Of a DNA stretch of 64,000 nucleotides, positions 1 to 64,000 are shown piece after piece (positions within the stretch are counted from its first letter, which is position 1; each line of letters starts with the position of its first letter). The position numbers and the translations under genes were made by a program. Under the pieces are notes generated by a model that saw only the letters and a program-made list of their open reading frames with translations, ran no database searches and had not been told where the DNA came from. Origin of the DNA: Streptomyces sp. NBC_00271 (GTDB lineage: Bacteria; Actinomycetota; Actinomycetes; Streptomycetales; Streptomycetaceae); assembly GCF_036178845.1 (NCBI RefSeq), contig NZ_CP108070.1, positions 5,890,001 to 5,954,000 of the forward strand, read 5' to 3'.

Positions 1-683
1 GCGATGCCCGGGACGCCGGGGACGGCGAGGCCGACGACGTCGAACTCGGGGCAGGAGAGGTGGATCTGCTGGTAGACGCCGGGGTCCTCGATGAAGCGGT
101 GGGGGTCGCCCGCGATGACCGGCTGCCCGGTGGCGGTCCGCTCGCCCGTGACGAGCCAGCCGTTGCTGCCGGAGGTGCCGGGACCGTCGGCGGCGAAGAG
201 GTCCACGGCCTCCGGTCCGATCCGTCGGACGACCTCCTCCCGCCACAGCTTGGCGGGGAAACCGGCGAAGAGGATGTGCGCGCCGAGCCAGACGCCGAGC
301 GGGGTCCAGGGCTCCCAGCGCCCCGGGGCGAGCCCGGTCGCCGCGAACTCCGGTGTGCGCCGGGCGCCTTCGGCCAGCCCCTCGTTGACCCCGTCGACGT
401 ACGCCACGACCCAGTCGGCGGTCTCCGGATCCCGTCTCTCCAGCGCCGCGAAGCAACGTCTCGCGGTGTCGTCGAGCCGGGCCCGGCGTGCGAACCGGTC
501 CCAGCCGACGGCCTCGGCGCCGAGGAACGCGGCGGAGGTGCCCTGCGCGCGGTGCCGTTCGACCTCCAGTTGCCAGGCACGGTCGAGGGCGGTGACACGG
601 CCCTGGGCACGGGCGAGGGCGCGGGCGTCGGTGGCGCGCAGGTGGGGGATCCCCCAAGGGTCACGGTAGAGCTCGGCGGTCAC
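1..683 (-). CDS. Penicillin acylase family amidase (Ntn hydrolase), N-terminal part, cut by the window edge
   Basis: The minus strand is open from a GTG at 683 to the window edge, giving about 227 residues. Early residues read [11 protein letters not shown], the conserved opening of the penicillin/acyl-homoserine lactone acylase family. At about residues 169-176 is GTSGSNGW, where the serine before Asn is the expected autoprocessing site and N-terminal nucleophile. These enzymes are made as one chain, cut into alpha and beta subunits, and hydrolyse amide bonds of acylated substrates; the substrate here is unknown. No clear signal peptide follows this start, which is unusual because many homologues are exported. 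A GGGG-rich sequence just before the GTG can serve as a ribosome site. The gene is divergent from the siderophore-interacting gene, with an iron box between them, so it is probably iron-repressed. Confidence 0.85.
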
Positions 684-701
684 AATCCATCCCCACACTT
701 A

Positions 702-720
702 TCAGGTTAGGCTAACCTAA
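702..720. promoter_or_regulatory. Iron box (DmdR/IdeR operator) between divergent genes
   Basis: The 19 bases read TCAGGTTAGGCTAACCTAA. They match the actinobacterial DmdR/IdeR consensus TTAGGTTAGGCTAACCTAA at 18 of 19 positions and form a palindrome around the G at 711. DmdR with ferrous iron binds such sites and blocks transcription. The site is 19 bp before the acylase start and about 40 bp before the siderophore-interacting start, so it can control both directions. Confidence 0.92.
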
Positions 721-761
721 CTTCCATTGGGGCGAAATCGTACGTGAGGGGTGGAGGGCCG

Positions 762-1487
762 ATGGGCCAGGGGCATGGTTGGGAAGGCGCGGTACTCAAG
801 CTGCTGCGCGGCAAGGACTTCGAGTTCACGGTGACCGGAGCCGAAGACATCACTCCGCGCTACCGACGCCTGCGCCTGACCGACGGCGGCATGCTCGCGG
901 CGACCGGGGTGCACCCGACCATGTGGGTCCGGCTGTGGTTCGACAACGCGGGCAAGCCGCACCAGCGGGCGTACACCCTGGTCGACCCCGACCCCGCGAA
1001 CGGCACCTTCGGGCTGGAGTTCGCGCTGCACGAGGGACGCGCGAGCGACTGGGCACGGGCGGCGAAGCCCGGGGACACCATCGAGGCCACGGTCCACGGC
1101 ACCGCGTTCACGGAGCCGGACCCGGCCCCGTCCCACGTCCTCGCCGTCGCCGACTCGGCCTCCCTCCCCGCCCTCAACTCCCTCCTGGACGCGGTGGGTA
1201 CGGCCCCGGCGACGATCTGGTTCGAGACGGACCACGGCACGGACGGGCTCCCGCTGCGCACCCGCCCCTCACTCCACGACCTGCGCCCGGTCCCGCGCCG
1301 GGGCGCCCCTCTCGTCACCCGGGTCAAGGAGTCCCTCCCTGACCTCCTCAAGGACCAGTCCGCCCCCTACGTCTGGATCGCCTGCGACACCACCACGACC
1401 CGCACCCTCACGACGTACGTCCGCAAGGAACTCGCCGTCCCGAGGCAACGGGTGAACGCGATGGGCTACTGGCGCACGGAGGCCTGA
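762..1487 (+). CDS. Siderophore-interacting protein (FAD/NAD(P)H-dependent ferric-siderophore reductase family)
   Basis: The 241-residue product matches the SIP family. An N-terminal FAD-binding barrel (PRYRRLRLT, then HQRAYTLVDPD, the flavin-binding RxYT motif) is followed by a C-terminal NAD(P)H-like domain with HVLAVADSASLPALNSLL and a final MGYWRTEA typical of these proteins. Family members such as ViuB and YqjH reduce ferric siderophores in the cytoplasm and release iron. ATG 762 is chosen because GGAGG lies at 753-757; a GTG at 744 is an in-frame alternative adding six residues. The iron box upstream predicts expression under iron starvation. Confidence 0.88.
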   Translation: MGQGHGWEGAVLKLLRGKDFEFTVTGAEDITPRYRRLRLTDGGMLAATGVHPTMWVRLWFDNAGKPHQRAYTLVDPDPANGTFGLEFALHEGRASDWARAAKPGDTIEATVHGTAFTEPDPAPSHVLAVADSASLPALNSLLDAVGTAPATIWFETDHGTDGLPLRTRPSLHDLRPVPRRGAPLVTRVKESLPDLLKDQSAPYVWIACDTTTTRTLTTYVRKELAVPRQRVNAMGYWRTEA

Positions 1488-1523
1488 GAGGCGTTCCGCA
1501 CCCTCACGCGGGATCATCGAGGC

Positions 1524-2108
1524 ATGGACGTCAGCCTTCACATCGCCCAGGATCCCGAAGCGGACGCGCTGCTCAGCCGCAGCCCCCTCGCCGCCCTGAC
1601 CGGGATGCTGCTGGACCAGCAGGTGCCGATGGAGTGGGCGTTCAAGGGGCCGCGCACGATCGCCTCGCGCATGGGTGCGGACGAGTTGGACGCGCACGAG
1701 ATCGCCGCGTACGACCCGGAGAAGTTCGCCGCGCTGCTCACCGCGAAGCCGGCCGTGCATCGCTATCCCGGGTCCATGGCCAAGCGGATCCAGCAGCTGT
1801 GCCAGTACCTCGTGGAGCACTACGACGGGGACGCGGCCAAGGTCTGGGAGGGCGTCAAGAGCGGCGAGGAGCTGCTGCGGCGGCTCAAGGAACTGCCCGG
1901 GTTCGGCGCCCAGAAGGCCCAGATCTTCCTGGCTCTGCTCGGCAAGCAGTTCGGTGTGCGGCCCGAGGGCTGGCGCGAGGCGGCGGGGGCGTACGGCGAG
2001 CCGGACTCCTTCCGCTCCGTCGCCGACATCACCGGCCCGGAGTCCCTGGCGAAGGTCCGCGCCCACAAGCAGGAAATGAAGGCCCAGGCGAAGGCCTCCG
2101 GCAAGTAG
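1524..2108 (+). CDS. HhH-GPD family base excision DNA repair protein
   Basis: The 194-residue protein carries a helix-hairpin-helix segment, LKELPGFGAQKAQIFLALLG (about residues 121-140), followed by an acidic and aromatic C-terminal region. It belongs to the short actinobacterial HhH-GPD family rather than classic Nth or AlkA: it lacks the C-terminal iron-sulfur cysteines of Nth. The role inferred from the family is binding or excision of damaged bases; the substrate is unknown. The hexamer GATCAT ends six bases before the ATG, so it may be translated from a leaderless mRNA. It stands alone between the SIP and HdeD genes. Confidence 0.8.
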   Translation: MDVSLHIAQDPEADALLSRSPLAALTGMLLDQQVPMEWAFKGPRTIASRMGADELDAHEIAAYDPEKFAALLTAKPAVHRYPGSMAKRIQQLCQYLVEHYDGDAAKVWEGVKSGEELLRRLKELPGFGAQKAQIFLALLGKQFGVRPEGWREAAGAYGEPDSFRSVADITGPESLAKVRAHKQEMKAQAKASGK

Positions 2109-2134
2109 CCCGGCACTTCCCGACGCCGGGGTGA

Positions 2135-2200
2135 GTTTGTCGGCTGCGGGATGGCGGAGGCCGGTCGCGCAGTTCCCCGCGCCCCTCGGGCGGGGCGCGG
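2135..2200 (+). repeat. Dispersed Streptomyces intergenic repeat, copy 1
   Basis: The core GTCGCGCAGTTCCCCGCGCC followed by CCTCGGGCGGGGCGCG is a sequence I recognise from many Streptomyces intergenic regions, usually preceded by a GGCTGCGG stretch as here. A second, inverted copy lies at 13512-13572 in this window. It can fold into a GC-rich hairpin. It lies between the HhH and HdeD genes and may help end transcription. No coding sequence is apparent. Confidence 0.7.
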
Positions 2201-2258
2201 GTCCGTCGGATGGGTCACCGCGGTGGCAGAGCGGCCCCACGCGGCCAAAACATGAAAC

Positions 2259-2903
2259 ATGAGCCAGGTACCGAACGCCTCCCACCAAGGCCCGCAGTAC
2301 GACGACCGCCACGTCCACGACCGTGAACCACGCGTCACCCCCGAAGGCCCCCTGCACTTCATCGCCCGCAGCGCCTGGCAAGCCGTCCTGCTCGCCGGCA
2401 TCGCGGCCTTCGTCCTGGGCGTGCTGGTGCTGGTCTGGCCGGGCGCCTCCCTGCTGGCCGCAGGCGTGCTCTTCGGCCTCTACCTGCTCTTCAGCGGCGT
2501 ACTCCAGCTCGTCGCCGCGTTCGGCACCCACGCCGCGACCTCGCTGCGCGTCATGGCCTTCATCAGCGGCGCCCTCTCGATCCTGCTCGGCCTGTTCTGT
2601 TTCCGCGGCCCGATGCAGTCGATCCTCCTGCTCGCCCTGTGGATCGGCATCGGCTGGCTGTTCCGCGGCATCACCCAGACCCTGGCCGCCGCGTCCGACC
2701 CGACCGTGCCGGCCCGCGGCTGGCAGATCTTCCTCGGGATCGTGAGTTTCCTCGCGGGGATCGTCCTCATCGTGTCCCCGTTCACCTCGGTCGCCGTCCT
2801 CACCCTCGTCGGCGGCTGCTGGCTCATCGCGGTCGGCGTCACGGAAATCGTCACGGCGTTCGTGATCCGCGGCCGCGCCAAGCGCATCCCGGCCGTCGTC
2901 TGA
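2259..2903 (+). CDS. HdeD-like (DUF308) integral membrane protein
   Basis: The 214-residue protein has a hydrophilic N-terminus of about 35 residues with several His and Asp, then six hydrophobic segments in three hairpin pairs, the layout of the HdeD/DUF308 family. Repeated features are GVLVLVWPGAS, GLFCFRGP and GIVLIVSPF at equivalent places in the pairs. In E. coli HdeD is tied to acid resistance at high cell density; in Streptomyces the role is not established. The ATG at 2259 gives the full family length. It is monocistronic. Confidence 0.85.
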   Translation: MSQVPNASHQGPQYDDRHVHDREPRVTPEGPLHFIARSAWQAVLLAGIAAFVLGVLVLVWPGASLLAAGVLFGLYLLFSGVLQLVAAFGTHAATSLRVMAFISGALSILLGLFCFRGPMQSILLLALWIGIGWLFRGITQTLAAASDPTVPARGWQIFLGIVSFLAGIVLIVSPFTSVAVLTLVGGCWLIAVGVTEIVTAFVIRGRAKRIPAVV

Positions 2904-3050
2904 CCGCACGCCCGACCGCAGGACCGCAGGACCGCAACCGCACGACGAGTCCACGCCGTACGTCAACTCCGCGCCTCACCCGTAGCCCATGAGGACGGAT
3001 CTCGCCGCCGACCCGATGAACCACCCACTCCGGATGGGGACACGACCCCT

Positions 3051-3392
3051 ATGAGCTCCTCTCCGCACCGCCGGCCGCGCCCGCCGCACCGGCACGCGTG
3101 GATGCGGGTTCTGACACTCCTCGTCGTCACGATCCTCGCGGCGGGCGCCCACGTCGACGCCTTCGCCCCGACCGCCGACGTGGCCTCCGCCGAAGCGGGC
3201 TGCGGCGCCGAACACGACGTACTCGACACGGCCCTTCGCCCGCCCGCCCGGCAGGACCACCGCCCCCTCGCCCCACTGCGCCCCGCGCCGACCGCTCCCG
3301 ACTGCCCGGAGCCGGCGCCCCACCCCCGTCACGTACCGCCGTCGCCCTCCCGCACGCTGCACGCCCTGCGCTCCGTGGTCCTGCGCTGCTGA
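3051..3392 (+). CDS. Small hypothetical protein with an N-terminal membrane or signal segment
   Basis: The 113-residue product starts with a basic, His-rich stretch (HRRPRPPHRHAW), followed by a hydrophobic segment VLTLLVVTILAAGAHVDAFA at about residues 20-39 that could be a signal peptide cleaved at AFA. The remainder is Pro/Ala/Arg-rich with Cys at about 51 and 84 and at the last residue. It has no recognisable domain. The start at 3051 follows a weak purine tract. Coding bias matches its neighbours. It is probably real, with no known function. Confidence 0.55.
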   Translation: MSSSPHRRPRPPHRHAWMRVLTLLVVTILAAGAHVDAFAPTADVASAEAGCGAEHDVLDTALRPPARQDHRPLAPLRPAPTAPDCPEPAPHPRHVPPSPSRTLHALRSVVLRC

Positions 3393-3463
3393 CAGGCCCG
3401 GCCCGGCCTCCGGACCGTCCCCACCAGCCAGTCAGTGAACCAAGCGAACGCAAGGACACAGCC

Positions 3464-3610
3464 ATGCCCACCGACCCGTACGCGGTCCTGCGCGCCCTCC
3501 TGCGCGCGGAAGCCGTCCGCAACACGCCCAAGCCGCAGCCCGAACCCAGGCCCGCACCGGACGCCCCGCAGATGCAGGCGCCCCCGCCCAAGGAGCACGG
3601 AAACAGCTAG
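3464..3610 (+). CDS. 48-residue hypothetical protein, proline-rich
   Basis: An ATG at 3464 preceded by AAGGA (3452-3456) opens a 48-codon frame to a TAG at 3610, just before a strong terminator. The product starts MPTDPYAVLRALLRAEA, a short amphipathic helix, then turns Pro/Gln/Glu-rich and ends KEHGNS. The position between the preceding secreted protein (72 bp upstream) and the terminator suggests a shared transcript. The function is unknown. Confidence 0.5.
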   Translation: MPTDPYAVLRALLRAEAVRNTPKPQPEPRPAPDAPQMQAPPPKEHGNS

Positions 3611-3620
3611 CACAGGGAAC

Positions 3621-3664
3621 GGTGAGGCGACCGTCCCGCCCGTGGGCGGGGCGGTCGCCTCACC
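3621..3664. terminator. Bidirectional hairpin terminator
   Basis: A perfect 13-bp stem pairs 3621-3633 (GGTGAGGCGACCG) with 3652-3664 (CGGTCGCCTCACC), and the interior CCCGCCC/GGGCGGG pairs further. It lies between the small gene ending at 3610 and the ATPase gene ending at 3737 on the other strand, so it can serve both convergent transcripts. Confidence 0.85.
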
Positions 3665-3685
3665 GCCTGACAGCTGACAGCCGCC

Positions 3686-3713
3686 AGATGACAGATGACA
3701 GATGACAGATGAC
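3686..3713. repeat. Four tandem copies of a 7-bp unit (AGATGAC)
   Basis: Four exact copies of AGATGAC run from 3686 to 3713, preceded by two looser copies (GCTGACA and ACCGCCTGACA). The stretch is unusually AT-rich for the region and lies between two convergent genes. It is a likely slippage-prone microsatellite with no evident function. Confidence 0.8.
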
Positions 3714-3736
3714 AAAAACCAACCACCGGCTACCGG

Positions 3737-5317
3737 CTACCGCCTGCGCCGAGCCGTCCCGAAGAGGGAGCGGGTGATCTCCCTGCCGATCTGCGTGCCC
3801 ATCGACCGTGCCAGGGACTTGAAGATCCCGCTGCCGACGACCTGTTCGACGACCGAGGGTTCCTCCTTCGCCCGGCCGCCGTCCTTCGCGGGCGCCCGCC
3901 CGGCCTGCGCGGCTGCCGCGTCCCGCGCCGCGAGCTTCTCGTACGCGGACTCGCGGTCGACCGCCTGCGCGTAACGCCCGTACAGCGGGGACGCCTGCAC
4001 CGCCCGGTCCAGCGCGGCCGGATCGACAGGGCCCATCAGGGACTGCGGGGCCCGCAGCCGGGTCGCCGCGACCGGCGTCGGCGCGCCCTTCTCGCTCAGC
4101 ACGGTCACCACGGCCTCGCCGGTGCCGATGCCGGTGAGGACCTCCTCCAGGTCGTACGCGGAGTTGGGGAAGGTCTTCACCGTGGCCTTCAGCGCCTTCT
4201 GGTCGTCCGGGGTGAAAGCGCGCAAGGCGTGCTGAACGCGGTTGCCGAGCTGGGCGAGGACGTCGGACGGCACGTCCTTCGGGGTCTGCGTCACGAAGAA
4301 GACGCCGACCCCCTTCGAACGAATGAGCCGCACGGTCTGGGTGATCGACTCCAGGAAGGCCTTCGACGCGCCGGTGAAGAGGAGATGCGCCTCGTCGAAG
4401 AAGAAGACCAGTTTCGGCTTGTCGAGGTCGCCGACCTCCGGGAGGTCGTGGAAGAGATCGGCGAGCATCCACATCAGGAAGGTCGAAAAGAGCTGCGGTT
4501 TGTCCTGGACCTCGGGGAGTTCGAGGACGGACACCGTCCCGCGCCCGTCCGGCGCCATCCGCAGCAGCTCGCTCGTGTCGAACTCCGGCTCCCCGAAGAA
4601 CGGGCTCATGCCCTGCGCCTCGAAGGCGGTCAGGGAGCGCAGGATCACGCCTGCCGTCGCGGGCGACAGGCCACCGATGCCCTTCAGCTCCGTCTTGCCC
4701 TCGTCCGAGGTCAGGAAGGTGACGACGGCCCGCAGGTCCTTGAGGTCGAACAGTTCGAGACCCTTCTGGTCGGCGTAGTGGAAGATCAGGCCGAGCGACT
4801 GCTCCTGGGTCTGGTTGAGCTGGAGCACCTTGGAGAGCAGCACCGGGCCGAAGCTGGTGACCGTCGCCCGTACGGGGATCCCCTTGCCCATGCCGCCGAG
4901 CGCGTAGAACTCGGCCGGGCAGGCGGTCGGCGTCCACTCCTGGTGGACCTCCTGGGCACGCGCCAGCACCTTGTCGTTCGACACGCCCGGCGCCGAGATC
5001 CCGGAGACATCACCCTTGATGTCGGCGAGGAACACCGGCACGCCCTGCACGGACAACTGTTCGGCGATCAGCTGCAGCGTCTTCGTCTTGCCGGTGCCGG
5101 TGGCTCCGGCGACCAGCCCGTGCCGGTTGAGCACGGGCAGCGGAATGCGGATCCGGGCGTCCGGCAGACACCGCCCGTCCCAGAGCAGGACGCCCAGGTC
5201 GAGCGCGGGTCCGGCGAACGCGTAACCGGAGGCGATCTCCAGGGCCTCCTGGGGGAGCCCGCGGGCGCCGCTCACACCTTCGGGTGCCACCACGGGAGGC
5301 GCTTCGCTGTCGCTCAT
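3737..5317 (-). CDS. HerA-like P-loop ATPase, DUF853 family
   Basis: The 526-residue protein has a Walker A motif GATGTGKT at residues 71-78, a Walker B motif KLVFFFDEAHLLF in the middle, and FVTQTPKDVPSDVLAQLGNR after it. All are characteristic of the DUF853 branch of HerA/FtsK-type ATPases. The C-terminus is basic (GTARRRR). Family members are predicted DNA translocases or helicases; the biological role is not settled. It lacks the transmembrane domain of FtsK. The start GTG/ATG at 5317 is 106 bp from the divergent gene at 5423. Confidence 0.85.
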   Translation of the reverse strand: MSDSEAPPVVAPEGVSGARGLPQEALEIASGYAFAGPALDLGVLLWDGRCLPDARIRIPLPVLNRHGLVAGATGTGKTKTLQLIAEQLSVQGVPVFLADIKGDVSGISAPGVSNDKVLARAQEVHQEWTPTACPAEFYALGGMGKGIPVRATVTSFGPVLLSKVLQLNQTQEQSLGLIFHYADQKGLELFDLKDLRAVVTFLTSDEGKTELKGIGGLSPATAGVILRSLTAFEAQGMSPFFGEPEFDTSELLRMAPDGRGTVSVLELPEVQDKPQLFSTFLMWMLADLFHDLPEVGDLDKPKLVFFFDEAHLLFTGASKAFLESITQTVRLIRSKGVGVFFVTQTPKDVPSDVLAQLGNRVQHALRAFTPDDQKALKATVKTFPNSAYDLEEVLTGIGTGEAVVTVLSEKGAPTPVAATRLRAPQSLMGPVDPAALDRAVQASPLYGRYAQAVDRESAYEKLAARDAAAAQAGRAPAKDGGRAKEEPSVVEQVVGSGIFKSLARSMGTQIGREITRSLFGTARRRR

Positions 5318-5422
5318 ATCAGGCCCCTGTTCCCGGTTTGCACTGATTTACGGCGTCTTTTCCAGCGTCGCACTACGTCGCCATGGCTGCGCCCGGAAGG
5401 TCTGGGCCGGTAGGCTTTCCGT

Positions 5423-5719
5423 GTGATCTTCAAGCGCATCGGAAACGGACGGCCGTACCCCGACCACGGCCGGGAAAGCACCCGGCAGTGGGCGGACGTC
5501 GCGCCGCGCCCGGTCCGCCTCGATCAGCTCGTGACGACCAAGGGCCAGCTGGACCTGGAGACCCTCCTCGCCGAGGACTCCACGTTCTACGGCGACCTGT
5601 TCGCGCACGTAGTGAAGTGGCAGGGCGACCTGTACCTCGAGGACGGCCTGCACCGCGCCGTACGCGCCGCGCTGCAACAGCGCCAAGTGCTCCACGCACG
5701 TGTGCTCGAACTCGACTGA
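5423..5719 (+). CDS. Conserved 98-residue actinobacterial protein of unknown function
   Basis: The frame starts at a GTG (5423) and reads IFKRIGNGRPYPDHGRES, then LDQLVTTKGQLDLETLLAED and VKWQGDLYLEDGLHRAVRAA. The EDGLHRAVRAA segment recalls the dG-HR-A signature of ParB-like domains, which is only a hint. Homologues are sometimes labelled VapB-type antitoxins; there is no toxin partner here, so I do not adopt that. TAGGCT at 5411-5416 ends six bases before the GTG, a good leaderless promoter arrangement. It is divergent from the DUF853 ATPase. Confidence 0.75.
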   Translation: MIFKRIGNGRPYPDHGRESTRQWADVAPRPVRLDQLVTTKGQLDLETLLAEDSTFYGDLFAHVVKWQGDLYLEDGLHRAVRAALQQRQVLHARVLELD

Positions 5720-5884
5720 CTCGGCCGACTCGACCGAGACGAACTCGGCCGGGACCGGGCGCCCGGGACACGACGGCCTCATCGAGGCCCAAGATCCCCG
5801 CTCGTTGACCCTTTTGGGTTGGACTGAACCTCGACCGATGATCATTTTGTAGGAATCACCGCCGCGGCGCACTACGCTGCGCCC

Positions 5885-6544
5885 ATGAGCATGCTCACTC
5901 CCCCTGGCATGGGCGGCCAGTACCGGATCACGGGGGACAAATACCCACGGATGCGCCGACGCCGAGGGCGTCGCAGGCTCGTGTTCCTGGCCGTCGCCTC
6001 CGTCACCGCGCTCGGGCTGGTCGGGTGGGGAACCCTGCAGCTCATCGACGTCTTCACGGGCAAGGGCGACAAGGCCACGGCGGCCGGTACGAAGGGCGAC
6101 TGCACGTCCAAGGTCGGCCCGTCGGCCAAGGCGACCACGACGTCCACCGCCGCCGGGACGCTGCCCAGGCCCGGGCAGATCACCGTCAACGTCCTCAACG
6201 CCACGCCGCGCAGCGGGCTCGCCAAGCAGACGGCGGACGAGCTGAAGAAGCGCGGGTTCCGCATCGGCGACGTGGGCAACGCGACGGCCACGTACGACAA
6301 GAAGGTCAACGGCGCCGGGATACTGCTGGGCGCCAAGGGAGCCGCACAGGCCGCGCTGCCGGTGCTGGGCACGCAGTTGTCCGGCGCCGAGGTGAAGACG
6401 GACGGCCGCGCCCAGGCCGACCGGGTCGACCTGATCATCGGCACCGCCTTCAAGAGCCTCGCGAAGAAGGAGGACGCCGACAAGGCCCTCGCCACCCTGT
6501 CCGGGCCCCGGCCGGCCGCGTCCGCCTCTCCGAAGAGCTGCTGA
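5885..6544 (+). CDS. LytR C-terminal domain (LytR_C) membrane-anchored protein
   Basis: The 219-residue protein has a basic stretch RMRRRRGRRR (residues 22-31), one transmembrane segment (about 32-53) and an external LytR_C domain ITVNVLNATPRSGLAKQTAD (about 98-117) to about residue 190. This domain occurs at the end of LytR-CpsA-Psr cell wall ligases; here it stands alone without the catalytic LCP domain. A role at the cell envelope is inferred. The -10-like TACGCT at 5873-5878 ends six bases before the ATG, so the mRNA may be leaderless. A hairpin follows the stop. Confidence 0.83.
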   Translation: MSMLTPPGMGGQYRITGDKYPRMRRRRGRRRLVFLAVASVTALGLVGWGTLQLIDVFTGKGDKATAAGTKGDCTSKVGPSAKATTTSTAAGTLPRPGQITVNVLNATPRSGLAKQTADELKKRGFRIGDVGNATATYDKKVNGAGILLGAKGAAQAALPVLGTQLSGAEVKTDGRAQADRVDLIIGTAFKSLAKKEDADKALATLSGPRPAASASPKSC

Positions 6545-6549
6545 ACGGC

Positions 6550-6590
6550 GAAGGCTGTCGGCAGCCCCGTAGGGACCGCAGACAGCCTTC
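6550..6590 (+). terminator. Hairpin terminator after the LytR_C gene
   Basis: GAAGGCTGTC at 6550-6559 pairs with GACAGCCTTC at 6581-6590 in a perfect 10-bp stem, six bases after the stop codon. The T-run is poor, as is usual in Streptomyces. Confidence 0.75.
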
Positions 6591-6754
6591 GTGAGACCGC
6601 TGATCGTTCAGAACCGAACCGATGGGCCCTGAAGGCCCCGAAACCCCTGGATGGCCCCGGCAAGGCCGCTGAGGGCCCGAGGGACGGCTGAGGGGCCCCG
6701 TTCGGCCGCGACGGTCACGTAGGACCGTGGCAGGTCCCGCGCAGGTGCGGGAAC

Positions 6755-7396
6755 CTACTCGGCCGCCCCGTACATCCGGTCCCCCGCGTCGCCCAGCCCC
6801 GGCACGATGTAACCGTGCTCGTTGAGCCGTTCGTCGACCGACGCGGTCACGACCGTCACCGGCGTGCCCGCGAGCTCGCGCTCCATGACCTCGACGCCCT
6901 CCGGCGCGGCGAGCAGCACCACGGCGGTGACGTCGTCGGCGCCGCGCTTGATCAGCTCCTGGATCGCCGCGACGAGCGTGCCGCCGGTGGCCAGCATCGG
7001 GTCGAGGACGTACACCTGGCGCCCGGAGAGGTCGTCCGGCATCCGGGTCGCGTACGTGGACGCCTGGAGCGTCTCCTCGTCGCGCACCATGCCAAGGAAG
7101 CCCACCTCGGCGGTCGGCAGCAGTCGCACCATGCCGTCGAGCATGCCGAGGCCCGCACGCAGGATCGGTACGACCAGCGGGCGCGGGTAGGACAGCTTGA
7201 CGCCCGTGGTGGCGGCGACCGGGGTCACGATGTCGACCTGCTCGGTGCGCACGTCCCTGGTGGCCTCGTAGGCGAGCAGGGTGACCAGCTCGTCGGCGAG
7301 CCGCCGGAAGGTCGCGGAGTCGGTGCGCCGGTCGCGCAGGGTGGTGAGCTTATGGGCGACCAGGGGGTGGTCGACGACGTGGAGACGCATGCCCAT
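6755..7396 (-). CDS. upp: Uracil phosphoribosyltransferase
   Basis: The 213-residue protein matches Upp across its length: [20 protein letters not shown] at the start, [11 protein letters not shown] in the middle, the PRPP-binding loop [14 protein letters not shown], and [14 protein letters not shown] at the C-terminus, which binds uracil. It converts uracil and PRPP to UMP in pyrimidine salvage. The start may be ATG 7396 or the ATG two codons later (MRLH), which most homologues use. It is convergent with the LytR_C gene and divergent from the gene at 7487. Confidence 0.96.
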
Positions 7397-7486
7397 AACA
7401 GTAACCGTGCCCCCGCACCCCCTGCGCTGGCATCAAACCGCCCGTCAGAGGGAAGGCGGTAGGGACGTACCTGGGGTGGTGGGCCT

Positions 7487-7804
7487 ATGCCGGACCGGGA
7501 AGAGGAGTCCCCGGAGCAGTTGGAACGACTCGGACGAACCGAGGGGGCCGAACGGGCTCATGGGGCCGAACGGGCCGGACGACTTCGCCGCGTCGAACAA
7601 TCCGAACAATCCGAACGGCCCGAACGGGCCGAACGGGCCGAACGGATCGGGCAGCCGGAGACGGACGCCGAGCGCCGACTGCGCCGCGCCCAGTTCCTCC
7701 GGGACCTGACCGAGGCGCGCGAACTGCGCGACCGCGTCCAGCCCCGCCGCGCCAAGGTCGCCCGCCTCCGTCACGCCATGCGCATGCGCACCTTCCGTTG
7801 GTAG
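7487..7804 (+). CDS. Conserved small charged protein with repeat-encoded central region
   Basis: The 105-residue protein is mostly charged and probably helical: Glu/Arg-rich up to residue 60, then DAERRLRRAQFLRDLTEARELRDRVQPRRAK, ending ARLRHAMRMRTFRW. The C-terminal tail is one I recognise from Streptomyces proteins beside tadA, which supports this strand and frame. The middle is encoded by six 9-bp repeats. A GGGGTGGTGGG tract before the ATG is the likely ribosome site. The function is unknown; the charge pattern suggests nucleic acid or ribosome binding, as inference only. Confidence 0.65.
   Translation: MPDREEESPEQLERLGRTEGAERAHGAERAGRLRRVEQSEQSERPERAERAERIGQPETDAERRLRRAQFLRDLTEARELRDRVQPRRAKVARLRHAMRMRTFRW
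7593..7646. repeat. Six tandem 9-bp repeats inside the coding sequence
   Basis: Units TCGAACAAT, CCGAACAAT, CCGAACGGC, CCGAACGGG, CCGAACGGG and CCGAACGGA follow each other without gaps. Being a multiple of three they keep the frame and encode an alternating Glu/Arg/Gln/Ser tract. Copy number may vary among strains. Confidence 0.9.
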
Positions 7805-7880
7805 CTCCGCCGCCGACTCCATTGGTGGCTCCGTCGGTAGTCCTTTGGTAGTCCTTCGGTAGCTCCTTGGTGTCCGGCCC
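7797..7880. repeat. Degenerate GGTAGCTCC/GGTAGTCC repeats and promoter region before the tadA pair
   Basis: After the stop at 7804 the sequence repeats TTGGTAGCTCCG, TTGGTGGCTCCG, TCGGTAGTCC, TTGGTAGTCC, TCGGTAGCTCC and TTGGTGTCC, a degenerate 10-13 bp unit. Further on, TACGAT at 7924-7929 is a possible -10 element for the genes that start at 8104. Nothing in 7805-8103 looks coding. Confidence 0.6.
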
Positions 7881-8103
7881 ACGCCGTGAGGGCGGGGACA
7901 TGCACACACGACGCCGAGGGCCGCGTACGATCCGCTGTTAGCGATCAAAAGAGGCAGACACAGCAGGCCGAAGACGTCCCCTGAACGCTCTGTTTCTGCC
8001 ACGATTCCGAGTGGGTGGGGTCTCGGAGCAGCACTCCCCGCCCAATCGACCTCCGCCGGGGGGACCCCCAACCGGCACGCCTATGACCAGTGGGAGAGTC
8101 ACG

Positions 8104-8649
8104 GTGTACTTCGCCGCACTGCTCGCGCGCACCGAAGACGGGTGGGAAGCGAGCGACACAGAGCTCGACGATGTGGAGACCCTGTCGGATCTGACCGATC
8201 TGGCCCGTGAAGCCTCGGAGGAGGACACGGTGCTCGTACTCATCGAGCAGGAGGACGCGTGGTTCGGCGTCGTCCGCGTGGACGGTGAGGAGGACCCTCG
8301 CATCTACGTCTCGGACGCCGCAGCCGCTGCCCGCAGCTCGTACGGCGAGATCCTGCTCACGGACGAACTACTAGGACGGGAGCCCGGCGACGACGACGCC
8401 GACCTGGACTCCCTCGACCTGGACGGCACCGAGGACGGTGAACCCGACGACGCAAACGACTCCGAGGACGACGAGGAGGAGGAGAGCGTCTCCGGCGAGA
8501 TCGTCTCGCACAGCCCCGTCGGGGACCGCGAGATCCTCGCCGACCTCGGTGTCAGCGAGAAGGAACTGCTCGCCCTGGACGAAGGCGACGCGCTCAGCAC
8601 GATCGCCGAAGCCCTGGGAGCGGCAGAGGTCCTGGAGACCGTCCGCTAG
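8104..8649 (+). CDS. tRNA adenosine deaminase-associated protein
   Basis: The family, found only in Actinobacteria beside tadA, starts YFAALLARTEDGWEASDTEL as here, with a GTG at 8104 preceded by GGGAGAG. An in-frame ATG at 8011 exists, but the added 31 residues are Pro/Gly-rich and unlike the family. The 181-residue protein has a compact N-terminal domain to about residue 90, a long acidic linker (DDDADLDSLDLDGTEDG, DDEEEE) and a C-terminal helical domain (DREILADLGVSEKELLALDE). The biochemical role is unknown; linkage to tadA, 107 bp downstream, suggests a link to tRNA editing. Confidence 0.85.
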   Translation: MYFAALLARTEDGWEASDTELDDVETLSDLTDLAREASEEDTVLVLIEQEDAWFGVVRVDGEEDPRIYVSDAAAAARSSYGEILLTDELLGREPGDDDADLDSLDLDGTEDGEPDDANDSEDDEEEESVSGEIVSHSPVGDREILADLGVSEKELLALDEGDALSTIAEALGAAEVLETVR

Positions 8650-8756
8650 GGCCTGATCCGCCGGACGGGCCCCAGGGACCCGATCCGGCAGGCAGGGCCC
8701 GGCTCCCGCGGTTGCGGGGGAGGCGGTTTCCCTGGCGAGCCCGATAGATTTCCCGG

Positions 8757-9257
8757 GTGAGCCCGACAAAAGAGACCTTTCCAGCAGATCCGGCAGATCC
8801 GGTACGCGACCGCTGGCGGGCCGCGATGCGGCTCGCCCTGGACGAGGCCCACCGGGCCGTCCAGGGCGGGGATGTTCCCGTCGGCGCCGTCGTGCTGTCC
8901 ACGGACGGTACGACGGTGCTCGCGACCGGACACAACGAACGCGAGGCCACGGGCGATCCGACGGCGCACGCCGAGGTGCTCGCGATCCGCGGGGCCGCCC
9001 AGCGGCTCGGCGAGTGGCGGCTGGCCGGGTGCACGCTCGTCGTCACCCTGGAGCCCTGCACGATGTGCGCGGGCGCGCTCGTCCAGTCCCGGGTGGACCG
9101 GGTCGTCTACGGTGCCCGCGACGAGAAGGCGGGCGCGGTCGGTTCCGTCTGGGACCTCGTACGCGACCGCCGGCTCAACCACCGCCCCGAGGTGATCGGG
9201 GGCGTACTCGAGGACGAGTGCGCGAGTCTGCTCACGCGTTTCTTCCGCGACCGCTGA
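8757..9257 (+). CDS. tadA: tRNA adenosine(34) deaminase
   Basis: The 166-residue protein has the zinc-binding deaminase signature HAE at residues 71-73 (Glu73 the proton shuttle) and PCTMC at 100-104 (Cys101 and Cys104 zinc ligands). It deaminates adenosine 34 of tRNA-Arg(ACG) to inosine, allowing CGN reading; the substrate tRNA is encoded at 37508-37580 in this window. The start is uncertain: GTG 8757 is supported by TAGATT at 8744-8749, seven bases upstream, fitting a leaderless mRNA. A start at ATG 8826 (MRLALDEAHRA) would give the minimal family length. Confidence 0.93.
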   Translation: MSPTKETFPADPADPVRDRWRAAMRLALDEAHRAVQGGDVPVGAVVLSTDGTTVLATGHNEREATGDPTAHAEVLAIRGAAQRLGEWRLAGCTLVVTLEPCTMCAGALVQSRVDRVVYGARDEKAGAVGSVWDLVRDRRLNHRPEVIGGVLEDECASLLTRFFRDR

Positions 9258-9319
9258 CTCCACGGGGCGGCGGGAAACGGATTTCAGACCACGGCCCACC
9301 TTGGGGTAGGGTCTCCCTC

Positions 9320-9404
9320 GGTAGCGTGTCCGAGCGGCCGAAGGAGCTCGCCTCGAAAGCGAGTGTGGCGCAAGTCACCGAGGGTTCAAATCCCTCCGCT
9401 ACCG
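9320..9404 (+). tRNA. tRNA-Ser (anticodon CGA)
   Basis: Acceptor GGTAGCG (9320-9326) pairs with CGCTACC (9397-9403) and the discriminator base is G. The anticodon stem CTCGC/GCGAG encloses the loop CTCGAAA, so the anticodon is CGA. A long variable arm, as in class II serine tRNAs, precedes the GTTCAAATC T-loop. CCA is not encoded. TAGGGT at 9307-9312 is the probable -10 element. Confidence 0.97.
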
Positions 9405-9409
9405 CTTGA

Positions 9410-9439
9410 GAAGGGCCCCGTCGCAAGACGGGGCCCTTC
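9410..9439 (+). terminator. Terminator of tRNA-Ser(CGA)
   Basis: A perfect 13-bp stem, GAAGGGCCCCGTC (9410-9422) with GACGGGGCCCTTC (9427-9439), closes a GCAA tetraloop six bases after the tRNA. Confidence 0.95.
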
Positions 9440-9557
9440 GTGCGTACGGCAAAGGACTTCGGCCAGCGGGCCATTGGTCCAAAAAAAGTGGGGTGAAGGT
9501 TACACTCACCGCCGGCACAGGGGGCCCACTGGGCGCAGCAGTCACAGGGAGGCCGCG

Positions 9558-9737
9558 ATGGCGGTGAATTCGAAGAAGATCGCCGTCTACATACTCGTGG
9601 TCTTCGCGCTCTACGTGATCATCACGGATCCGGCGAAGGCGGCCGATTACGTCCAGATAGGGTTCGAGGGCATTTCGACCGCCGCCCGGTCCATCGGCGA
9701 CTTCATGACGTGGATCGCCGACGGGGCCAAGAACTGA
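9558..9737 (+). CDS. 59-residue membrane protein, conserved Streptomyces type
   Basis: An ATG at 9558 with a strong AGGGAGG ribosome site opens a 59-residue frame. MAVNSKKIAVYILVVFALYV holds one transmembrane segment near residues 8-23, followed by an amphipathic stretch IGFEGISTAARSIGDFMTWI. The size and layout resemble small membrane-associated proteins seen widely in the genus; there is no known activity. It lies 40 bp before the Dabb gene and may be co-transcribed with it. Confidence 0.75.
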   Translation: MAVNSKKIAVYILVVFALYVIITDPAKAADYVQIGFEGISTAARSIGDFMTWIADGAKN

Positions 9738-9777
9738 TCGGCCGCCCCCGCACGGCCCGTACCACCAGGGAGTACCC

Positions 9778-10071
9778 GTGATCCGCCATCTGGTCCTCTT
9801 CAAGCTCAACGAAGGCGTCGAGCGTGACGACCCCCGCGTCGTCGAGGGCGTGGCCGCCTTCCGCCCGCTCGGCGACCAGATCCCCGAGCTGCGGTTCTGG
9901 GAGTGCGGCTGGAACATCACCGACCGGCCCGTCGCGTACGACTTCGCGATCAACTCCGCGGTCGACGACACCGACGCCCTGAAGCGGTACTTGGAGCATC
10001 CCGCGCACCAGGCGGGCGTCGCGCTGTGGCGCGAGTTCGCGACATGGGTGATCGCCGACTATCCGTTCTGA
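9778..10071 (+). CDS. Dabb (stress-responsive A/B barrel) domain protein
   Basis: The 97-residue protein starts MIRHLVLFKLNEGV and contains AAFRPLGDQIPELRFWECGWN and LKRYLEHPAHQAGVALWREF, the typical Dabb ferredoxin-like fold with its conserved His near the start and the HP-H helix. Members are dimeric and vary from enzymes to stress proteins of unknown role. The GTG start at 9778 directly follows a purine-rich tract. A terminator follows the stop. Confidence 0.88.
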   Translation: MIRHLVLFKLNEGVERDDPRVVEGVAAFRPLGDQIPELRFWECGWNITDRPVAYDFAINSAVDDTDALKRYLEHPAHQAGVALWREFATWVIADYPF

Positions 10072-10095
10072 ACCCATCCGAGCCGACACGCTCTG

Positions 10096-10123
10096 AGCCC
10101 CTCGCCGGAAAGCGGCGGGGGGC
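10096..10123 (+). terminator. Rho-independent terminator after the Dabb gene
   Basis: AGCCCCTCGCCG (10096-10107) pairs with CGGCGGGGGGCT (10112-10123) around a short GAAAG loop, followed by TTTCTGTTTCC. It separates the Dabb gene from sigF. Confidence 0.9.
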
Positions 10124-10273
10124 TTTTCTGTTTCCTATGCCCCAACTCTCCCTAAATCCTGTTCAACACGGGGTTATACGGTGCTTGCACACAGTGCACA
10201 TGTCTTGTGATGCTATGACCGCTTTTGACGGATGAGTTGATGGATCTGACGGATCATAGAGGTGGAGTTGACC

Positions 10274-11212
10274 GTGCCGGCCAGTACTGCGCCTCAAGCA
10301 CCGCCACAGGAAATCCCCAAGGAACACATCACCACGGAACCCCTCGCCCAGGAACGCGTCACCACGGAACGCGCCGCCACGGAACCCCTCGCCCCGGAGC
10401 ACATCGCCCACGAACGCGTCACCCCTGAGCAGGCCACCCCTGAGCGACGCCGCGGCGCCGACACCCGGGCCCTCACCCAGCTGCTCTTCGGCCAGCTCAA
10501 GACGCTGGAGCCGGGCACCGCGGAGCACGACCGCGTACGCGGGGCGCTCATCGAGGCGAACCTGCCGCTCGTGCGCTACGCGGCCGCCCGCTTCCGCTCC
10601 CGCAACGAGCCGATGGAGGACGTGGTCCAGGTCGGCACCATCGGCCTGATCAACGCGATCGACCGCTTCGACCCCGACCGGGGCGTACAGTTCCCGACCT
10701 TCGCGATGCCGACCGTCGTCGGCGAGATCAAGCGGTACTTCCGCGACAACGTCCGCACCGTCCACGTGCCCCGCCGGCTGCACGAACTGTGGGTGCAGGT
10801 GAACAGCGCGACGGAGGACCTGACGACGGCCTTCGGGCGCTCCCCCTCGACCGCCGAGATCGCCGAGCGGCTGCGCATCAGCGAGGAGGAGGTGCTGTCC
10901 TGCATCGAGGCCGGACGCTCGTACCACGCGACCTCCCTCGAAGCCGCCCAGGAGGGTGACGGGCTGCCCGGACTGCTCGACCGGCTCGGCTACGAGGACC
11001 CGGCCCTCGACGGGGTCGAACACCGCGACCTCGTCCGCCATCTCCTCGTACAACTGCCCGAGCGCGAGCAGCGGATCCTTCTCCTGCGCTACTACAGCAA
11101 TCTGACGCAGTCACAGATCAGTGCCGAGCTGGGAGTCTCCCAGATGCACGTGTCAAGGCTGCTCGCCCGGAGCTTCGCACGGCTTCGATCCGCAAACAGG
11201 ATCGAGGCGTAA
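10274..11212 (+). CDS. sigF: RNA polymerase sigma factor, SigB/SigF family
   Basis: The 312-residue protein has sigma region 2 ([20 protein letters not shown] and [20 protein letters not shown]), region 3 and region 4 with the helix-turn-helix [20 protein letters not shown]. It lacks the -35-like anti-sigma-independent features of ECF factors. It closely matches streptomycete SigF, needed for late spore maturation, including the VPAST start. GTG 10274 is chosen for GGTGGAG at 10261-10267; a GTG at 10262 is in frame but overlaps that site. The N-terminal 65 residues are a repetitive Thr/Glu/Pro/Arg tract. Activity is probably held in check by an RsbW-type anti-sigma factor. Confidence 0.92.
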
Positions 11213-11311
11213 CCGGAAAGAGCGAATCGCTCAACGTCTCCTTTTCCGACAGTTCAGCGTCGAAAAACCGTCAGACCCCCCTTTTCCAGGGCCGATTCAC
11301 CCCCTCCATGT

Positions 11312-11388
11312 CGACATGTCACTACAGCGTGTTGCCGACATGTGACATTCTGCCGGAAGAGCGTTTGGCGCAGCCCCGCCTCCGGTAT
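11312..11388 (+). promoter_or_regulatory. sigN promoter region: paired CGACATGTSAC motifs and a SigB-type promoter
   Basis: Two direct copies, CGACATGTCAC at 11312-11322 and CGACATGTGAC at 11335-11345, are 23 bp apart, about two helical turns. Downstream, GTTT (11363-11366), 16 bases and CGGTAT (11383-11388) match the GTTT-N14-16-GGGTAT consensus for streptomycete SigB-family sigma factors with one mismatch. A start point near 11395 would leave about 60 bases of leader before the sigN ATG. Autoregulation by SigN or activation by a sister sigma factor is inferred. Confidence 0.6.
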
Positions 11389-11456
11389 TCAGGTGGAGGC
11401 TGCGTTCCTCCGACGGGAGCGTCCGCCGCGACCGTCCGCGACCCAAAGGGGGTGGC

Positions 11457-12365
11457 ATGTCCGCAGACCAGGGCAGCTCGAAGGTGCTCACGCTCACGAA
11501 GAGCGAATCCGCGCCCGACGCGCTTCACGATGTCCCGGCCCTCCCGGCCCCCGATGCCGCTCCGGCCCTCGAAGCCGTCCCGGCGGCCCCCGAGACCTCG
11601 GGAGCCATCGACACCCGCACCCTGTCCCGCTCCCTGTTCCTGCGGCTCGCCGCACTCGGCGAGAACAGCCCCGAGCGTGCCTACGTCCGGGACACCCTCA
11701 TCGAGCTCAACCTCCCGCTCGTGCGGTACGCGGCGGCCCGCTTCCGCTCCCGCAACGAGCCGATGGAGGACATCGTCCAGGTCGGCACCATCGGCCTGAT
11801 CAAGGCGATCGACCGCTTCGACTGCGAACGCGGCGTGGAGTTCCCGACGTTCGCGATGCCGACGGTCGTGGGCGAGATCAAGCGGTTCTTCCGTGACACC
11901 TCGTGGTCCGTCCGCGTCCCGCGGCGCCTCCAGGAGCTGCGCCTGGCCCTCACCAAGGCCAGCGACGAGCTCTCCCAGAAGCTCGACCGGTCCCCGACCG
12001 TCGCCGAACTCGCCGCGGTCCTGGGCGTGTCGGAGGAGGACGTCGTCGACGGCCTCGCGGTCGGCAACGCCTACACGGCCTCCTCCCTCGACTCCCCGGC
12101 CCCCGAGGACGACGGCGGCGAGGGCTCCCTCGCGGACCGCCTCGGCTACGAGGACACGGCGCTGGAGGGCGTCGAGTACCGCGAGTCGCTGAAGCCGCTG
12201 CTCGCCAAACTCCCGCCCCGCGAGCGCCGGATCATCATGCTGCGCTTCTTCGCCAACATGACCCAGTCGCAGATCGGCGAGGAGGTCGGCATCTCGCAGA
12301 TGCACGTCTCCCGCCTTCTCACCCGCACGCTGGCCCAGCTCCGCGAGGGCCTGATCTCCGACTGA
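11457..12365 (+). CDS. sigN: RNA polymerase sigma factor, SigB/SigF family, SigN-like
   Basis: The 302-residue protein shares regions 2 to 4 with its upstream neighbour ([35 protein letters not shown], and [20 protein letters not shown]), so the two are tandem paralogues. The match to SigN, which acts in aerial hyphae with the spore wall protein NepA, rests on order and N-terminal sequence. The ATG at 11457 follows AAAGGGGGTGG, a strong ribosome site. The upstream gap of 244 bp holds its own promoter, so it is not simply read through from sigF. Residues 10-50 are Ala/Pro-rich linker. Confidence 0.9.
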   Translation: MSADQGSSKVLTLTKSESAPDALHDVPALPAPDAAPALEAVPAAPETSGAIDTRTLSRSLFLRLAALGENSPERAYVRDTLIELNLPLVRYAAARFRSRNEPMEDIVQVGTIGLIKAIDRFDCERGVEFPTFAMPTVVGEIKRFFRDTSWSVRVPRRLQELRLALTKASDELSQKLDRSPTVAELAAVLGVSEEDVVDGLAVGNAYTASSLDSPAPEDDGGEGSLADRLGYEDTALEGVEYRESLKPLLAKLPPRERRIIMLRFFANMTQSQIGEEVGISQMHVSRLLTRTLAQLREGLISD

Positions 12366-12419
12366 GACCTCCCGTGCTCGACCCTTCATAATTGACGGAT
12401 CGTCAGCCACACTGGCGCG

Positions 12420-13151
12420 ATGCGTCGAGCGACTTGGCTCCATGGCCGTCGAGGCGCCCTGGTGGGCGCCTCGACGGCTGTTGTCTGCCTGGGTGCGGTT
12501 CTGGCCGCGTGCGGGGACGGTGGGAGCGGCGGCGGATACGTGGCGGTGGGGGCGCCGGCCGATTCGGGGCCCATGGTGGCCCCGACCGGGAGCATCTCAC
12601 TGACCCCACTGCCCGAGTCCACGCCACTCACGGAAGCCGCCAAGGGAACACCTCAGCAGGGCAGTTCACCCCCGCGGTCCCCACTCTCCGCTTCGCCCGG
12701 CACGGCAACGCACCCCGGCGGCGACAACTCGCCCCGCGCGGACGCCGGTTCGGGCGCGCCATCGGCGCCCTCCGCTCGGCCGACCCCGGGTTCCACGGCA
12801 GGTACCAGTCCCCCCGGTACCCCCAGTCCTTCCGGTCCCGCCGGCCCCGCTGTTCTCGACGTGAGCGAGCCCACGCGGGAGGCCACCGACCAGCGCTGGT
12901 GCGAGAAGGTGACGGTCTCCTTCCGCAACACCGGTGGCAGCGCCGTGCGTTCGGGCACGGTGACCCTCGGGACGCACATCATCGGGGCGCTCGGCATCGA
13001 CTGGGCGACGATCGACTCGAAGCGGGATCTGCCCGTGCCGATCGCGGCCGGAGCGGGCAGCACAAAGACCTGGACGGTGTGCGTCGACGACTGGCGCGTG
13101 CCGCTCGGCATGCACATCGAGACGCGGGACGTGTCCGTCCAGTGGAAGTGA
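12420..13151 (+). CDS. Secreted lipoprotein with a C-terminal disulfide domain
   Basis: The 243-residue precursor has a basic start, a hydrophobic stretch and the lipobox LAAC with Cys31 as the lipidation site. A Ser/Pro/Gly/Thr-rich linker (about 40-135) follows, then a compact domain from about residue 138 with two Cys (RWCEKVTVSFRN, WTVCVDDW) and a beta-rich pattern. The end reads VSVQWK. It is membrane-anchored and outward facing. The domain is one I have seen in Streptomyces proteins but cannot name. A CATAAT hexamer at 12387-12392 is a likely -10 element. Confidence 0.78.
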   Translation: MRRATWLHGRRGALVGASTAVVCLGAVLAACGDGGSGGGYVAVGAPADSGPMVAPTGSISLTPLPESTPLTEAAKGTPQQGSSPPRSPLSASPGTATHPGGDNSPRADAGSGAPSAPSARPTPGSTAGTSPPGTPSPSGPAGPAVLDVSEPTREATDQRWCEKVTVSFRNTGGSAVRSGTVTLGTHIIGALGIDWATIDSKRDLPVPIAAGAGSTKTWTVCVDDWRVPLGMHIETRDVSVQWK

Positions 13152-13196
13152 CCCGCCTCCACCGGTCCTACCGGCGGGGCGGGCGGGTTGTTGCCC

Positions 13197-13394
13197 TTAC
13201 GCCAGCGCGAGCCACGCCACGGCGGCGACGACCGCCACGGCGACGACGATGCCGATGATCAGGCCGATGCGGGGGCCCGCCGGGGCGGCCGCCTGCTGCT
13301 GCCGGGCCTGGGGGCCCTCGTCGACGAAAGCGCGGAACATCTGGGTGCTACCCGCGGGGTCGTAGTTGCCCTCGGGGCCCTGGGTGTTTGCCAT
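13197..13394 (-). CDS. 65-residue tail-anchored membrane protein
   Basis: The ATG at 13394 opens MANTQGPEGNYDPAGSTQMF, a hydrophilic segment, then a C-terminal hydrophobic stretch GLIIGIVVAVAVVAAVAWLALA (about residues 43-64) that ends the protein, so it is tail-anchored. It is convergent with the lipoprotein gene (45 bp between stops). The function is unknown. Longer upstream frames exist but run into the low-complexity repeat region and lack support. Confidence 0.7.
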   Translation of the reverse strand: MANTQGPEGNYDPAGSTQMFRAFVDEGPQARQQQAAAPAGPRIGLIIGIVVAVAVVAAVAWLALA

Positions 13395-13511
13395 GGCCCA
13401 GGACCCTAGCGAATACATGCCCCCTACCCAAGCGCCGGGTTCCCCTCGCCCTCCCCCGTTCCCCAGTTCTGGATGGCCTGGCCAGCGAGCCGGATGCCGC
13501 ACGCCCCGCCG

Positions 13512-13572
13512 ACAGCGCCCCGCCAAGGGCGCGAGGAACTGCGCGCCCAGCCCCCACCGGCCGGGCCGACAG
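13512..13572 (-). repeat. Dispersed Streptomyces intergenic repeat, copy 2 (inverted relative to copy 1)
   Basis: Read on the minus strand it gives GGTGGGGGCTGGGCGCGCAG followed by TTCCTCGCGCCCTTGGCGGG, matching the copy at 2135-2200 in its core with one change in TTCCCCGC/TTCCTCGC. It lies in a gene-free stretch. Confidence 0.65.
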
Positions 13573-14240
13573 CCGGAGACGCCCGGATGGACGGAATCGC
13601 CCGCCCAGCGGCCCGGGGCCCCCGCACAGGTCAGACGCTCGACCCGCAGGAGTCAGGCACACAACCCCGCAGAGGTCGGCCGCACAGCCCTCCAGATCAC
13701 CGGAGCCCAGCCCCGCAGGGGTCAGACGCTCGACCCCGCAGGAGTCAGACCCGCAGCCCCGCAGGGGTCGGGCGCACAGCCCCGCCCCCAGGTGACCGGA
13801 GCCCGCCCTCCAGGAGCCAGACGTCCCGTCCCGCAGTGACCGGAGCTCGGCCCCTGACAAGAGGCAGCAGCACAGTCCCAGCCATCAGCCAGGCGCCCCG
13901 TCCCCGGCCGGGCGGGGCGCAGCCCTGGGCGAGGCCAGACACCCACCCTCGCCCAGACCCCCACCCCCATCCCCACCCAGGCAACACGAAGCCCAACCGG
14001 CGGCCGGAGCGCAGCGTCGGCCAAGGGCCCGATTTCCGGCCGCCGGCAAGGCACAGGGTGCGGGGTGCAAGGTCGCACAGTCCGGCCACCACCCCGCCTC
14101 GCCCCACCCCGTCCGCCCCGCGAAGGCCACGCTCCGTCGATCCACAGCGGGCTCAAAGCCACACACCCCGCCCACCAGCAGGTTTACATTCGCCAATACT
14201 TGCCTTTGCCATCTTTTTAGCCCAGCGGCAGCGATATCGT
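13573..14240. other. Gene-free, repeat-rich intergenic region
   Basis: Open frames exist on both strands here, but none has a ribosome site, domain or consistent codon bias. Between about 13628 and 13790 a 16-17 bp unit close to CCCCGCAGGRGTCRGRC occurs at least five times with irregular spacing. CCGGAGCCC and GTGACCGGAGC recur at 13700, 13793 and 13838. From 14170 the sequence becomes AT-richer (TTTACATTCGCCAATACTTG), probably the promoter of the MarR gene. Confidence 0.6.
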
Positions 14241-14283
14241 TTGCCTGCAGCAACCAACTGCATTTATGGTTGCCCCAAGCAAC
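14241..14283. promoter_or_regulatory. Two inverted-repeat operators before the MarR gene
   Basis: TTGC-CTGCA-GCAA (14241-14253) and GTTGC-CCCAA-GCAAC (14269-14283) have the same half-sites and the same 5-base spacer. Their centres are 29 bp apart, on nearly the same face of the helix. The second lies seven bases before the ribosome site. This is the usual layout for MarR autorepression; inducing ligand unknown. Confidence 0.7.
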
Positions 14284-14299
14284 GAATACAGGAGGGGTG

Positions 14300-14791
14300 A
14301 TGGCCGAGCAGGCGCAGTACGAGGAATTGGCTCGTCAGCTCAGTGCCATCGGTGCCGTGAAGCGGGAGCTCGGGCGGATCCTGCCGCACGACTGCCCCGC
14401 GGGCTCCGCCGCCGTACTGACCCTCCTCGGCCGGCACGGCGACATGCGGATGAGCAAGCTCGCCGAGCTGCTCGCCGTGGACATGTCGGTGACCAGCCGC
14501 CACGTCGCCCACGTCGCCGACCGGGGCTGGATCGAACGCCTCCCCGACCCCGCCGACAAACGCTCCCGCATCCTGCGCCTCACCGACGCGGGACGCGAGC
14601 AGCTCACCGAACTCTCCCGCCGCTCCTCGCGGCTGTTCGCCGACCGGCTGAGCGACTGGTCCGACCACGAGGTCGGCCTGCTCATCCACCTGATGGGCCG
14701 GTTGCGCGAGAGCTTCGGCGACTGCCGTGCCGTACCCCGGCCGCCCTACGTGCCGGAAGCAACCGAACTGACCACCCGTACACCCGCATAA
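14300..14791 (+). CDS. MarR family transcriptional regulator
   Basis: The 163-residue protein has a winged helix: HGDMRMSKLAELLAVDMSVT (helix-turn-helix), RGWIERLPDPADKRSRILRLT (wing with the conserved D-R-R-type signature), flanked by dimerisation helices. ATG 14300 follows AGGAGG (14290-14295). It lies 18 bp before the transporter gene, forming one operon with it, and palindromes upstream suggest autorepression relieved by a drug-like ligand. Confidence 0.93.
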   Translation: MAEQAQYEELARQLSAIGAVKRELGRILPHDCPAGSAAVLTLLGRHGDMRMSKLAELLAVDMSVTSRHVAHVADRGWIERLPDPADKRSRILRLTDAGREQLTELSRRSSRLFADRLSDWSDHEVGLLIHLMGRLRESFGDCRAVPRPPYVPEATELTTRTPA

Positions 14792-14809
14792 GACAAGAGA
14801 AGGAAGCCC

Positions 14810-17326
14810 ATGGCAACGACCACACCAGCCGGTGTGCGGGCTCACGCCAAGCACGGAGGTGGACCCGCCGACGGCACTCCGATGACACACCGCCAGATCA
14901 TGGAGGCCCTCTCCGGGCTGCTGCTCGGCATGTTCGTCGCGATCCTGTCGTCGACGATCGTCACCAACGCGCTCCCCGAGATCATCGGCGACCTGGGCGG
15001 CGGCCAGTCCGCCTACACCTGGGTCGTCACGGCCTCGCTGCTGGCCATGACCGCGACCACACCTCTGTGGGGCAAGCTCTCCGACCTGTACAGCAAGAAG
15101 GCGCTCGTACAGATAGCCCTCGTCATCTACGTGCTGGGATCGGCCGCAGCCGGCCTGTCCCAGAACCCCGGCATGCTCATCGCATGCCGTGTGGTCCAGG
15201 GCGTCGGCGTCGGCGGTCTGTCCGCCCTCGCCCAGATCGTCATGGCCGCGATGATCTCCCCGCGTGAGCGCGGGCGTTACTCCGGTTACCTCGGCGCGAC
15301 CTTCGCTGTCGCAACGGTCGGCGGCCCGCTGCTCGGCGGTGTCATCACCGACACCTCGTGGCTCGGCTGGCGCTGGTGCTTCTACGTCGGCGTGCCGTTC
15401 GCGTTCATCGCGCTGATCGTGCTGCAGAAGACCCTGCACCTGCCCACCGTGAAGCGGGACGTGAAGGTCGACTGGGGCGGCGCGTTCTTCATCTCCGCCG
15501 CGGTCTCGCTGCTGCTGGTCTGGGTCACCTTCGCCGGTGACAAGTACGACTGGATATCGGGGCAGACGTACGCGATGGTGGGAGGCTCGATCGTCCTCGG
15601 GCTGCTGTTCGTGCTCGTCGAGTCCAAGGCGAGCGAGCCGATCATCCCGCTGCGGCTGTTCCGCAACCGCACCATCACCCTCTCCTCCCTCGCCTCGCTC
15701 TTCGTGGGCGTCGCGATGTTCACCGGCACCGTCTTCTTCAGCCAGTACTTCCAGCTGGCCCGCGACAAGTCCCCGACGATGTCGGGCGTCATGACCATCC
15801 CGATGATCGGTGGCCTGTTCATCGCCTCCACGGTCTCCGGCCAGGTCATCACCAAGACCGGCCGGTGGAAGTACTGGCTGGTCAGCGGCACCGTCCTGAT
15901 CGCCGCGGGCCTGGGCCTGCTGGGCACCATCCGCTACGACACGACCTACTGGCACGTCGCGGTCTTCATGGCGCTGCTCGGTCTCGGCGTCGGCATGACG
16001 ATGCAGAACCTGGTGCTGTCCACGCAGAACCAGGTCGCCCCGTCCGACCTCGGCTCGGCCAGCTCCACGGTGACGTTCTTCCGTTCCCTCGGTGGTGCGA
16101 TGGGCGTCTCCGCGCTCGGCGCGATCATGTCCACCCGGATCACCGACTACGTCAAGGACGGCCTGGCCGGCCTCGACCCCAAGTACGCCGCCGCGTCCTC
16201 TTCCGGCTCCGGCACCATCCCGGACATGGACGCGCTGCCCGCCCCGCTGCGCACCGTCCTGGAGAGCGCCTACGGTCACGGCATCGCCGACGTCTTCATG
16301 ATCGCCTCCGTCCTGGCGCTGCTCGCCTTCCTCATCGTCCTGTTCATCAAGGAGGTCCCGCTGCGGACCTCGGGCGCGCTGGCCCAGGCCGCGGAGGCCA
16401 AGGCGGAGGCTCCGGCCGCCGCCGAGGCACCCGCCGCCGAGGAGAGGATCCCGAGCTGGGCGGCGGCCGTCGCCGAGACGAGCCCCGCGGTCGGACCCGA
16501 GGGCACGCAGCGGCTCGCCGCCGTCGCCACCGCGACACGGGAGAGCGCCCCGCTGCCCACCTCCGGCGGCATCCCGGTCCGTGGTCACGTCCGCGGCACC
16601 GAGAGCGCGCCCGTCCCGCAGGCCGCGGTCACGCTGATCTCGCTCGCGGGACGGCAGCTGGGCCGGTCGGTCGCGCAGGCCGACGGCTCCTACGCGGTGG
16701 ACGCGCCCGGCACGGGCTCGTACGTCCTGATCGCCTCCGCCGACGGTTTCCAGCCGCAGGCCTCGACGATCGTCGTGAACGACGAGCCGGTGGCGTACGA
16801 CATCCTGCTGAGCGGCACGAGCGGGCTGAGCGGGATCGTCCGGGCCGCCGGGACCGGCACCCCGGTCAAGGACGCCATGGTCATCGTGACCGACGTCCGC
16901 GGTGATGTACTGGCCACCGGGACCACCGGTGAGCAGGGCCAGTTCGCCTTCACCGAGCTGGTCCCGGGTCCGGTGACCATCGCGGTGAACGCGGCGGGCC
17001 ACCGCCCGCAGGCCCTCCCCGTCGAGGTCGGCGGCGCCGGAGTCACCCGGATCGAGGTCGAGCTCAGCGCGGGAGCCCAGCTCCAGGGTGTCGTACGGGC
17101 CCCCGCCGGCCCCCTGGCCGACGCCCGGGTCACGCTGGTCGACGCGGCCGGCAACGTGATCGGCACCGCCAGGACCGGCGCGGACGGCGCGTACGCCTTC
17201 ACCGACCTGGACGGCGGCGAGTACACCGTCATCGCGACGGGTTACCCCCCGGTGGCGACGGCTCTCACGGTCTCCGGCAGTGGCGTCGACGACCACGACA
17301 TCGCCCTCGCCCACCCCGGCGAGTAG
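14810..17326 (+). CDS. DHA2-family (14-TM) MFS efflux transporter fused to three carboxypeptidase-regulatory-like domains
   Basis: Residues about 30-525 form a DHA2 drug/proton antiporter: GLLLGMFVAILSSTIVTNAL (TM1), WGKLSDLYSKKALVQ (motif A), GLGVGMTMQNLVLS (motif C region) and further segments. After an Ala/Glu-rich linker come three beta-sandwich repeats starting near residues 586 (GIPVRGHVRG), 673 (GLSGIVRAAG) and 757 (QLQGVVRAPA), each with a DG-Y/F-F box (ADGSYAVDAPG, EQGQFAFTEL, ADGAYAFTDLDGGEYT). With an even TM count both ends would be cytoplasmic, odd for such domains. Length of 838 exceeds the usual 500. A terminator follows, and the next gene carries the same domain. Confidence 0.9.
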   Translation: MATTTPAGVRAHAKHGGGPADGTPMTHRQIMEALSGLLLGMFVAILSSTIVTNALPEIIGDLGGGQSAYTWVVTASLLAMTATTPLWGKLSDLYSKKALVQIALVIYVLGSAAAGLSQNPGMLIACRVVQGVGVGGLSALAQIVMAAMISPRERGRYSGYLGATFAVATVGGPLLGGVITDTSWLGWRWCFYVGVPFAFIALIVLQKTLHLPTVKRDVKVDWGGAFFISAAVSLLLVWVTFAGDKYDWISGQTYAMVGGSIVLGLLFVLVESKASEPIIPLRLFRNRTITLSSLASLFVGVAMFTGTVFFSQYFQLARDKSPTMSGVMTIPMIGGLFIASTVSGQVITKTGRWKYWLVSGTVLIAAGLGLLGTIRYDTTYWHVAVFMALLGLGVGMTMQNLVLSTQNQVAPSDLGSASSTVTFFRSLGGAMGVSALGAIMSTRITDYVKDGLAGLDPKYAAASSSGSGTIPDMDALPAPLRTVLESAYGHGIADVFMIASVLALLAFLIVLFIKEVPLRTSGALAQAAEAKAEAPAAAEAPAAEERIPSWAAAVAETSPAVGPEGTQRLAAVATATRESAPLPTSGGIPVRGHVRGTESAPVPQAAVTLISLAGRQLGRSVAQADGSYAVDAPGTGSYVLIASADGFQPQASTIVVNDEPVAYDILLSGTSGLSGIVRAAGTGTPVKDAMVIVTDVRGDVLATGTTGEQGQFAFTELVPGPVTIAVNAAGHRPQALPVEVGGAGVTRIEVELSAGAQLQGVVRAPAGPLADARVTLVDAAGNVIGTARTGADGAYAFTDLDGGEYTVIATGYPPVATALTVSGSGVDDHDIALAHPGE

Positions 17327-17334
17327 CTGATACC

Positions 17335-17388
17335 CCGGCCCGTGGGGACGCGCGCACTCTGAGCGGAGGTGCGCCCCCCACGGGCCGG
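17335..17388 (+). terminator. Terminator after the MFS gene
   Basis: CCGGCCCGTGGGG (17335-17347) pairs perfectly with CCCCACGGGCCGG (17376-17388), and TTTCATT follows. The loop GCGCGCACT/AGGTGCGC can pair further. It should reduce but may not abolish read-through to the YceI gene. Confidence 0.88.
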
Positions 17389-17432
17389 TTTCATTGCGAC
17401 CAATTTTTACTGCTTTGCAGGGAGAAAACGGG

Positions 17433-18254
17433 ATGGGACTGACCGCACGGATTCGCACGCGGGACGGATGGGCCGTGTCGCACGCGGTCGTCACGGTGAC
17501 CGACATGACCGGGACGCAGGTGCTGCGCGCCGAGGCGGACACCGAAGGAGCCGTGCACGACCCGACCCCGCTCACGCCCGGCGCGTACACCGTGATCGTG
17601 ACCGCGGTCGGGTACGCGCCCGCCGCCTCCAGCGCGATCGTCACGGTGAGCGGCCGGGCCGAGGTCGGCAACGTGACCCTCGCCCGCCAGGGCGGCAACG
17701 AACTGCCGCCGCCCGGCCCCTGGACCGTCGACCCGGCGCACTCCTCCGTCGGCGCCGTCGCGCAGCACCTGGGCATCTCCAGCGTGCACGGCCGTTTCAC
17801 GGACTTCTCGGCGGCGATCGAGATCTCCCCGGACGACGTGTCCAAGTCCCGCGTCGAAGCCGTGATCTCCGCGGCCTCGATCGACACCGGCAACGGCATG
17901 CGTGACGGCCACCTGAAGTCCCCCGACTTCCTCGACGTCGAGACGTACCCGCAGATCACCTACCGCTCGACCGGCCTGACCCCGGCCGGCTCCGACCGCT
18001 GGACCGTCCACGGCGAACTCACCATGCGCGGCATCGCCCGCCCGGTCGACCTGGACCTCGCCTACCTGGGCACGGGCGGGGACCCCTGGGGCGGCACGCG
18101 GGCCGCCTTCCGGGCGACGACCGAACTCCACCGCGAGGAATTCGCCATGAACTACAACCAGGTCATCCAGGCAGGCATCTCAGCGATCGGCACCACGCTG
18201 AAGGTGGAACTGGACATCCAGGCGGTACAGGGAGCACCCCTCCCACAGGCGTGA
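17433..18254 (+). CDS. YceI-like domain protein with N-terminal carboxypeptidase-regulatory-like domain
   Basis: Residues 1-90 form a beta-sandwich similar to the repeats in the upstream transporter (ARIRTRDGWAVSHAVVTVTD, GAYTVIVTAVGYAPA). Residues about 98-270 are a YceI domain: WTVDPAHSSVGAVAQHLGIS, FTDFSAAIEIS, LKSPDFLDVETYPQITYRST, LTMRGIARPVDLDLAYLG, a lipocalin-like barrel that binds isoprenoid or fatty ligands. No signal peptide is visible, so it is probably cytoplasmic. ATG 17433 follows GGGAGAAAACGG. Shared domains and order suggest it works with the transporter, for example binding its substrate; that is inference. Confidence 0.86.
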   Translation: MGLTARIRTRDGWAVSHAVVTVTDMTGTQVLRAEADTEGAVHDPTPLTPGAYTVIVTAVGYAPAASSAIVTVSGRAEVGNVTLARQGGNELPPPGPWTVDPAHSSVGAVAQHLGISSVHGRFTDFSAAIEISPDDVSKSRVEAVISAASIDTGNGMRDGHLKSPDFLDVETYPQITYRSTGLTPAGSDRWTVHGELTMRGIARPVDLDLAYLGTGGDPWGGTRAAFRATTELHREEFAMNYNQVIQAGISAIGTTLKVELDIQAVQGAPLPQA

Positions 18255-18295
18255 GGTGCGGGCACCTTCCCGGCGGGCACCCTAGGCTGACTCAC

Positions 18296-18766
18296 ATGGC
18301 ACCGAACATCGCTACGAACACCGCCGTGTCCCTGGACGAACTGCTCGACTTCGTACGCCCCCGCCACCGCGCCATCCTGCTGACCCGGAGGGCGGACGGC
18401 AGCCCCCAGGGCTCCCCCCTGACCTGCGGGGTCGACGACGCCGGGCGGATCGTCGTCTCGACCTACCCCGAACGCGCGAAGACCCGTAACGCCAAGCGGG
18501 ACGAGCGGGTCAGCCTGATCGTGCTGAGCGACGAGTGGAACGGACCCTGGGTCCAGATCGACGGCACGGCCGAGGTCGTCGACCCCCCCGAATCCGTCGA
18601 GCCGCTCGTCGAGTACTACCGGAACATCGCGGGCGAACACCCGGACTGGGACGAGTACCGGGAGGCCATGCTCAAGCAGGGCAAGTCGATCATCCGGGTC
18701 ACGCCGGTGAAGTGGGGCCCGGTCGCGACGGGCGGCTTCCCGGCCCGACTGGCACCCCAGGAGTAG
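18296..18766 (+). CDS. PPOX-class pyridoxamine 5'-phosphate oxidase-like protein (probably F420- or flavin-dependent)
   Basis: The 156-residue split-barrel protein reads LDFVRPRHRAILLTRRADGS, GRIVVSTYPERAKTRNAKRD, VSLIVLSDEWNGPWVQIDGT and ends with the TPVKWGPVATGGFP motif. The family includes F420-dependent reductases acting on quinones and other small molecules. TAGGCT at 18283-18288 lies seven bases before the ATG and there is no ribosome site, so the mRNA is probably leaderless. It is convergent with the TetR gene. Confidence 0.85.
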   Translation: MAPNIATNTAVSLDELLDFVRPRHRAILLTRRADGSPQGSPLTCGVDDAGRIVVSTYPERAKTRNAKRDERVSLIVLSDEWNGPWVQIDGTAEVVDPPESVEPLVEYYRNIAGEHPDWDEYREAMLKQGKSIIRVTPVKWGPVATGGFPARLAPQE

Positions 18767-18801
18767 TACAGGAACGACCGAGGGGAGGAGCGGGACAGGC
18801 C

Positions 18802-19575
18802 CTAACCCCGGGCGACCATCGTCTCGATCCCCGCGATCAGCGTTTCCAGCGCGAACGTGAAGTCCCGCTCCCGCATCTCCTCGACCGTGTCACCGCCGCG
18901 GGCCTCCATGAGGTCCGCGGCGTTCTCGAAGTTGGCGGAGAACTGCGGCTGTTCGCCGATCGTGCTCATGGCCTGACGGAAGTACTCGTCCTGGGTCATC
19001 CCCGCCGAGGCGCAGCGCTGCACGAAGTGGCCCTCGATGGTGCCGAACCCGTACACGAACTGGAAGACCGCCGAGAGCGCGCCCATCTGGCCGTGCCGGG
19101 GCAGGCCGGTGTTGCGGATCACCTGCTGGACGCAGAGCGAGAAGGCCATGGAGTGCGGGCCGATGTTCAGGAAGGTCCCGATCAGCGGGGACACCCAGGG
19201 GTGGCGGACCAGCAGCGCGCGGTAGCCGGTGGCGAGGGAGCGGAGCTGGTCGCGCCAGTTATCGCCCGACTCCGCGTCGGGCAGCTCCAGTTCGCCGAAG
19301 ACCGCGTCGAGGGCGAGCTCGAGCAGGTCGTCCTTGGTGTCGACGTACCAGTACACGGACATCGCGGTGACGTTCAGCTCGGCGGCCAGCCGGCGCATGG
19401 AGAACTTCGCCATGCCCTCGGCATCCAGCAGCCGTACGGTGACCTCGGTGATCCGGTCCCGGTCGAGCCCCGAGGGCTGCCCGCCCCCGCGCGCCGCAGC
19501 GCCCCGGGGAGCCTTGCCCTCCAGCCAGACACTGGTCCGCGCCGGACGCTCGGCACGGTCGGCTGCCCTCACCAT
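18802..19575 (-). CDS. TetR family transcriptional regulator (TetR_C type)
   Basis: The 257-residue protein has an N-terminal helix-turn-helix (RITEVTVRLLDAEGMAKFSM, RRLAAELNVTAMSVYWYVDT) and a long C-terminal ligand-binding domain with GFGTIEGHFVQ, as in TetR-type regulators of tetracycline-like drugs. ATG 19575 (MVRAADRAE) follows AGGAAGG; an upstream ATG at 19608 lacks a ribosome site. It reads in the same direction as, and 79 bp downstream of, the efflux gene at 19655-21160, which it probably represses through the operator at 21163-21196. Confidence 0.88.
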   Translation of the reverse strand: MVRAADRAERPARTSVWLEGKAPRGAAARGGGQPSGLDRDRITEVTVRLLDAEGMAKFSMRRLAAELNVTAMSVYWYVDTKDDLLELALDAVFGELELPDAESGDNWRDQLRSLATGYRALLVRHPWVSPLIGTFLNIGPHSMAFSLCVQQVIRNTGLPRHGQMGALSAVFQFVYGFGTIEGHFVQRCASAGMTQDEYFRQAMSTIGEQPQFSANFENAADLMEARGGDTVEEMRERDFTFALETLIAGIETMVARG

Positions 19576-19654
19576 GGCGCACCTTCCTCGGAACTCGAAA
19601 CTCATCACTCATGACTCGGAACTCATGACACGGAACCCTGATGCTAAGCGGGCG

Positions 19655-21160
19655 CTACGCCGACACCGCCACCGCGGAGTCTGCCCTCTCCGCACGTCGT
19701 AGCAACGCCGCGGCCAGCAGTCCACCGAGAAGGACGGCCACCGCGCCCACCAGTTGGCTGGTCTCCAGGCCCGACGAGAACGCGTCCGTGATCCGCCCGC
19801 GCTCCTCCTCCGAACCCGCCGAGGCCAGCGCCGCCGGGAGCGAGGCCGCCGCCACCGGAATCAGCGCCGCGAACCGGGAGTTGAGGATCGCCCCGAGCAC
19901 CGCCACGCCGAGGCCGTTGCCGAACTCGGCGAGCGTGCCGTTGATGCCCGCGCCCACGCCCGCCTTCTCCGGCGGAATCGCGCTCATGATGGCGTGTGCC
20001 ATGGCCGGGTTGGCCACGGCGGCGCCCGCGCCGATCAGCAACAACCCGAGCAGTGTGCCGCCGTACCCGTGCGCGGCGAGCGTGGCGATCGACACCAGCC
20101 CGGCCGACATCAGCGTCATGCCGAGCGCGATCGACACCGGAGTGCCGAGTCTCGCCGTCCACTTCGCCGAGACGCCGGAGAAGTTCAGCGCCACGACCGC
20201 GAGCGCGAGCGGCGCCGTACGCAATCCGGCCTCCAGGGGGCCGTATCCCAGGACGAATTGGAGGTGCTGAGTGAGCAGGAAGAGGGCCCCGCCCATGCCG
20301 AAGGTGATGAGGACGGCTCCCGCGACGGCTCCGGTGAAGCGCCGGTCGCGGAAGAAGTGCAGGTCGAGCATGGGGTACGGGATCCGGCTCTCCCAGTACG
20401 CGAAGGCGGCCAGCACCAGCACGGCGACCGCGTCCGTGGCCAGGACCCGGCCCGACGTCCAGCCGTGTTCGGGGCCGGAGATGATCGCGTACACGAGTGC
20501 GGTCATGCCGATCGTCGAGAGCAACGCTCCCAGGAGGTCGGGGCGGTCCCCGCGCGGACTCTTCGACTCCGGTACGAGGGCCACCACCGCGGCGAGGCCC
20601 AGGGCCACCACCGGCAGGTTGATCAGGAAGATCGCGCCCCACCAGAAGTGGTTCAGTATGAAGCCGCCGAGGAGCGGTCCGGCCGCGAAGCCGAGGGCGT
20701 TGACGGCGCTCCAGATGCCGATGGCCTTCGGGTGCTCAGCGGGGGCGAAGACCTGCATGGCGACGGCGAGCGTGGTGGTCAGCAGGAGCGCGCCACCGAC
20801 GCCCATCCCGGCCCGCGCGGCGATCAACTGGCCGGTGGAGTCGGCGAGTCCGGCCACCACCGAGCCGATCCCGAAGAGAGCGAGCCCCGCGATCAGCATC
20901 TTCTTGCGGCCGTAGCGGTCGGCCGCGCTGCCCGCCGTGAGCAGCAGCCCGGACTGCACCAGCGAGTAGGCGTTGATCATCCACTGGATGTCGGAGGTGG
21001 CCGCGCCCAGCTCCCGGGTGAGGGAGGGGATCGCGACGTTCAGGACGGTGTTGTCGAGCAGCACGGTCAGTTGGGCGAGGCAGATGACGCCGAGGATCAG
21101 CCAGCGTTGAGGGTGGCCTGGTGGCTGGTCCTCGGGGGGTCCTGGGGGAGTCGTGGACAT
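19655..21160 (-). CDS. DHA2-family MFS efflux transporter (14 TM)
   Basis: The 501-residue protein has TM1 with LILGVICLAQLTVLLDNTVL, motif A (SAADRYGRKKMLIAG), motif C-like GAINFxxG equivalents (GFAAGPLLGGFILNHFWWGA) and the proton-antiporter aspartate in LDNT. It is an EmrB/QacA-type multidrug exporter. ATG 21160 is chosen from the TTPPGPPED start of homologues. It directly precedes the TetR gene in one unit. It differs from the other transporter at 14810 in lacking C-terminal domains. Confidence 0.92.
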   Translation of the reverse strand: MSTTPPGPPEDQPPGHPQRWLILGVICLAQLTVLLDNTVLNVAIPSLTRELGAATSDIQWMINAYSLVQSGLLLTAGSAADRYGRKKMLIAGLALFGIGSVVAGLADSTGQLIAARAGMGVGGALLLTTTLAVAMQVFAPAEHPKAIGIWSAVNALGFAAGPLLGGFILNHFWWGAIFLINLPVVALGLAAVVALVPESKSPRGDRPDLLGALLSTIGMTALVYAIISGPEHGWTSGRVLATDAVAVLVLAAFAYWESRIPYPMLDLHFFRDRRFTGAVAGAVLITFGMGGALFLLTQHLQFVLGYGPLEAGLRTAPLALAVVALNFSGVSAKWTARLGTPVSIALGMTLMSAGLVSIATLAAHGYGGTLLGLLLIGAGAAVANPAMAHAIMSAIPPEKAGVGAGINGTLAEFGNGLGVAVLGAILNSRFAALIPVAAASLPAALASAGSEEERGRITDAFSSGLETSQLVGAVAVLLGGLLAAALLRRAERADSAVAVSA

Positions 21161-21162
21161 GC

Positions 21163-21196
21163 TGTACACCGTAGAACAGTCCCCATACAGCGTACA
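21163..21196. promoter_or_regulatory. Imperfect 34-bp palindrome, probable TetR operator
   Basis: TGTACACCGTA (21163-21173) and TACAGCGTACA (21186-21196) are inverted copies matching at 9 of 11 positions. The palindrome lies immediately before the efflux start at 21160, where a bound TetR protein would block transcription. Confidence 0.65.
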
Positions 21197-21211
21197 ACGT
21201 GATTCTCCGGC

Positions 21212-21263
21212 GTACGAAGAGGGCGTACGAGAGGGACGTACGAGAAGGATGTACGGAAAGGGC
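21212..21263. repeat. Four tandem 13-bp repeats upstream of the efflux gene
   Basis: GTACG recurs at 21212, 21225, 21238 and 21251, exactly 13 bp apart, in units GTACGAAGAGGGC, GTACGAGAGGGAC, GTACGAGAAGGAT and GTACGGAAAGGGC. The array lies between the terminator of the mannosyltransferase and the TetR operator. It could be a protein-binding array or a passive tandem repeat. Confidence 0.85.
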
Positions 21264-21300
21264 GGTGGCCCGGAGCTGGATCGCTCCGGGCCACCGCCCT
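21259..21300 (-). terminator. Terminator of the mannosyltransferase operon
   Basis: AGGGCGGTGGCCCGGAGC (21259-21276) and GCTCCGGGCCACCGCCCT (21283-21300) form a perfect 18-bp stem with a 6-base loop, 22 bp after the stop of the gene ending at 21322. Confidence 0.95.
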
Positions 21301-21321
21301 GCGTACAGGACCTGCCGTCAG

Positions 21322-23628
21322 CTACTTGGTCGGCTGCGTCAGGTCGTAGAAGGTGGCCGAACCGACCGTCACCTTCTTGAAGTTGGCCGTGACCCACGAG
21401 CTGATCTGGGAGGACGTGGAGGTGGTGGTGGAGGAGGAGTTGCCGCCGCCCATGCCACCGCCCATGCCGCCGCCCGAGATGAAGTAGTGGATCTTGCCGT
21501 CCGTCACGTACTTCTTGAACTGGGCCAGCGTCGGGGACGGGTCGGTGCCGTTGAAGCCGCCGATCGCCATCACCGGCTTGCCGGTGGCGAGCTGGTAGCT
21601 CGCGGAGTTCTGGGAACCGATGGCCGCGGCCGCCCAGGTGTAGTCGTCCGCGTTCGTCTCCAGCAGCTTCTTGGCCGCGGAGCTGACGGTCGCGCCGTTG
21701 AGCAGACCGCCCGCGCCGCCACCGCCCATGCCGCCCTCGCCCATCGCGCCACCGCCGGGCATGCCGCCCTGCTGGTTCTGGCCCTGGGTGTTGCCGTTGC
21801 CCTGCTGGTTCTGACCGGGGAAGCCACCGGTACCGCCCGTGCCACCAGTCGGGGGCTGGCCCATGCCGCCGCCCTGCTGGGTGGTGCCGTTGCCGCCCTG
21901 CTGGTTCTGGCCCTGGGTGTTGCCGCCGCCCGGGAAGCCGCCCCGCATGCCACCGCCGCCACCGCCACCGGGACCGCCCCGGCCGCCGCCCATCATGCTG
22001 GCGCCCGCAGGACCGGCCGTGACGATCGAACCGGTGTGCCCGGTGTTCACCGTGGACAGCGTGTACGCCGTCGGACCCGCGACCGAGGCCACGAAGCTCA
22101 GTCCGACCGCAGCGAGGGCCAGTTGACGGCCCAGCCTGGCCGCGAAGATCAGGCCGAGCGCGCCGACCAGACCGCCGATGAGGACCAGCCACTTCAGCCA
22201 CGGGAGGTAGGTGGGGGTGCGGTTGAGGAGGACGTATCCCCACGCGGCGGTCGCGGTGACCGCGCCGGCGAGGGTGAGCGAGGCCCAGACCTTGCTCCGC
22301 TCCTCCCACAGCACCGTCGCGCCCATGCCGACGACGGCCGCGATGTAGGGGGCCAGGGCCACCGTGTAGTACTGGTGGAAGATGCCGGCCATGTAGCTGA
22401 AGATGATCGTCGTCATCAGCAGCGCGCCGCCCCAGGCGAGGAACGAGCTGCGCGTCAGGTCGGTCCGCCTGGCCATGGGGGTCCCCCCGCTCGAGCGAAG
22501 CCGAGAGTGGGGGAGGGTGAGCACGATGCCCGCGACGAACAGGATCAGCGCGGCGGGCAGCAGCCAGGCGATCTGGCTGCCGATCTCCGAGTTGAACATC
22601 CGGTTCCAGCCGGTCTCGCCCCACTGGCCGGTGCCACCGCCACCGCCACCACCGACGCTGCCGGTCTCGTCGCCGTTGATACGGCCGAGGCCGTTGTATC
22701 CGAAGGTCAGCTCAAGGAAGGAGTTGTTCTGCGAGCCGCCGATGTACGGGCGGGAGGACGCGGGCCACAGCTCCACGATCGCCACCCACCAGCCGCCGGC
22801 GACGACCATCGCCACCGCCGAAAGACCCAGCTGGGCGAACCGCTTCTTGAGCTGCACCGGCGCGCAGACCGCGTACACGACCGCGAGCGGCGGCAGGATC
22901 AGGAAGGCCTGCAGGGTCTTCGCGAGGAACGCGAAGCCCACCGCGACACCCGCCCAGACCAGCCACTTCGTCCGGCCGTCCTCCAGAGCGCGGATCACGC
23001 AGTAGATCGTGACGGTCATCAGCAGCGCGAGCATCGCGTCCGGGTTGTTGAACCGGAACATCAGCGCGGCGACGGGAGTGAGCGCGAGCACCGCACCCGC
23101 GATCAGACCGGCCGCTGGGCTGAAGCGACGGCGCAGTGCCCCGTACAGGACCCCGACCGTGGCCACGCCCATCAGCACCTCGGGGACGAGGATCGCCCAC
23201 GAGTTGAGACCGAAGATCCGCACCGACAGGGCCATCGGCCACAGCGAGGCCGGGGGCTTGTCGACGGTGATGGCGTTGGCCGAGTCGAGCGAGCCGAAGA
23301 AGAGGGCCTTCCAGCTCTGGCTGCCGGCCTGGACGGCCGCGGAGTAGAAGGAGTTGGCGTACCCGGAGGCGCTCAGGTTGTAGAGGTAGAGCAGGCCGGT
23401 GGCGACGAGCAGGGCGAGGAAGGCGGGGCGCACCCAGCGCGGGTCCTCGGGTCGGCCGCGCCAGGCTCTGTGGAGGAACGGCTGCCTGGGCTCACCGGAC
23501 CGGGGGGCCGCGGTGGTCGGCGCCACGGGCTCCTGCAGAGCCGTCGAGCTCGACGGTCCCCAGGAGGGCTCGGCGCCCCCGGAGGGGCTCGCGCCCCCCT
23601 GATGGCTCGTGTCGGACTGAGTCGTCAT
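21322..23628 (-). CDS. ArnT-like (GT39/GT83-type) membrane glycosyltransferase with Gly/Gln-rich insert
   Basis: The 768-residue protein begins with a Ser/Gly/Pro-rich cytoplasmic tail, then about 12 TM segments. The first external loop holds ANAITVDKPPASLWPMA, the DK motif region of polyprenyl-phosphate-mannose-dependent transferases. Residues about 535-640 are Gly/Gln/Asn-rich repeats (GGNTQGQNQQGG, GGMGGGGAGG), followed by a C-terminal domain (TVSSAAKKLLETNADDYTWA, GFNGTDPSPTLAQFKKYVTD). It is probably supplied with lipid-linked sugar by the preceding GT2 gene, with which it overlaps by 4 bp (ATGA). It is the last gene of the four-gene operon. A dispersed DNA element interrupts it in frame at 22477. 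Confidence 0.88.
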   Translation of the reverse strand: MTTQSDTSHQGGASPSGGAEPSWGPSSSTALQEPVAPTTAAPRSGEPRQPFLHRAWRGRPEDPRWVRPAFLALLVATGLLYLYNLSASGYANSFYSAAVQAGSQSWKALFFGSLDSANAITVDKPPASLWPMALSVRIFGLNSWAILVPEVLMGVATVGVLYGALRRRFSPAAGLIAGAVLALTPVAALMFRFNNPDAMLALLMTVTIYCVIRALEDGRTKWLVWAGVAVGFAFLAKTLQAFLILPPLAVVYAVCAPVQLKKRFAQLGLSAVAMVVAGGWWVAIVELWPASSRPYIGGSQNNSFLELTFGYNGLGRINGDETGSVGGGGGGGTGQWGETGWNRMFNSEIGSQIAWLLPAALILFVAGIVLTLPHSRLRSSGGTPMARRTDLTRSSFLAWGGALLMTTIIFSYMAGIFHQYYTVALAPYIAAVVGMGATVLWEERSKVWASLTLAGAVTATAAWGYVLLNRTPTYLPWLKWLVLIGGLVGALGLIFAARLGRQLALAAVGLSFVASVAGPTAYTLSTVNTGHTGSIVTAGPAGASMMGGGRGGPGGGGGGGMRGGFPGGGNTQGQNQQGGNGTTQQGGGMGQPPTGGTGGTGGFPGQNQQGNGNTQGQNQQGGMPGGGAMGEGGMGGGGAGGLLNGATVSSAAKKLLETNADDYTWAAAAIGSQNSASYQLATGKPVMAIGGFNGTDPSPTLAQFKKYVTDGKIHYFISGGGMGGGMGGGNSSSTTTSTSSQISSWVTANFKKVTVGSATFYDLTQPTK
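22477..22514. repeat. Dispersed Streptomyces inverted-repeat element inserted in frame in the glycosyltransferase gene
   Basis: GGGGGTCCCCCCGCTCGAGC, then GAAGCCGAGAGTGGGGGA, is a short element I recognise as common in Streptomyces genomes, with outer arms TCCCCC/GGGGGA and an inner GCTCGAGC. Here it falls in a cytoplasmic loop and is translated on the minus strand as LPHSRLRSSGGTPMA. The frame is kept. Confidence 0.8.
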
Positions 23629-25199
23629 CGTGCGTCCCTCGTGTCCCTCGGGTCGTGATCGTGCGGGCGCACCGCTTGCATCTGCATGGTTGCGTCCCCC
23701 CAGGTGCGGTCCGCGGCTTCACCGGCGCGGAACTCGTTGGTCTGGTTGTGGTCGTAGTTGATGTACGGAGCTTGGGGCGCCGTCGCGTTCGGGCGCTGGG
23801 GCAGCGGCGTGTGCGGGTGCTGCTGGTGTGGGAGCGGGTACTGGTGCGGGTGCGGGTGGTGCTGCTGGTGCGCCCCCGTCGTCGTGCTGTAGGTGGGCGA
23901 GGACGCGTTGTGCGAGGCCGGGTTGTGCGAGGCGACGACGGTCGAGGCCGCCGTCTCGTCACGCCGGTCCGGGAAGACCCAGGCGCGGAAGAGCAGGAAC
24001 CGCAGCACGGTCGCCGCGAGGTTGGCGGCGATGAGCACCGCGAGTTCGGTGGAGTGCGCGGGGCTGCTCGTCGCCGCGTTCAGGGCGGCGAGCGAGCCGC
24101 TGGTGAGGGCGAGGCCGATACCGAAGACGACCAGGCCCTGTGCCTGGTGCCGGACCGCGCTGCCGCGGCCGCGGACGCCGAAGGTCAGCCGGCGGTTGGC
24201 CGCGGTGTTGGCGACGGCCGACACCAGCAGGGCGAGCGCGTTGGCGATCTGCGAGCCCGAGAACGAGCGGAAGCCGCTGTACAGGAGCAGGTAGAAGAGG
24301 GTGGACAGGGCGCCCACCACGCAGAAGCCGACGAGCTGGCGGGCCAGGCCCTTGGGTACGTCGGTCAGGTCGCGGTCGCGCGGATCGTCCCCGAAGGGGC
24401 GCGCGAGCCGGTCGAGCGGGAGCGATCCGGTGGCGAGGGCGCGCCCCACGCGCCACACGCCCTTCAGGTCGTCGGTCGCGGTCTTCACGATGTGCACGGT
24501 CGAGTTCGGGTCGTCGACCCAGTCGACCGGCACCTCGTGGATGCGCAGTCCGGCGCGCTCGGCGAGCACCAGCATCTCGGTGTCGAAGAACCAGCCGGTG
24601 TCCTCGATCAGCGGCAGCAGTACCTGGGCGACATCGCGGCGGATCGCCTTGAAGCCGCACTGCGCGTCCGAGAAGCGGGCCTGCAGCGAGCCGCGCAGGA
24701 TCAGGTTGTAGGTGCGGCTGATGAACTCCCGCTTGGCGCCGCGCACCACGCGCGAGCTGCGGGCGAGCCGGGAGCCGATCGCGAGGTCCGAGTGGCCCGA
24801 GATCAGCGGGGCCACCAGCGGGAGGAGGGCGTTGAGGTCGGTGGACAGGTCCACGTCCATGTAGGCGAGGATCGGAGCGTCCGAGGCCGACCACACGGTG
24901 CGCAGTGCCCGCCCGCGGCCCTTCTGCTCAAGCCGGAAGGACCTGACTTCCGGTATCTCCGACTCCAGCCGTGCGGCCACCTGAGGGGTGGTGTCCGTCG
25001 AGGCGTTGTCCGCGACCGTGATGCGGAACGCGTAGGGGAAGGTGCGCTTGAGATGCTCGTGCAGTCTCACCACACACGGCTGGAGATCCTTCTCCTCGTT
25101 GTAAACGGGGATCACTACGTCCAGGACAGGCGTACCGGCGGACCCGGCCGGGAGGTGCTCCCGCGCCGGCAGGTTGCCGGGAGAAGAGTCGGTTCGCAT
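23625..25199 (-). CDS. Bifunctional GT2 polyprenol-phosphate glycosyltransferase / GtrA membrane protein
   Basis: Residues about 25-260 are a DPM1/GtrB-type GT2 domain: VLDVVIPVYNEEKDLQPCVV, NASTDTT, YMDVDLSTDLNALLPLV (the DxD motif), and CGFKAIRR. Residues about 290-420 are a GtrA domain with four TM segments. The tail is His/Pro/Gln-rich (HQQHHPHPHQYPLPHQQHPH). It should make a lipid-linked sugar for the mannosyltransferase downstream. ATG 25199 is chosen to match family starts. It lies 14 bp after the histidine kinase stop, in one operon. Confidence 0.88.
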   Translation of the reverse strand: MRTDSSPGNLPAREHLPAGSAGTPVLDVVIPVYNEEKDLQPCVVRLHEHLKRTFPYAFRITVADNASTDTTPQVAARLESEIPEVRSFRLEQKGRGRALRTVWSASDAPILAYMDVDLSTDLNALLPLVAPLISGHSDLAIGSRLARSSRVVRGAKREFISRTYNLILRGSLQARFSDAQCGFKAIRRDVAQVLLPLIEDTGWFFDTEMLVLAERAGLRIHEVPVDWVDDPNSTVHIVKTATDDLKGVWRVGRALATGSLPLDRLARPFGDDPRDRDLTDVPKGLARQLVGFCVVGALSTLFYLLLYSGFRSFSGSQIANALALLVSAVANTAANRRLTFGVRGRGSAVRHQAQGLVVFGIGLALTSGSLAALNAATSSPAHSTELAVLIAANLAATVLRFLLFRAWVFPDRRDETAASTVVASHNPASHNASSPTYSTTTGAHQQHHPHPHQYPLPHQQHPHTPLPQRPNATAPQAPYINYDHNQTNEFRAGEAADRTWGDATMQMQAVRPHDHDPRDTRDAR

Positions 25200-25213
25200 G
25201 CGAACGACTCTCG

Positions 25214-26848
25214 TCAAACGCCCTGTTGCACCCATGTGGTGGCGCTGTGCTGTGCCTGTGAGAACAGTTGCGCCTTTGTTTCCACGAACGGATCGACGGC
25301 GATCGCGGGCAGATGAAGGGTGAATACCGTCCGTCCGGGCATGCTGTCCACGGTGACGGCGCCGCCGTGCGCGGCGGCGACGGCCTGCACGATGGCCAGT
25401 CCCAGACCCGTCGAGCCGGAGGACCGGGAACGCGAGGAATCACCGCGTGCGAAGCGTTCGAAGACACGCGGAAGCAGGTCGGGCGGGATGCCGGGCCCGT
25501 CGTCCTGGACGTCCACGCACAGCCACGGTCCGTACCGGTGCACGCGTGCGGTGACGGTCGTACCGGGCGGGGTGTGCGTTCTGGCGTTCGCGAACAGATT
25601 GACCATGACCTGTTGCAGCCGTGCGGCGTCCGCGAGGACCAGCGCGGGCTCCTCCGGCAGTTCCAGCCGCCAGTTGTGGTCGCGTCCGGCCGCCCGGGCG
25701 TCGCTCACGGCGTCGATGACGAGCGGTACGAGGTCGGTCTGGTCGTACTGGAGCGGGCGTCCGGCGTCCAGCCGTGCGAGCAGCAGCAGGTCCTCGACGA
25801 GCAGGGTCATGCGCCCGGCCTCGGACTCGATCCGGCCGAGGGCGTGCCGGGTGTCGGGCCCGGTCTCCTCGCGACCGCGTCTGGTCAGCTCGGCATAACC
25901 GCGGATCGACGCCAGCGGTGTACGCAGCTCATGACTCGCGTCCGCGACGAACTGCCGTACGCGCATCTCGCTCTGCTGGCGTGCGTGCAGGGCGCTGTGG
26001 ATGTGATCGAGCATGCGGTTGAGCGCGGCGCCGACCTGGCCCACCTCGGTGTGCGGGTCGGCCTCGGACTCCGGCACCCGCTCGTAGAGGGTGACCTCGC
26101 CGGTGTGCAGGGGGAGCTCGGAGACGCGGGTGGCGGTGGAGGCGACCTTGCGCAGGGGGCGCAGAGCGAGCCCGACGAGGACGCTGCCGGCGATACCGGC
26201 GGCGATGAGACCGGCGGCGGTGACGCTGACCTCGACGAGGATCAGGGTGTTGATGGTGTTGGTGACGTCCTTGGTGGGGATGGCGACGTAGTAGTTGCCC
26301 CTGGCGCCGGTCTGGTACGTGACGCGGTACTCACCGTGGCCGGGAATCTCCACGCTGTGCACGCCGGTCTTCGGCACGGAAGCGAGCACCGCCTGCTGGG
26401 CGGGGGTGAGGTCCTCGGTGAGCATCTGGTACTGGTCGCTGGACGTCTTCTCCTTGGAGAACACCGCCTCGGTGATCCGGCCGTCGCTGCCCACGAGGGC
26501 GCCGATCGTGCCCACCGGGTTCGGCCCCCTCTTGAGGAAGCCGAAGGTGTCGTCGTCCGGGGCGGAACCAGCGTTGTTCGCGGCACTCCCGGCATTTCCC
26601 GCGTTCGGAGGAGCGCCGTTCGGATCCCCGCCCCCCAGTTTGAGAGGACCGGCCGCCCGCCCGGCGGTCTCGCGCAACTTGCCGTCCAGCTGGTCGTACA
26701 GATGCGAGCGCAGCGCGAACGTCGTCACCGTACCGATCACCGCACACACCACCGCGATCAGCGTCACCGCGGAGACGACGAGCCGCGTCCGCAGCGTGCG
26801 CGGCTGTCGTCCTCGCCCCTGCTTACGCGGCCGTCGTCGCCCGCTCAT
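25214..26848 (-). CDS. Sensor histidine kinase
   Basis: The 544-residue protein has TM1 at about 22-44, an external sensor domain (about 48-200) with an Asn/Gly/Ala-rich loop, TM2 near 205-228, a HAMP domain, the H-box FVADASHELRTPLASIRGYA with His306, then N, G1 (DVQDDGPGIPPDLLPRVFER) and G2 (STGLGLAIVQAVAAAHGG) boxes. Its start overlaps the response regulator stop by 4 bp. The signal is unknown; co-expression with glycosyltransferases points to the cell envelope. Confidence 0.95.
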   Translation of the reverse strand: MSGRRRPRKQGRGRQPRTLRTRLVVSAVTLIAVVCAVIGTVTTFALRSHLYDQLDGKLRETAGRAAGPLKLGGGDPNGAPPNAGNAGSAANNAGSAPDDDTFGFLKRGPNPVGTIGALVGSDGRITEAVFSKEKTSSDQYQMLTEDLTPAQQAVLASVPKTGVHSVEIPGHGEYRVTYQTGARGNYYVAIPTKDVTNTINTLILVEVSVTAAGLIAAGIAGSVLVGLALRPLRKVASTATRVSELPLHTGEVTLYERVPESEADPHTEVGQVGAALNRMLDHIHSALHARQQSEMRVRQFVADASHELRTPLASIRGYAELTRRGREETGPDTRHALGRIESEAGRMTLLVEDLLLLARLDAGRPLQYDQTDLVPLVIDAVSDARAAGRDHNWRLELPEEPALVLADAARLQQVMVNLFANARTHTPPGTTVTARVHRYGPWLCVDVQDDGPGIPPDLLPRVFERFARGDSSRSRSSGSTGLGLAIVQAVAAAHGGAVTVDSMPGRTVFTLHLPAIAVDPFVETKAQLFSQAQHSATTWVQQGV

Positions 26849-27585
26849 GACGCCGCGGGCTTGATCAGGTAACCGGCCCCACGCCTGGTGTGGATCATCG
26901 GCTCACGTCCGGCGTCGATCTTGCGGCGCAGGTAAGAGATGTAGAGCTCGACGACGTTGGCCTGGCCGCCGAAGTCGTACGACCACACGCGGTCGAGTAT
27001 CTGTGCCTTGCTGAGTACACGTCGGGGATTACGCATGAGGAACCGCAGGAGTTCGAACTCGGTCGCGGTGAGGTGGATGTTCTCCCCGGCACGCGAGACC
27101 TCGTGGCTGTCCTCGTCGAGAGTGAGGTCGCCGACGACGAGCACGGAGTCGGAACGCCGGTCGGCGGCACCGGAACGGCGGATCAGTCCGCGCAGCCGGG
27201 CCACGACCTCCTCGAGGCTGAAGGGCTTGGTGACGTAGTCGTCGCCGCCGGCCGTCAGCCCCGCGATGCGGTCCTCGACGGCGTCCTTGGCCGTGAGGAA
27301 GAGGACGGGCACGTCGGGCAGATCGCGGCGCAGACGCCCCAGGACCGCGAGACCGTCCATGTCCGGCAGCATCATGTCGAGGACAACGGCGTCGGGCCGA
27401 AACTCGCGCGCGGTCTGCACCGCGCCCTGTCCGTCCCCCGCGCTGCGGATCTGCCAGCCTTCGTAGCGAAGGGCCATGGAGAGCAGTTCGGTGATCGACA
27501 GCTCGTCGTCCACTACCAGCACTCGGACGGGGCTCCCGTCCGGCCTCAGCAGTTCGGTGCGCCCCTGGGGCGAGGTCGTGGTCAT
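26845..27585 (-). CDS. OmpR/PhoB-family response regulator
   Basis: The 246-residue protein has a receiver domain (VRVLVVDDELSITE, phosphoacceptor Asp70 in VVLDMMLPDMDG, LTAKD, and VTKPFSLEEVVARLR) and a winged-helix effector (HLTATEFELLRFLMRNPRRV, VVELYISYLRRKID, IHTRRGAGYLIKP). ATG 27585 (MTTTSPQGRT) is favoured over an upstream ATG at 27654 because it is preceded by AAGGTG and matches family length. It forms a two-component pair with the next gene and heads the operon. Confidence 0.95.
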   Translation of the reverse strand: MTTTSPQGRTELLRPDGSPVRVLVVDDELSITELLSMALRYEGWQIRSAGDGQGAVQTAREFRPDAVVLDMMLPDMDGLAVLGRLRRDLPDVPVLFLTAKDAVEDRIAGLTAGGDDYVTKPFSLEEVVARLRGLIRRSGAADRRSDSVLVVGDLTLDEDSHEVSRAGENIHLTATEFELLRFLMRNPRRVLSKAQILDRVWSYDFGGQANVVELYISYLRRKIDAGREPMIHTRRGAGYLIKPAAS

Positions 27586-27637
27586 AGCGGACACCTTGTC
27601 GGGGTCCTCTGAGAACGCGCTTTCGGGAACCTGTGAT

Positions 27638-27671
27638 TTCCCTGAGAAACACACAGGTGCCTCTCAGGGAA
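27638..27671. promoter_or_regulatory. Perfect 10-bp inverted repeat upstream of the response regulator
   Basis: TTCCCTGAGA (27638-27647) and TCTCAGGGAA (27662-27671) are exact inverted copies with a 14-base spacer, 53 bp before the regulator start. Related sequences CTCTGAGAAC (27607) and CAGGGACTGA (27723, 27753) are nearby. An autoregulatory operator is plausible; a weak terminator of the gene at 27745 is the alternative. Confidence 0.5.
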
Positions 27672-27744
27672 CTCCTGGGAAGATCACGAAGTTCTCGAGG
27701 GGCGTTCCGGGGCGCCCCGTTCAGGGACTGACAAGGCGTCCCGC

Positions 27745-28674
27745 TCAGGGACTGATCGCGAAGAGACGAGCGCCGTTCTCGTAGCAGACCGCCCTCAGCC
27801 AGTCGTCCCCCAGCCCGAGCCGTTCGAGGGCGTGCAGCTGGTGGACGTACGGATAGGGGATGTTCGGGAAGTCGGTCCCCAGCAGGACCCGGTCACCCAG
27901 GGCGGCGAGCCTGGTCCTGGCCTCCCGCGGAAACGGCGCGAACCGCTCGCTGAAGTCCGTGAACGCCATCGTCGTGTCCAGCCGCACCTCCCCGTAGCGC
28001 TCCGCGAGGGCGAGGAAGTCCTCGTACTCGGGCATCCCCATGTGCGCCACGATCAGCCGCAGTCGGGGATGCCGGGCGAGGACACGGGCGACCGGCTCGG
28101 GCCCGGTGTGTTTGCCGGGCGCGGGACCGGACCCGCAGTGGATCACGACAGGGACCCCGGCCTCGGCGAGCAGCCCCCAGGTGGAGTCGAGGAGTCGATC
28201 ACTCGGGTCGTACGCCCCCACCTGGACGTGCGCCTTGAAGACGCGAGCCCCTTGCTCCAGGGCCTCCCGCACGTACCCCTCGACGCCCGGCTCGGGGAAC
28301 AGGGTCGCGGTGTGCAGACAGTCGGGCGTCCGGCGGGCGAAGTCGACGGCCCAGGAGTTCAGCCACTGCGCCATGCCGGCCTTGTGCGGGTAGAGCATCG
28401 CGGTGAAGGCCCGTACCCCGAACTCCCGAATCACCGCGAGCCGTTCGCTCTCCTCCGCACGGTAGGTGATGGGCCACTCGACGCCGCCGGTCAGCGGCCC
28501 GAGAGCGTCGAAGTAGTCCCACACCTTGTGCAGGACGCGCTCGGGCATGAAGTGCGTGTGGACATCGACGAGCCCCGGGAGCCCCAGCCGCTCCCAGAAC
28601 CGCCGTACGTCTTCCCCACCAGACCTGTCAGACCCGTCAGACCCGTCAGTCGCCCGCACGCTCGCTCCTGCCAC
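27745..28674 (-). CDS. Amidohydrolase family protein (amidohydro_2 type)
   Basis: The 309-residue TIM-barrel protein has the metal motif VDVHTHFMP near residue 36, FKAHVQVGAYDPSDRLLDST, VVIHCGSGPAPG, LIVAHMGMPEYEDFLALAER and a late Asp in LLGTDFPNIPYPY. These are the His/His/Lys-region/His/Asp metal ligands of the family, which hydrolyses or decarboxylates cyclic and aromatic acids. The substrate is unknown. The GTG start at 28674 follows GGAGG. The N-terminus includes a short repeat of GACCCGTCA units. It lies 41 bp downstream of the monooxygenase gene, probably in the same operon. Confidence 0.86.
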   Translation of the reverse strand: MAGASVRATDGSDGSDRSGGEDVRRFWERLGLPGLVDVHTHFMPERVLHKVWDYFDALGPLTGGVEWPITYRAEESERLAVIREFGVRAFTAMLYPHKAGMAQWLNSWAVDFARRTPDCLHTATLFPEPGVEGYVREALEQGARVFKAHVQVGAYDPSDRLLDSTWGLLAEAGVPVVIHCGSGPAPGKHTGPEPVARVLARHPRLRLIVAHMGMPEYEDFLALAERYGEVRLDTTMAFTDFSERFAPFPREARTRLAALGDRVLLGTDFPNIPYPYVHQLHALERLGLGDDWLRAVCYENGARLFAISP

Positions 28675-28715
28675 TCCGCCCTACCTCCGTGCTCTGCTCA
28701 GTCCCGATGCTCTGC

Positions 28716-29069
28716 TCACTCCCCTGGAGTCCGCTCGAACCCATGGCTCCGCTCGACCTTGGCGATGTGCAGCGTGTAGCGCTCGTACCACTCGGCGCGG
28801 CCACGCCGCTGCGCCGCGCGGTGCTCGGCATGTCCGCTCCACTCCCTGATCGCGTCCGCGTCCCGGAAGTACCCGACGGTGATCGACAGCCCGCCCGGCG
28901 TGTGCGCTTGGTCCATGCCGAGGTAGCCCGGGATGTCCTTCACCAGCTCCTCCATGCGCTCGGCGGTCTCTCCGTACCCTCCGTCGTCCTCGGTCCTGAC
29001 GGAGGTGAACACGGCGGCGTAGTAGGGGGGTTCATGGGCTGCGACAGGTGTCATGGAGTGATCGCTCAT
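28716..29069 (-). CDS. Antibiotic biosynthesis monooxygenase (ABM) domain protein
   Basis: The 117-residue protein is a ferredoxin-like ABM fold: PYYAAVFTSVRTEDDGGYGE, MEELVKDIPGYLGMDQAHTP, ITVGYFRDADAIREWSGHAE, HRAAQRRGRAEWYERYTLHI. Members include heme-degrading and quinone-forming monooxygenases and proteins of unknown role. GACAGT lies seven bases before ATG 29069, so it may be leaderless; an in-frame ATG at 29054 is an alternative. Confidence 0.83.
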   Translation of the reverse strand: MSDHSMTPVAAHEPPYYAAVFTSVRTEDDGGYGETAERMEELVKDIPGYLGMDQAHTPGGLSITVGYFRDADAIREWSGHAEHRAAQRRGRAEWYERYTLHIAKVERSHGFERTPGE

Positions 29070-29177
29070 GTCAGCCACTGTCGGGCCACGTGTCCCCACT
29101 CGTCCAGGCCCTTTCCGAACGGGATCCAAGAGGGATCCATCTCTTGACCCTCGGAGAACGGCATCCGCTCGGACGCT

Positions 29178-29259
29178 CGGACCCGGGCACTCACGCGGGC
29201 ACTCGGACCCGGCCACTCGGTTCCGGCCACTCGGACCCGGCCACTCGGACCCGGGCACT
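29178..29259. repeat. Six tandem copies of a 14-bp unit (CGGACCCGGCCACT)
   Basis: Units start at 29178, 29192 (12 bp), 29204, 29218, 29232 and 29246. Four are CGGACCCGGSCACT exactly; the others carry small changes. The array fills the space between the DUF2797 stop (29259) and the monooxygenase start. Confidence 0.88.
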
Positions 29260-30131
29260 CAGAAGAGCCCGTCCTGCTTCACGCTCCTGTCCTCCCACTC
29301 CCTTACAGGAACCGTCAGTTGCTCACCCCTGACCGCGGTCAGCTCCCACCCGGTCATGAGCCGCGTATCGACCACGACGACCCCACGCCCGGTCGCCAGA
29401 TGCAGATCGGGCCCGGCCGCGGCGACCAGCTCCCCGCTCACCACACCGCCCGCGACCAGCTCGCTCACGACACCGACAGCGGGCGGGAGCCCTTCGAGCC
29501 CGAACACCTCGGTGTGATCGACGGCCTGGAAGGGCGCCCGCTCCAGGGACTCGGGCCAGCCTTCGAGCTCCATGACCCGCGCGTGCAGCTCCCGGATCTC
29601 CTCGAGCCGCTCGCCCGCCCCCGGCAACGCGGCCCGCACCGCCCTCTTCTCGGCGTACGGGATCCGATCCGGCACCCGGAGCGCCGCCCGCAGCAGCTCC
29701 TCGGTCCGCCGCGCCGCCATCAACGGCCCCTGCCCCAGCCAGCTGAAGACGACGGCCCCCTGCTCCAGCAGCCGAGCCGACCCGCGCGCGGCCCCGGTGA
29801 TCCCGACCTTGACCAGGCCGGGCCCGAACCACGCGAGGTACACGCGGTACGGCCGCGGGTCGTCGGCCATCGTGTCGGCGGCCACGGAGTGCGTGCGGTC
29901 CAGCCGCGCGCACTCCTCACAACGGGCCCCCGCACTCCGCCCCGACACCACCGCCCGCAGCGGACACGCGTTCCCCCGCGCCCCCACACACGTCCGTACG
30001 CCCTCGTCCACCACCCCAAAGGCCACCCGTTTCCCCCAGGACAGCGCACTGCCCCGCCCGCCGCCCCACATCAGCACGGGGCCGTCCGCCGACCACCGCA
30101 GACCCGAACATCTCCACGTCTGTGCCATCAC
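29259..30131 (-). CDS. DUF2797 family protein
   Basis: The 290-residue protein starts TWRCSGLRWSADGPVLMW, has a Cys cluster CPLRAVVSGRSAGARCEECA (about 57-76) that could bind zinc, then PYRVYLAWFGPGLVKVGITG, which resembles the GIY-YIG nuclease strand pattern without all catalytic residues. The end, SVKQDGLF, matches family tails. The activity of DUF2797 proteins is unknown; nucleic acid binding is a guess. It heads a possible three-gene unit with the next two genes. Confidence 0.84.
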   Translation of the reverse strand: MMAQTWRCSGLRWSADGPVLMWGGGRGSALSWGKRVAFGVVDEGVRTCVGARGNACPLRAVVSGRSAGARCEECARLDRTHSVAADTMADDPRPYRVYLAWFGPGLVKVGITGAARGSARLLEQGAVVFSWLGQGPLMAARRTEELLRAALRVPDRIPYAEKRAVRAALPGAGERLEEIRELHARVMELEGWPESLERAPFQAVDHTEVFGLEGLPPAVGVVSELVAGGVVSGELVAAAGPDLHLATGRGVVVVDTRLMTGWELTAVRGEQLTVPVREWEDRSVKQDGLF

Positions 30132-30198
30132 TCACGAGCGTAGGCGTTGCCGCCGACAACGGGGCCGGCGATCAAGCCCCCTCGGCCCGGGCAGCCGT

Positions 30199-30567
30199 TC
30201 AGGAGGCGGACTCGGTCACGGGTTCACCACTCACAGGCTTACCGCCGACAGCCACGTCCGACCTGATCGCGGGCCGCCCACGACCCGCCAGCCGGCACCC
30301 CACACACCCGGGGTGCCCCTGCCGCGCACCGAGGTCCCTGACCCGCAGCCCCCACTGAGAGGTCGGCCGCCGCCCGGGCGGCTTGCCCCACCCGGCGAGA
30401 TGGAGCACCCAGGTGACCAGCACGCTCACGGCCACGACCGCCAGCCCGCCCCACTCGCCGAGGGCGTTGTCGGCGCAGACCCCCAGCCCGATGCCCACCA
30501 CCCCCACGGTGGCGATCCCGAATCCGGTCCAGCCCGCGAGGGTGTGCCCCTCGTCATGCTTGCTCAC
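30199..30567 (-). CDS. Small membrane protein with a C-terminal His/Cys motif
   Basis: The 122-residue protein has two TM segments (about 12-32 and 40-60), then a cytoplasmic tail with RDLGARQGHPGCVGCRLAGR, a conserved HPGCVGC segment seen in streptomycete membrane proteins, and a Ser/Val/Gly-rich end. The role is unknown; the motif could bind a metal. It is divergent from the MarR gene, with a palindrome between. Confidence 0.72.
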   Translation of the reverse strand: MSKHDEGHTLAGWTGFGIATVGVVGIGLGVCADNALGEWGGLAVVAVSVLVTWVLHLAGWGKPPGRRPTSQWGLRVRDLGARQGHPGCVGCRLAGRGRPAIRSDVAVGGKPVSGEPVTESAS

Positions 30568-30608
30568 GTATTGCCTCCCTCTGTCCGAACAGCGGAGTTT
30601 CGTGACGT

Positions 30609-30626
30609 GAGGGACTAGAATCCCTC
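30609..30626. promoter_or_regulatory. MarR operator overlapping a -10 element
   Basis: GAGGGA-CTAGAA-TCCCTC is a perfect inverted repeat. Its spacer with the next base contains TAGAAT (30616-30621), a good -10 hexamer, so a bound repressor would cover the promoter. It lies 47 bp before the MarR start and 42 bp from the divergent membrane protein gene. Confidence 0.7.
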
Positions 30627-30672
30627 ATACGCTAAGAAATCTACCCCAGAAACATCTCACGCACTAAGGGAA

Positions 30673-31158
30673 ATGCCCATGCAGCAGGGCACGCCGCGCC
30701 CACCCGCGACTCCGGCCCAGGCGCTGATCGCGATGGACCACCTCATCGCGACGGGCATGATCGGCCAGCAGGAGATGGCCCAGCGGCTGAACCTGAACGT
30801 CACCGACCTCACGTGCTTCGGCTTCGTCCTGGAGGCGGGCGACACACTGCTCACGGCCGGCGACCTCGCGGAGCGGGCCCATGTCACGACGGGCGCCGTC
30901 ACGGGGATCCTCAACCGCCTCGAACGCGCCGACTACGTCACCCGCCGTCCCGACCCCGACGACCGCCGCCGCGTCCGCGTGGCCGCGAACCCGGACGCGG
31001 TCGCCCGCGTCAAGGCCCTCTACGAGCCGCACCACGCCCGCGTCACCGAACTCTTCTCCGACTACTCGCCCGCCGAAATCGCAGTCCTGTACGACTGGTT
31101 CACCCGTACGGGAAGGCTGATGGGCGAATACCTGGAGGAGCTGCGGAAGCGCGACTGA
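30673..31158 (+). CDS. MarR family transcriptional regulator
   Basis: The 161-residue protein has helix-turn-helix and wing segments TAGDLAERAHVTTGAVTGIL and NRLERADYVTRRPDPDDRRR, with the DDRR signature that ends the wing. ATG 30673 or ATG 30679 may be the start; AAGGGA precedes both. It ends at a terminator and has no partner on its own strand, so the target is either itself or the divergent membrane protein. Confidence 0.9.
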   Translation: MPMQQGTPRPPATPAQALIAMDHLIATGMIGQQEMAQRLNLNVTDLTCFGFVLEAGDTLLTAGDLAERAHVTTGAVTGILNRLERADYVTRRPDPDDRRRVRVAANPDAVARVKALYEPHHARVTELFSDYSPAEIAVLYDWFTRTGRLMGEYLEELRKRD

Positions 31159-31185
31159 GCCGGCACGCCTTCACCTAACGTGGAG

Positions 31186-31226
31186 AGGGCCCGAAGCCGC
31201 ACGTATGGGATGCGACTTCGGGCCCT
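31186..31226. terminator. Terminator between convergent genes
   Basis: AGGGCCCGAAG (31186-31196) pairs with CTTCGGGCCCT (31216-31226), with CCGCA/TGCGA near-pairing inside, followed by TCTCCTTC. Confidence 0.88.
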
Positions 31227-31296
31227 TCTCCTTCATCCGGCGTCCTTCGACGTCCTTCGGCGTTCCCTGGCCCCCGGCGTCCTCCTGGCGACCCCC

Positions 31297-32397
31297 CTAA
31301 GGCAGCACGTACACCGGCGCCCCGTCCGCCGCGCACCCGCTCTGCTTCATGCATCCGCGCTTGAGCAGCATCCGCACACTGTCGTGCACGCGCTCCACCG
31401 TCAGCCCGGTCCGCCCGGCGATGTCCTCCAGCCGGTACTGCGCCTTCCCCCGCACGAGGGCGGGCGCGAGATACGCCGCCACGGCGTGCACATCCGCGGT
31501 GACGACAAGATTCCTCGCCTGCCACATCGCCAGCAGCTCCTGCGGAGTCATCACCAGCGGCTTCCGGCCCCCGCCGCCCGCTCCCATCCGCCCCGCGATC
31601 CGGTCCAACGACTCGGCCATGCGCCCCAGGGCCGTCGCCATCGCGTCCTGGCTCCGGGCGATCACCTCCTGGCTGCGAGCGATCACCTCCTGACTCCGAA
31701 AGATCATTTCCTGGCTGCGCGCCATCGCGTCCTGGTTCCGGGCCATGGCGCTCCGGTCACCGCTCGACTCCCGCAACAGCTGATTCCGCTCAGCCATCAA
31801 CTGCTCCCGTTGAGCCGCCAGCCGATTACCCTCGGCGATCAGGGAATTCCGCTCGGCCAGCAATTCATTCCGCGCCGCCGCCCGCGCCGCGAACTCCTCG
31901 TCCGCCCGAATGTTCCGCTCCTCGAGTCGCACGATGGCATCGGCGACCTGCTGGGGCACGACGTAGGCGACGCCACCGCCGGGGGCGGGCTGTACAGGGG
32001 CCGGCTCGAGTTCGTAGCAGCCGTCGCGCTGGATGGTCACGACGACCTCGGCCACCCAGGCCTTGAAGGGCTCGCACTCGGGCTTGGTGCACCCGTTGAC
32101 CAGTCTGATGAGCCCCTGCAGATTCACCATCTTCATCGACTTCTTGAGCCCGTGACCTGCAATCTTGCTCAATGCGTCTGCTCCATAGACGCTTCGTGCA
32201 AGATCCTCGAGGCTCTGTTGGCAATCTTCAGCAACATGCCAGAGAAGGGCTTGGCGGGTGTTGGCGTAGCCGAGATCCTTGGCCACGTCCGCCGCCGGGA
32301 ACCAGTGCTCCCCCTCAGCCGGCGTCAGCCTCCGCACCCGCGCCCCCGTCGCCGCGAACACGAAGTCGTCGACGTCGATCGCGTCCTGCTCGTCCAT
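31297..32397 (-). CDS. Bro-N domain phage-type regulator with coiled coil and C-terminal winged helix
   Basis: Residues about 10-115 form a Bro-N/antirepressor-like domain (HWFPAADVAKDLGYANTRQA, KMVNLQGLIRLVNGCTKPEC, FKAWVAEVVVTIQRDGCYEL). Residues about 155-265 are a coiled coil with heptad repeats built on ARSQEVI and RNSLIAEGNRL. The C-terminus (about 285-366) reads as a winged helix (YRLEDIAGRTGLTVERVHDS, VRMLLKRGCMKQSGC). Bro-N proteins come from phages and act as anti-repressors or DNA-binding switches; this copy is alone, without phage genes. It is conserved in Streptomyces and probably domesticated. Confidence 0.82.
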   Translation of the reverse strand: MDEQDAIDVDDFVFAATGARVRRLTPAEGEHWFPAADVAKDLGYANTRQALLWHVAEDCQQSLEDLARSVYGADALSKIAGHGLKKSMKMVNLQGLIRLVNGCTKPECEPFKAWVAEVVVTIQRDGCYELEPAPVQPAPGGGVAYVVPQQVADAIVRLEERNIRADEEFAARAAARNELLAERNSLIAEGNRLAAQREQLMAERNQLLRESSGDRSAMARNQDAMARSQEMIFRSQEVIARSQEVIARSQDAMATALGRMAESLDRIAGRMGAGGGGRKPLVMTPQELLAMWQARNLVVTADVHAVAAYLAPALVRGKAQYRLEDIAGRTGLTVERVHDSVRMLLKRGCMKQSGCAADGAPVYVLP

Positions 32398-32733
32398 CGA
32401 GCATCACCTCCACGCCGGAAAATAGGCAAGGAAGCATGCAACTCCCGTAGAAATCACTGACGTTCACTCGATAGGCGACAGCAGGATCGATTCCCCGCAA
32501 GCACCCCCACGGGAAGCCCGCCGCGGCGACGGCGTGCGGGGCGGGGATTGTGCTCGGACCAACGGCATCGGTCAAGTCCCGAATTCTCGCGTCACGTGAT
32601 TCAGGGGCATGACCCGATTCAAAGGACCGGGCCTAATGGACACATGCGATGCACGGCCGGAAACCCATAAGTCGCAGACCATTCATCAACCTCCTGTCCA
32701 CCCTCCCCCCACTTCCACGGGATGTGAATTTCC
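32398..32733. other. Intergenic region between divergent Bro-N and secreted-protein genes
   Basis: No gene is evident. The stretch contains AATAGGCAAGGAAGCATGCA (32420-32439) just before the Bro-N start and an interrupted dyad TGATTCAGGGGCATGACCCGA followed by TTCA near 32599-32623. Both strands probably have promoters here. Confidence 0.4.
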
Positions 32734-33396
32734 ATGACTCGCCGTTCCCATTTCCAGCGCCTTCTGCTGCTCGCCGCCTCGACCACCGTGATCGCCGGAG
32801 GAGCGGTGTTGCCCAGCAGCGCGATGGCCGCCACGGCGGCGCCGCACCCGGCCACCGTCACCACGGTCGCCTCCGATCACGACGCTCACCGTCCGCACGG
32901 CAGCCCCGCCTCCGCCAAGGAATGGGTGGAGACCACCGACACCGTGAGCGGCATCAAGTTCCAGCTCCCCGGAAAGCCCGAGGTCATAAAGTTCACCCAG
33001 GCCGTGGACGGAATGGACGGTCGCCTTTACAAGGTGAGGACCGACAACGGGGTCATCGTCTTCGCGGTCTTCGACCTGCCCCGCGCCCAGGGAGAGCTCG
33101 ACGACGCTCTTCAGGGCTTGGTGGACGGCTACAACGCGGGCGCCCAGTCCCCCAAACACAAGCTCTCCAGCACCGGCGTCCACAAGATCACGGTTCACGG
33201 GCAGCCGGGCCTCGACGCGCGTCTCTCCGCCCCTGACGGCGCTGCGGGCTCCGCCCGCCTCATCGCCGGCGACACCCACTTCATCGAGATCGTCTCTCTC
33301 AGCCCGAAGGGAAAGGAGAAGCCCATGCATGACACGTACCAGCAACTCCTCGCGAGCGTCCACAACCCGCACACCCACGCCACCCGTGCCGACTGA
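32734..33396 (+). CDS. Secreted hypothetical protein
   Basis: The 220-residue precursor has a Sec signal peptide (TRRSHFQRLLLLAASTTVIA, cleavage likely at AMA near residue 32), a His/Thr-rich spacer, and a compact domain from about residue 63: EWVETTDTVSGIKFQLPGKP, VDGMDGRLYKVRTDNGVIVF, GDTHFIEIVSLSPKGKEKPM. The domain recalls lipoprotein-like chaperone folds but I cannot name it. Its ATG has a poor ribosome site. A terminator follows at 33457. Confidence 0.75.
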   Translation: MTRRSHFQRLLLLAASTTVIAGGAVLPSSAMAATAAPHPATVTTVASDHDAHRPHGSPASAKEWVETTDTVSGIKFQLPGKPEVIKFTQAVDGMDGRLYKVRTDNGVIVFAVFDLPRAQGELDDALQGLVDGYNAGAQSPKHKLSSTGVHKITVHGQPGLDARLSAPDGAAGSARLIAGDTHFIEIVSLSPKGKEKPMHDTYQQLLASVHNPHTHATRAD

Positions 33397-33456
33397 CACC
33401 CACAAGAACGAGCGCTCCGACAACGACCGAACCCACAGCCCCGTACTCCCCGAATG

Positions 33457-33488
33457 CCAGAGGCCCCGGATCCCTCCGGGGCCTCTGG
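33457..33488 (+). terminator. Terminator after the secreted-protein gene
   Basis: A perfect 13-bp stem, CCAGAGGCCCCGG (33457-33469) with CCGGGGCCTCTGG (33476-33488), closes a 6-base loop. Confidence 0.93.
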
Positions 33489-33769
33489 ACCGCCTGCGCG
33501 CCGTCCGCACACCTGGTCTCCGTTACCGCAGGCCCATTCCGCGATCCTCACGGTGTGGATATCGAATTCGACGAGTGCGAGCTAATGACCGACTCCCACG
33601 GACCAGCCCAAGGCAAGCAAGTCAGCACGACCTTCAAGACCGCCGCGGTCGACGCCCTCGCGCTCGGCAGTCCGGCCGTGGCAGCGGGGTCACAGGTTCA
33701 CGCGGCCCCGTCGACTTCGCACTCCGCACCGGACGACGAGTCCGTGCGCGCCCAGAAGGCCGACGCCGT

Positions 33770-33864
33770 CCCGCAAAAGCCAGAGGCCCCGTGGATCACT
33801 CCACGGGGCCTCTGGTCCGGTGTGCACTCGGCAGGATTCGAGCCTGCAACCTTCTGATCCGTAG
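33770..33864 (-). pseudogene. Orphan 3' half of tRNA-Arg(ACG) with its terminator (attachment-site scar)
   Basis: These 95 bp align without gaps to 37455-37549 with six mismatches. They comprise the terminator hairpin and the tRNA-Arg 3' half (33823-33864), ending within the anticodon (CCGTAG). The 5' half of the tRNA is absent. The T-loop has changed (TTCGAAT to CTCGAAT), so it is free of selection. This is the pattern left when an integrative element enters the 3' end of a tRNA gene and supplies a replacement half. Confidence 0.88.
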
Positions 33865-33987
33865 GCGCGTGCAGCACCATCACGGACCGTTCGCCTGCTG
33901 GGATCTGTTGGTCCGTCCGCCGCTTACGGGCCCGCCGCCGTGCGTGGTTGTACGCCTCTGTTGATGTCAGCTACTGATGTCACGCAA
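33858..33987. repeat. 130-bp direct repeat, copy A (probable attachment-site arm)
   Basis: Identical, as far as I can read, to 36493-36622, starting in the anticodon core TCCGTAGG and ending CACGCAA. Weaker similarity continues for about 40 bp (CTGCGGCTTCGCTCGTG). Near its end are two TGATGTCA words at 33962-33969 and 33975-33982, 13 bp apart, like arm-type integrase sites. Confidence 0.85.
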
Positions 33988-34072
33988 TAGGCCCCGGACC
34001 TGCGGCTTCGCTCGTGAAGTCGTAACCTGCCGGATCAGCCGGACGCCAGATCCGGCCCGCCAACGACAGACA

Positions 34073-34127
34073 GGTCTTGAAAACGGTCGTGCGCGAGCCA
34101 CCCTGGGTTCAAATCCCACACCCACCG
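34073..34127 (+). pseudogene. Orphan 3' half of tRNA-Ser(UGA)
   Basis: From GGTCTTGAAAAC through the variable arm, GGGTTCAAATCCC and ACCCACCG, this matches the 3' 55-60 bases of the intact tRNA-Ser at 53677-53763, with differences in the variable arm and one in the anticodon stem. The matching terminator follows. It starts just 5' of the anticodon, as expected for a tRNA integration scar, but reads on the opposite strand from the intact gene. Confidence 0.87.
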
Positions 34128-34138
34128 CGCCGGTGAAT

Positions 34139-34170
34139 GGCCCCTGACCGGACGAGACGGTCAGGGGGCC
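34139..34170 (+). terminator. Terminator attached to the orphan tRNA-Ser half
   Basis: GGCCCCTGACCG (34139-34150) pairs with CGGTCAGGGGGCC (34158-34170) with one bulged G. It corresponds to the terminator of the intact tRNA-Ser at 53633-53670. Confidence 0.8.
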
Positions 34171-34244
34171 GTGTTGTTGCGCGGATGGGGCACGGGCAGC
34201 TTCTGATCCGTAGCTCTAGCCGGATCTCATCAAGGGGAGTCGCC

Positions 34245-36152
34245 CTACCAGTGGTCGTGGTGATCGCAGTGCTCGTCGTGCTGGTGACGCTTGATCTTGG
34301 TGGGGTCGGTGGCGGTGTGGGTGGTGGTGTCGCCGCCTCCGGTGACGGTGGCGGTGTTGGTGACGGTGCTGGGGGCCTTGCAGGAGACGTCCACCTTGAG
34401 GGTGATGGGTGGGTAGCTGCTCCCTGAGGGGAGGACGTCGCTGCGGGTACAGGTCACGGTGGATCGGCTGCAGGCCCATCCAGTGCCGCTGAGCGAGACG
34501 GGGGTGAGTCCCTTGGGCAAGGTTTCGGTCAGAGTGACGGTGGTGCCGTCGGTCGGGCCGGTGCCACTGTTGGTGACCGTGATGCTGTAGGTGCCCCTCT
34601 TGCCCTGCCCGAACGCGCCGCTGTGGGTCTTGCTGATCGCCAGCGTGGGCGGGCAGGCGCCAGTGATGGTCGTGGGATCGGTCGCGGTGTGAGTGGCGGT
34701 GTCCCCGCCGCCGGTGGCCGAGGCGGCGTTGGTGACCTGACCGGAGGCCGTACAGGCGACGTTGACCGTGAGGGTGAGCGCCGGATAGCTGCCACCGGAC
34801 GCGAGGACGTCACTGCGGGTACAGGTCAGCGTGGCCAGCGTGCACGTCCACCCGGTACCGCTCAACGACGTCGCGGTAAGCCCAGCCGGGAGAGTGTCGG
34901 TCACGGTGACGACGGTGCCGTCGGTCGCATCGATCCCGTCGTTACCGACCGTGAGCGTGTAGGAGCCGGACTGACCCCGCACCAAACTGCCACTGTGGCT
35001 CTTGCCGATGGTCAAGCTCGGGCCGGGGGGGCCGTAGGAGATGGTCACCTGGCCGTTGTTGTTCGCCGTCCCGATCGTGGACGGCGCATAGTGTGTACCG
35101 GTGCTCGGAGTGGTGGCGAAGCTGCTGCCCCCACCACCACCGCCCCCGCCCGCCGCGGTGCCCAGGTTGTTGACGGCGCCGCTGCCGCCGCCCCCGCCGG
35201 CGAAGTACCCGCCCCCACCGCCCCCACCACCAGCGATGGCAGTGGCGGCGCAGCCGCCGTCGAAGTTGCCCCCGGTGCCACCGGTACCGACCGTGGCACC
35301 GGAGAACCCGCTCCCCGGCCCGCCGTTCGTGACCGCACAGAATGGAACGGTGCCGGCGGCCCCGCCGGCCCCGCCGGTGCTGGTGCTGGTGCTGCCACCG
35401 CCCCCACCCTGCCCCGGCGAAGCCCCAGAGCCGGTGGCGCTTCCCGCGGTACCGCCGGTGGCATCCGGCGTTGTCCCGCCGTTGCCTCCGTTCCCCCCTT
35501 TAGAGCCCGCTCCGGTGCCGCCTGCAGCTCCGCCGCCCCCGGCGACCACCAGCAAGGAGCCGCCCGTGCTGATGCTGGAGGCCCCGCCCCCACCCGGCCC
35601 TTCAAAACGAAAACCACTGGCCGGAAAACTCCCACCTGGGGCGCCGCCGTTGAACCCACCGGCACCCGGCGTCCCGGTGCCGTTGCAGCCTTTGCCGCCG
35701 GTGCCGCCGACGTTGATGGTGAACGTTGTCGGTGCGGCGGTTTGCGGGAGCGTGGTGACGACCCGCGCCCCCGCCCCACCGGTCCCCGTGACGGAACAGG
35801 GGGTGCCGGTGTTGTCGGCACCGCCGGCCCCGTCCGCGGTGATCGTCACGAACATTCCCGCAGGAACCGTCAGGGTCTGCGGAGCGCCGGTGAAGGTGAA
35901 GGTCTGACTGACTGGCGCGGCTGCCCGACTGCCGCTGCGATGACCTGCCGTCGGAGAGTCGGCGACGGCCGCCGGCACCCCCGCACCAGTGAGCACGGCA
36001 CACACCGCTACGGTGACGCCCATACGCCACCAACCCCGCCCGGGCCCGGCCGGCGATGCCGCTGAAGCCGACACTTGCGCCGCCCGACGACCAGTGACAC
36101 GCCAGAGGCCCCGCTCGCCCCAACTTTGAGATCTGTGAACGTCATTGGTCAC
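34245..36152 (-). CDS. Secreted glycine-rich protein with two DUF11 domains and a His-rich tail
   Basis: The 635-residue precursor has a long N-region and a hydrophobic signal segment (VTVAVCAVLTGAGVPAAVA, about 46-64). A beta domain follows (FTFTGAPQTLTVPAGMFVTI), then about 240 residues very rich in Gly (GGGGGGGGYFAGGGGGSGAV). Two DUF11 repeats start near 383 (SLTIGKSHSGSLVRGQSGSY) and 505 (TLAISKTHSGAFGQGKRGTY), each with a Cys pair. The last 15 residues, KRHQHDEHCDHHDHW, look metal-binding. Function is unknown; a surface or matrix role is inferred. The gene is bracketed by 130-bp direct repeats in the tRNA-Arg scar and may be mobile cargo. Confidence 0.85.
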   Translation of the reverse strand: MTNDVHRSQSWGERGLWRVTGRRAAQVSASAASPAGPGRGWWRMGVTVAVCAVLTGAGVPAAVADSPTAGHRSGSRAAAPVSQTFTFTGAPQTLTVPAGMFVTITADGAGGADNTGTPCSVTGTGGAGARVVTTLPQTAAPTTFTINVGGTGGKGCNGTGTPGAGGFNGGAPGGSFPASGFRFEGPGGGGASSISTGGSLLVVAGGGGAAGGTGAGSKGGNGGNGGTTPDATGGTAGSATGSGASPGQGGGGGSTSTSTGGAGGAAGTVPFCAVTNGGPGSGFSGATVGTGGTGGNFDGGCAATAIAGGGGGGGGYFAGGGGGSGAVNNLGTAAGGGGGGGGSSFATTPSTGTHYAPSTIGTANNNGQVTISYGPPGPSLTIGKSHSGSLVRGQSGSYTLTVGNDGIDATDGTVVTVTDTLPAGLTATSLSGTGWTCTLATLTCTRSDVLASGGSYPALTLTVNVACTASGQVTNAASATGGGDTATHTATDPTTITGACPPTLAISKTHSGAFGQGKRGTYSITVTNSGTGPTDGTTVTLTETLPKGLTPVSLSGTGWACSRSTVTCTRSDVLPSGSSYPPITLKVDVSCKAPSTVTNTATVTGGGDTTTHTATDPTKIKRHQHDEHCDHHDHW

Positions 36153-36492
36153 AACACGCCGATCCTCTCCTGAAGCAATTCCCCGCTACGTCAGAAAACG
36201 GCCCGGGGGCGATAGAGCGACAACACACAAACACCGCTGTCGCGCAGGTAATGAAACCTGATGAAAGAACATAAAACGCGTCGAAACGCTGCAATCTGCA
36301 TCTGTCTGACAATCTGGCAGGGCTTTGGCGACAACAACCCTCAAAGGCCTGCGACGACGGTCTCGCCGGTCAGTCACCGGTGAGGACGAAAGCGTTTCGG
36401 ACCGGCCTCAAGTCGGGACGGCGAGTGATCGTTCACGCGTTCAATTCCAGGAACATCCATCGACCGCCTGCAGCAAGCGCCACGCCCCTTGT
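36153..36492. other. AT-rich upstream region of the DUF11 gene
   Basis: No gene is evident. This stretch is far richer in A and T than the rest of the window (for example AACATAAAACGCGTCGAAAC near 36268), which suggests foreign origin and a promoter for the minus-strand gene. AGGAGAGGA just before its GTG start is a ribosome site. Confidence 0.5.
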
Positions 36493-36622
36493 TCCGTAGG
36501 CGCGTGCAGCACCATCACGGACCGTTCGCCTGCTGGGATCTGTTGGTCCGTCCGCCGCTTACGGGCCCGCCGCCGTGCGTGGTTGTACGCCTCTGTTGAT
36601 GTCAGCTACTGATGTCACGCAA
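36493..36622. repeat. 130-bp direct repeat, copy B
   Basis: Same orientation as copy A and 2635 bp from it. Its left flank (CACGCCCCTTGT) is unrelated to tRNA-Arg, unlike copy A, so only the core CCGTAGG of the tRNA is shared. It also carries the paired TGATGTCA words. Confidence 0.85.
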
Positions 36623-36639
36623 CATGCCTTGGAACTGCG

Positions 36640-37135
36640 GCTTCGCTCGTGGAAGCCGCGACCTGCCGGATGGGCCGCACGCTAGGCAGGCCTGCCGTTC
36701 GGGCGACCTTCCGCTTGTCTGGCGACTCGATCCGTGTCGCGCGCTTGGGCGCTTGCGCGAGGTGTCCGTTGTCGTCCTGGCGGTCGGCGTACAGGATTTC
36801 TTGCTTTGCCTGCCGAACTCGTCAACACCCACGTCTGTCCCGGCTCCTGCTTCACGAAGTCGTTCTCGTCGTAGTCACGGTTGATGTCGAGGATCTCGAC
36901 GATGGACTCGACGTCCTTCGCGATGACGTCGATCGCCAGAAGGGCGCCGTCGGCTGACCAGGACGCAATGTCGGTACACGGTGGGCCGCCTGGGAGTACT
37001 CGTGTACTCCCAGGCGGCATAGGTTCAGCGGCGCTCGATCCAGTGGACCGCCCACACGTACACGCCGGTCGCAGACGCCTGCACGACCAGGCGCACGATT
37101 TCGTCGCTCGCGGTGTCCAGAAATAGTGCACGACA
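36640..37135 (-). pseudogene. Gene fragments of an integrated element
   Basis: On the minus strand, 37135-37022 in one frame gives LFLDTASDEIVRLVVQASAT, then GVYVWAVHWIERR and a stop, the likely C-terminal end of a lost gene. After a hairpin, 36965-36810 gives GALLAIDVIAKDVESIVEIL and DINRDYDENDFVKQEPGQTW, cut short by frame changes. A third frame continues with EILYADRQDDNGHLAQAPKR. None has a start and ribosome site. I cannot assign a family; composition and setting suggest remnants of an actinomycete integrative element. Confidence 0.55.
36985..37018 (-). terminator. Strong hairpin between element fragments
   Basis: GCCGCCTGGGAGTAC (36985-36999) and GTACTCCCAGGCGGC (37004-37018) form a perfect 15-bp stem with a TCGT loop, just after the stop of the fragment ending near 37022. 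Confidence 0.9.
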
Positions 37136-37211
37136 GAATGCGCAACGAGCCGAGCGGTAAGGGGCAGAAAGGCTTTACATCCATTACCTGTGGATGAATG
37201 GATTTGTACTC

Positions 37212-37370
37212 ATGGCGCAGGCTCCCGTGACCCCCAGGGTCATCAGGCGACAGCACGATCGAGAGATCGTCGTGCTGGCCGTCCCGGCCTTCGGCGCACT
37301 CGTCGCCGAGCCCCTCTTCGTCATGGCGGACAGTGCGGTCGTCGGCCATCTCGGCACGGCGCAACTGCCG
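37212..37370 (+). pseudogene. Truncated MATE-family efflux transporter (DinF-like), N-terminal fragment
   Basis: From ATG 37212 the frame reads MAQAPVTPRVIRRQHDREIV and VLAVPAFGALVAEPLFVMAD followed by SAVVGHLGTAQL, the first TM segment and MADSAVVGHLG motif of MATE transporters. Similarity stops at about residue 53 and the sequence runs into the tRNA-Arg terminator. A full protein has about 440 residues, so more than 85 percent is missing. Confidence 0.85.
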
Positions 37371-37454
37371 GACTCGGCGAGGTGCGGGCCTGTCCGATCG
37401 AGGTCCCCAAGTCGTTGCCCTCGTGGCCGCCCTTGGGGTCGTGCGCCTCAACGG

Positions 37455-37549
37455 CCCGCAAAAGCCAGAGGCCCTGTGGATCACTCCACAGGGCCTCTGA
37501 TCTGATGTGCACTCGGCAGGATTCGAACCTGCAACCTTCTGATCCGTAG
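37455..37549 (-). repeat. tRNA-Arg 3' half and terminator, intact-side copy of the 95-bp duplication
   Basis: The copy joined to the complete tRNA-Arg. Its terminator pairs CAGAGGCCCTGTGG (37466-37479) with CCACAGGGCCTCTG (37486-37499). In the other copy both stem partners have changed together (T to C, A to G), so the hairpin is kept. Confidence 0.88.
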
Positions 37550-37580
37550 TCAGATGCTCTATCCGTTAAGCTACGAGTGC
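37508..37580 (-). tRNA. tRNA-Arg (anticodon ACG)
   Basis: Acceptor GCACTCG pairs with CGAGTGC, discriminator A, 73 nt, no encoded CCA. The anticodon stem CTGA/TCAG encloses CTACGGA, giving ACG, the substrate of TadA. An integrative element has duplicated its 3' half. Confidence 0.97.
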
Positions 37581-37731
37581 TTGTTTTCTTGTTTCCTGCT
37601 TCGTCCCGCTTCCCGGGCTTTCGGCCCGCTCGCGGCGACAGGAAGAACATTACATGACTGCCGCCGCCATGTGAAATCCGTTTGCTGCACCCCTTGTGAG
37701 CTGGGCAAACGCGCTCCAGAGGGACTCAACG

Positions 37732-37765
37732 CCGAAGCCCCGGTCCAGGTGGACCGGGGCTTCGG
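37732..37765 (-). terminator. Terminator of tRNA-Ser(GCT)
   Basis: CCGAAGCCCCGGTCC (37732-37746) and GGACCGGGGCTTCGG (37751-37765) form a perfect 15-bp stem with an AGGT loop, ten bases from the tRNA 3' end. Confidence 0.95.
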
Positions 37766-37774
37766 ATCTTGGCG

Positions 37775-37865
37775 CGGAGGCGGAGGGATTTGAACCCTCG
37801 ATGGGCTTTAAGGCCCAAACCGCATTAGCAGTGCGGCGCCATAGACCGGACTAGGCGACGCCTCC
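37775..37865 (-). tRNA. tRNA-Ser (anticodon GCT)
   Basis: Acceptor GGAGGCG pairs with CGCCTCC, discriminator G, 91 nt with a long variable arm. The stem CCGCA/TGCGG encloses CTGCTAA, so the anticodon is GCT. Confidence 0.97.
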
Positions 37866-38090
37866 CGCACAACCGCCCACGCGAGCGCGAGTGGTGCGTG
37901 CAGATGATGACACAGCCGGGTGGGGTGTCACCAATCGGCTCCCACGGTACTAGGCAGTCGGGTCACAGGGCAAAGTCCCGAGGAGCCGGTGAGCCGAGGA
38001 GCCGGAGAGCCGGAGAGCCGAACCGCTGAGAGGCGCGGGGCACGCGGCGGCCGCGCGCAACCGCTCGGGGCCCCTCGCGTTAGTCAGGTC

Positions 38091-38588
38091 ATGTTGCGTC
38101 GTCTCGTCCTCACCGCCGCCGCGTCCGTCGCGGCACTGTCCGCCGTGCCCGCCCTGCCCGCCGTCGCCCAGGCCGGAGCCGCCCGCGCGGAACCGGCCTC
38201 CCTGAGCCTGATGCCTCCGCCGGCCCGCGGCGAGGATTCCGGGGACAGGCTGACCGTCACCGTCCAGCACGCGGAAGGCGGCGACGGGAGGTACGAGCTG
38301 CGGTGTCATCCCAATAGCGGCAGTCACCCCGACGTGGGCAAGGCGTGCGCGACGCTGGACCAGCGCACCACCTGGGGCAAGGACCCCTTCGCCCCCGTGG
38401 CGCCCGGCACGATGTGCACGATGATGTACGGCGGTCCGGCCACCGCCCATGTGACCGGGACCTGGGCCGGGCGGCCCGTCGACGCGCGGTTCGACCGGGC
38501 GGACGGCTGCCAGATCGCGCGCTGGGACGCCCTCGTCCCCCTGCTCCCCGGCTCCGCCCACAGCCGCGGCACGGCTCGATCATGGTGA
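38091..38588 (+). CDS. SSI-family subtilisin inhibitor-like secreted protein
   Basis: The 165-residue precursor has a signal peptide (MLRRLVLTAAASVAALSAVP, cleavage near AQA or ARA) and the SSI fold: DRLTVTVQHAEGGDGRYELR, four Cys forming two expected disulfides, and the reactive loop around GTMCTMMYGG. By alignment with SSI (CPMVYD) the P1 residue is Met and P2 is Thr instead of Pro. Met at P1 suggests inhibition of subtilisin-like proteases. SSI proteins are secreted at the onset of aerial growth. The C-terminal RWDALVPLLPGSAHSR is slightly longer than usual. Confidence 0.9.
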   Translation: MLRRLVLTAAASVAALSAVPALPAVAQAGAARAEPASLSLMPPPARGEDSGDRLTVTVQHAEGGDGRYELRCHPNSGSHPDVGKACATLDQRTTWGKDPFAPVAPGTMCTMMYGGPATAHVTGTWAGRPVDARFDRADGCQIARWDALVPLLPGSAHSRGTARSW

Positions 38589-38790
38589 GGCCACGGTTCG
38601 GCGGGGTAGGGAGGGAAGAGATGAAATGCGCGGTCACAGGTTCTTCGGTTCTTCTGCGTGCGACCTCCCTCTCATCCGGCGCCGCGAGCGCGACCTCTGC
38701 CCGTAGACTCCCTCGCGTGACACGCTGCGGGCAGGTTGGCAAGATGGCCCTCGCGGTCGGCAAGGTGCGGTAACAGGGAGGAAGCGTCTC

Positions 38791-41700
38791 GTGAGCAGCA
38801 GGCCATCCCGAGGCGCTGCTCGCCTCGCAGCCATACTGGACGCGCTGCCCGATGCGTTGGTGCTGGTCAACGCCAATGGCACGGTCGTCAACGCCAACAC
38901 CATCGCCCTGGAGGCCTTCGAGGCCCCGGGTACGGCTCTGGTGGGCCGGGGGCTGCTCGATCTGCTGCCGCAGTTCGACTCGCGGCTGATCCCCGGGTCC
39001 ATGCGGCGGCCCGAGACGATCGACCAGCGCGGGCGGACCAAGCCGACCAGGATGATCGCGCGGCGGACCGACGGCAGCGAGTTCCCGGTCGAGGTCACCA
39101 GCGCGAACCTGGAGAACGGCCAGCAGGCCTACGACAGTTACGGTCCCACCCCCGACGAGCTGCTCATGCTCGTCGTACGCGATCTGTCGGGCACCGTCGA
39201 CACCGAGGCCGAACTCGCGCGTTCGCAACGACAGACCGAGATGATCCTGCGCGCGGCGGCCGAGGGTGTCGTGGGCACGGACACGGAGGGGCGGGTCGTC
39301 CTCGTCAATCCGGCGGCCGCTCAGATCCTGGGATACCGGGCCAGTGATCTCGGCGGGCAGGACCTGCACGCCCTCATCCTTCACTCGCGCGCGGACGGCG
39401 AGCCCTTCGCGTACGAGGAGTCCCCGCTCGCCGACACCCTGCGCTCCGGGCGCAAGCACCGGGTGCGCGGGCAGGTGCTGTGGTCCAAGTCCGGGAACAA
39501 GGTGCCGGTCGACCTGACGACCGCTCCGGTGCGCGACGGGGACCAGCTCGTCGGCGCCGTGATGACCTTCACCGACCGACGGCCGTACGACAGCCTCGTC
39601 GAGGAGAAGGACGCCGAGGCCACCCAGCACGCCGAGGAGATCGAGCGGATCGGCGAGGAGCACGCGGCGGAGCTGGCGGCGCTGCGCGAGCGGCACGCCG
39701 CCGAGCTCGCCGAGGTGAGCGAGCGCCACGAGGAGGAACTCGCCGCGGGCGACGAGCGGTACGCGGCGCTCGGCGAGCGCGAGAAGGACCGCTACGAGGC
39801 GCTGACCGCCCGGCACGATCAGCTCCTCTCCGTGCTCGGCCAGTCCCTGCGCGGGCCCCTCGACCAGCTGCGCGGTGAGCTCTCCAAGCTCGCCGCCGAC
39901 GACGCCGGCCAGCTGTGGCCCGAGGCCAACCAGGTACTTCACCACCTCGCGGCGGGCTACTCGCGGATCACGACCCTCGTCGACAACGTGCTCGGCTATC
40001 AGCGGCTGGACGCGGGGGCCGAGCAGATCGTCCGTACGAACGTGATGCTGGACGCGGTCGTCGCGGCCGGTGTCGACGGGGCCGTCGAGCTGATCGGGCC
40101 CGGGCGTGTGCAGTTCGCCGTGCACGCGCCGCCCATCGAGGCCGAGGTCGACCCGCAGCGGCTCGCGCAGGCGCTGGCGCACCTCATCGCGGACGTGGCC
40201 GGCGTCGACGCGACCGGCAACGCGCCGGCGTCCGCGGGCGGCTACATGGACAACACCGTCGTCGTGGCGGCGGCGCAGCGCGGCGAGGTCGTACGCATCG
40301 AGGTGCGCGGCCCGTACAGCGGGGGAGACCCGGTGCACGAGCCGATCGTGCGCGGAATCGTGCGCGCGCACGGCGGCGTACTGCAGACGCACGAGGTGCC
40401 GGGGATGAGCGGCAGCGCGTTCGTCCTGGAGGTGCCGATCGGCGACGGGGCCGGAGCGATGGCCCCCGAGGCCCCGGCGTCGACCGGTGCCGAGATCGCC
40501 CTCCCCGAGCAGGCCTCGCACCAGAACGGCGGCAACCAGAGCGGTGGCAGGCGGCGGGCCCGGCGGTCCTCCGTGGACGCCTTCCTGGAGAGCGAGGTCG
40601 CCCCCGCGGAGCCGGTCACGACCGAGAGCGGTGCGGCCGCTCCCACCGGGCGGCGCAGGCGCCGTACGGCCGCGGAGCAGGAGGCCGCCGAGGTGTCCGT
40701 GCCCGCGCAGGCCCAGGGCCCCGGTGACGGCGATGGCGTCGCCACCGGGCGCCGTCGCGGGCGGCCGAGCCCGGTCGAGGGCGCGGACGGCGACGCGGCC
40801 GAGGGCGTGTCGGAGGGCGCGGTCGTCATGGCGGGCGAGCACGCGGCGGGAACCGCGGCCGTGGGTACTGGACTGGGCGGGACGGTGCCTCCGCAGGGGG
40901 TTCCCGTGGCTTCTCCGCAAGGGGTGCCCGTGCCGTCCGGGCGGCGGGCACGGCGTGACGGCGAACAGCACGCGCTGCCGCCCGCGTTGCCCGCGGCGCC
41001 CAGCGCCCCGAGCGCGCCCGGTGCTCCGGGTGCCCCGGAGGCCGTCCCCGCCGAAGGTGCCGGCGCGCAGCCGACCGGTCGACGTCGGCGGGCGCTGGCG
41101 GCGGCGGCCGAGCGGGCCGCCGCGCAGGAAGGCGGCGCCCGGACCGTGTTCGCGCTTCCGCCCGCGGAAGCGGACCGCTCACCCGAGTACATCCAGGCCG
41201 AACAGGCCCAGCAGGCGCAACGGGCCCAGCAGCAGCTCCTGGAGCAGGCGGGCGACGCCGTCGGTGCCGTCGCCGGTCGTGGCCAGCGGGACGAGGGCCG
41301 GCACGACGGGATGCCGCACGACCCGGCCGACGATCACACTCCGCCCCAGCCGCACCCGGTTTCCGCGCCGTCGGGAGTGCGGACCCGCCAGGCCCCGGCC
41401 CCAGCTCGGCCCGACGCGGCGGCGGTTCCGGCCCAGGGCGTCCCCGTACCGGCCACCCCGGCGCCCGGAGCCCCGGCACAGGCCGTCCCCGCGCAGGCCC
41501 CGGCCCCTTGGCCGGCCCCGAACGCCGACGACACCTCCGGCGCCGGCACCCCCGTACCGCCCGGCGCCCCCGTACCTCCGGGAGCGCCCGTACCGCCCGG
41601 TGCACCCGCCCCGGCGGCGGCCGCCGCCCGTCAGGCCCAGCCGCAACCGCAGGCGCAGACTCCGGCGCCCGGCACCCCCCTCCCGCCGGAGCAGCCCGCG

Positions 41701-42918
41701 CAGTCGGTGCCCCGGCCGGGGGCTCAGCCGCGGGTCGCTCAGCCGCTGCCCGCCGAGGCCGCCGCGCCGATCGACCCCAACTCGACGCAGGGGCGCGCGT
41801 TCAGCGTGCGGACGCTCGGGCAGGGCGTGCCGTTCAGCCGTCAGTCGGCGCCGAACCAGCCGGGGGCCGTACCGGCCCGGGCGCAGGCGCAGGCGCAGCA
41901 GACCGCCACGCCTCCCCCGCACCAGACCAACGGCTCCGGCCGCCGCCGCAAGCTCGGCACTCCCCCCGAGCCGGCCGCCGAGCGCCCCGAAGCGACGGCG
42001 CGCCCGCACCCGCAGGCTGGGCAGACCGCCACGGCTCCCGGGCCGAGGCTGCCCGGAGCGACCGAGGGCGCCGGTCGCTCGTACGCCATAGGAGCCCCGG
42101 ACAAGAACGCCGACGAGGGTCCTGAGCCGCTGGACGGTCCCGGTGGCGCGGTCGAGGTCGCCGACCAGCCGCAGCCGCGGCCCGTGGACGACGAGCTGCC
42201 CCCGGAGCCGCTGGACAACCCGCGCCGCCTCCTTGTGTGGCCCGCGCCGGACGTGACGACCCAGCAGGCGCTGAGCGACCGCGGCTACCGGCCCGTCATC
42301 GTGAACTCGCGCGAGGAGGTGGACGCGCAGATCGCCGCGTTCCCGGCCGCGCTGTTCGTGGACCCGCTGACCGGTCCGATCACACGCACCGCGCTGCAGT
42401 CGCTGCGCCAGGCCGCCGTTGCCGCCGAGGTCCCGGTGCTGGTGACGGCGGGACTGGGGCAGGCGACGCGCGAGGCTGCGTACGGCGCCGATCCCGCCGT
42501 ACTCCTGAAGGCGCTCGCGCCGCGGGACTCCGACCAGCACCCGCCGCGCGTGCTGCTCATCGAGGAGCACGCGGAGATCGCGCTGGCGTTGACCTCGACG
42601 CTGGAGCGGCGCGGAATGCAGGTGGCGCGGGCGTCCACGGACGCGGACGCCGTCACGCTGGCCTCTCAGATGCGGCCGAACCTGGTCGTGATGGATCTGA
42701 TGCAGGTACGGCGTCGACGCGCCGGGATCGTGGACTGGCTGCGGGCGAACGGGCAGTTGAACCGCACACCGCTCGTCGTCTACACCGCGGCTGTCGACCA
42801 GGCCGAACTGCCGCGCCTCGCCGCGGGTGAGACGGTCCTGTTCCTCGCCGAGCGCTCGACGAGCGCCGAGGTGCAGGACCGGATCGTGGATCTGCTGGCG
42901 CGCATCGGCACGAACTGA
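38791..42918 (+). CDS. Giant hybrid sensor: two PAS domains, decayed histidine kinase, 550-residue Pro/Ala linker, receiver-like domain
   Basis: The 1375-residue protein has PAS domains at about 8-120 (LAAILDALPDALVLVNANGT) and 145-265 (GVVGTDTEGRVVLVNPAAAQ), and a coiled coil rich in Glu/Ala (270-345). A kinase core follows in which the H-box reads LGQSLRGPLDQLRGEL, so the phosphoacceptor His is Gln, and an ATPase-like remnant (VRGIVRAHGGVLQTHEVPGM). A low-complexity linker spans about 545-1135. The C-terminus is receiver-like (PRVLLIEEHAEIALALTSTL, Asp in VVMDLMQV, VVYTAA) but lacks the usual Lys. GTG 38791 follows AGGGAGGAAG. It is probably a protein-protein signalling scaffold. Confidence 0.82.
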   Translation: MSSRPSRGAARLAAILDALPDALVLVNANGTVVNANTIALEAFEAPGTALVGRGLLDLLPQFDSRLIPGSMRRPETIDQRGRTKPTRMIARRTDGSEFPVEVTSANLENGQQAYDSYGPTPDELLMLVVRDLSGTVDTEAELARSQRQTEMILRAAAEGVVGTDTEGRVVLVNPAAAQILGYRASDLGGQDLHALILHSRADGEPFAYEESPLADTLRSGRKHRVRGQVLWSKSGNKVPVDLTTAPVRDGDQLVGAVMTFTDRRPYDSLVEEKDAEATQHAEEIERIGEEHAAELAALRERHAAELAEVSERHEEELAAGDERYAALGEREKDRYEALTARHDQLLSVLGQSLRGPLDQLRGELSKLAADDAGQLWPEANQVLHHLAAGYSRITTLVDNVLGYQRLDAGAEQIVRTNVMLDAVVAAGVDGAVELIGPGRVQFAVHAPPIEAEVDPQRLAQALAHLIADVAGVDATGNAPASAGGYMDNTVVVAAAQRGEVVRIEVRGPYSGGDPVHEPIVRGIVRAHGGVLQTHEVPGMSGSAFVLEVPIGDGAGAMAPEAPASTGAEIALPEQASHQNGGNQSGGRRRARRSSVDAFLESEVAPAEPVTTESGAAAPTGRRRRRTAAEQEAAEVSVPAQAQGPGDGDGVATGRRRGRPSPVEGADGDAAEGVSEGAVVMAGEHAAGTAAVGTGLGGTVPPQGVPVASPQGVPVPSGRRARRDGEQHALPPALPAAPSAPSAPGAPGAPEAVPAEGAGAQPTGRRRRALAAAAERAAAQEGGARTVFALPPAEADRSPEYIQAEQAQQAQRAQQQLLEQAGDAVGAVAGRGQRDEGRHDGMPHDPADDHTPPQPHPVSAPSGVRTRQAPAPARPDAAAVPAQGVPVPATPAPGAPAQAVPAQAPAPWPAPNADDTSGAGTPVPPGAPVPPGAPVPPGAPAPAAAAARQAQPQPQAQTPAPGTPLPPEQPAQSVPRPGAQPRVAQPLPAEAAAPIDPNSTQGRAFSVRTLGQGVPFSRQSAPNQPGAVPARAQAQAQQTATPPPHQTNGSGRRRKLGTPPEPAAERPEATARPHPQAGQTATAPGPRLPGATEGAGRSYAIGAPDKNADEGPEPLDGPGGAVEVADQPQPRPVDDELPPEPLDNPRRLLVWPAPDVTTQQALSDRGYRPVIVNSREEVDAQIAAFPAALFVDPLTGPITRTALQSLRQAAVAAEVPVLVTAGLGQATREAAYGADPAVLLKALAPRDSDQHPPRVLLIEEHAEIALALTSTLERRGMQVARASTDADAVTLASQMRPNLVVMDLMQVRRRRAGIVDWLRANGQLNRTPLVVYTAAVDQAELPRLAAGETVLFLAERSTSAEVQDRIVDLLARIGTN

Positions 42919-42957
42919 CCCGCTGCGCTGCGGGCCTCGAACTGGACTCACACATAC

Positions 42958-43001
42958 GACGGTTGGGGTGCTGTTTCACGTGAAACAGCACCCCAACCGT
43001 C
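42958..43001. terminator. 44-bp perfect palindrome: terminator with parS at its centre
   Basis: GACGGTTGGGGTGCTGTTTC plus AC (42958-42979) is followed directly by its exact reverse complement (42980-43001). It lies between the convergent ends of the hybrid sensor and the acyl-CoA ligase and would form a 22-bp hairpin arm on either strand. Confidence 0.9.
42972..42987. promoter_or_regulatory. parS chromosome-partitioning site
   Basis: TGTTTCACGTGAAACA matches the 16-bp bacterial parS consensus exactly, and its GTTTCACGTGAAAC core is the known streptomycete site. ParB binds such sites to load and condense the origin region before sporulation. Its presence places the window in the origin-proximal part of the chromosome. 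Confidence 0.93.
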
Positions 43002-43019
43002 ATTCTGCCGTCGAGGGCC

Positions 43020-44675
<1,656 letters not shown>

Positions 44676-44814
44676 GGCGTCCTCCCGGGGCGACATTGCC
44701 TACGAGGCGGTAAGGGATGCGCTGATTCTGCGCACATACCACGCGGTATGTCACTAGCTCCGGCCGATCGATCAGGTCACAGGGGCCGTTCGGCCCGGAT
44801 CTGCCGAAGGTCAG

Positions 44815-45360
44815 TCAGCGCACGGGTTCCAGCTCCGGGTCCTCGCGCAGCTTGCCCAACGCCCGTGACACCGCCGACTTGACCGTGCCGACGGAGACGC
44901 CGAGCACCTCCGCGGTCTGTGCCTCGCTCAGGTCCTCGTAGTACCGAAGGACGACCATGGCCCGCTGCCGCGCCGGGAGCTTCATGATCGCGCGCCACAT
45001 CGCGTCGTGCAGCGCCTGCTGCTCGGCCGGGTCCCCGGCGGGGACGTCCTCCGGCTCCGGGAGCTCGTCGCACACGAACTCGTCGACCTTGCGCTTGCGC
45101 CACTGCGAGGTCCGGGTGTTCAGCAGCGCACGCCGTACATAGCCGTCGAGCGCGCGGTGGTCCTCGATCCGCTCCCACGCGACGTAGGTCTTGGTCAGCG
45201 CGGTCTGCAGCAGGTCCTCGGCGTCGCTCGGGTTCGCGGTCAGCGAGCGGGCGGTACGCAGCAGCACCGGCTGGCGGGCCTTCATGTACGACGAGAACGA
45301 CGGGTACGGAAGGGTCCGCGTCCCACCGTTCGAACCGCTGGTGCAGACGAGTGAGGTCAT
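44815..45360 (-). CDS. SigE-family ECF RNA polymerase sigma factor
   Basis: The 181-residue protein has region 2 (FSSYMKARQPVLLRTARSLT, ANPSDAEDLLQTALTKTYVA) and region 4 (LPARQRAMVVLRYYEDLSEA, QTAEVLGVSVGTVKSAVSRA). It belongs to the Streptomyces SigE-like ECF41/SigE group without an adjacent anti-sigma gene. TAGCGT lies six bases before the ATG on the minus strand, so the mRNA is probably leaderless. It sits between the Ltp2 gene and the CoA ligase; a link to the steroid genes is unproven. Confidence 0.92.
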   Translation of the reverse strand: MTSLVCTSGSNGGTRTLPYPSFSSYMKARQPVLLRTARSLTANPSDAEDLLQTALTKTYVAWERIEDHRALDGYVRRALLNTRTSQWRKRKVDEFVCDELPEPEDVPAGDPAEQQALHDAMWRAIMKLPARQRAMVVLRYYEDLSEAQTAEVLGVSVGTVKSAVSRALGKLREDPELEPVR

Positions 45361-45614
45361 GGCTCCACGCTAGGAGTGACCCCTACCTTTTCGGATCGGC
45401 CGCAGGTCCCGAAGAGGTGTCCCCCTCAGGTTGTAGGAGGGGGGCCGGCCCCACCTCCTGAGGGTGGACGAGCGGCGCCCGCACCCTGAGGGTTCACCCC
45501 TGAGAGACCCGTACGGCCGTAGTACGACGGCGGCCGCCGTACTACCCGGGATGTCCCCGCGGGCCCCCGAAGGCTCTGTGAGGCGGGGAGAGCGGGGAGA
45601 GCCCGACAGCGTAC

Positions 45615-46784
45615 TCACACCCCGTCCGCCCCCAGGATCAACCCCGACGTGGGGACCCCGGTGCCCGCGGTGACCAGGGTGCGACCGGCGCCCGGTATCT
45701 GGTTCACGGACGTGCCGCGCAGCTGGCGTACGGCCTCCGCCACCCCGTTCATCCCGTGCAGATACGCCTCCCCGAGTTGCCCCCCGTGGGTGTTCAGCGG
45801 AAGCTGCTCCTCGGCGACGAAGTCCGCGGCCTCCCCCGGCTTGCAGAACCCGAACTCCTCCAACTGCATCAGCACGAACGGCGTGAAGTGGTCGTACAGG
45901 ATGCCCACGTCGATGTCCGTAGGGGTCAGCCCCGAGGTCCGCCACAGCTGGCGCGCCACGACCCCCATCTCCGGCAGCCCGGTCAGCTCGTCCCGGTAGA
46001 AACTCGTCATCTGTTCCTGCGCCCGGCCCGCACCCTGGGCCGCCGCCGTGATCACCGCAGGCGGATGCGGCAGCTCCCGGGCGCGCTCCACGGAGGTGAC
46101 GACCAGGGCCTGGCCGCCGTCCGTCTCCTGGCAGCAGTCCAGCAGCCGCAGCGGCTCCACGATCCACCGCGAGGCCGCGTGTTCGGCGAGGGTGATCGGT
46201 CTGCCGTGGAAGTACGCCGCCGGGTTCGTCGCCGCGTACTTGCGGTCCACTACGGCGACATGGCCGAACACCTCGGGCGTCAGTGCGTAGGTGTGCAGAT
46301 ACCGCTGGGCCGCCATCGCCACCCAGGACGCCGGGGTGAGCAGCCCGAACGGCAGGGCCCAGCCCAGCGCGACGCCCTCGGCCGACGGCTCCCGCTGCTG
46401 CACCCCCGCTCCGAATCTCCGCCCCGACCGCTCGTTGAACGCCCGGTAGCAGACGACGACCTCGGCCACCCCGGTCGCCACCGCGAGCGCCGCCTGCTGG
46501 ACGGTGGCGCAGGCCGCACCCCCTCCGTAGTGCACCCGGGAGAAGAAGGACAGCTCGCCGATCCCGGCCGCCTGGGCGACGGTGATCTCCGGGCTGGTGT
46601 CCATGGTGAAGGTGACCATCCCGTCCACCTCGGCCGGCGTCAGCCCCGCGTCGTCGAGGGCCGCCCGCACCGCCTCCGCGGCGAGCGTCAGCTCGCTGCG
46701 CCCGGAGTCCTTGGAGAACTCGGTGGCCCCGATCCCGACGATCGCCGCCCGGCCGCCGAGCCGGTCCCTCGTGCGTACGCTCAC
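45615..46784 (-). CDS. Thiolase-fold lipid-transfer protein, Ltp2-type retro-aldolase
   Basis: The 389-residue protein is a SCP-x thiolase-like protein: AAIVGIGATEFSKDSGRSEL, EVDGMVTFTMDTSPEITVAQ, GWALPFGLLTPASWVAMAAQ, GILYDHFTPFVLMQLEEFGF, and LNTHGGQLGEAYLHGMNGVA. It has the length of Mycobacterium Ltp2 (386). There Ltp2 with the DUF35 part of ChsH2 cleaves the 17-hydroxy-side-chain CoA ester to a 17-ketosteroid and propionyl-CoA. It ends the five-gene operon and overlaps the MaoC gene by 4 bp (ATGA-type). Confidence 0.9.
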   Translation of the reverse strand: MSVRTRDRLGGRAAIVGIGATEFSKDSGRSELTLAAEAVRAALDDAGLTPAEVDGMVTFTMDTSPEITVAQAAGIGELSFFSRVHYGGGAACATVQQAALAVATGVAEVVVCYRAFNERSGRRFGAGVQQREPSAEGVALGWALPFGLLTPASWVAMAAQRYLHTYALTPEVFGHVAVVDRKYAATNPAAYFHGRPITLAEHAASRWIVEPLRLLDCCQETDGGQALVVTSVERARELPHPPAVITAAAQGAGRAQEQMTSFYRDELTGLPEMGVVARQLWRTSGLTPTDIDVGILYDHFTPFVLMQLEEFGFCKPGEAADFVAEEQLPLNTHGGQLGEAYLHGMNGVAEAVRQLRGTSVNQIPGAGRTLVTAGTGVPTSGLILGADGV

Positions 46785-47272
46785 GAGGCGCCTCCGGTCG
46801 GCAGCGTGACCGTCACGGTCCCGGTCACATGTCTGCCGATGCCGTTCGCCCCGACGACGCGCACGGTCGCGGTGTCGCCCTCGACCTCTTCGACCTTGCC
46901 GGTCAACACCATCGTGTCGCCGGGGTAGTTGGGCGCTCCCAGCCGTATGGCCACCTTGCGGAGGACGGCCGCCGGTCCGAAGTGGTCCGTGATGTATCGC
47001 CCGACGAGGCCGTTGGTGGTCAGGATGTTCATGAAGACGTCGGGGGAGCCCCTGTGCCGTGCCAGCTCGGCGTCGTGGTGCACGTCCTGGTAGTCCCGGG
47101 AGGCGATGGCCCCGGCCACGATCAGCGTGCGCGTGATCTCGATCTCCAGCGGCGGCAGCTCGTCACCGACCCGCGCCCGCTCGCCCTCTCCGACTCGCAC
47201 GCACCCGTCCTCTCCGACCCGCACGCGCTGTCCCTCCACGCCCCGGGCGCGCTCCCCTTCCCCGACCCTCAT
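46781..47272 (-). CDS. MaoC-like hydratase, ChsH1-type
   Basis: The 163-residue protein has a hot-dog fold core from about residue 42: LEIEITRTLIVAGAIASRDY, QDVHHDAELARHRGSPDVFM, NILTTNGLVGRYITDHFGPA, matching ChsH1 (about 129 residues), which lacks part of the catalytic set and pairs with ChsH2. The first 40 residues are a repeated GERARG/VRVGEDG tract not found in ChsH1. ATG 47272 overlaps the dehydrogenase stop (ATGA). A longer frame to 47665 lies over that gene and is rejected. Confidence 0.86.
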   Translation of the reverse strand: MRVGEGERARGVEGQRVRVGEDGCVRVGEGERARVGDELPPLEIEITRTLIVAGAIASRDYQDVHHDAELARHRGSPDVFMNILTTNGLVGRYITDHFGPAAVLRKVAIRLGAPNYPGDTMVLTGKVEEVEGDTATVRVVGANGIGRHVTGTVTVTLPTGGAS

Positions 47273-48300
47273 GTCTCCTCCTCCCCGCTCGCGATCAGCT
47301 CCCCCAGTTCCTGGAGGACTTCGCTCCCGCACCCCAGGTACGCGTCCAGCTGCCGCCCCCACAGGAAGTGCCGGTGCACCGGGTGCTCCAGGTCGGCGCC
47401 CGTCCCTCCGTGCAGATGCTGGCCCGCGTGAACGACCCGCTGACCCGCCTCGGACGCCCACCAGGCCGCGGTCAGCGCGTGCGTCGCGTACGCGAGCCCC
47501 TCGTCGCGCCGCCACGCCGCCTCGTACGCCGTCACCCGTATCGCCTCGGTGTCCATGTACGCGTCCGCGGCCCGGAGTTGGACACCCTGCTTGGCCGCGA
47601 GCGGACGTCCGAACTGCTCGCGTGTGTTGGTGTGCTCCACGGCTCGTGCCAGCGACCCGGCGCACACCCCGGCCTGCAGCCCCGCGAAGGCCGTCCGGGC
47701 GGTGGCGAGCACGTCGTCGTACGCGTCCGTCCCGCCCACCGGCTCACCCGGCGTCCCCTCCAGCGTCAGCCGTCCCGCCGCCCAGGGCGCCGTCAGCTCG
47801 ACCGGCGCGCACCGCGCGTCAGCGGTCCGCACGAGCCACAACCGGCGCCGGTCGTCCGCGACGAGCACATGGCTGGCGTCCCTCAGCCACGGCACCACGG
47901 GGACGACGCCGCTCAGCCGCCCCGCCGCGTCCGCCCGTACGCCTCCCGGCTCGAAGACCGCCCCGCACACCACCGCCGTCCCGTCCCCGATCCCCGGCAG
48001 CAGCCGCTCCCGCTGCTCCGGTGATCCGTGGGCGGACACCGCCAGCAGCCCGTACACACAGCTGGCCGCGAACGGCACCTGGGCCGTGGTCCGCCCCTGC
48101 TCCTCCAGGAGCAGTACAAGGCCGAGGAGCCCCGTGTCCGCGACGGCCGCCACCAGCCCGGCCGCGCACAGCGCCTTCCATGTCTCGGCGTCGCTGCTGC
48201 TGCCGGCCGCGGCGAGCCGCTCCGGGGTGGAGAGGTCGCCGAAGATCCGCGCGGCCAGGTCGCGGGCGGCCGCCTGTTCCTCGGTGGGCGTGAAGTCCAT
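47269..48300 (-). CDS. Acyl-CoA dehydrogenase, FadE28/ChsE1-like
   Basis: The 343-residue protein starts MDFTPTEEQAAARDLAARIF and contains GLLGLVLLLEEQGRTTAQVP, VPWLRDASHVLVADDRRRLW, AVEHTNTREQFGRPLAAKQG and HAGQHLHGGTGADLEHPVHR. Length and short FAD-contact pattern fit FadE28 (339 residues). In Mycobacterium FadE28 and FadE29 form an alpha2beta2 enzyme with split active site acting on the steroid propionyl-CoA side chain. It lies one base after the upstream gene and overlaps the next by 4 bp. Confidence 0.87.
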   Translation of the reverse strand: MDFTPTEEQAAARDLAARIFGDLSTPERLAAAGSSSDAETWKALCAAGLVAAVADTGLLGLVLLLEEQGRTTAQVPFAASCVYGLLAVSAHGSPEQRERLLPGIGDGTAVVCGAVFEPGGVRADAAGRLSGVVPVVPWLRDASHVLVADDRRRLWLVRTADARCAPVELTAPWAAGRLTLEGTPGEPVGGTDAYDDVLATARTAFAGLQAGVCAGSLARAVEHTNTREQFGRPLAAKQGVQLRAADAYMDTEAIRVTAYEAAWRRDEGLAYATHALTAAWWASEAGQRVVHAGQHLHGGTGADLEHPVHRHFLWGRQLDAYLGCGSEVLQELGELIASGEEET

Positions 48301-48301
48301 G

Positions 48302-49210
48302 TCAGCGTCCCCCCTCCGCACCGGCCCGGAAGACCGGCAGCACCAGCTCCTCGTCGTACCGCTCGAACCTGAGCCGCACGGGCATCCCGATCCGCACCTT
48401 GTCGGACGGCACCCCGATGACGTTGCTGACGATCCGGACGCCCTCGGCGAGCTCGATCAGGCCCACGGCGTACGGAGGGTCGAAGGCGGGGAACGGCGGG
48501 TGGTGCATGACGACGTACGAGTAGACCGTCCCGTCGCCGCTCGCCTCGAGCGTGTCCCACTCCGGGGAGCCGCACGCGCCGCACCCCGGCAGCCAGGGAA
48601 ACCGCAGCGTCCCGCAGCCGCCGCACCGCTGGATCAGCAGCTGGTGCCGGCCGACGCCCTCCCAGAACCCGGCGTTGTCCCGGTTGACGACCGGTCGCGG
48701 CCGGGTCGCCTTGGGCTTGGCGCGCGCCGGGGCGTACTTGAGGATCCGGAACCGGTGCGTCCCCGCCGGCTCTCCGTTCGCCCGTACGTCCATCCGTGTC
48801 GTGACGAAGTGCCCGGTGCCCAGCTTGGTGGTCTTGCGCTCGGAGACCGACTCGATCACCGCGTCGAAGGTGATCTCGTCGCCGGGCCGCAGCGGGCGCA
48901 GGTACTCCTGCTCGCAGTCGGTGGCGACCACGGAGGTGCAGCCGGCCTCGTCGAGCAGGCCGAGCAGCTCGTCGTACGCGTCCGAGCGGCCCTCGTGCCC
49001 GGACAGGCCGCCCATCGTCCACGCCTGGAGCATGGTGGGCGGCGCCACGGCGTCCGGGCCCGTGTACGCCGCGTTGGTGTCGCCCATCGCCTCGCACCAG
49101 TGCCGGATCATCGGCTCGTTGACCGGGTCCTTGCCCACGCCCGCGACGGCGGCCGCACGCCCTTCGTACGCCTTGAGCCGCGCCTCCAGCTCGGCCGCCT
49201 CGTCGCTCAC
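48302..49210 (-). CDS. MaoC/DUF35 fusion, ChsH2-like hydratase-aldolase partner
   Basis: The 302-residue protein has a MaoC-like N-terminal half (VNEPMIRHWCEAMGDTNAAY, TMLQAWTMGGLSGHEG, YLRPLRPGDEITFDAVIESV) and a DUF35 half with a zinc ribbon, QRCGGCGTLRFPWLPGCGAC, followed by an OB fold (GTVYSYVVMHHPPFPAFDPP). This is exactly the ChsH2 layout. The MaoC part hydrates the side-chain enoyl-CoA with ChsH1; the DUF35 part pairs with Ltp2. The GTG start at 49210 overlaps the dehydrogenase stop (GTGA). Confidence 0.9.
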   Translation of the reverse strand: MSDEAAELEARLKAYEGRAAAVAGVGKDPVNEPMIRHWCEAMGDTNAAYTGPDAVAPPTMLQAWTMGGLSGHEGRSDAYDELLGLLDEAGCTSVVATDCEQEYLRPLRPGDEITFDAVIESVSERKTTKLGTGHFVTTRMDVRANGEPAGTHRFRILKYAPARAKPKATRPRPVVNRDNAGFWEGVGRHQLLIQRCGGCGTLRFPWLPGCGACGSPEWDTLEASGDGTVYSYVVMHHPPFPAFDPPYAVGLIELAEGVRIVSNVIGVPSDKVRIGMPVRLRFERYDEELVLPVFRAGAEGGR

Positions 49211-50370
49211 CGCCGCCCCCTCGTCATCCCGAGCCGCATGGTCGCCACGATCTCCCGCTGCACCTCGCTCACCCCGCCCCCGAACGTGTTGATCTGCGCC
49301 GCCCTGTTCATCCGCTCCAGCTCGCCGTCCCCGAACACACCCGGCGAACCGGAGCGCACCAGCGCCTGCGCACCCACGACTTCCTGACACATTCGGTACG
49401 AAGCGACCGCCGATTCCGTTCCCGCGACCTTCACGCCACTCGCGTCGCCCGGGGCCAGCCGGCCGGCCCCGACATCCCCCACCAAACGCCAGTTGAGCAG
49501 GCGTGATGCCGCCAGCCGGGCATGCACCTCGGCCAGCCGAAAACGCACCCAGGGCTCGTCAACCCGACGCCGCCCGGTCACCGGATCGGGGGTGCGCGCC
49601 GCCCGCAGCGCGGCCGCGTAGAAGTCCTCGGCCTGCATGCCGATCGCGGCGAGGGCGACCCGCTCGTGGTTGAGCTGGTTGGTGATGAGATCCCAGCCGC
49701 CGTTCTCCTCGCCGACGAGGTTCGAGGAGGGGACGCGGATGCCGTCGTAGTACGTGGCCGTGGTGGTCAGCCCGCCCACCGTCTCGATCGGTGTCCACGA
49801 GAAGCCCGGCGCGTCCGTGGGCACGAGGACGATCGAGATGCCCCGGTGCTTGGGCGCGTCGGGGTCGGTACGGCAGGCGAGCCAGATCCAGTCGGCGTGC
49901 TGGGCGTTGGAGGTGAAGATCTTCTGCCCGTCGATCAGCCAGGACTCGCCCTCCCGCACGGCGCGGGTGCGCAGCGAGGCCAGGTCCGTACCCGCCGAGG
50001 GCTCCGAGTACCCGATCGCGAAGACGAGGTCGCCCCTGAGGACGCACGGCAGGAAGTACTCCTTCTGCGCCTCGCTCCCGTACTTCATGAGGGTCGGTCC
50101 GACGGTGTTCAGCGTGACCATCGACACCGGCGCTCCGGCCCGGTACGCCTCGTCGAAGAACACGAACTGCTCGTCGGCTCCGCGCCCTTGGCCCCCGTAC
50201 GCGACGGGCCAGCCGATGCCGAGCAGTCCGTCGGCGCCGATGCGGCGCAGCAGCGCGCGCTGCCTGCCGGGGTCGTCGGCGGGCGGGGGACCGTCGGGCA
50301 TCAGGTCCCGGAAGTACGTACGCAGTTCGGCGCGCAGCCTTTGCTGGCGCTCGGTGGGGGCGAGGTGCAC
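49207..50370 (-). CDS. Acyl-CoA dehydrogenase, FadE29/ChsE2-like
   Basis: The 387-residue protein, the same length as Mtb FadE29, has IGADGLLGIGWPVAYGGQGR, FAIGYSEPSAGTDLASLRTR, LIDGQKIFTSNAQHADWIWL and INTFGGGVSEVQREIVATMR. It is the partner of FadE28 and provides part of the shared active site. GTG 50370 is the first gene of the operon, and a palindromic operator lies about 40 bp upstream, suggesting control by a TetR-type repressor that senses acyl-CoA. Confidence 0.88.
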   Translation of the reverse strand: MHLAPTERQQRLRAELRTYFRDLMPDGPPPADDPGRQRALLRRIGADGLLGIGWPVAYGGQGRGADEQFVFFDEAYRAGAPVSMVTLNTVGPTLMKYGSEAQKEYFLPCVLRGDLVFAIGYSEPSAGTDLASLRTRAVREGESWLIDGQKIFTSNAQHADWIWLACRTDPDAPKHRGISIVLVPTDAPGFSWTPIETVGGLTTTATYYDGIRVPSSNLVGEENGGWDLITNQLNHERVALAAIGMQAEDFYAAALRAARTPDPVTGRRRVDEPWVRFRLAEVHARLAASRLLNWRLVGDVGAGRLAPGDASGVKVAGTESAVASYRMCQEVVGAQALVRSGSPGVFGDGELERMNRAAQINTFGGGVSEVQREIVATMRLGMTRGRR

Positions 50371-50407
50371 GGCGGCGGCCCTCCCGGACCTCGTACGAAC
50401 AAGGTTT

Positions 50408-50424
50408 TCTGACTGTCCGTCAGA
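50408..50424. promoter_or_regulatory. Palindromic operator before the igr-like operon
   Basis: TCTGACTGTCCGTCAGA is a perfect inverted repeat (TCTGAC/GTCAGA, 5-base spacer). It is centred 46 bp before the operon start. Such TGAC-N-GTCA sites are typical of TetR-family repressors; the cognate gene is not adjacent. Confidence 0.7.
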
Positions 50425-50593
50425 TAACGAGGGCTGTCAAGGTCACGACGGGACCGTCGAGGACGGACACGCGAAAACGCCTGCGCGACGGCACCGAAGC
50501 ACCGTCGCACAGACGCGTTACTACCCCACAAAGCACCCCACACGGTGCTTCAAGGCCGGTGAGCCCGTCGAGGTCGGGCGAACCGGCCCCGGC

Positions 50594-50899
50594 TCACCAG
50601 AGGCGGGTGAAGTTGATGACGGTGTGCGACTGGTCGATGGCCGTGAACGCGGAGTTCTTGACCTGAGCCGTGTTGCTGTGGTTCGAGGCCCCGAATCCGA
50701 CCGCTTGCTGCTGTGTGGTCGAGGAGTTGCCGCTGTTGTCGTGTCCGACCCCGCTGCCGCTGACGGTTGCCACGCCCGCGTTCGATCCGTCGTCCGCGAA
50801 AGCGCCGTTGTCCGCCGCGGCGACGCCCGTGAAGAGGGCGGCGGCGAGGGGCAGCGCCGAGACGGCGGCGAGAACACGGGCGGTACGGATGCTTGCCAT
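50594..50899 (-). CDS. nepA: NepA-like spore cell-wall protein
   Basis: The 101-residue precursor has a signal peptide (MASIRTARVLAAVSALPLAA, cleavage at AAA near 28) and a mature part rich in Gly/Asn/Ser/Gln: NGAFADDGSNAGVATVSGSG, STTQQQAVGFGASNHSNTAQ, ending VINFTRLW. This matches NepA, a hydrophilic wall protein needed for spore dormancy whose gene depends on SigN. The composition resembles chaplins but without their paired Cys. ATG 50899 follows TTGGAGGAATTC. The sigN homologue is in this window. Confidence 0.78.
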   Translation of the reverse strand: MASIRTARVLAAVSALPLAAALFTGVAAADNGAFADDGSNAGVATVSGSGVGHDNSGNSSTTQQQAVGFGASNHSNTAQVKNSAFTAIDQSHTVINFTRLW

Positions 50900-51260
50900 G
50901 TGAATTCCTCCAAGAACCGGATGTACGGACCGGCGTGAACCGGGAAGTACTGCTCGTTCCAAGGCGGTTGGCCGACCGCCCCGGCGCTGATCACGACGTC
51001 GCGACTCCAGAGTTGCCCACCGAATCCCCACCGAACCACCCCGGAAGCCGTGATTCGCCCTCAAGCGTGAGTACATGTCGATAAACCCTCTTCATGACAA
51101 GAAACCGCAGATCAGACTGGATCGGACAGCTCGACCCCGGGCGCCCCAAGAGGGGAACCGTTCCGCCACTTTTTGGCCAATCCTCCCCAAATCCCCTTCC
51201 CGGCGCCCCCGCGCACGGCAAGCCCTTCCCTTTTTCGAACACTCGTACGAACATGGATGC

Positions 51261-52181
51261 ATGGCCACCATCGACCGGCAGGCCACGACCCTGGCCCTGG
51301 CCCACGCCCTGTCCGCCGCCGAACGCGGACTCGCGGTGATCCCGCTGTCCCGCACGAAGCTCCCGGCCCTGCGCTCCCCCCACCGCGACGACCCCGATCC
51401 CGACCCGACGTCCCCTCCCTGCCACGGCGCATGCGGCCGCTTCGGACACGGCGTGTACGACGCCTCCACCGACCCCCGCCGCATCCGCGCGCTCTTCGCC
51501 GCCGCGCCCTGGGCGACCGGCTACGGCATCGCCTGCGGCCTCGATCCGCACCGCCTCATCGGCATCGACCTCGACACCAAATCCGGTACGGACTCCTCGG
51601 CCGCCCTGTGCGAACTGGCCCTGCGCCACCTGTTCACGATCCCGGAGACGGTGGTCGTGCTGACCCCGAGCGGCGGCCGCCACCTCTGGCTGACCGGACC
51701 GCCCGACGTGGTCGTCCCCAACTCGGCGAGCCGACTGGCCCCGGGCATCGACATCCGCGGCGCCGGCGGCTACCTGGTCGGCCCCGGCTCCCGCACCGAG
51801 CACGGCGTGTACGCAACGGCCCCGGGCACCGCCCAGTTGGCGCCCGCGCCCTGCCCGCGCGAACTCCTGCGCCTGCTCACGCCCCCGCCCCGCGCGCACC
51901 ACCACGCGCCCCCTGCGACCGGCCAACACGGCCAGGGGCTGGTCCAGTTCGTGCTCGCCGCCCACGAAGGCCAGCGCAACACCCGCCTCTTCTGGGCCGC
52001 CTGCCGCGCCTACGAGAACGGCATCGGCCCGGAACTGACCACCGCCCTCGTCGAGGCCGCCCTCCGCACCGGCCTCACCGAACGCGAGGCCCGCTCGACG
52101 ATCGCCTCGGCGTCCCGGATGACGTTCCCACGCCCCTGGCCACCGGAAAACGGAACGACACCACGAACCGCCCGTCCCTAG
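51261..52181 (+). CDS. Bifunctional DNA primase/polymerase (prim-pol) domain protein
   Basis: The 306-residue protein has the prim-pol core: LALAHALSAAERGLAVIPLS, WATGYGIACGLDPHRLIGID (the acidic L-x-x-ID-L-D), VVLTPSGGRHLWLTGPP, LAPGIDIRGAGGYLVGPGSR. The C-terminal part, QGQRNTRLFWAACRAYENGI-like, is the family's helical tail. These proteins occur in phages and plasmids and also as stand-alone chromosomal genes in Streptomyces; activity here is not known. No helicase partner is adjacent. Confidence 0.83.
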   Translation: MATIDRQATTLALAHALSAAERGLAVIPLSRTKLPALRSPHRDDPDPDPTSPPCHGACGRFGHGVYDASTDPRRIRALFAAAPWATGYGIACGLDPHRLIGIDLDTKSGTDSSAALCELALRHLFTIPETVVVLTPSGGRHLWLTGPPDVVVPNSASRLAPGIDIRGAGGYLVGPGSRTEHGVYATAPGTAQLAPAPCPRELLRLLTPPPRAHHHAPPATGQHGQGLVQFVLAAHEGQRNTRLFWAACRAYENGIGPELTTALVEAALRTGLTEREARSTIASASRMTFPRPWPPENGTTPRTARP

Positions 52182-52191
52182 GCTGCGGGCC

Positions 52192-52623
52192 ATGGCACTG
52201 ACCCGCGTCACCCTCACCTCGGGCAGAACCGTCGAGATATCCGACCTGCGCCTCACCTCGACCTACGGCGGAATGCTCGAGGGCTACCCCTTCAAGCGCT
52301 GGAACGACCGCCTCGTCGACGGCCTGGCCCGGCGTACCGCGGCGGCGTTCCCCAACACCCCGACGCACCTCGTCACACCCCACCGAGACCATCCGGACCT
52401 GCCCGCCCGCGGCTTCGGCCCGGTCGAACTGCTCCCCGCCGTGACCTGCGTCGGCCTCTTCCTTTCCAGCGCGGTCGACCCCGCCGTCGACCCCGTCCTG
52501 CACCGCTCGGCCCTCGCGGTCGCGTGGTTCCAGGCCACCCCCGACATCCCGTCCGGCCACACCGCCGATCCGACCCTGCGCGCCATCCCCTGGGAGGAAG
52601 CCGCCCAGGACTTCGAACTGTGA
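52192..52623 (+). CDS. Conserved hypothetical protein
   Basis: The 143-residue product reads VTLTSGRTVEISDLRLTSTY and GGMLEGYPFKRWNDRLVDGL, with an end EEAAQDFEL. No named domain. Codon use is typical of the region. TAGGCT at 52179-52184 lies seven bases before the ATG with no ribosome site, so it is probably leaderless. It lies ten bases after the primase-like gene on the same strand but has its own promoter. Confidence 0.75.
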   Translation: MALTRVTLTSGRTVEISDLRLTSTYGGMLEGYPFKRWNDRLVDGLARRTAAAFPNTPTHLVTPHRDHPDLPARGFGPVELLPAVTCVGLFLSSAVDPAVDPVLHRSALAVAWFQATPDIPSGHTADPTLRAIPWEEAAQDFEL

Positions 52624-52769
52624 GCCGTCGACGGTGGACGGGATGGGAGCGGGGGAGAGTGGTGGGCCGGAGCGGTGGTTCGGGAGGCCGACCAGTCAGC
52701 CGCTGCGTGGCTTCCCTCGAGCGCTTCAAGCGCCTTCTCTCGAAACCCCGGTAGGCCTAGGCTCGGCTG

Positions 52770-53123
52770 ATGACCTTGGAATGGCACAACGTAATTGTCC
52801 ACTCGGCAGATCCGGAGGCCCTGGGCCAGTGGTGGGCCGAGGCTCTTGGTTGGGTTGTGGTCCACACCTCTGATGTGGAGTTCGCGATCCGCCCGGAGCC
52901 GGATCGCCTGCCGGGGTTGGAGTTCGTCCGGCTTGATGAGAGCAAGAAGGCCAAGAGCCGACTGCATCTCGACTTCGTGCCTGGTGATCAGGACGCCGAG
53001 GTGGCTCGCCTGGAGGCTCTTGGCGCACAGCGTGTCGATATTGGTCAGGGTGACCAGTCCTGGGTTGTCATGGCAGACCCCGAAGGCAACGAGTTCTGTG
53101 TCCTTGGCCAACGACCTCAGTGA
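52770..53123 (+). CDS. VOC (glyoxalase/dioxygenase fold) family protein
   Basis: The 117-residue protein has two beta-alpha-beta-beta-beta modules: LEWHNVIVHSADPEALGQWW, LHLDFVPGDQDAEVARLEAL, VVMADPEGNEFCVLGQRP. The His near residue 6, His in LHLDF and Glu in GNEF are the usual metal positions. The substrate is unknown. TAGGCT at 52758-52763 ends six bases before the ATG (leaderless). Lower third-position GC than neighbours hints at separate history. Confidence 0.85.
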   Translation: MTLEWHNVIVHSADPEALGQWWAEALGWVVVHTSDVEFAIRPEPDRLPGLEFVRLDESKKAKSRLHLDFVPGDQDAEVARLEALGAQRVDIGQGDQSWVVMADPEGNEFCVLGQRPQ

Positions 53124-53219
53124 GAACCCCTGACAGCGCGCATGTCCAGCCTGGCGGGCTTGCCGTTCAGAGACGCGTCAAAGCCGCAACGAGCTGACAT
53201 GTGCTGACGGCCGCTGCCG

Positions 53220-53372
53220 TCAGCACACCAGGGTGTGAACCCCGGCCGCCAGGAAAACAGCTCCCGCGATCCCGAATTGGATCCGCATGATGGTGAGACT
53301 CCACCAGGGCGTTCCGTACCGGGCCCGCAGCCTGAACACCACGTCCGCCCAATCCCACACCCACACGTCCAT
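53220..53372 (-). CDS. 50-residue membrane protein, uncertain
   Basis: ATG 53372 opens MDVWVWDWADVVFRLRARYG, then one hydrophobic segment IQFGIAGAVFLAAGVHTLV that ends the protein, a tail-anchored layout. There is no strong ribosome site. It is divergent from the gene at 53418. Confidence 0.4.
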   Translation of the reverse strand: MDVWVWDWADVVFRLRARYGTPWWSLTIMRIQFGIAGAVFLAAGVHTLVC

Positions 53373-53417
53373 GCGCTCCGCCGACCGCTCCGTACAGGGC
53401 GCGGGGAGAGGGGCGGC

Positions 53418-53744
53418 ATGGTTGATCAGAACTGGGGCGATGGCACCGAGTACCACCGGGCCGTGGGGCGGGCGTCGGTCATGGTGGCGGTCGCCTCGTG
53501 TTGCTCGTTGGTGGCGGTCGGGTTCGTTGTCCTCACTGTCTTCGGCGTGGGCGCCTTCGTGGCTCTCGTGAACGCTCTCAGCAGTTGGGTAACTGACGGG
53601 CAACCACGGTGGTTGACGGACAACGCACATGAGAACGGCCCCCGACCGATTTACCTGGTCAGGGGCCGTTCACCTGCGGTGGGTGTGGGATTTGAACCCA
53701 CGGTGACATCGCTGCCACGACGGTTTTCAAGACCGTTCCCTTAG
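53418..53744 (+). CDS. Small membrane protein, C-terminus probably altered
   Basis: ATG 53418 follows GGGGAGAGGGG, a strong ribosome site, and gives MVDQNWGDGTEYHRAVGRAS plus one or two TM segments (VMVAVASCCSLVAVGFVVLT). The frame then runs through the tRNA-Ser terminator and into the tRNA on the other strand, ending at 53744, so the tail is probably not original. A truncated gene at an integration site is likely. Confidence 0.45.
   Translation: MVDQNWGDGTEYHRAVGRASVMVAVASCCSLVAVGFVVLTVFGVGAFVALVNALSSWVTDGQPRWLTDNAHENGPRPIYLVRGRSPAVGVGFEPTVTSLPRRFSRPFP
53633..53670 (-). terminator. Terminator of tRNA-Ser(UGA)
   Basis: AACGGCCCC (53633-53641) pairs with GGGGCCGTT (53662-53670), with CGACC/TGGTC-type pairing inside. 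It matches the terminator attached to the orphan half at 34139. Confidence 0.88.
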
Positions 53745-53763
53745 GCCGCTCGGGCAACCCACC
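53677..53763 (-). tRNA. tRNA-Ser (anticodon TGA)
   Basis: Acceptor GGTGGGT pairs with ACCCACC, discriminator G, 87 nt, long variable arm. The stem ACGGT/ACCGT encloses CTTGAAA, so the anticodon is TGA. A 3' half of this gene occurs as an orphan at 34073. Confidence 0.97.
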
Positions 53764-54038
53764 TAGGCCCCGCCCACCAGGGTCGGAGCGGCTACAGCCT
53801 ACCCGGCCCCGAGCGTCTCGCGGGGGCATGGTCCACACGGGGTCCACTGGCTCTGTTCCGCGCCCCATGCCCACTGCGCCAATCATCAGCACCCGGTCCG
53901 CGGCCCCAGGCCGACGCGGGTAAGCCGAGGACTGTGCTGGCCTTGTCGGCATCCCCAGAGAGAACGGCCCCGCTGGGCCCTGTGCCCGCGCCCTCCCGCG
54001 ACTCCTTGGAGTAAGAGCTATGCAGCACCAGGGGCAAG

Positions 54039-54380
54039 ATGCTTTTCCGCCCGCTCACTGAGTCCCAAAATGTCTGCAACGCGCTCCACTACGAGGCACC
54101 GGAGATCGCGCGCAGCCTGCTCGCCACCAGGGAAGCCGAGCCGACGCAGGAAGCCGACATCTACGCACTCGGCGCCTCCCTGCTCATCTCCGCCACCGGC
54201 TGGCGGGCCGTCGAGTACGCCGACGACGCTCCGCGCCCCGTACAGAGAGGAGCAGTGGCGAACGGTCGGCGGCGTCCCGTCAAAGCGCCCGGTGAGCTGG
54301 GTGAGCTGATCGACGCGATGCTCAGCCATGCCTCTGAGAACCGGCCGACGATCTACGAGGTGGGCAAGGCCCTGAGCTGA
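54039..54380 (+). pseudogene. Fragment of a serine/threonine protein kinase (C-lobe)
   Basis: The frame gives HYEAPEIARSLLATREAEPT (the APE motif), ADIYALGASLLISATGW (subdomain IX) and ELIDAMLSHASENRPTIYEV (subdomain XI). The N-lobe, the catalytic HRD and the DFG motif are absent. About 110 residues remain of at least 270. Its position beside tRNA-Ser and an integrase remnant indicates element debris. Confidence 0.75.
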
Positions 54381-54404
54381 TCCCGAAGGCCCGGTTTATC
54401 CGGC

Positions 54405-54630
54405 GCCACTCACGCGGCGAAAGCCGACAACAAATGAGAAGCGGGCCCGCAAGGCGACGCGGCCGGTACCGATTCCGCCGGTTCTCGTGAGGCTGGTCCG
54501 CGAGCACGTCCAGGAGTTCGGCACCGGCGAGGATGGCCGGCTGCTTCGTGCGGCTCAGGGCGGCCACCTCCTGTCCAAGGAGTACGGGGAGGCGTGGAAG
54601 GTCGCCCGACTCGCAGTGCCGCTCGACGCG
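54405..54630 (+). pseudogene. Fragment of a tyrosine-recombinase integrase
   Basis: One frame reads ARKATRPVPIPPVLVRLVRE, HVQEFGTGEDGRLLRAAQGG and HLLSKEYGEAWKVAR, a segment typical of the catalytic domain of actinomycete element integrases, between the first Arg and the His-x-x-Arg box. Both catalytic boxes are missing, and the frame then departs from the family. It marks a lost integrative element next to tRNA-Ser(UGA). Confidence 0.75.
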
Positions 54631-54683
54631 CCGGTCCTGATCGCGTGGCGACATATACGCTGCCCAGCGAGGCGATCGCGTTC

Positions 54684-55748
54684 TTACGCACCGGTACCTT
54701 GCGCGCCGGGGCGCTGCTTCTGGGCGTCGACGACGGCCCGCTCCAGCACGGCGGTGTATTCGAGGACCGTGCCAGGCTTGACGTCGTCGGCCTGCTTGAC
54801 CTGGACACCGCGGCTGCCGAGATAGGCGTACGTCTTGCGGTCGAAGATCCACTCGGTGCGATCGCCGCTCTGCTGGTCGACGTGGGCCAGGGCGATGCCC
54901 TCGCGTCCCGCGGCGTCCGTGACATGGTCCACCACCACAACCCCGGGGATCTTGGCCGCGGCCCGGTACAGCGCTGCGTTCAGCTTCGCCGGTGCGAGCT
55001 GCTCCCCCAGCAGGTCGCCGACCGTGGTGAATGCCTCCTGGTCCGGGGAGTTCCCCTGGCCCTTGGTCTCCTTGTAGATCTTCTTCAGCAGGGCGTCCGG
55101 GTCGGTGGGCAGCGTCTTGAGGTAGTCGTAGGAGGGGGCGTTCAAGCTGCTCTCGACGTCGCTGTTGAGGGTGACACCGCCCTTGGGCTGGTACCCGGGC
55201 TCGTCCAGCCAGCCCTGCTTGCCGTCGGGGGAATTCCATGCCTCACGGATATGCAGGGGCTGGACCAAGGTCTTGGACTTGTCTGTGTCGGTGTGCAAGA
55301 CGGAGAGGTAGGAGACCTTGCTCTTGATGTAGATGTACTGGCCCGGGCCGGGTTCGGGCGTCTTGTCGGCCGAGGCGGCGGCGGCGATGTGCTCGACGGT
55401 GGAGGCGAGCTGGGCGGTGCTGCCGGGCTCGATGCGGACGACCGGCGCTTCGACCGGGGGCGGGGTGGCCGCGGTCGTGCGGCTGCCCCCGGAACCGGTC
55501 AGCGCGGTGAAGGCGAAGGCGCCGGCCAGGCCGGCAGCGGTGACCGGGACACCGATCAGCAGGACACGGCGTGCCACGCGGCGGGACGGCGCAGGGGCGG
55601 GTGCAACGGGCTGGATCTCGCGCATCAGGTGCTCCTCGAGAAGCAGGTGACGGTCGAGCGACAGGTGCGGGTCTCCAGGCGCCGGCAGCAACCGGGCCAG
55701 CTCCGCGTGGTCCAGCGACTCCTCACGCCGAGACTTCTTGCGGATCAT
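54684..55748 (-). CDS. CU044_5270 family protein, membrane-anchored partner of a sigma factor
   Basis: The 354-residue protein has a cytoplasmic N-region (residues 1-78) with EESLDHAELARLLPAPGDPH, one TM segment (ARRVLLIGVPVTAAGLAGAF, about 79-100) and an external domain: PGPGQYIYIKSKVSYLSVLH, KTLPTDPDALLKKIYKETKG, VDHVTDAAGREGIALAHVDQ, FDRKTYAYLGSRGVQVKQAD. The family is regularly encoded just after an ECF sigma gene, as here (4-bp ATGA overlap), and probably acts as its membrane regulator. That is inference from context. Confidence 0.85.
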   Translation of the reverse strand: MIRKKSRREESLDHAELARLLPAPGDPHLSLDRHLLLEEHLMREIQPVAPAPAPSRRVARRVLLIGVPVTAAGLAGAFAFTALTGSGGSRTTAATPPPVEAPVVRIEPGSTAQLASTVEHIAAAASADKTPEPGPGQYIYIKSKVSYLSVLHTDTDKSKTLVQPLHIREAWNSPDGKQGWLDEPGYQPKGGVTLNSDVESSLNAPSYDYLKTLPTDPDALLKKIYKETKGQGNSPDQEAFTTVGDLLGEQLAPAKLNAALYRAAAKIPGVVVVDHVTDAAGREGIALAHVDQQSGDRTEWIFDRKTYAYLGSRGVQVKQADDVKPGTVLEYTAVLERAVVDAQKQRPGAQGTGA

Positions 55749-56389
55749 TCGGACCTCTCCTCGTACGACTCGTGTGACCGGGCCGCAGAAGTGCGGCCGC
55801 CCTGTACTTGTCCGTTGCGCGGTAGCGGTTCCCTGCGTTTCCTCAGTTCTTCGTCGGCCAGCTTGCTCAGTCGTTTGCGGGCGCGGGACAGGCGGGAGCG
55901 CACGGTGCCGACCGGGACGCCGAGCACGGCCGCCGCCTCCGCGTAGCCGAGCCCGGACCACACACAGAGCGTGAAGACCTCGCGCTCGCTCCGGCGCAGC
56001 TTCTTCAGCACCCGCTGGGCGGCAGCCAGTTGGTCGGCATCGGCTATGCGGCCGACGAGTTCGTCGGCGAAGTCCGGGACCGTTTCCTTGGCCGGCAGGC
56101 GCTCCAGGGCCCGCTGGTGGCGGCGCGCAGCGCGGGTGGTGTTGCGCAGTACGTTCACGGCGATGCCCATCAACCAGGGGCGCGGACTGTCGCCCTCGTC
56201 CCGCAGCTTGACGCGCAGCCGCCACGCCTCCAAGAAGGTCAGCGAGACGATGTCCTCGGCGACGGTCCAGTCCCCGGTCACGCGCACCGCGTGCCGGTGG
56301 ACCAGTCGGGCGTGGTCACGGAAGAGCTCGCGGAACGCCTCGGGGTCGCCTGCCCGTATCCGGGTGTGCAATGAGTAGTCCACGTCCAT
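55745..56389 (-). CDS. ECF-type RNA polymerase sigma factor
   Basis: The 214-residue protein has region 2 (RAGDPEAFRELFRDHARLVH, DWTVAEDIVSLTFLEAWRLR) and region 4 (LKKLRRSEREVFTLCVWSGL, GYAEAAAVLGVPVGTVRSRL). ATG 56389 (MDVDYSLHTR) is chosen to match family starts; a longer frame to 56716 is Arg/Pro/Gly-rich and not conserved. It is coupled to the CU044_5270 gene. Confidence 0.9.
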   Translation of the reverse strand: MDVDYSLHTRIRAGDPEAFRELFRDHARLVHRHAVRVTGDWTVAEDIVSLTFLEAWRLRVKLRDEGDSPRPWLMGIAVNVLRNTTRAARRHQRALERLPAKETVPDFADELVGRIADADQLAAAQRVLKKLRRSEREVFTLCVWSGLGYAEAAAVLGVPVGTVRSRLSRARKRLSKLADEELRKRREPLPRNGQVQGGRTSAARSHESYEERSE

Positions 56390-56756
56390 CCTTGTCCACA
56401 CGGCAGGGCAGGTTCCCGTGGCGTGCGTCACACGGTCAGGAGACATGGGGCTCCGCGGCCAGGCTCGCACACCACGGCCGCCATCTCCGTGGGCTGAGCC
56501 ACATCTCGGGCGGCAGCGAGTACCGGGCGGCACGGGAGGCCAGGTCCGGGCGACGATGCCGTCCAGGTGATGACTCGCGGGTCCTGATGACCCGCGGGTC
56601 CCGGCGCCCCTGGGACGGTTCACACCTCGGACCAGGCAAGGCCGCTGAGCAGCGGATTCGCGGACCTGGTCCGCCGGTTCCTGGTCCACGCCTGGTCCAC
56701 ACGCGCTGACGCACAACGCGACCGGGCCAGATCAAGGTGAGACAGGCGCCATACAG
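56390..56756. other. Intergenic region upstream of the ECF sigma gene
   Basis: No gene is supported in this stretch. The minus strand is open but of low complexity. No clear promoter motif could be recognised. Confidence 0.4.
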
Positions 56757-56787
56757 ATGGGGTGCCACTCACTGAGTGACACCCCAT
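56757..56787. terminator. Hairpin after the HtrA gene
   Basis: ATGGGGTG (56757-56764) pairs with CACCCCAT (56780-56787), and ACTCA/TGAGT pairs inside. It lies about 97 bp beyond the protease stop. Confidence 0.7.
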
Positions 56788-56883
56788 CCGACCAGCACGT
56801 CCATGAACTGCGGCGGTGGCCGCTCGGGCAACCCGCCCCGCGACACCGGCGATCGTCGGTGGCGCGGGGACAAGACCGACCGG

Positions 56884-58359
56884 TCAGCTGTCGCCGTCGC
56901 GCTGTCCGAGGGTGACCTCGGCCGTGTGGGTCTTTCCGTCGCGCGTGTACGTGAGCTTCACGACGTCGCCGGGCTGGTGGGTCCAGATCTCGCCGATGAG
57001 GGTCGGGCCGCTGTCGATCACCTGGTCGTCGAGCTTGGTGATGACGTCGCCGGGCTTGAGACCGGCCTTGTCGGCGGGGCCGCCGGAGGTGACCGCCGCG
57101 GAGCCGCTCGCACCCTGCTCGGTGATCTTCGCGCCGCCGGTGCCGTCCTCGAGGGAGACCGAGGCGCCGATCACCGGGTAGACCGGCTTGCCGGTCTTGA
57201 TCAGCTGCTGGGCGACGTGCTTCGCCTGGTTGATCGGGATCGCGAAGCCGAGACCGATGGAGCCGGACTGGCTGGTGCCGCCCAGACCGCCGCTGCTCGA
57301 GGACTGGATCGCCGAGTTGATGCCGATGACCGCGCCCTGGGCGTCCAGGAGAGGGCCACCGGAGTTGCCCGGGTTGATCGAGGCGTCCGTCTGCAGGGCG
57401 CTCATGTAGGAGGCCTTGCTGCTGGCACTGCCGTCGCTGGAGGCCACGGGGCGGTTCTTGGCGCTGATGATGCCCGTGGTCACCGTGTTCGAGAGGCCGA
57501 AGGGCGCGCCGATCGCGATCGTGGAGTCGCCGACCGCCACCGCGTCGGAGTCACCCAGGGTGAGGGGCTTCAGGTCCGACGGCGCGTTCTTGAGCTTGAT
57601 GACCGCGACGTCGTAGCCCTGCGCGTGGCCGACGACCTCGGCGTCGTACTTCTTGCCGTTGGGGAAGGTCGCGGTGAGCTTGCCGCCGTCGACCGCCTCC
57701 GCCACGACGTGGTTGTTGGTGAGGATGTGGCCCTGGGTGTCGAAGACGAACCCGGTGCCGGTGCCGCCCGAGCCGCTGCTGCTCTCGGCCTCGATGGTGA
57801 CGGTGCTCGGCAGCGCCCTGGCGGCCACGTTCGCGACCGTGCCCGAGGCCCGCTTCACGTCGCCGCTGCCGCTCGGCGCGGAGACGGTCGTCGAGTCGGT
57901 GGAGTTGTCGTTGTTCTTGGCCAGCGAGTAGCCGATGCCGCCGCCGACGCCGCCCGCGACCAGCGCGGCCACCAGGATCGCCGCGACCAGGCCGCCGCGC
58001 CCGTTCTTGGGCTTCGGCGCGGGCTGCCCGTAGGAGGAGCCCCAGCCGCCCGCTCCCGAGCCGCCACCGTCCGCGTACGAGGGAACGGCGGGCGGCGGGG
58101 GCGGCCAGCCCGCCTCGGCGGCGGAGACCGGCGCTCCGGGGGCGTGCCCGTGCGCCTCAGGAGTCCCGGCGCCCATCGACGCGTACGCCGGTGTCTGCTC
58201 CGGTGCGCCGGGGGCGCTCGGAGGCACCGCCGGGAGCTGGGCGGTCGGCGCGCCCCCTTCGGGCGCAGCGCTCTGCGCGGAAGCAGCGGGAGTTTCCACC
58301 GGCACAGGAGGTGCGGACGGGGCCGGGGGTACTGCAGTGCCCTCGTTCTCGGTGCTCAC
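56884..58359 (-). CDS. HtrA/DegP-like membrane-anchored serine protease with PDZ domain
   Basis: The 491-residue protein has a Pro/Ala/Gly-rich cytoplasmic N-region (1-120), a TM segment (GRGGLVAAILVAALVAGGVG), a trypsin-like domain with the triad His in ILTNNHVVAEA, Asp in YDVAVIKLKN and Ser in NPGNSGGPLLD, and a C-terminal PDZ domain (GGPADKAGLKPGDVITKLDD). It degrades or refolds damaged extracytoplasmic proteins. GTG 58359 follows GGAGAAGAG. It is divergent from the glycerophosphodiesterase gene. Confidence 0.93.
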   Translation of the reverse strand: MSTENEGTAVPPAPSAPPVPVETPAASAQSAAPEGGAPTAQLPAVPPSAPGAPEQTPAYASMGAGTPEAHGHAPGAPVSAAEAGWPPPPPAVPSYADGGGSGAGGWGSSYGQPAPKPKNGRGGLVAAILVAALVAGGVGGGIGYSLAKNNDNSTDSTTVSAPSGSGDVKRASGTVANVAARALPSTVTIEAESSSGSGGTGTGFVFDTQGHILTNNHVVAEAVDGGKLTATFPNGKKYDAEVVGHAQGYDVAVIKLKNAPSDLKPLTLGDSDAVAVGDSTIAIGAPFGLSNTVTTGIISAKNRPVASSDGSASSKASYMSALQTDASINPGNSGGPLLDAQGAVIGINSAIQSSSSGGLGGTSQSGSIGLGFAIPINQAKHVAQQLIKTGKPVYPVIGASVSLEDGTGGAKITEQGASGSAAVTSGGPADKAGLKPGDVITKLDDQVIDSGPTLIGEIWTHQPGDVVKLTYTRDGKTHTAEVTLGQRDGDS

Positions 58360-58626
58360 AGCTCTTCTCCTCGGTCCACGGCTGTTGTTCTCGGTCGCAC
58401 TCGGTCACGCTCACTCACGCTTGTCAGACGGTCCGGCGCGATGCAGCTGTGCTGGTGTGCATGTGCTTTTTGTACGCCGTCAGCTTTTCCCACGGGACGT
58501 CAGAGCACCATAAGCGGTGGCTGTGGGTCCAGGACCATCCTTTATATCGGGCTTTTTATACTAAAAAGAAACATTCGTGGTGTCTCGGCCCTCACGTCGG
58601 CCCTGTGACGGTGGCACCATGACGCG

Positions 58627-59436
58627 GTGACCCACGCACGACAGCACCCGATTCAGGTCGTCGCCCACCGCGGGGCCTCCGAAGAGGCTCCCGAGCACAC
58701 GCTGGCCGCGTACAAGAAGGCGATCGAGGACGGTGCGGACGCCCTCGAGTGCGATGTACGGCTGACCGCGGACGGACATCTCGTCTGTGTGCACGACCGC
58801 CGCGTCAACCGTACGTCCAACGGCCGCGGAGCCGTCTCCGCACTGGAGCTCGCCGACCTCGCCGCCCTGGACTTCGGCTCCTGGAAGAACCGCGACGAGT
58901 CGCCCGACTGGGAGTACGACCCCGGGGACCCGCAGGACACCTCCGTCCTCACCCTGGAGCGACTGCTCGAACTCGTCGCCGACGCGGGCCGCCGCGTGGA
59001 GCTGGCCATCGAGACCAAGCACCCCACGCGTTGGGCGGGCCAGGTCGAGGACCGGCTGCAGCTCCTCCTGAAGCGCTTCGGCCTGGACGCCCCGGCGAGC
59101 GCCGCCACCTCTCCGGTGCGCGTCATGAGCTTCTCGGCGCGCTCCCTGCACCGCGTCCGGTCCGCGTCCCCGACGCTGCCGACGGTCTATCTTCTGCAGT
59201 TCATCTCGCCCCGGCTGCGCGACGGACGACTGCCGGCCGGTGTCCGGATCGCGGGCCCCTCGATGCGGATCGTACGCAGTCACCCCGGATACATCGAACG
59301 GCTGAAAAGAGCCGGTCATCAGGTCCACGTCTGGACGGTGAACGAACCCGAGGACGTCGATCTCTGCGTTGAACTGGGCATCGACGCCATCATCACCAAC
59401 CGCCCACGCGCGGTGCTGCGTCAACTCGGCCGCTGA
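58627..59436 (+). CDS. Glycerophosphodiester phosphodiesterase (GDPD)
   Basis: The 269-residue TIM barrel has VVAHRGASEEAPEHTLAAYK with the catalytic His and Arg, ALECDVRLTADGHLVCVHDR (Glu, Asp, His metal and acid-base residues) and VHVWTVNEPEDVDLCVELGI, then DAIITNRP. It hydrolyses glycerophosphodiesters to glycerol 3-phosphate and an alcohol. No signal peptide, so it is cytoplasmic. The GTG start follows CACCAT six bases upstream, a possible leaderless -10. The upstream region is AT-rich (TTTATATCGG, TTTTTATACTAAAAAG), unlike the rest. Confidence 0.92.
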   Translation: MTHARQHPIQVVAHRGASEEAPEHTLAAYKKAIEDGADALECDVRLTADGHLVCVHDRRVNRTSNGRGAVSALELADLAALDFGSWKNRDESPDWEYDPGDPQDTSVLTLERLLELVADAGRRVELAIETKHPTRWAGQVEDRLQLLLKRFGLDAPASAATSPVRVMSFSARSLHRVRSASPTLPTVYLLQFISPRLRDGRLPAGVRIAGPSMRIVRSHPGYIERLKRAGHQVHVWTVNEPEDVDLCVELGIDAIITNRPRAVLRQLGR

Positions 59437-59573
59437 CCTCGCGGCTCGTCGTCCGGAAACCACCGCTCGAGGTGCCGACGACGGCCGTCGAACCACGTCA
59501 ACCACCGTCGAAATCCAGCCACACGGTTACCAGGAGTGCACCGGCGCGTTCGTTCCGTATTCGATCGTTACGA

Positions 59574-60212
59574 GTGCGTCAGCAGACGTGGATTGGCCGG
59601 TTTCCGGTCCAGCCCAAAGGGGCATCCACACCGTGGCGTGGGGCAAAGGAGGTCTCGGGGGTGGCGTTGGTGGTGGCACGGGAGGTGCCCACGTCGTCGA
59701 GCATGGCCGTTCCCCATGGCCCTGCGGGCGTGGGGAAAGCAAGACATCGGATGCGCGATCAACTGCGCACCGGTGGAGTGACGGAATCGGTCATCGACGA
59801 CGCCGTACTGATCCTTTCCGAACTTTTGAGCAATGCGTGCCGGCACGGCAGGCCCCTCGGCGACGCCCTCGCCGGGGACGGCGACGTCCGGGCCGCGTGG
59901 CGCGTCGACGCGTCCGGGAGGCTCACCGTCGAGGTGACGGACGGCGGTGGTCCGACCCGCCCGGTTCCCGCCACGCCCTCGGTCACCGCACACGGCGGCC
60001 GCGGGCTGAACATCATCACGGCGCTGGCCAAGGACTGGGGCGTACGGGACGACACCCGCGGAGAGGTCACCGTGTGGGTCGTCGTCCAGGACGACGTGAC
60101 GGACACGGCCGCCGCGCGCCGGCGTGACGACTTCGCTACGCGCGTCGCGTCACCGGGTGTGACGGGGCTGCCCGGGCTGGACTTCGCGGACGCCTTCGAC
60201 GACTTGGACTGA
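59574..60212 (+). CDS. RsbW-like ATP-binding protein (HATPase_c_2), possible anti-sigma kinase
   Basis: The 212-residue protein has an ATPase fold of the SpoIIAB/RsbW type: VIDDAVLILSELLSNACRHG (N-box), LTVEVTDGGGPTRPVPATPS (G1), TAHGGRGLNIITALAKDWGV (G2). An N-terminal tail RQQTWIGRFPVQPKGASTPW precedes it. GTG 59574 is chosen for family similarity; an upstream ATG at 59472 lacks support. Such proteins phosphorylate anti-anti-sigma factors and sequester SigB-type sigma factors. sigF and sigN are encoded in this window, but a link is unproven. Confidence 0.86.
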   Translation: MRQQTWIGRFPVQPKGASTPWRGAKEVSGVALVVAREVPTSSSMAVPHGPAGVGKARHRMRDQLRTGGVTESVIDDAVLILSELLSNACRHGRPLGDALAGDGDVRAAWRVDASGRLTVEVTDGGGPTRPVPATPSVTAHGGRGLNIITALAKDWGVRDDTRGEVTVWVVVQDDVTDTAAARRRDDFATRVASPGVTGLPGLDFADAFDDLD

Positions 60213-60402
60213 CCAGGAGACGGGGCAGGGCGGGGCGGACCGGAGCGGGACCGGACGGGGCGGAAACCGCGGGCGGAAGCCCCGGACGGAAGGCCCGGTT
60301 CCGAGACGACTCGGTGCGTTGTCCACAGGGTCCCGTCGGCCGACGTACGAGCGGCTAGGCTCGCGCCAGTACGAGACGAGCCGTGATCGGGAGACACCCA
60401 CG

Positions 60403-61368
60403 ATGGCCAAGAAGCGACCCCAGACGAAGGCCAAGCAGCCTCAGCTCAAGGACGGGGAGATCCCGGTAGTCGGCGCTCGCGAGCCCTGCCCGTGCGGCAG
60501 CGGCCGCCGCTACAAGGCCTGCCACGGCCGGGCCGCCGCACACGCGGTGACGGAGCTGGTCCAGCGCCCCTTCGAGGGCCTGCCGCGCGAGGGCGACTGG
60601 GTCGCGCTGCGCGAGCTGGTGCCCGCCGCCACGGTCGAGCTGAAGCTCAAGGAGAGCCTGCCCGAGGGAGTTCCCTCGGTGACGCTCGCCACCGTCCTGC
60701 CGATGGCCTGGCCCGCGCTGCGCCGCGACGACGGCTCGGTCCTGATCGGCCTGCAGAACGACACGGCGTCCGGCGACATCAGCCGCGACCTCGCCGACAC
60801 CCTCCAGCGCGCGCTCACGGCCCAGCCCGGCACCCCGATCCAGGGCCGCCGCGCCCCGGCCGACGGCCCGCGACTGCAGGAACTGCTCGACCCCGAAGGC
60901 GCGTTCGAGCCAGTTGTGCACTCGGGCTTCGAGTTCTGGGTCCCGGACGCGGAGCACTCGACACCGGAGGTCGCCGCCTCCCTGGAGCGGGCCAACGCGG
61001 CGGCGATCCCGACCGTGAAGCTCTCCGGCGTGGACGCGGCGTACTGGTGCGAGACCCCCGACAAGAACCACCTGCGCTGGGTGATGCCGTACCCCGAGGA
61101 GCAGCTTCTGGACGCGCTCGCGCGGCTGCACGCGGCCGGTCGCTCGAGCCTCGGCGAGGGCACGCGGCTGGTCGGTTCCTTCCGCGCGCACGGGCTCACG
61201 GTGCCGGTCTGGGACCTGCCGACGGGCGTCACGGCCGACGATGTGGAAAAGCCGGCGGCCGAGTTCGCCGAGCGCCTCGCGACCGCCCTGGCCGCGGGCA
61301 CACCGCTCACCCCGGACGAGCGGCGGGCACGCGGCGGCCTCACGAACCGACAGGTCACGCTCAGCTGA
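60403..61368 (+). CDS. DUF5926/SEC-C motif protein
   Basis: The 321-residue protein starts with a basic tail, then a SEC-C zinc motif CPCGSGRRYKACH (Cys29, Cys31, Cys40, His41), followed by an actinobacterial domain (DGSVLIGLQNDTASGDISRD, VKLSGVDAAYWCETPDKNHL). SEC-C domains bind zinc and contact nucleotide-binding or ribosomal partners. The role is unknown. ATG 60403 follows GGGAG. TAGGCT at 60355-60360 gives a start point 35-40 bp upstream, so this gene has a leader, unlike others with this hexamer. Confidence 0.86.
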   Translation: MAKKRPQTKAKQPQLKDGEIPVVGAREPCPCGSGRRYKACHGRAAAHAVTELVQRPFEGLPREGDWVALRELVPAATVELKLKESLPEGVPSVTLATVLPMAWPALRRDDGSVLIGLQNDTASGDISRDLADTLQRALTAQPGTPIQGRRAPADGPRLQELLDPEGAFEPVVHSGFEFWVPDAEHSTPEVAASLERANAAAIPTVKLSGVDAAYWCETPDKNHLRWVMPYPEEQLLDALARLHAAGRSSLGEGTRLVGSFRAHGLTVPVWDLPTGVTADDVEKPAAEFAERLATALAAGTPLTPDERRARGGLTNRQVTLS

Positions 61369-61422
61369 CACACAGCCGGGGCACTGACCGACCGGTCAGC
61401 TGGTCGGTGCTTCACGGAGCAG

Positions 61423-61436
61423 GTGACTCCTGTCAC
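61423..61436. promoter_or_regulatory. Crp-type operator upstream of a candidate small RNA
   Basis: GTGACTCCTGTCAC fits the streptomycete Crp consensus GTG-N6-GNCAC exactly and is a perfect 5-bp-arm palindrome. A related arm, GTGACAGG at 61448-61455, is an inverted partner of CCTGTCAC at 61429-61436. The sites lie about 40 bp before the RNA's expected start. Confidence 0.55.
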
Positions 61437-61469
61437 AACTCCCGGCGGTGACAGGTAAATCCGTGTCCG

Positions 61470-61565
61470 AATAGCCGAGATCGAATTTGCGAACCGCCGA
61501 TCTCTTGTTACCGTTCGAGTAGCCCGGTTGCTGGTGCATCCCCCGTCGCCAGCAACCGGGTCTTT
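61470..61565 (+). ncRNA. Candidate small RNA with C-rich terminator loop (6C-like)
   Basis: The sequence folds as two hairpins: GAGATCG at 61477-61483 with CGATCTC at 61498-61504, and CCCGGTTGCTGG (61523-61534) with CCAGCAACCGGG (61549-61560), with loop TGCATCCCCCGTCG and then TCTTT. There is no open frame or ribosome site. A terminator with a CCCCC loop is the hallmark of the actinobacterial 6C RNA family; only one of its two C-rich loops is visible, so I assign it cautiously. The terminator could also serve the gene ending at 61602 on the other strand. Confidence 0.6.
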
Positions 61566-61601
61566 CCATGCGCGGATTTTCCCGCCGCGTCAACCGCCTT
61601 G

Positions 61602-62273
61602 CTACGGGGCCGAGTTGCTCCCCAAGGCGCTCCCCGAGGCGCTCTCCGCCTCGCTTCCCGACCGCAGCAGCATCGGCCCGCTTCCGGCGCTCCTCGCGAA
61701 CTCGGCGACCGCCGCGTACGCCCCCACACCCCCCGCCGTACGCCCTCTGGGCGTCTCGCACACCCCCGGGTCGTCCTCGGCGCGCACCACGCAGTTCATC
61801 TCCACGGTGCGGCCACCGGGGCCCATGAGGCTCAGTGCGGATCTCAGCTCGTCACCGGTCGCGTTGCGGTAGTAGGTGCGCGCCCAGGTGTCCTCCCCCT
61901 GGGTCATGACGCAGGTCTGCGCTTCGATCCCGTCGGGGGAGGAGAGTTCGGGGCCGCACCGGGCGGCGGTGGCCCGGCCGAGGCCCAGAAGCCGTGGCGC
62001 GGGCGCGGAAGCGGGAGGGGTCTCGGAAGCGGGAGGGGTCGCGGAGGCGGAACGGGGCGCGGCGGGGGCCGCCGTTCCCTTGTCGTCGATCCTCCGGGAC
62101 GCGCGTACGGCCTCGGAGCTCCCGTCACCGACGGGTCCTGCGGAGGCCACGGTCAGTGGCAGGGCGACCGCGAACACCACGAGGCCCGCCAGCGCCACCA
62201 GGCGAACCCTCTCGTGGTCCGGCCCGGAACGTAGAGACGATGGGGCTCTGTGTCCCCCGGAATGACGCTGCAT
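61602..62273 (-). CDS. Secreted or membrane-anchored hypothetical protein
   Basis: The 223-residue product has an N-terminal signal anchor (VRLVALAGLVVFAVALPLTV), an Ala/Pro/Ser-rich stretch (ATPPASETPPASAPAPR) and a domain with four Cys: RCGPELSSPDGIEAQTCVMT, TVEMNCVVRAEDDPGVCETP. ATG 62273 is chosen because TATGTT (minus strand, 62286-62281) lies seven bases before it, giving a leaderless start; ATG 62285 is the alternative. The function is unknown. Confidence 0.75.
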   Translation of the reverse strand: MQRHSGGHRAPSSLRSGPDHERVRLVALAGLVVFAVALPLTVASAGPVGDGSSEAVRASRRIDDKGTAAPAAPRSASATPPASETPPASAPAPRLLGLGRATAARCGPELSSPDGIEAQTCVMTQGEDTWARTYYRNATGDELRSALSLMGPGGRTVEMNCVVRAEDDPGVCETPRGRTAGGVGAYAAVAEFARSAGSGPMLLRSGSEAESASGSALGSNSAP

Positions 62274-62328
62274 AGTGCGGAACATAACGAGCGCGGGTGG
62301 GCGCGCGGCTCACCGCGCGCCGGGCACC

Positions 62329-62994
62329 CTACAACTCGGGCGCGCTCACACCCGTACGAGTGAGCGCCTCCACCACCGCGTCCACCACGGCCTCCACATC
62401 GGGCACCCAGGGCGCGGCCGAGCCGGGCAGTGGTGCGCGCTCCCAGCGGATCTGGCCCTGGCCGGTCTCGGACGGGGGCAGCGCGATGTAGCCGCCCTCG
62501 CCATGGAAGCGCAGGGACCCCGGCACGAAGTCCTTGGCGTAGAGGAGCTCGCCGAGCTGCTCCATGGAGTAGGGCGCGACGAGGATCGCCCAGCGCGTGG
62601 GCGCCGCGACGACCGGGCCGAGGCGCATGCCCGTACGGTCGAGCGCGTCGAGTGCGCGGGCCGCCGCGAGGGCGGGCAGGCTCACCGCGCAGGGGGCCCT
62701 GCCTCCGGTGGCCAGCACGATGGGTGCGGACGGCCGGTTGGTCCACCACCAGCGCACCATGCGCTCGTCGGTGGTGGCCGCGAGGAGGCCGGGGTCGAAG
62801 GGGTGAGCACCGGGCACCGTGCACTCCGGGTCCGGGCACCCGCAGCGGGCACGCCCCTGCGGGTCCGGTGCCACACCCGGGAGCACGGGCCACTGCCAAT
62901 CGGTCGCGAAGGTCAGGGCCGCGCTGAGCATCTCAGGCCTCCCGTTGTTTCGCCTGGACAGGAGCCTGCGTCGCCTTCCGAGGATCTCGCGCAT
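62329..62994 (-). CDS. Bifunctional DNA primase/polymerase-like protein (short)
   Basis: The 221-residue protein has the N-terminal part of the prim-pol family: LTFATDWQWPVLPGVAPDPQ, ARCGCPDPECTVPGAHPFDP, VRWWWTNRPSAPIVLATGGR, AVSLPALAAARALDALDRTG. The usual Asp-x-Asp catalytic pair seen in the homologue at 51261 is not visible (AVSLPAL in its place), so it may be catalytically dead. ATG 62994 follows AAAGGAACGAG. It is a chromosomal Streptomyces protein of unknown role. Confidence 0.78.
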   Translation of the reverse strand: MREILGRRRRLLSRRNNGRPEMLSAALTFATDWQWPVLPGVAPDPQGRARCGCPDPECTVPGAHPFDPGLLAATTDERMVRWWWTNRPSAPIVLATGGRAPCAVSLPALAAARALDALDRTGMRLGPVVAAPTRWAILVAPYSMEQLGELLYAKDFVPGSLRFHGEGGYIALPPSETGQGQIRWERAPLPGSAAPWVPDVEAVVDAVVEALTRTGVSAPEL

Positions 62995-63448
62995 GAGCGC
63001 TCGTTCCTTTCCGTTGCACGCCTGGCAACACCGTGGATCACATCACGTCATGTGTCGATCACTTCACTGTGCGTACCTGCTGGCGCATCACACCCTTGCG
63101 CACGGCAAGGGGAACCCATCTGGGCCGAGCATTGGCTGCGTCCGCGTCCATACTGCGTCTGTCTAAAGCATGGGCATGGCGTGGGGTGGCGGCGCCTGGC
63201 GTTTTGCCGTCCCGCTGTTTCTTGCCGCCTCCGCCACGGGAGGATGGGGCACGGTCGTCGGTGGTTAAGACGCCCGGGTCCGTCGCCAGGTTCCGGGCGG
63301 ATCCCAACCACCCCTGGCCTTCACCGAGTACGTACCCATCACGACCGCTGTGACGCTCCGTGGAACGAGGCCAGTCGACCTCAATAACCCGTTACCCGAG
63401 TTAGTTTTAAGCCAACTTTGCTTTCCCGCAAGGGTTACCGAGGGTCTC
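62995..63448. other. Intergenic region before the SpoIIE-type phosphatase gene
   Basis: No gene is supported. The stretch is relatively AT-rich around 63390-63425 (AACCCGTTACCCGAGTTAGT, TTTAAGCC), probably holding the promoter of the gene at 63449. Short frames on the minus strand at 63050-63310 show no support. Confidence 0.5.
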
Positions 63449-64000
63449 ATGGACACCAGGAATCCCAGCAGGACAATGCTGGACATCCCCTCACGAGTGC
63501 GTGTACATGTGGAGACACTGCTAGCGGCGCAGAACGACATGGGGGTTTGCGATGCTATCGAGCAATACGCACCGGTCGGAAAGCCGGACGCCATGAACGC
63601 CCCTCACGTTCCGAAAGTGGCCGGAATCGATTCAACGGTTCCCGCGCCCGCACACACTGTCGCGCCGACGACCTCCGTCACGGGTTCCGCAACGGGCTCC
63701 TCTTCGGCCACCTCGTCCACCGGTCCCGGAGCCGTTCTCCAAGATCGGCTCGCCGGCTGGGTGTCCGACCTCACCACCCTCCACGAACTCACCGAGCGCC
63801 TGGTGCGCACCGCGACACTGAACGACGCGCTGCAGGAGCTGCTGCACGCCGGAGCCGCCCTCGTGGGTGCCCGGCGCGGTCTTGTCGTCATGGAACCGGG
63901 CGACGGACTCGGCCCGGACACCACCATCGGCCTGGGCCTCGCCCGCGCCGACCTCGGCCACATCGAGACCGTCCCGCGCAGCGCCATGTCGTACGGCAGG
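63449..64000 (+). CDS. PP2C/SpoIIE-family phosphatase, N-terminal GAF region (cut by the window edge)
   Basis: From ATG 63449 the open frame reads LDIPSRVRVHVETLLAAQND, MGVCDAIEQYAPVGKPDAMN, then a Ser/Thr/Gly/Ala-rich linker and the start of a GAF domain (LTTLHELTERLVRTATLNDA, LLHAGAALVGARRGLVVMEP). The motif order is that of Streptomyces GAF-SpoIIE phosphatases, which remove phosphate from anti-anti-sigma factors; the phosphatase part lies beyond the window. The frame is 184 codons to the edge. Confidence 0.8.
   Translation, partial: MDTRNPSRTMLDIPSRVRVHVETLLAAQNDMGVCDAIEQYAPVGKPDAMNAPHVPKVAGIDSTVPAPAHTVAPTTSVTGSATGSSSATSSTGPGAVLQDRLAGWVSDLTTLHELTERLVRTATLNDALQELLHAGAALVGARRGLVVMEPGDGLGPDTTIGLGLARADLGHIETVPRSAMSYGR

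Follow-up and report, generated by a model that had tools for sequence, protein, structure and literature searches.

The window analysed here, a 64,000-nucleotide stretch of contig NZ_CP108070.1 of Streptomyces sp. NBC_00271, carries tRNA genes located with ARAGORN and two tRNA 3' halves that face one another across a short segment (Table 1). An earlier note had described these as the 3' halves of tRNA-Arg, on the minus strand, and tRNA-Ser(UGA), on the plus strand, pointing inward and ending at the crossover points of integrases. Sequence alignment to the intact genes bears this description out, and both halves start at or within a few nucleotides of the anticodon loop. The Arg half with its terminator aligns with 37452-37549 in the same orientation at 93% identity over 98 nt; for the Ser half with its terminator and the resident intact tRNA-Ser(UGA) gene the identity is 82.5% over 103 nt (E 4.8e-19 against the organism's own genome). 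The earlier note overlooked an exact copy of the Arg anticodon core, CTTCTGATCCGTAG, which lies 30 bp past the Ser terminator; the 349-bp segment that holds the Ser half (33851-34200) has Arg cores at both ends in direct orientation. The arm at 33855-34050 is duplicated at 36490-36685 with 93% identity over 196 nt, and remnants fill the interval between the second arm copy and the intact tRNA-Arg gene. Among the 10 open reading frames of the window that were run against Pfam, there was no match to a transfer or rep family. Because no integrase gene was found in the window (the own genome has 25 PF00589 matches, the nearest ~25 kb to the left of the window), activity cannot be claimed for the island in the window, which is at most a decayed tRNA-targeting element of the tyrosine integrase type.

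Table 1. Features of the window bearing on the facing tRNA halves (positions are those of the window)
Feature	Position	Strand	Remarks
Ser(CGA) tRNA	9320-9405	plus	ARAGORN
Displaced tRNA-Arg 3' half with terminator	33767-33864	minus	Headed Arg core at 33851-33864
T-type element arm (R3)	33865-34050	plus	Direct repeats GTTGATGTCAGC/TGATGTCA at 33960-33982
tRNA-Ser(UGA) 3' half with terminator	34073-34170	plus	Core at 34076-34089
G-type arm remnant (GGGGCACGG)	34185-34199	plus	In S. tropicalis and other modules, 40-50 bp longer
Headless Arg(ACG) core	34200-34213	minus	Exact, 14 nt; without an Arg 3' half alongside
Truncated N-type arm (R1), CTCTAGCCGGATC	34214-34226	plus	Same in S. tropicalis (L136)
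Cargo open reading frame, 635 aa, DUF11 repeats	34245-36152	minus	PF01345, E 1.2e-18
Decayed Arg core (CCTTGTTCCGTAG)	36487-36499	minus	Read by eye; arm copy to its right
Second T-type arm copy	36500-36685	plus	Sequence match to the first arm
Intact tRNA-Arg(ACG)	37507-37580	minus	ARAGORN; integration target; core at 37536-37549
Intact Ser(GCU) tRNA	37774-37865	minus	ARAGORN
Resident intact tRNA-Ser(UGA)	53676-53763	minus	ARAGORN

The earlier note had called both halves orphans, which does not hold for the Arg half, as the intact tRNA-Arg(ACG) gene lies 3.7 kb to its right in the same orientation. With an intact tRNA gene at one end and a displaced 3' half at the other, the locus has the layout of an integrative element, and the direct-orientation Arg cores at 33851, 34200 and 37536, together with the decayed core at 36487, are those of an accretion site. 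Accretion hotspots of this kind are known, and the Arg half here is an ordinary att scar of one, marking the far end of DNA integrated at tRNA-Arg(ACG). The DNA left of 33770 was expected to be found beside tRNA-Arg in other genomes, and this is the case: of 119 loci that have an Arg core junction, 21 contain stretches matching window 25-31 kb, and such stretches adjoin 5 of the 23 intact tRNA-Arg genes present in the fetched loci, many of these loci covering only ~1.5 kb of flank. Locus L027 is close to an empty site: the counterpart of 29652-30116 stops 216 bp short of an intact tRNA-Arg core, and the interval contains no other headed Arg core. The occurrence of both halves together at an unoccupied ancestral locus, which the earlier note named as evidence against its reading, was seen in none of the loci compared. 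A second Arg half, 100% identical to the resident one, lies ~57 kb off and inverted in the own genome (L009, C1:5870226-5871658), followed by 96-98% copies of window 36938-37456, with a headed Ser(GGA) core nearby.

The surroundings of the Ser half are of another kind. The DNA right of 34170, predicted to be the flank of tRNA-Ser, turned out to be the rest of an arm, the Arg core and the DUF11 gene. The half belongs to a module with the order Ser 3' half, terminator, GGGCACGG repeats, Arg core and arm, which recurs in the own genome, in S. tropicalis and at many other Streptomyces loci, mostly away from tRNA-Ser. Further Ser halves in the own genome lie at 4.632 Mb, where GTTCTGATCCGTCG, almost identical to the Arg core, comes after the half, its terminator and a further ~90 bp, and at 8.707 Mb, where the same spacer is present and the core has decayed. 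The Ser module was matched in 113 of 199 genomes of the genus at E ≤1e-20 (no more than three candidates scored per genome), many of the matches being at intact tRNA-Ser, and the full Ser-to-Arg module is also carried by the linear plasmids NZ_CP109170.1 and NZ_CP108366.1. Among the module occurrences caught, 18 of 20 were not at intact tRNA-Ser, in a set gathered partly by the Arg core. In Streptomyces tropicalis K1PA1 (L136) the composite occupies the same place, with 94% identity over 33776-34019 and 91% over 34072-35046, and a DUF11 gene follows the same junction as in the window. The recurrence of the module away from tRNA-Ser and the composite of S. tropicalis indicate that the Ser half arrived already joined to the Arg core.

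These observations bear directly on the proposal that a tRNA-Arg element and a tRNA-Ser element left two independent scars that recombined on this chromosome. Although both halves are genuine and point inward, as that proposal states, Arg cores flank the Ser half (33851 and 34200), the half is found at the same site in S. tropicalis and recurs elsewhere joined to an Arg core, and it is closer to the Ser loci of other species (up to 90% identity) than to the resident gene (83%). We consider independent scars very unlikely; what stands of the earlier proposal is that the halves end at crossover points of integrases and that recombination between elements joined two tRNA specificities. Three further readings were rejected. 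Derivation of the Ser half from the resident tRNA-Ser gene by inversion does not fit the closer Ser loci of other species or the module common to S. tropicalis, and the left flank of the Ser core is not the 3' end of a protein gene, the frame being inconsistent. As for a phage origin, 33700-34300 had no match in 50,697 phage records (E 1e-5) and CTTCTGATCCGTAGCTCT had no exact occurrence in viral contigs.

How could one module hold the cores of two tRNA genes? One hypothesis is a dual-core attP, in which a single arm with GGGCACGG sites serves two cores and the element integrates in either tRNA-Ser or tRNA-Arg. The spacing from arm to Arg core is alike in many copies, with the Ser core on the other side at ~180 nt, which suits this hypothesis. 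In many standalone copies CTCTA and a conserved arm come after this Arg core. However, in the fetched loci the Arg core accompanies 2 of 23 intact tRNA-Ser occurrences versus 18 of 34 standalone ones, figures that are not rates, since the Arg core was one of the criteria by which the loci were assembled and they are enriched in it. Moreover, where the arm repeats on both sides of the Arg core can be named, by eye, they are of different types, so that a single integrase is unlikely to bind both. For these reasons a dual-core attP appears unlikely.

Three recurrent arms are found to the right of the Arg core: R1, with GTTGCTGTACTTCGCTGCTGTAC-like end repeats, R2, with TGCCGTCA repeats, and R3, with TGATGTCA repeats. 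The Arg half stands at the left of R3 in 10 of 10 places and, in places degenerate, at the left of R2 in 25 of 27, the exceptions being a copy at 8.7088 Mb of the own genome and, in genome G244, the second copy of a pair separated by 52 bp. At R1 arms with their core, it was found in 27 of 81 (29 of 78 by a looser expression, and 13 of 39 held-out loci), the R1 loci having been picked by the Arg core-R1 word so that these counts are not genus-wide rates. With the Arg half to the left of nearly all R3 and R2 arms, it is mainly R1-type junctions that have composite left sides. The putative function of the arm repeats is suggested by a 2.9-kb element at tRNA-Arg in S. aurantiacus (L156), which encodes a 398-aa tyrosine integrase (PF00589, E 2.7e-14). 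Its repeat GGTTGCTGTACTTCGCTGCTGTAC occurs between the integrase stop codon and the terminator and again in the R1 arm, and hence on both sides of the attachment core; judging from this arrangement, the arm repeats are putative arm sites of the integrase.

An alternative hypothesis for the composite junctions is secondary-site integration, whereby an Arg-type integrase would insert its element beside the arms of other elements with a crossover just left of the core. The left edge of the junctions is sharp at the core, AC or GC often precedes the core (by eye), and, when the R1 arm was matched without its core (n=18), three matches followed no recognised core; the others came after an Arg core (10, of which 8 exact) or after other tRNA-like cores read by eye (5). 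However, the reciprocal product predicted by this hypothesis, an Arg 3' half without a core, was found in 1 of 199 genomes by a search with one exact 23-nt word and the next base, from which mutated halves escape, and that single case is an own-genome copy with a point change in the core. The near-absence of the reciprocal product, mutated halves aside, speaks against secondary-site integration, which we regard as quite unlikely.

Left of many R1-Arg cores that have no Arg half stand other arms, and farther left the anticodon core of another tRNA, namely Ser(UGA), Gly(CCC), Arg(CCU), Thr(UGU), Arg(CCG), Arg(UCU) or Ser(GGA). These cores were counted in a census based on the 14-nt cores of 43 isoacceptors, taken from the own genome and allowing at most one mismatch. 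Another tRNA core lies in the left 320 bp of 16 of 49 non-Arg junctions versus 0 of 29 junctions with an Arg half and 21 of 691 random segments drawn from the same loci (Fisher 5e-11 and 3e-4 for the two comparisons); the remaining 33 of the 49 have no recognised tRNA core at one mismatch. The cores also share a polarity. Outside intact tRNAs, and with Arg(ACG) left out, 80 loci (611,530 bp) contain 79 other cores oriented like the Arg core and 11 facing the opposite way; seven of these 11 are Ser(UGA) cores, which have the reverse arrangement. In 39 held-out loci (304,783 bp) the numbers are 30 versus 11, ten of these 11 being Ser, and the window background of 55.5 kb has 1 and 0. Most of the same-orientation cores (61 of 79) are headless, with no tRNA 3' half beside them, by a regular expression that misses mutated T loops, such that the Gly half of L148 is visible and was nevertheless scored headless.

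That the cores are chance or degenerate sequence resemblances, as might be supposed from the short motifs common to many Streptomyces tRNAs, is practically discounted by reversed-sequence controls. These gave 4 and 4 cores in the two orientations for the 80 loci and 0 and 2 for the held-out loci, and in the own genome (12.28 Mb) the 14-mer Arg core occurs at 12 places with at most one mismatch, nine of them exact, while the reversed pattern occurs at none. Rows of five or six cores, with some tRNAs repeated, were noted in L158, L162 and L198. In L143 and L169 a small open reading frame left of the Arg core seems, by eye, to have HPSDP* as its C-terminus, the final codons and stop coinciding with the core.

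Stacked cores are also seen inside islands. Islands were sought as an intact tRNA with a core of the same tRNA to its left, so that matched ends were preselected, and the 80 loci yielded six (L148, L149, L156, L169, L140 and L172), with L079 as a seventh. Inner cores are Ser(GGA) and Arg(ACG) in the Gly island L148, Gly(UCC) in the Arg island L149, Ile and Gly(UCC) in the Arg island L156, and Arg(ACG) and Pro in the Ser(GGA) island L169. The Pro island L079 holds Arg(CCU), Arg(ACG) and Gly cores together with a headed Ser core on the opposite strand, and L140 and L172 have no inner core. In the five islands with inner cores, 10 of 10 inner same-strand cores are headless. Further loci that contain an intact tRNA, L129 and L158 among them, have no core of the same tRNA within the stretch in view.

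The neighbours of a given segment differ between loci. A segment consisting of the Arg core-R1 start and an open reading frame of ~110-150 codons is common to seven loci (L079, L129, L171 with its duplicate record L084, L161, L168, L142 and L185), with 72-96% identity over at least 300 bp. Its left neighbours are of four kinds: the Ser module (L079, L129, L171), a TGATGTCAG arm (L161), the Arg half (L168, L142) and another sequence (L185). At its right end a Gly core lies at 640-641 bp in L079, L129 and L171 and at a like place in L161, and L168 has a Pro-like core (by eye); L142 and L185 stop short of that point. In L095 and L010, a one-gene R2-type segment of 1.0-1.3 kb, encoding a TPR protein and a glyoxalase, respectively, has on one side an Arg core whose left arm is foreign and on the other a headed Arg core, an arrangement that looks like a second insertion, made into a composite core. 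Taken with the mixed neighbours of the R1 segment, these two loci show that neighbours change at cores. The L010 segment (10756-11770) is a 1-kb stretch between Arg cores with a single glyoxalase-like gene. Two flavoprotein genes on plasmid NZ_CP109170.1 (L094, 2660 and 10109) each stand directly behind R1-like arm repeats, in a stretch that also holds restriction endonuclease, AIPR and AbiV genes.

Work by Pavlovic in 2004 reportedly dealt with CIMEs and site-specific accretion, CIMEs being said to have one common att specificity. Like the segments described here, CIMEs are integrase-less and lie between att sites; unlike CIMEs, these segments are bounded by cores from different tRNAs. Accretion of one to three AICEs plus a remnant has been described at a Streptomyces tRNA-Arg gene, and its authors raise the possibility that an integrase switch may change the target (PMC9513070). 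The part of that account considered here resembles our loci in its direct repeats, its remnant element and its several integrase types at one tRNA, but the repeats it describes are of one tRNA, whereas ours are one-way, headless cores of several. A further source (PMC3218068) describes Sav3708 and Sav3728 of S. avermitilis, in tandem in tRNA-Arg, and Fcci3390 of Frankia, with two integrases and two att pairs. The former shares with our loci the tandem arrangement at tRNA-Arg, and the latter the presence of two attachment specificities in one element; as portrayed there, however, these are whole elements with integrases, and what we observe are stacked relic half-sites, mostly without a tRNA half. 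Among the open-licence papers listed by literature searches, none had a title or abstract opening that dealt with stacked headless tRNA cores.

The facing fragments in the window thus look like part of a recurrent Streptomyces junction type and less like two separate insertion scars. We think it probable that the junctions are relic attachment sites stacked by replacement of integrase/attP modules and by exchange at shared cores. According to this reading, the Ser half would represent the P' side of an attachment site of tRNA-Ser type, already fused to an Arg core and arm in an ancestral element. The fused unit and its DUF11 cargo would have entered the tRNA-Arg site inside a stretch bounded by Arg cores; the bounding cores are observed, and the order of events is what we infer from them. 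At each such step the integrase/attP module of an element may be replaced, or a shared anticodon core may serve two elements for an exchange of parts. A headless relic, made up of the former core and arm with the same orientation, would then remain behind the newly acquired arm or the cargo of that arm. Because old cores and arms would be left behind, relics would stack and the segments between cores would gain new neighbours. Stacking, polarity, missing 3' halves and altered neighbours are what the loci show; replacement and exchange at cores are the causes proposed for them. Replacement would explain why core and arm are kept with the cargo, why tRNA half and integrase are lost and why the relics run one way, and exchange at shared cores would explain the mixed neighbours. 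The gap of ~1-5 nt from the last arm repeat to the Arg core (by eye) is left unexplained by plain replacement and is not fully explained by exchange, and neither process fully explains the rarity of R2 and R3 junctions in composites.

A more far-reaching idea calls on integrons, in whose gene-cassette arrays recombination sites of one polarity separate short segments, often of a single gene each, and the neighbours of a segment vary. The segments described here may resemble these arrays in length, gene content, polarity and neighbour change; unlike those of integrons, their sites are tRNA anticodon cores of several specificities. It is conceivable, though we hold it only tentatively, that Streptomyces has a tRNA-anticodon-core cassette system, in which core and arm cassettes are shuffled in arrays by several trans-acting tyrosine integrases at headless cores, as in integrons but with many specificities. 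Of the integron-like trait of single-gene segments between one-polarity sites, the polarity is seen, and neighbour change has been traced in detail for one segment family only.

Stacked copies of landing sites from different tRNA genes are a possible record of target change and gene swapping by the elements. If relic stacking through replacement and exchange is true, the islands are a readable record of past integration targets, and changes of integrase specificity could be ordered by position in the stack. Headless cores would then be predictable landing pads outside tRNA genes, and the reading would offer a testable, transposase-free route by which small genes could pass between elements.
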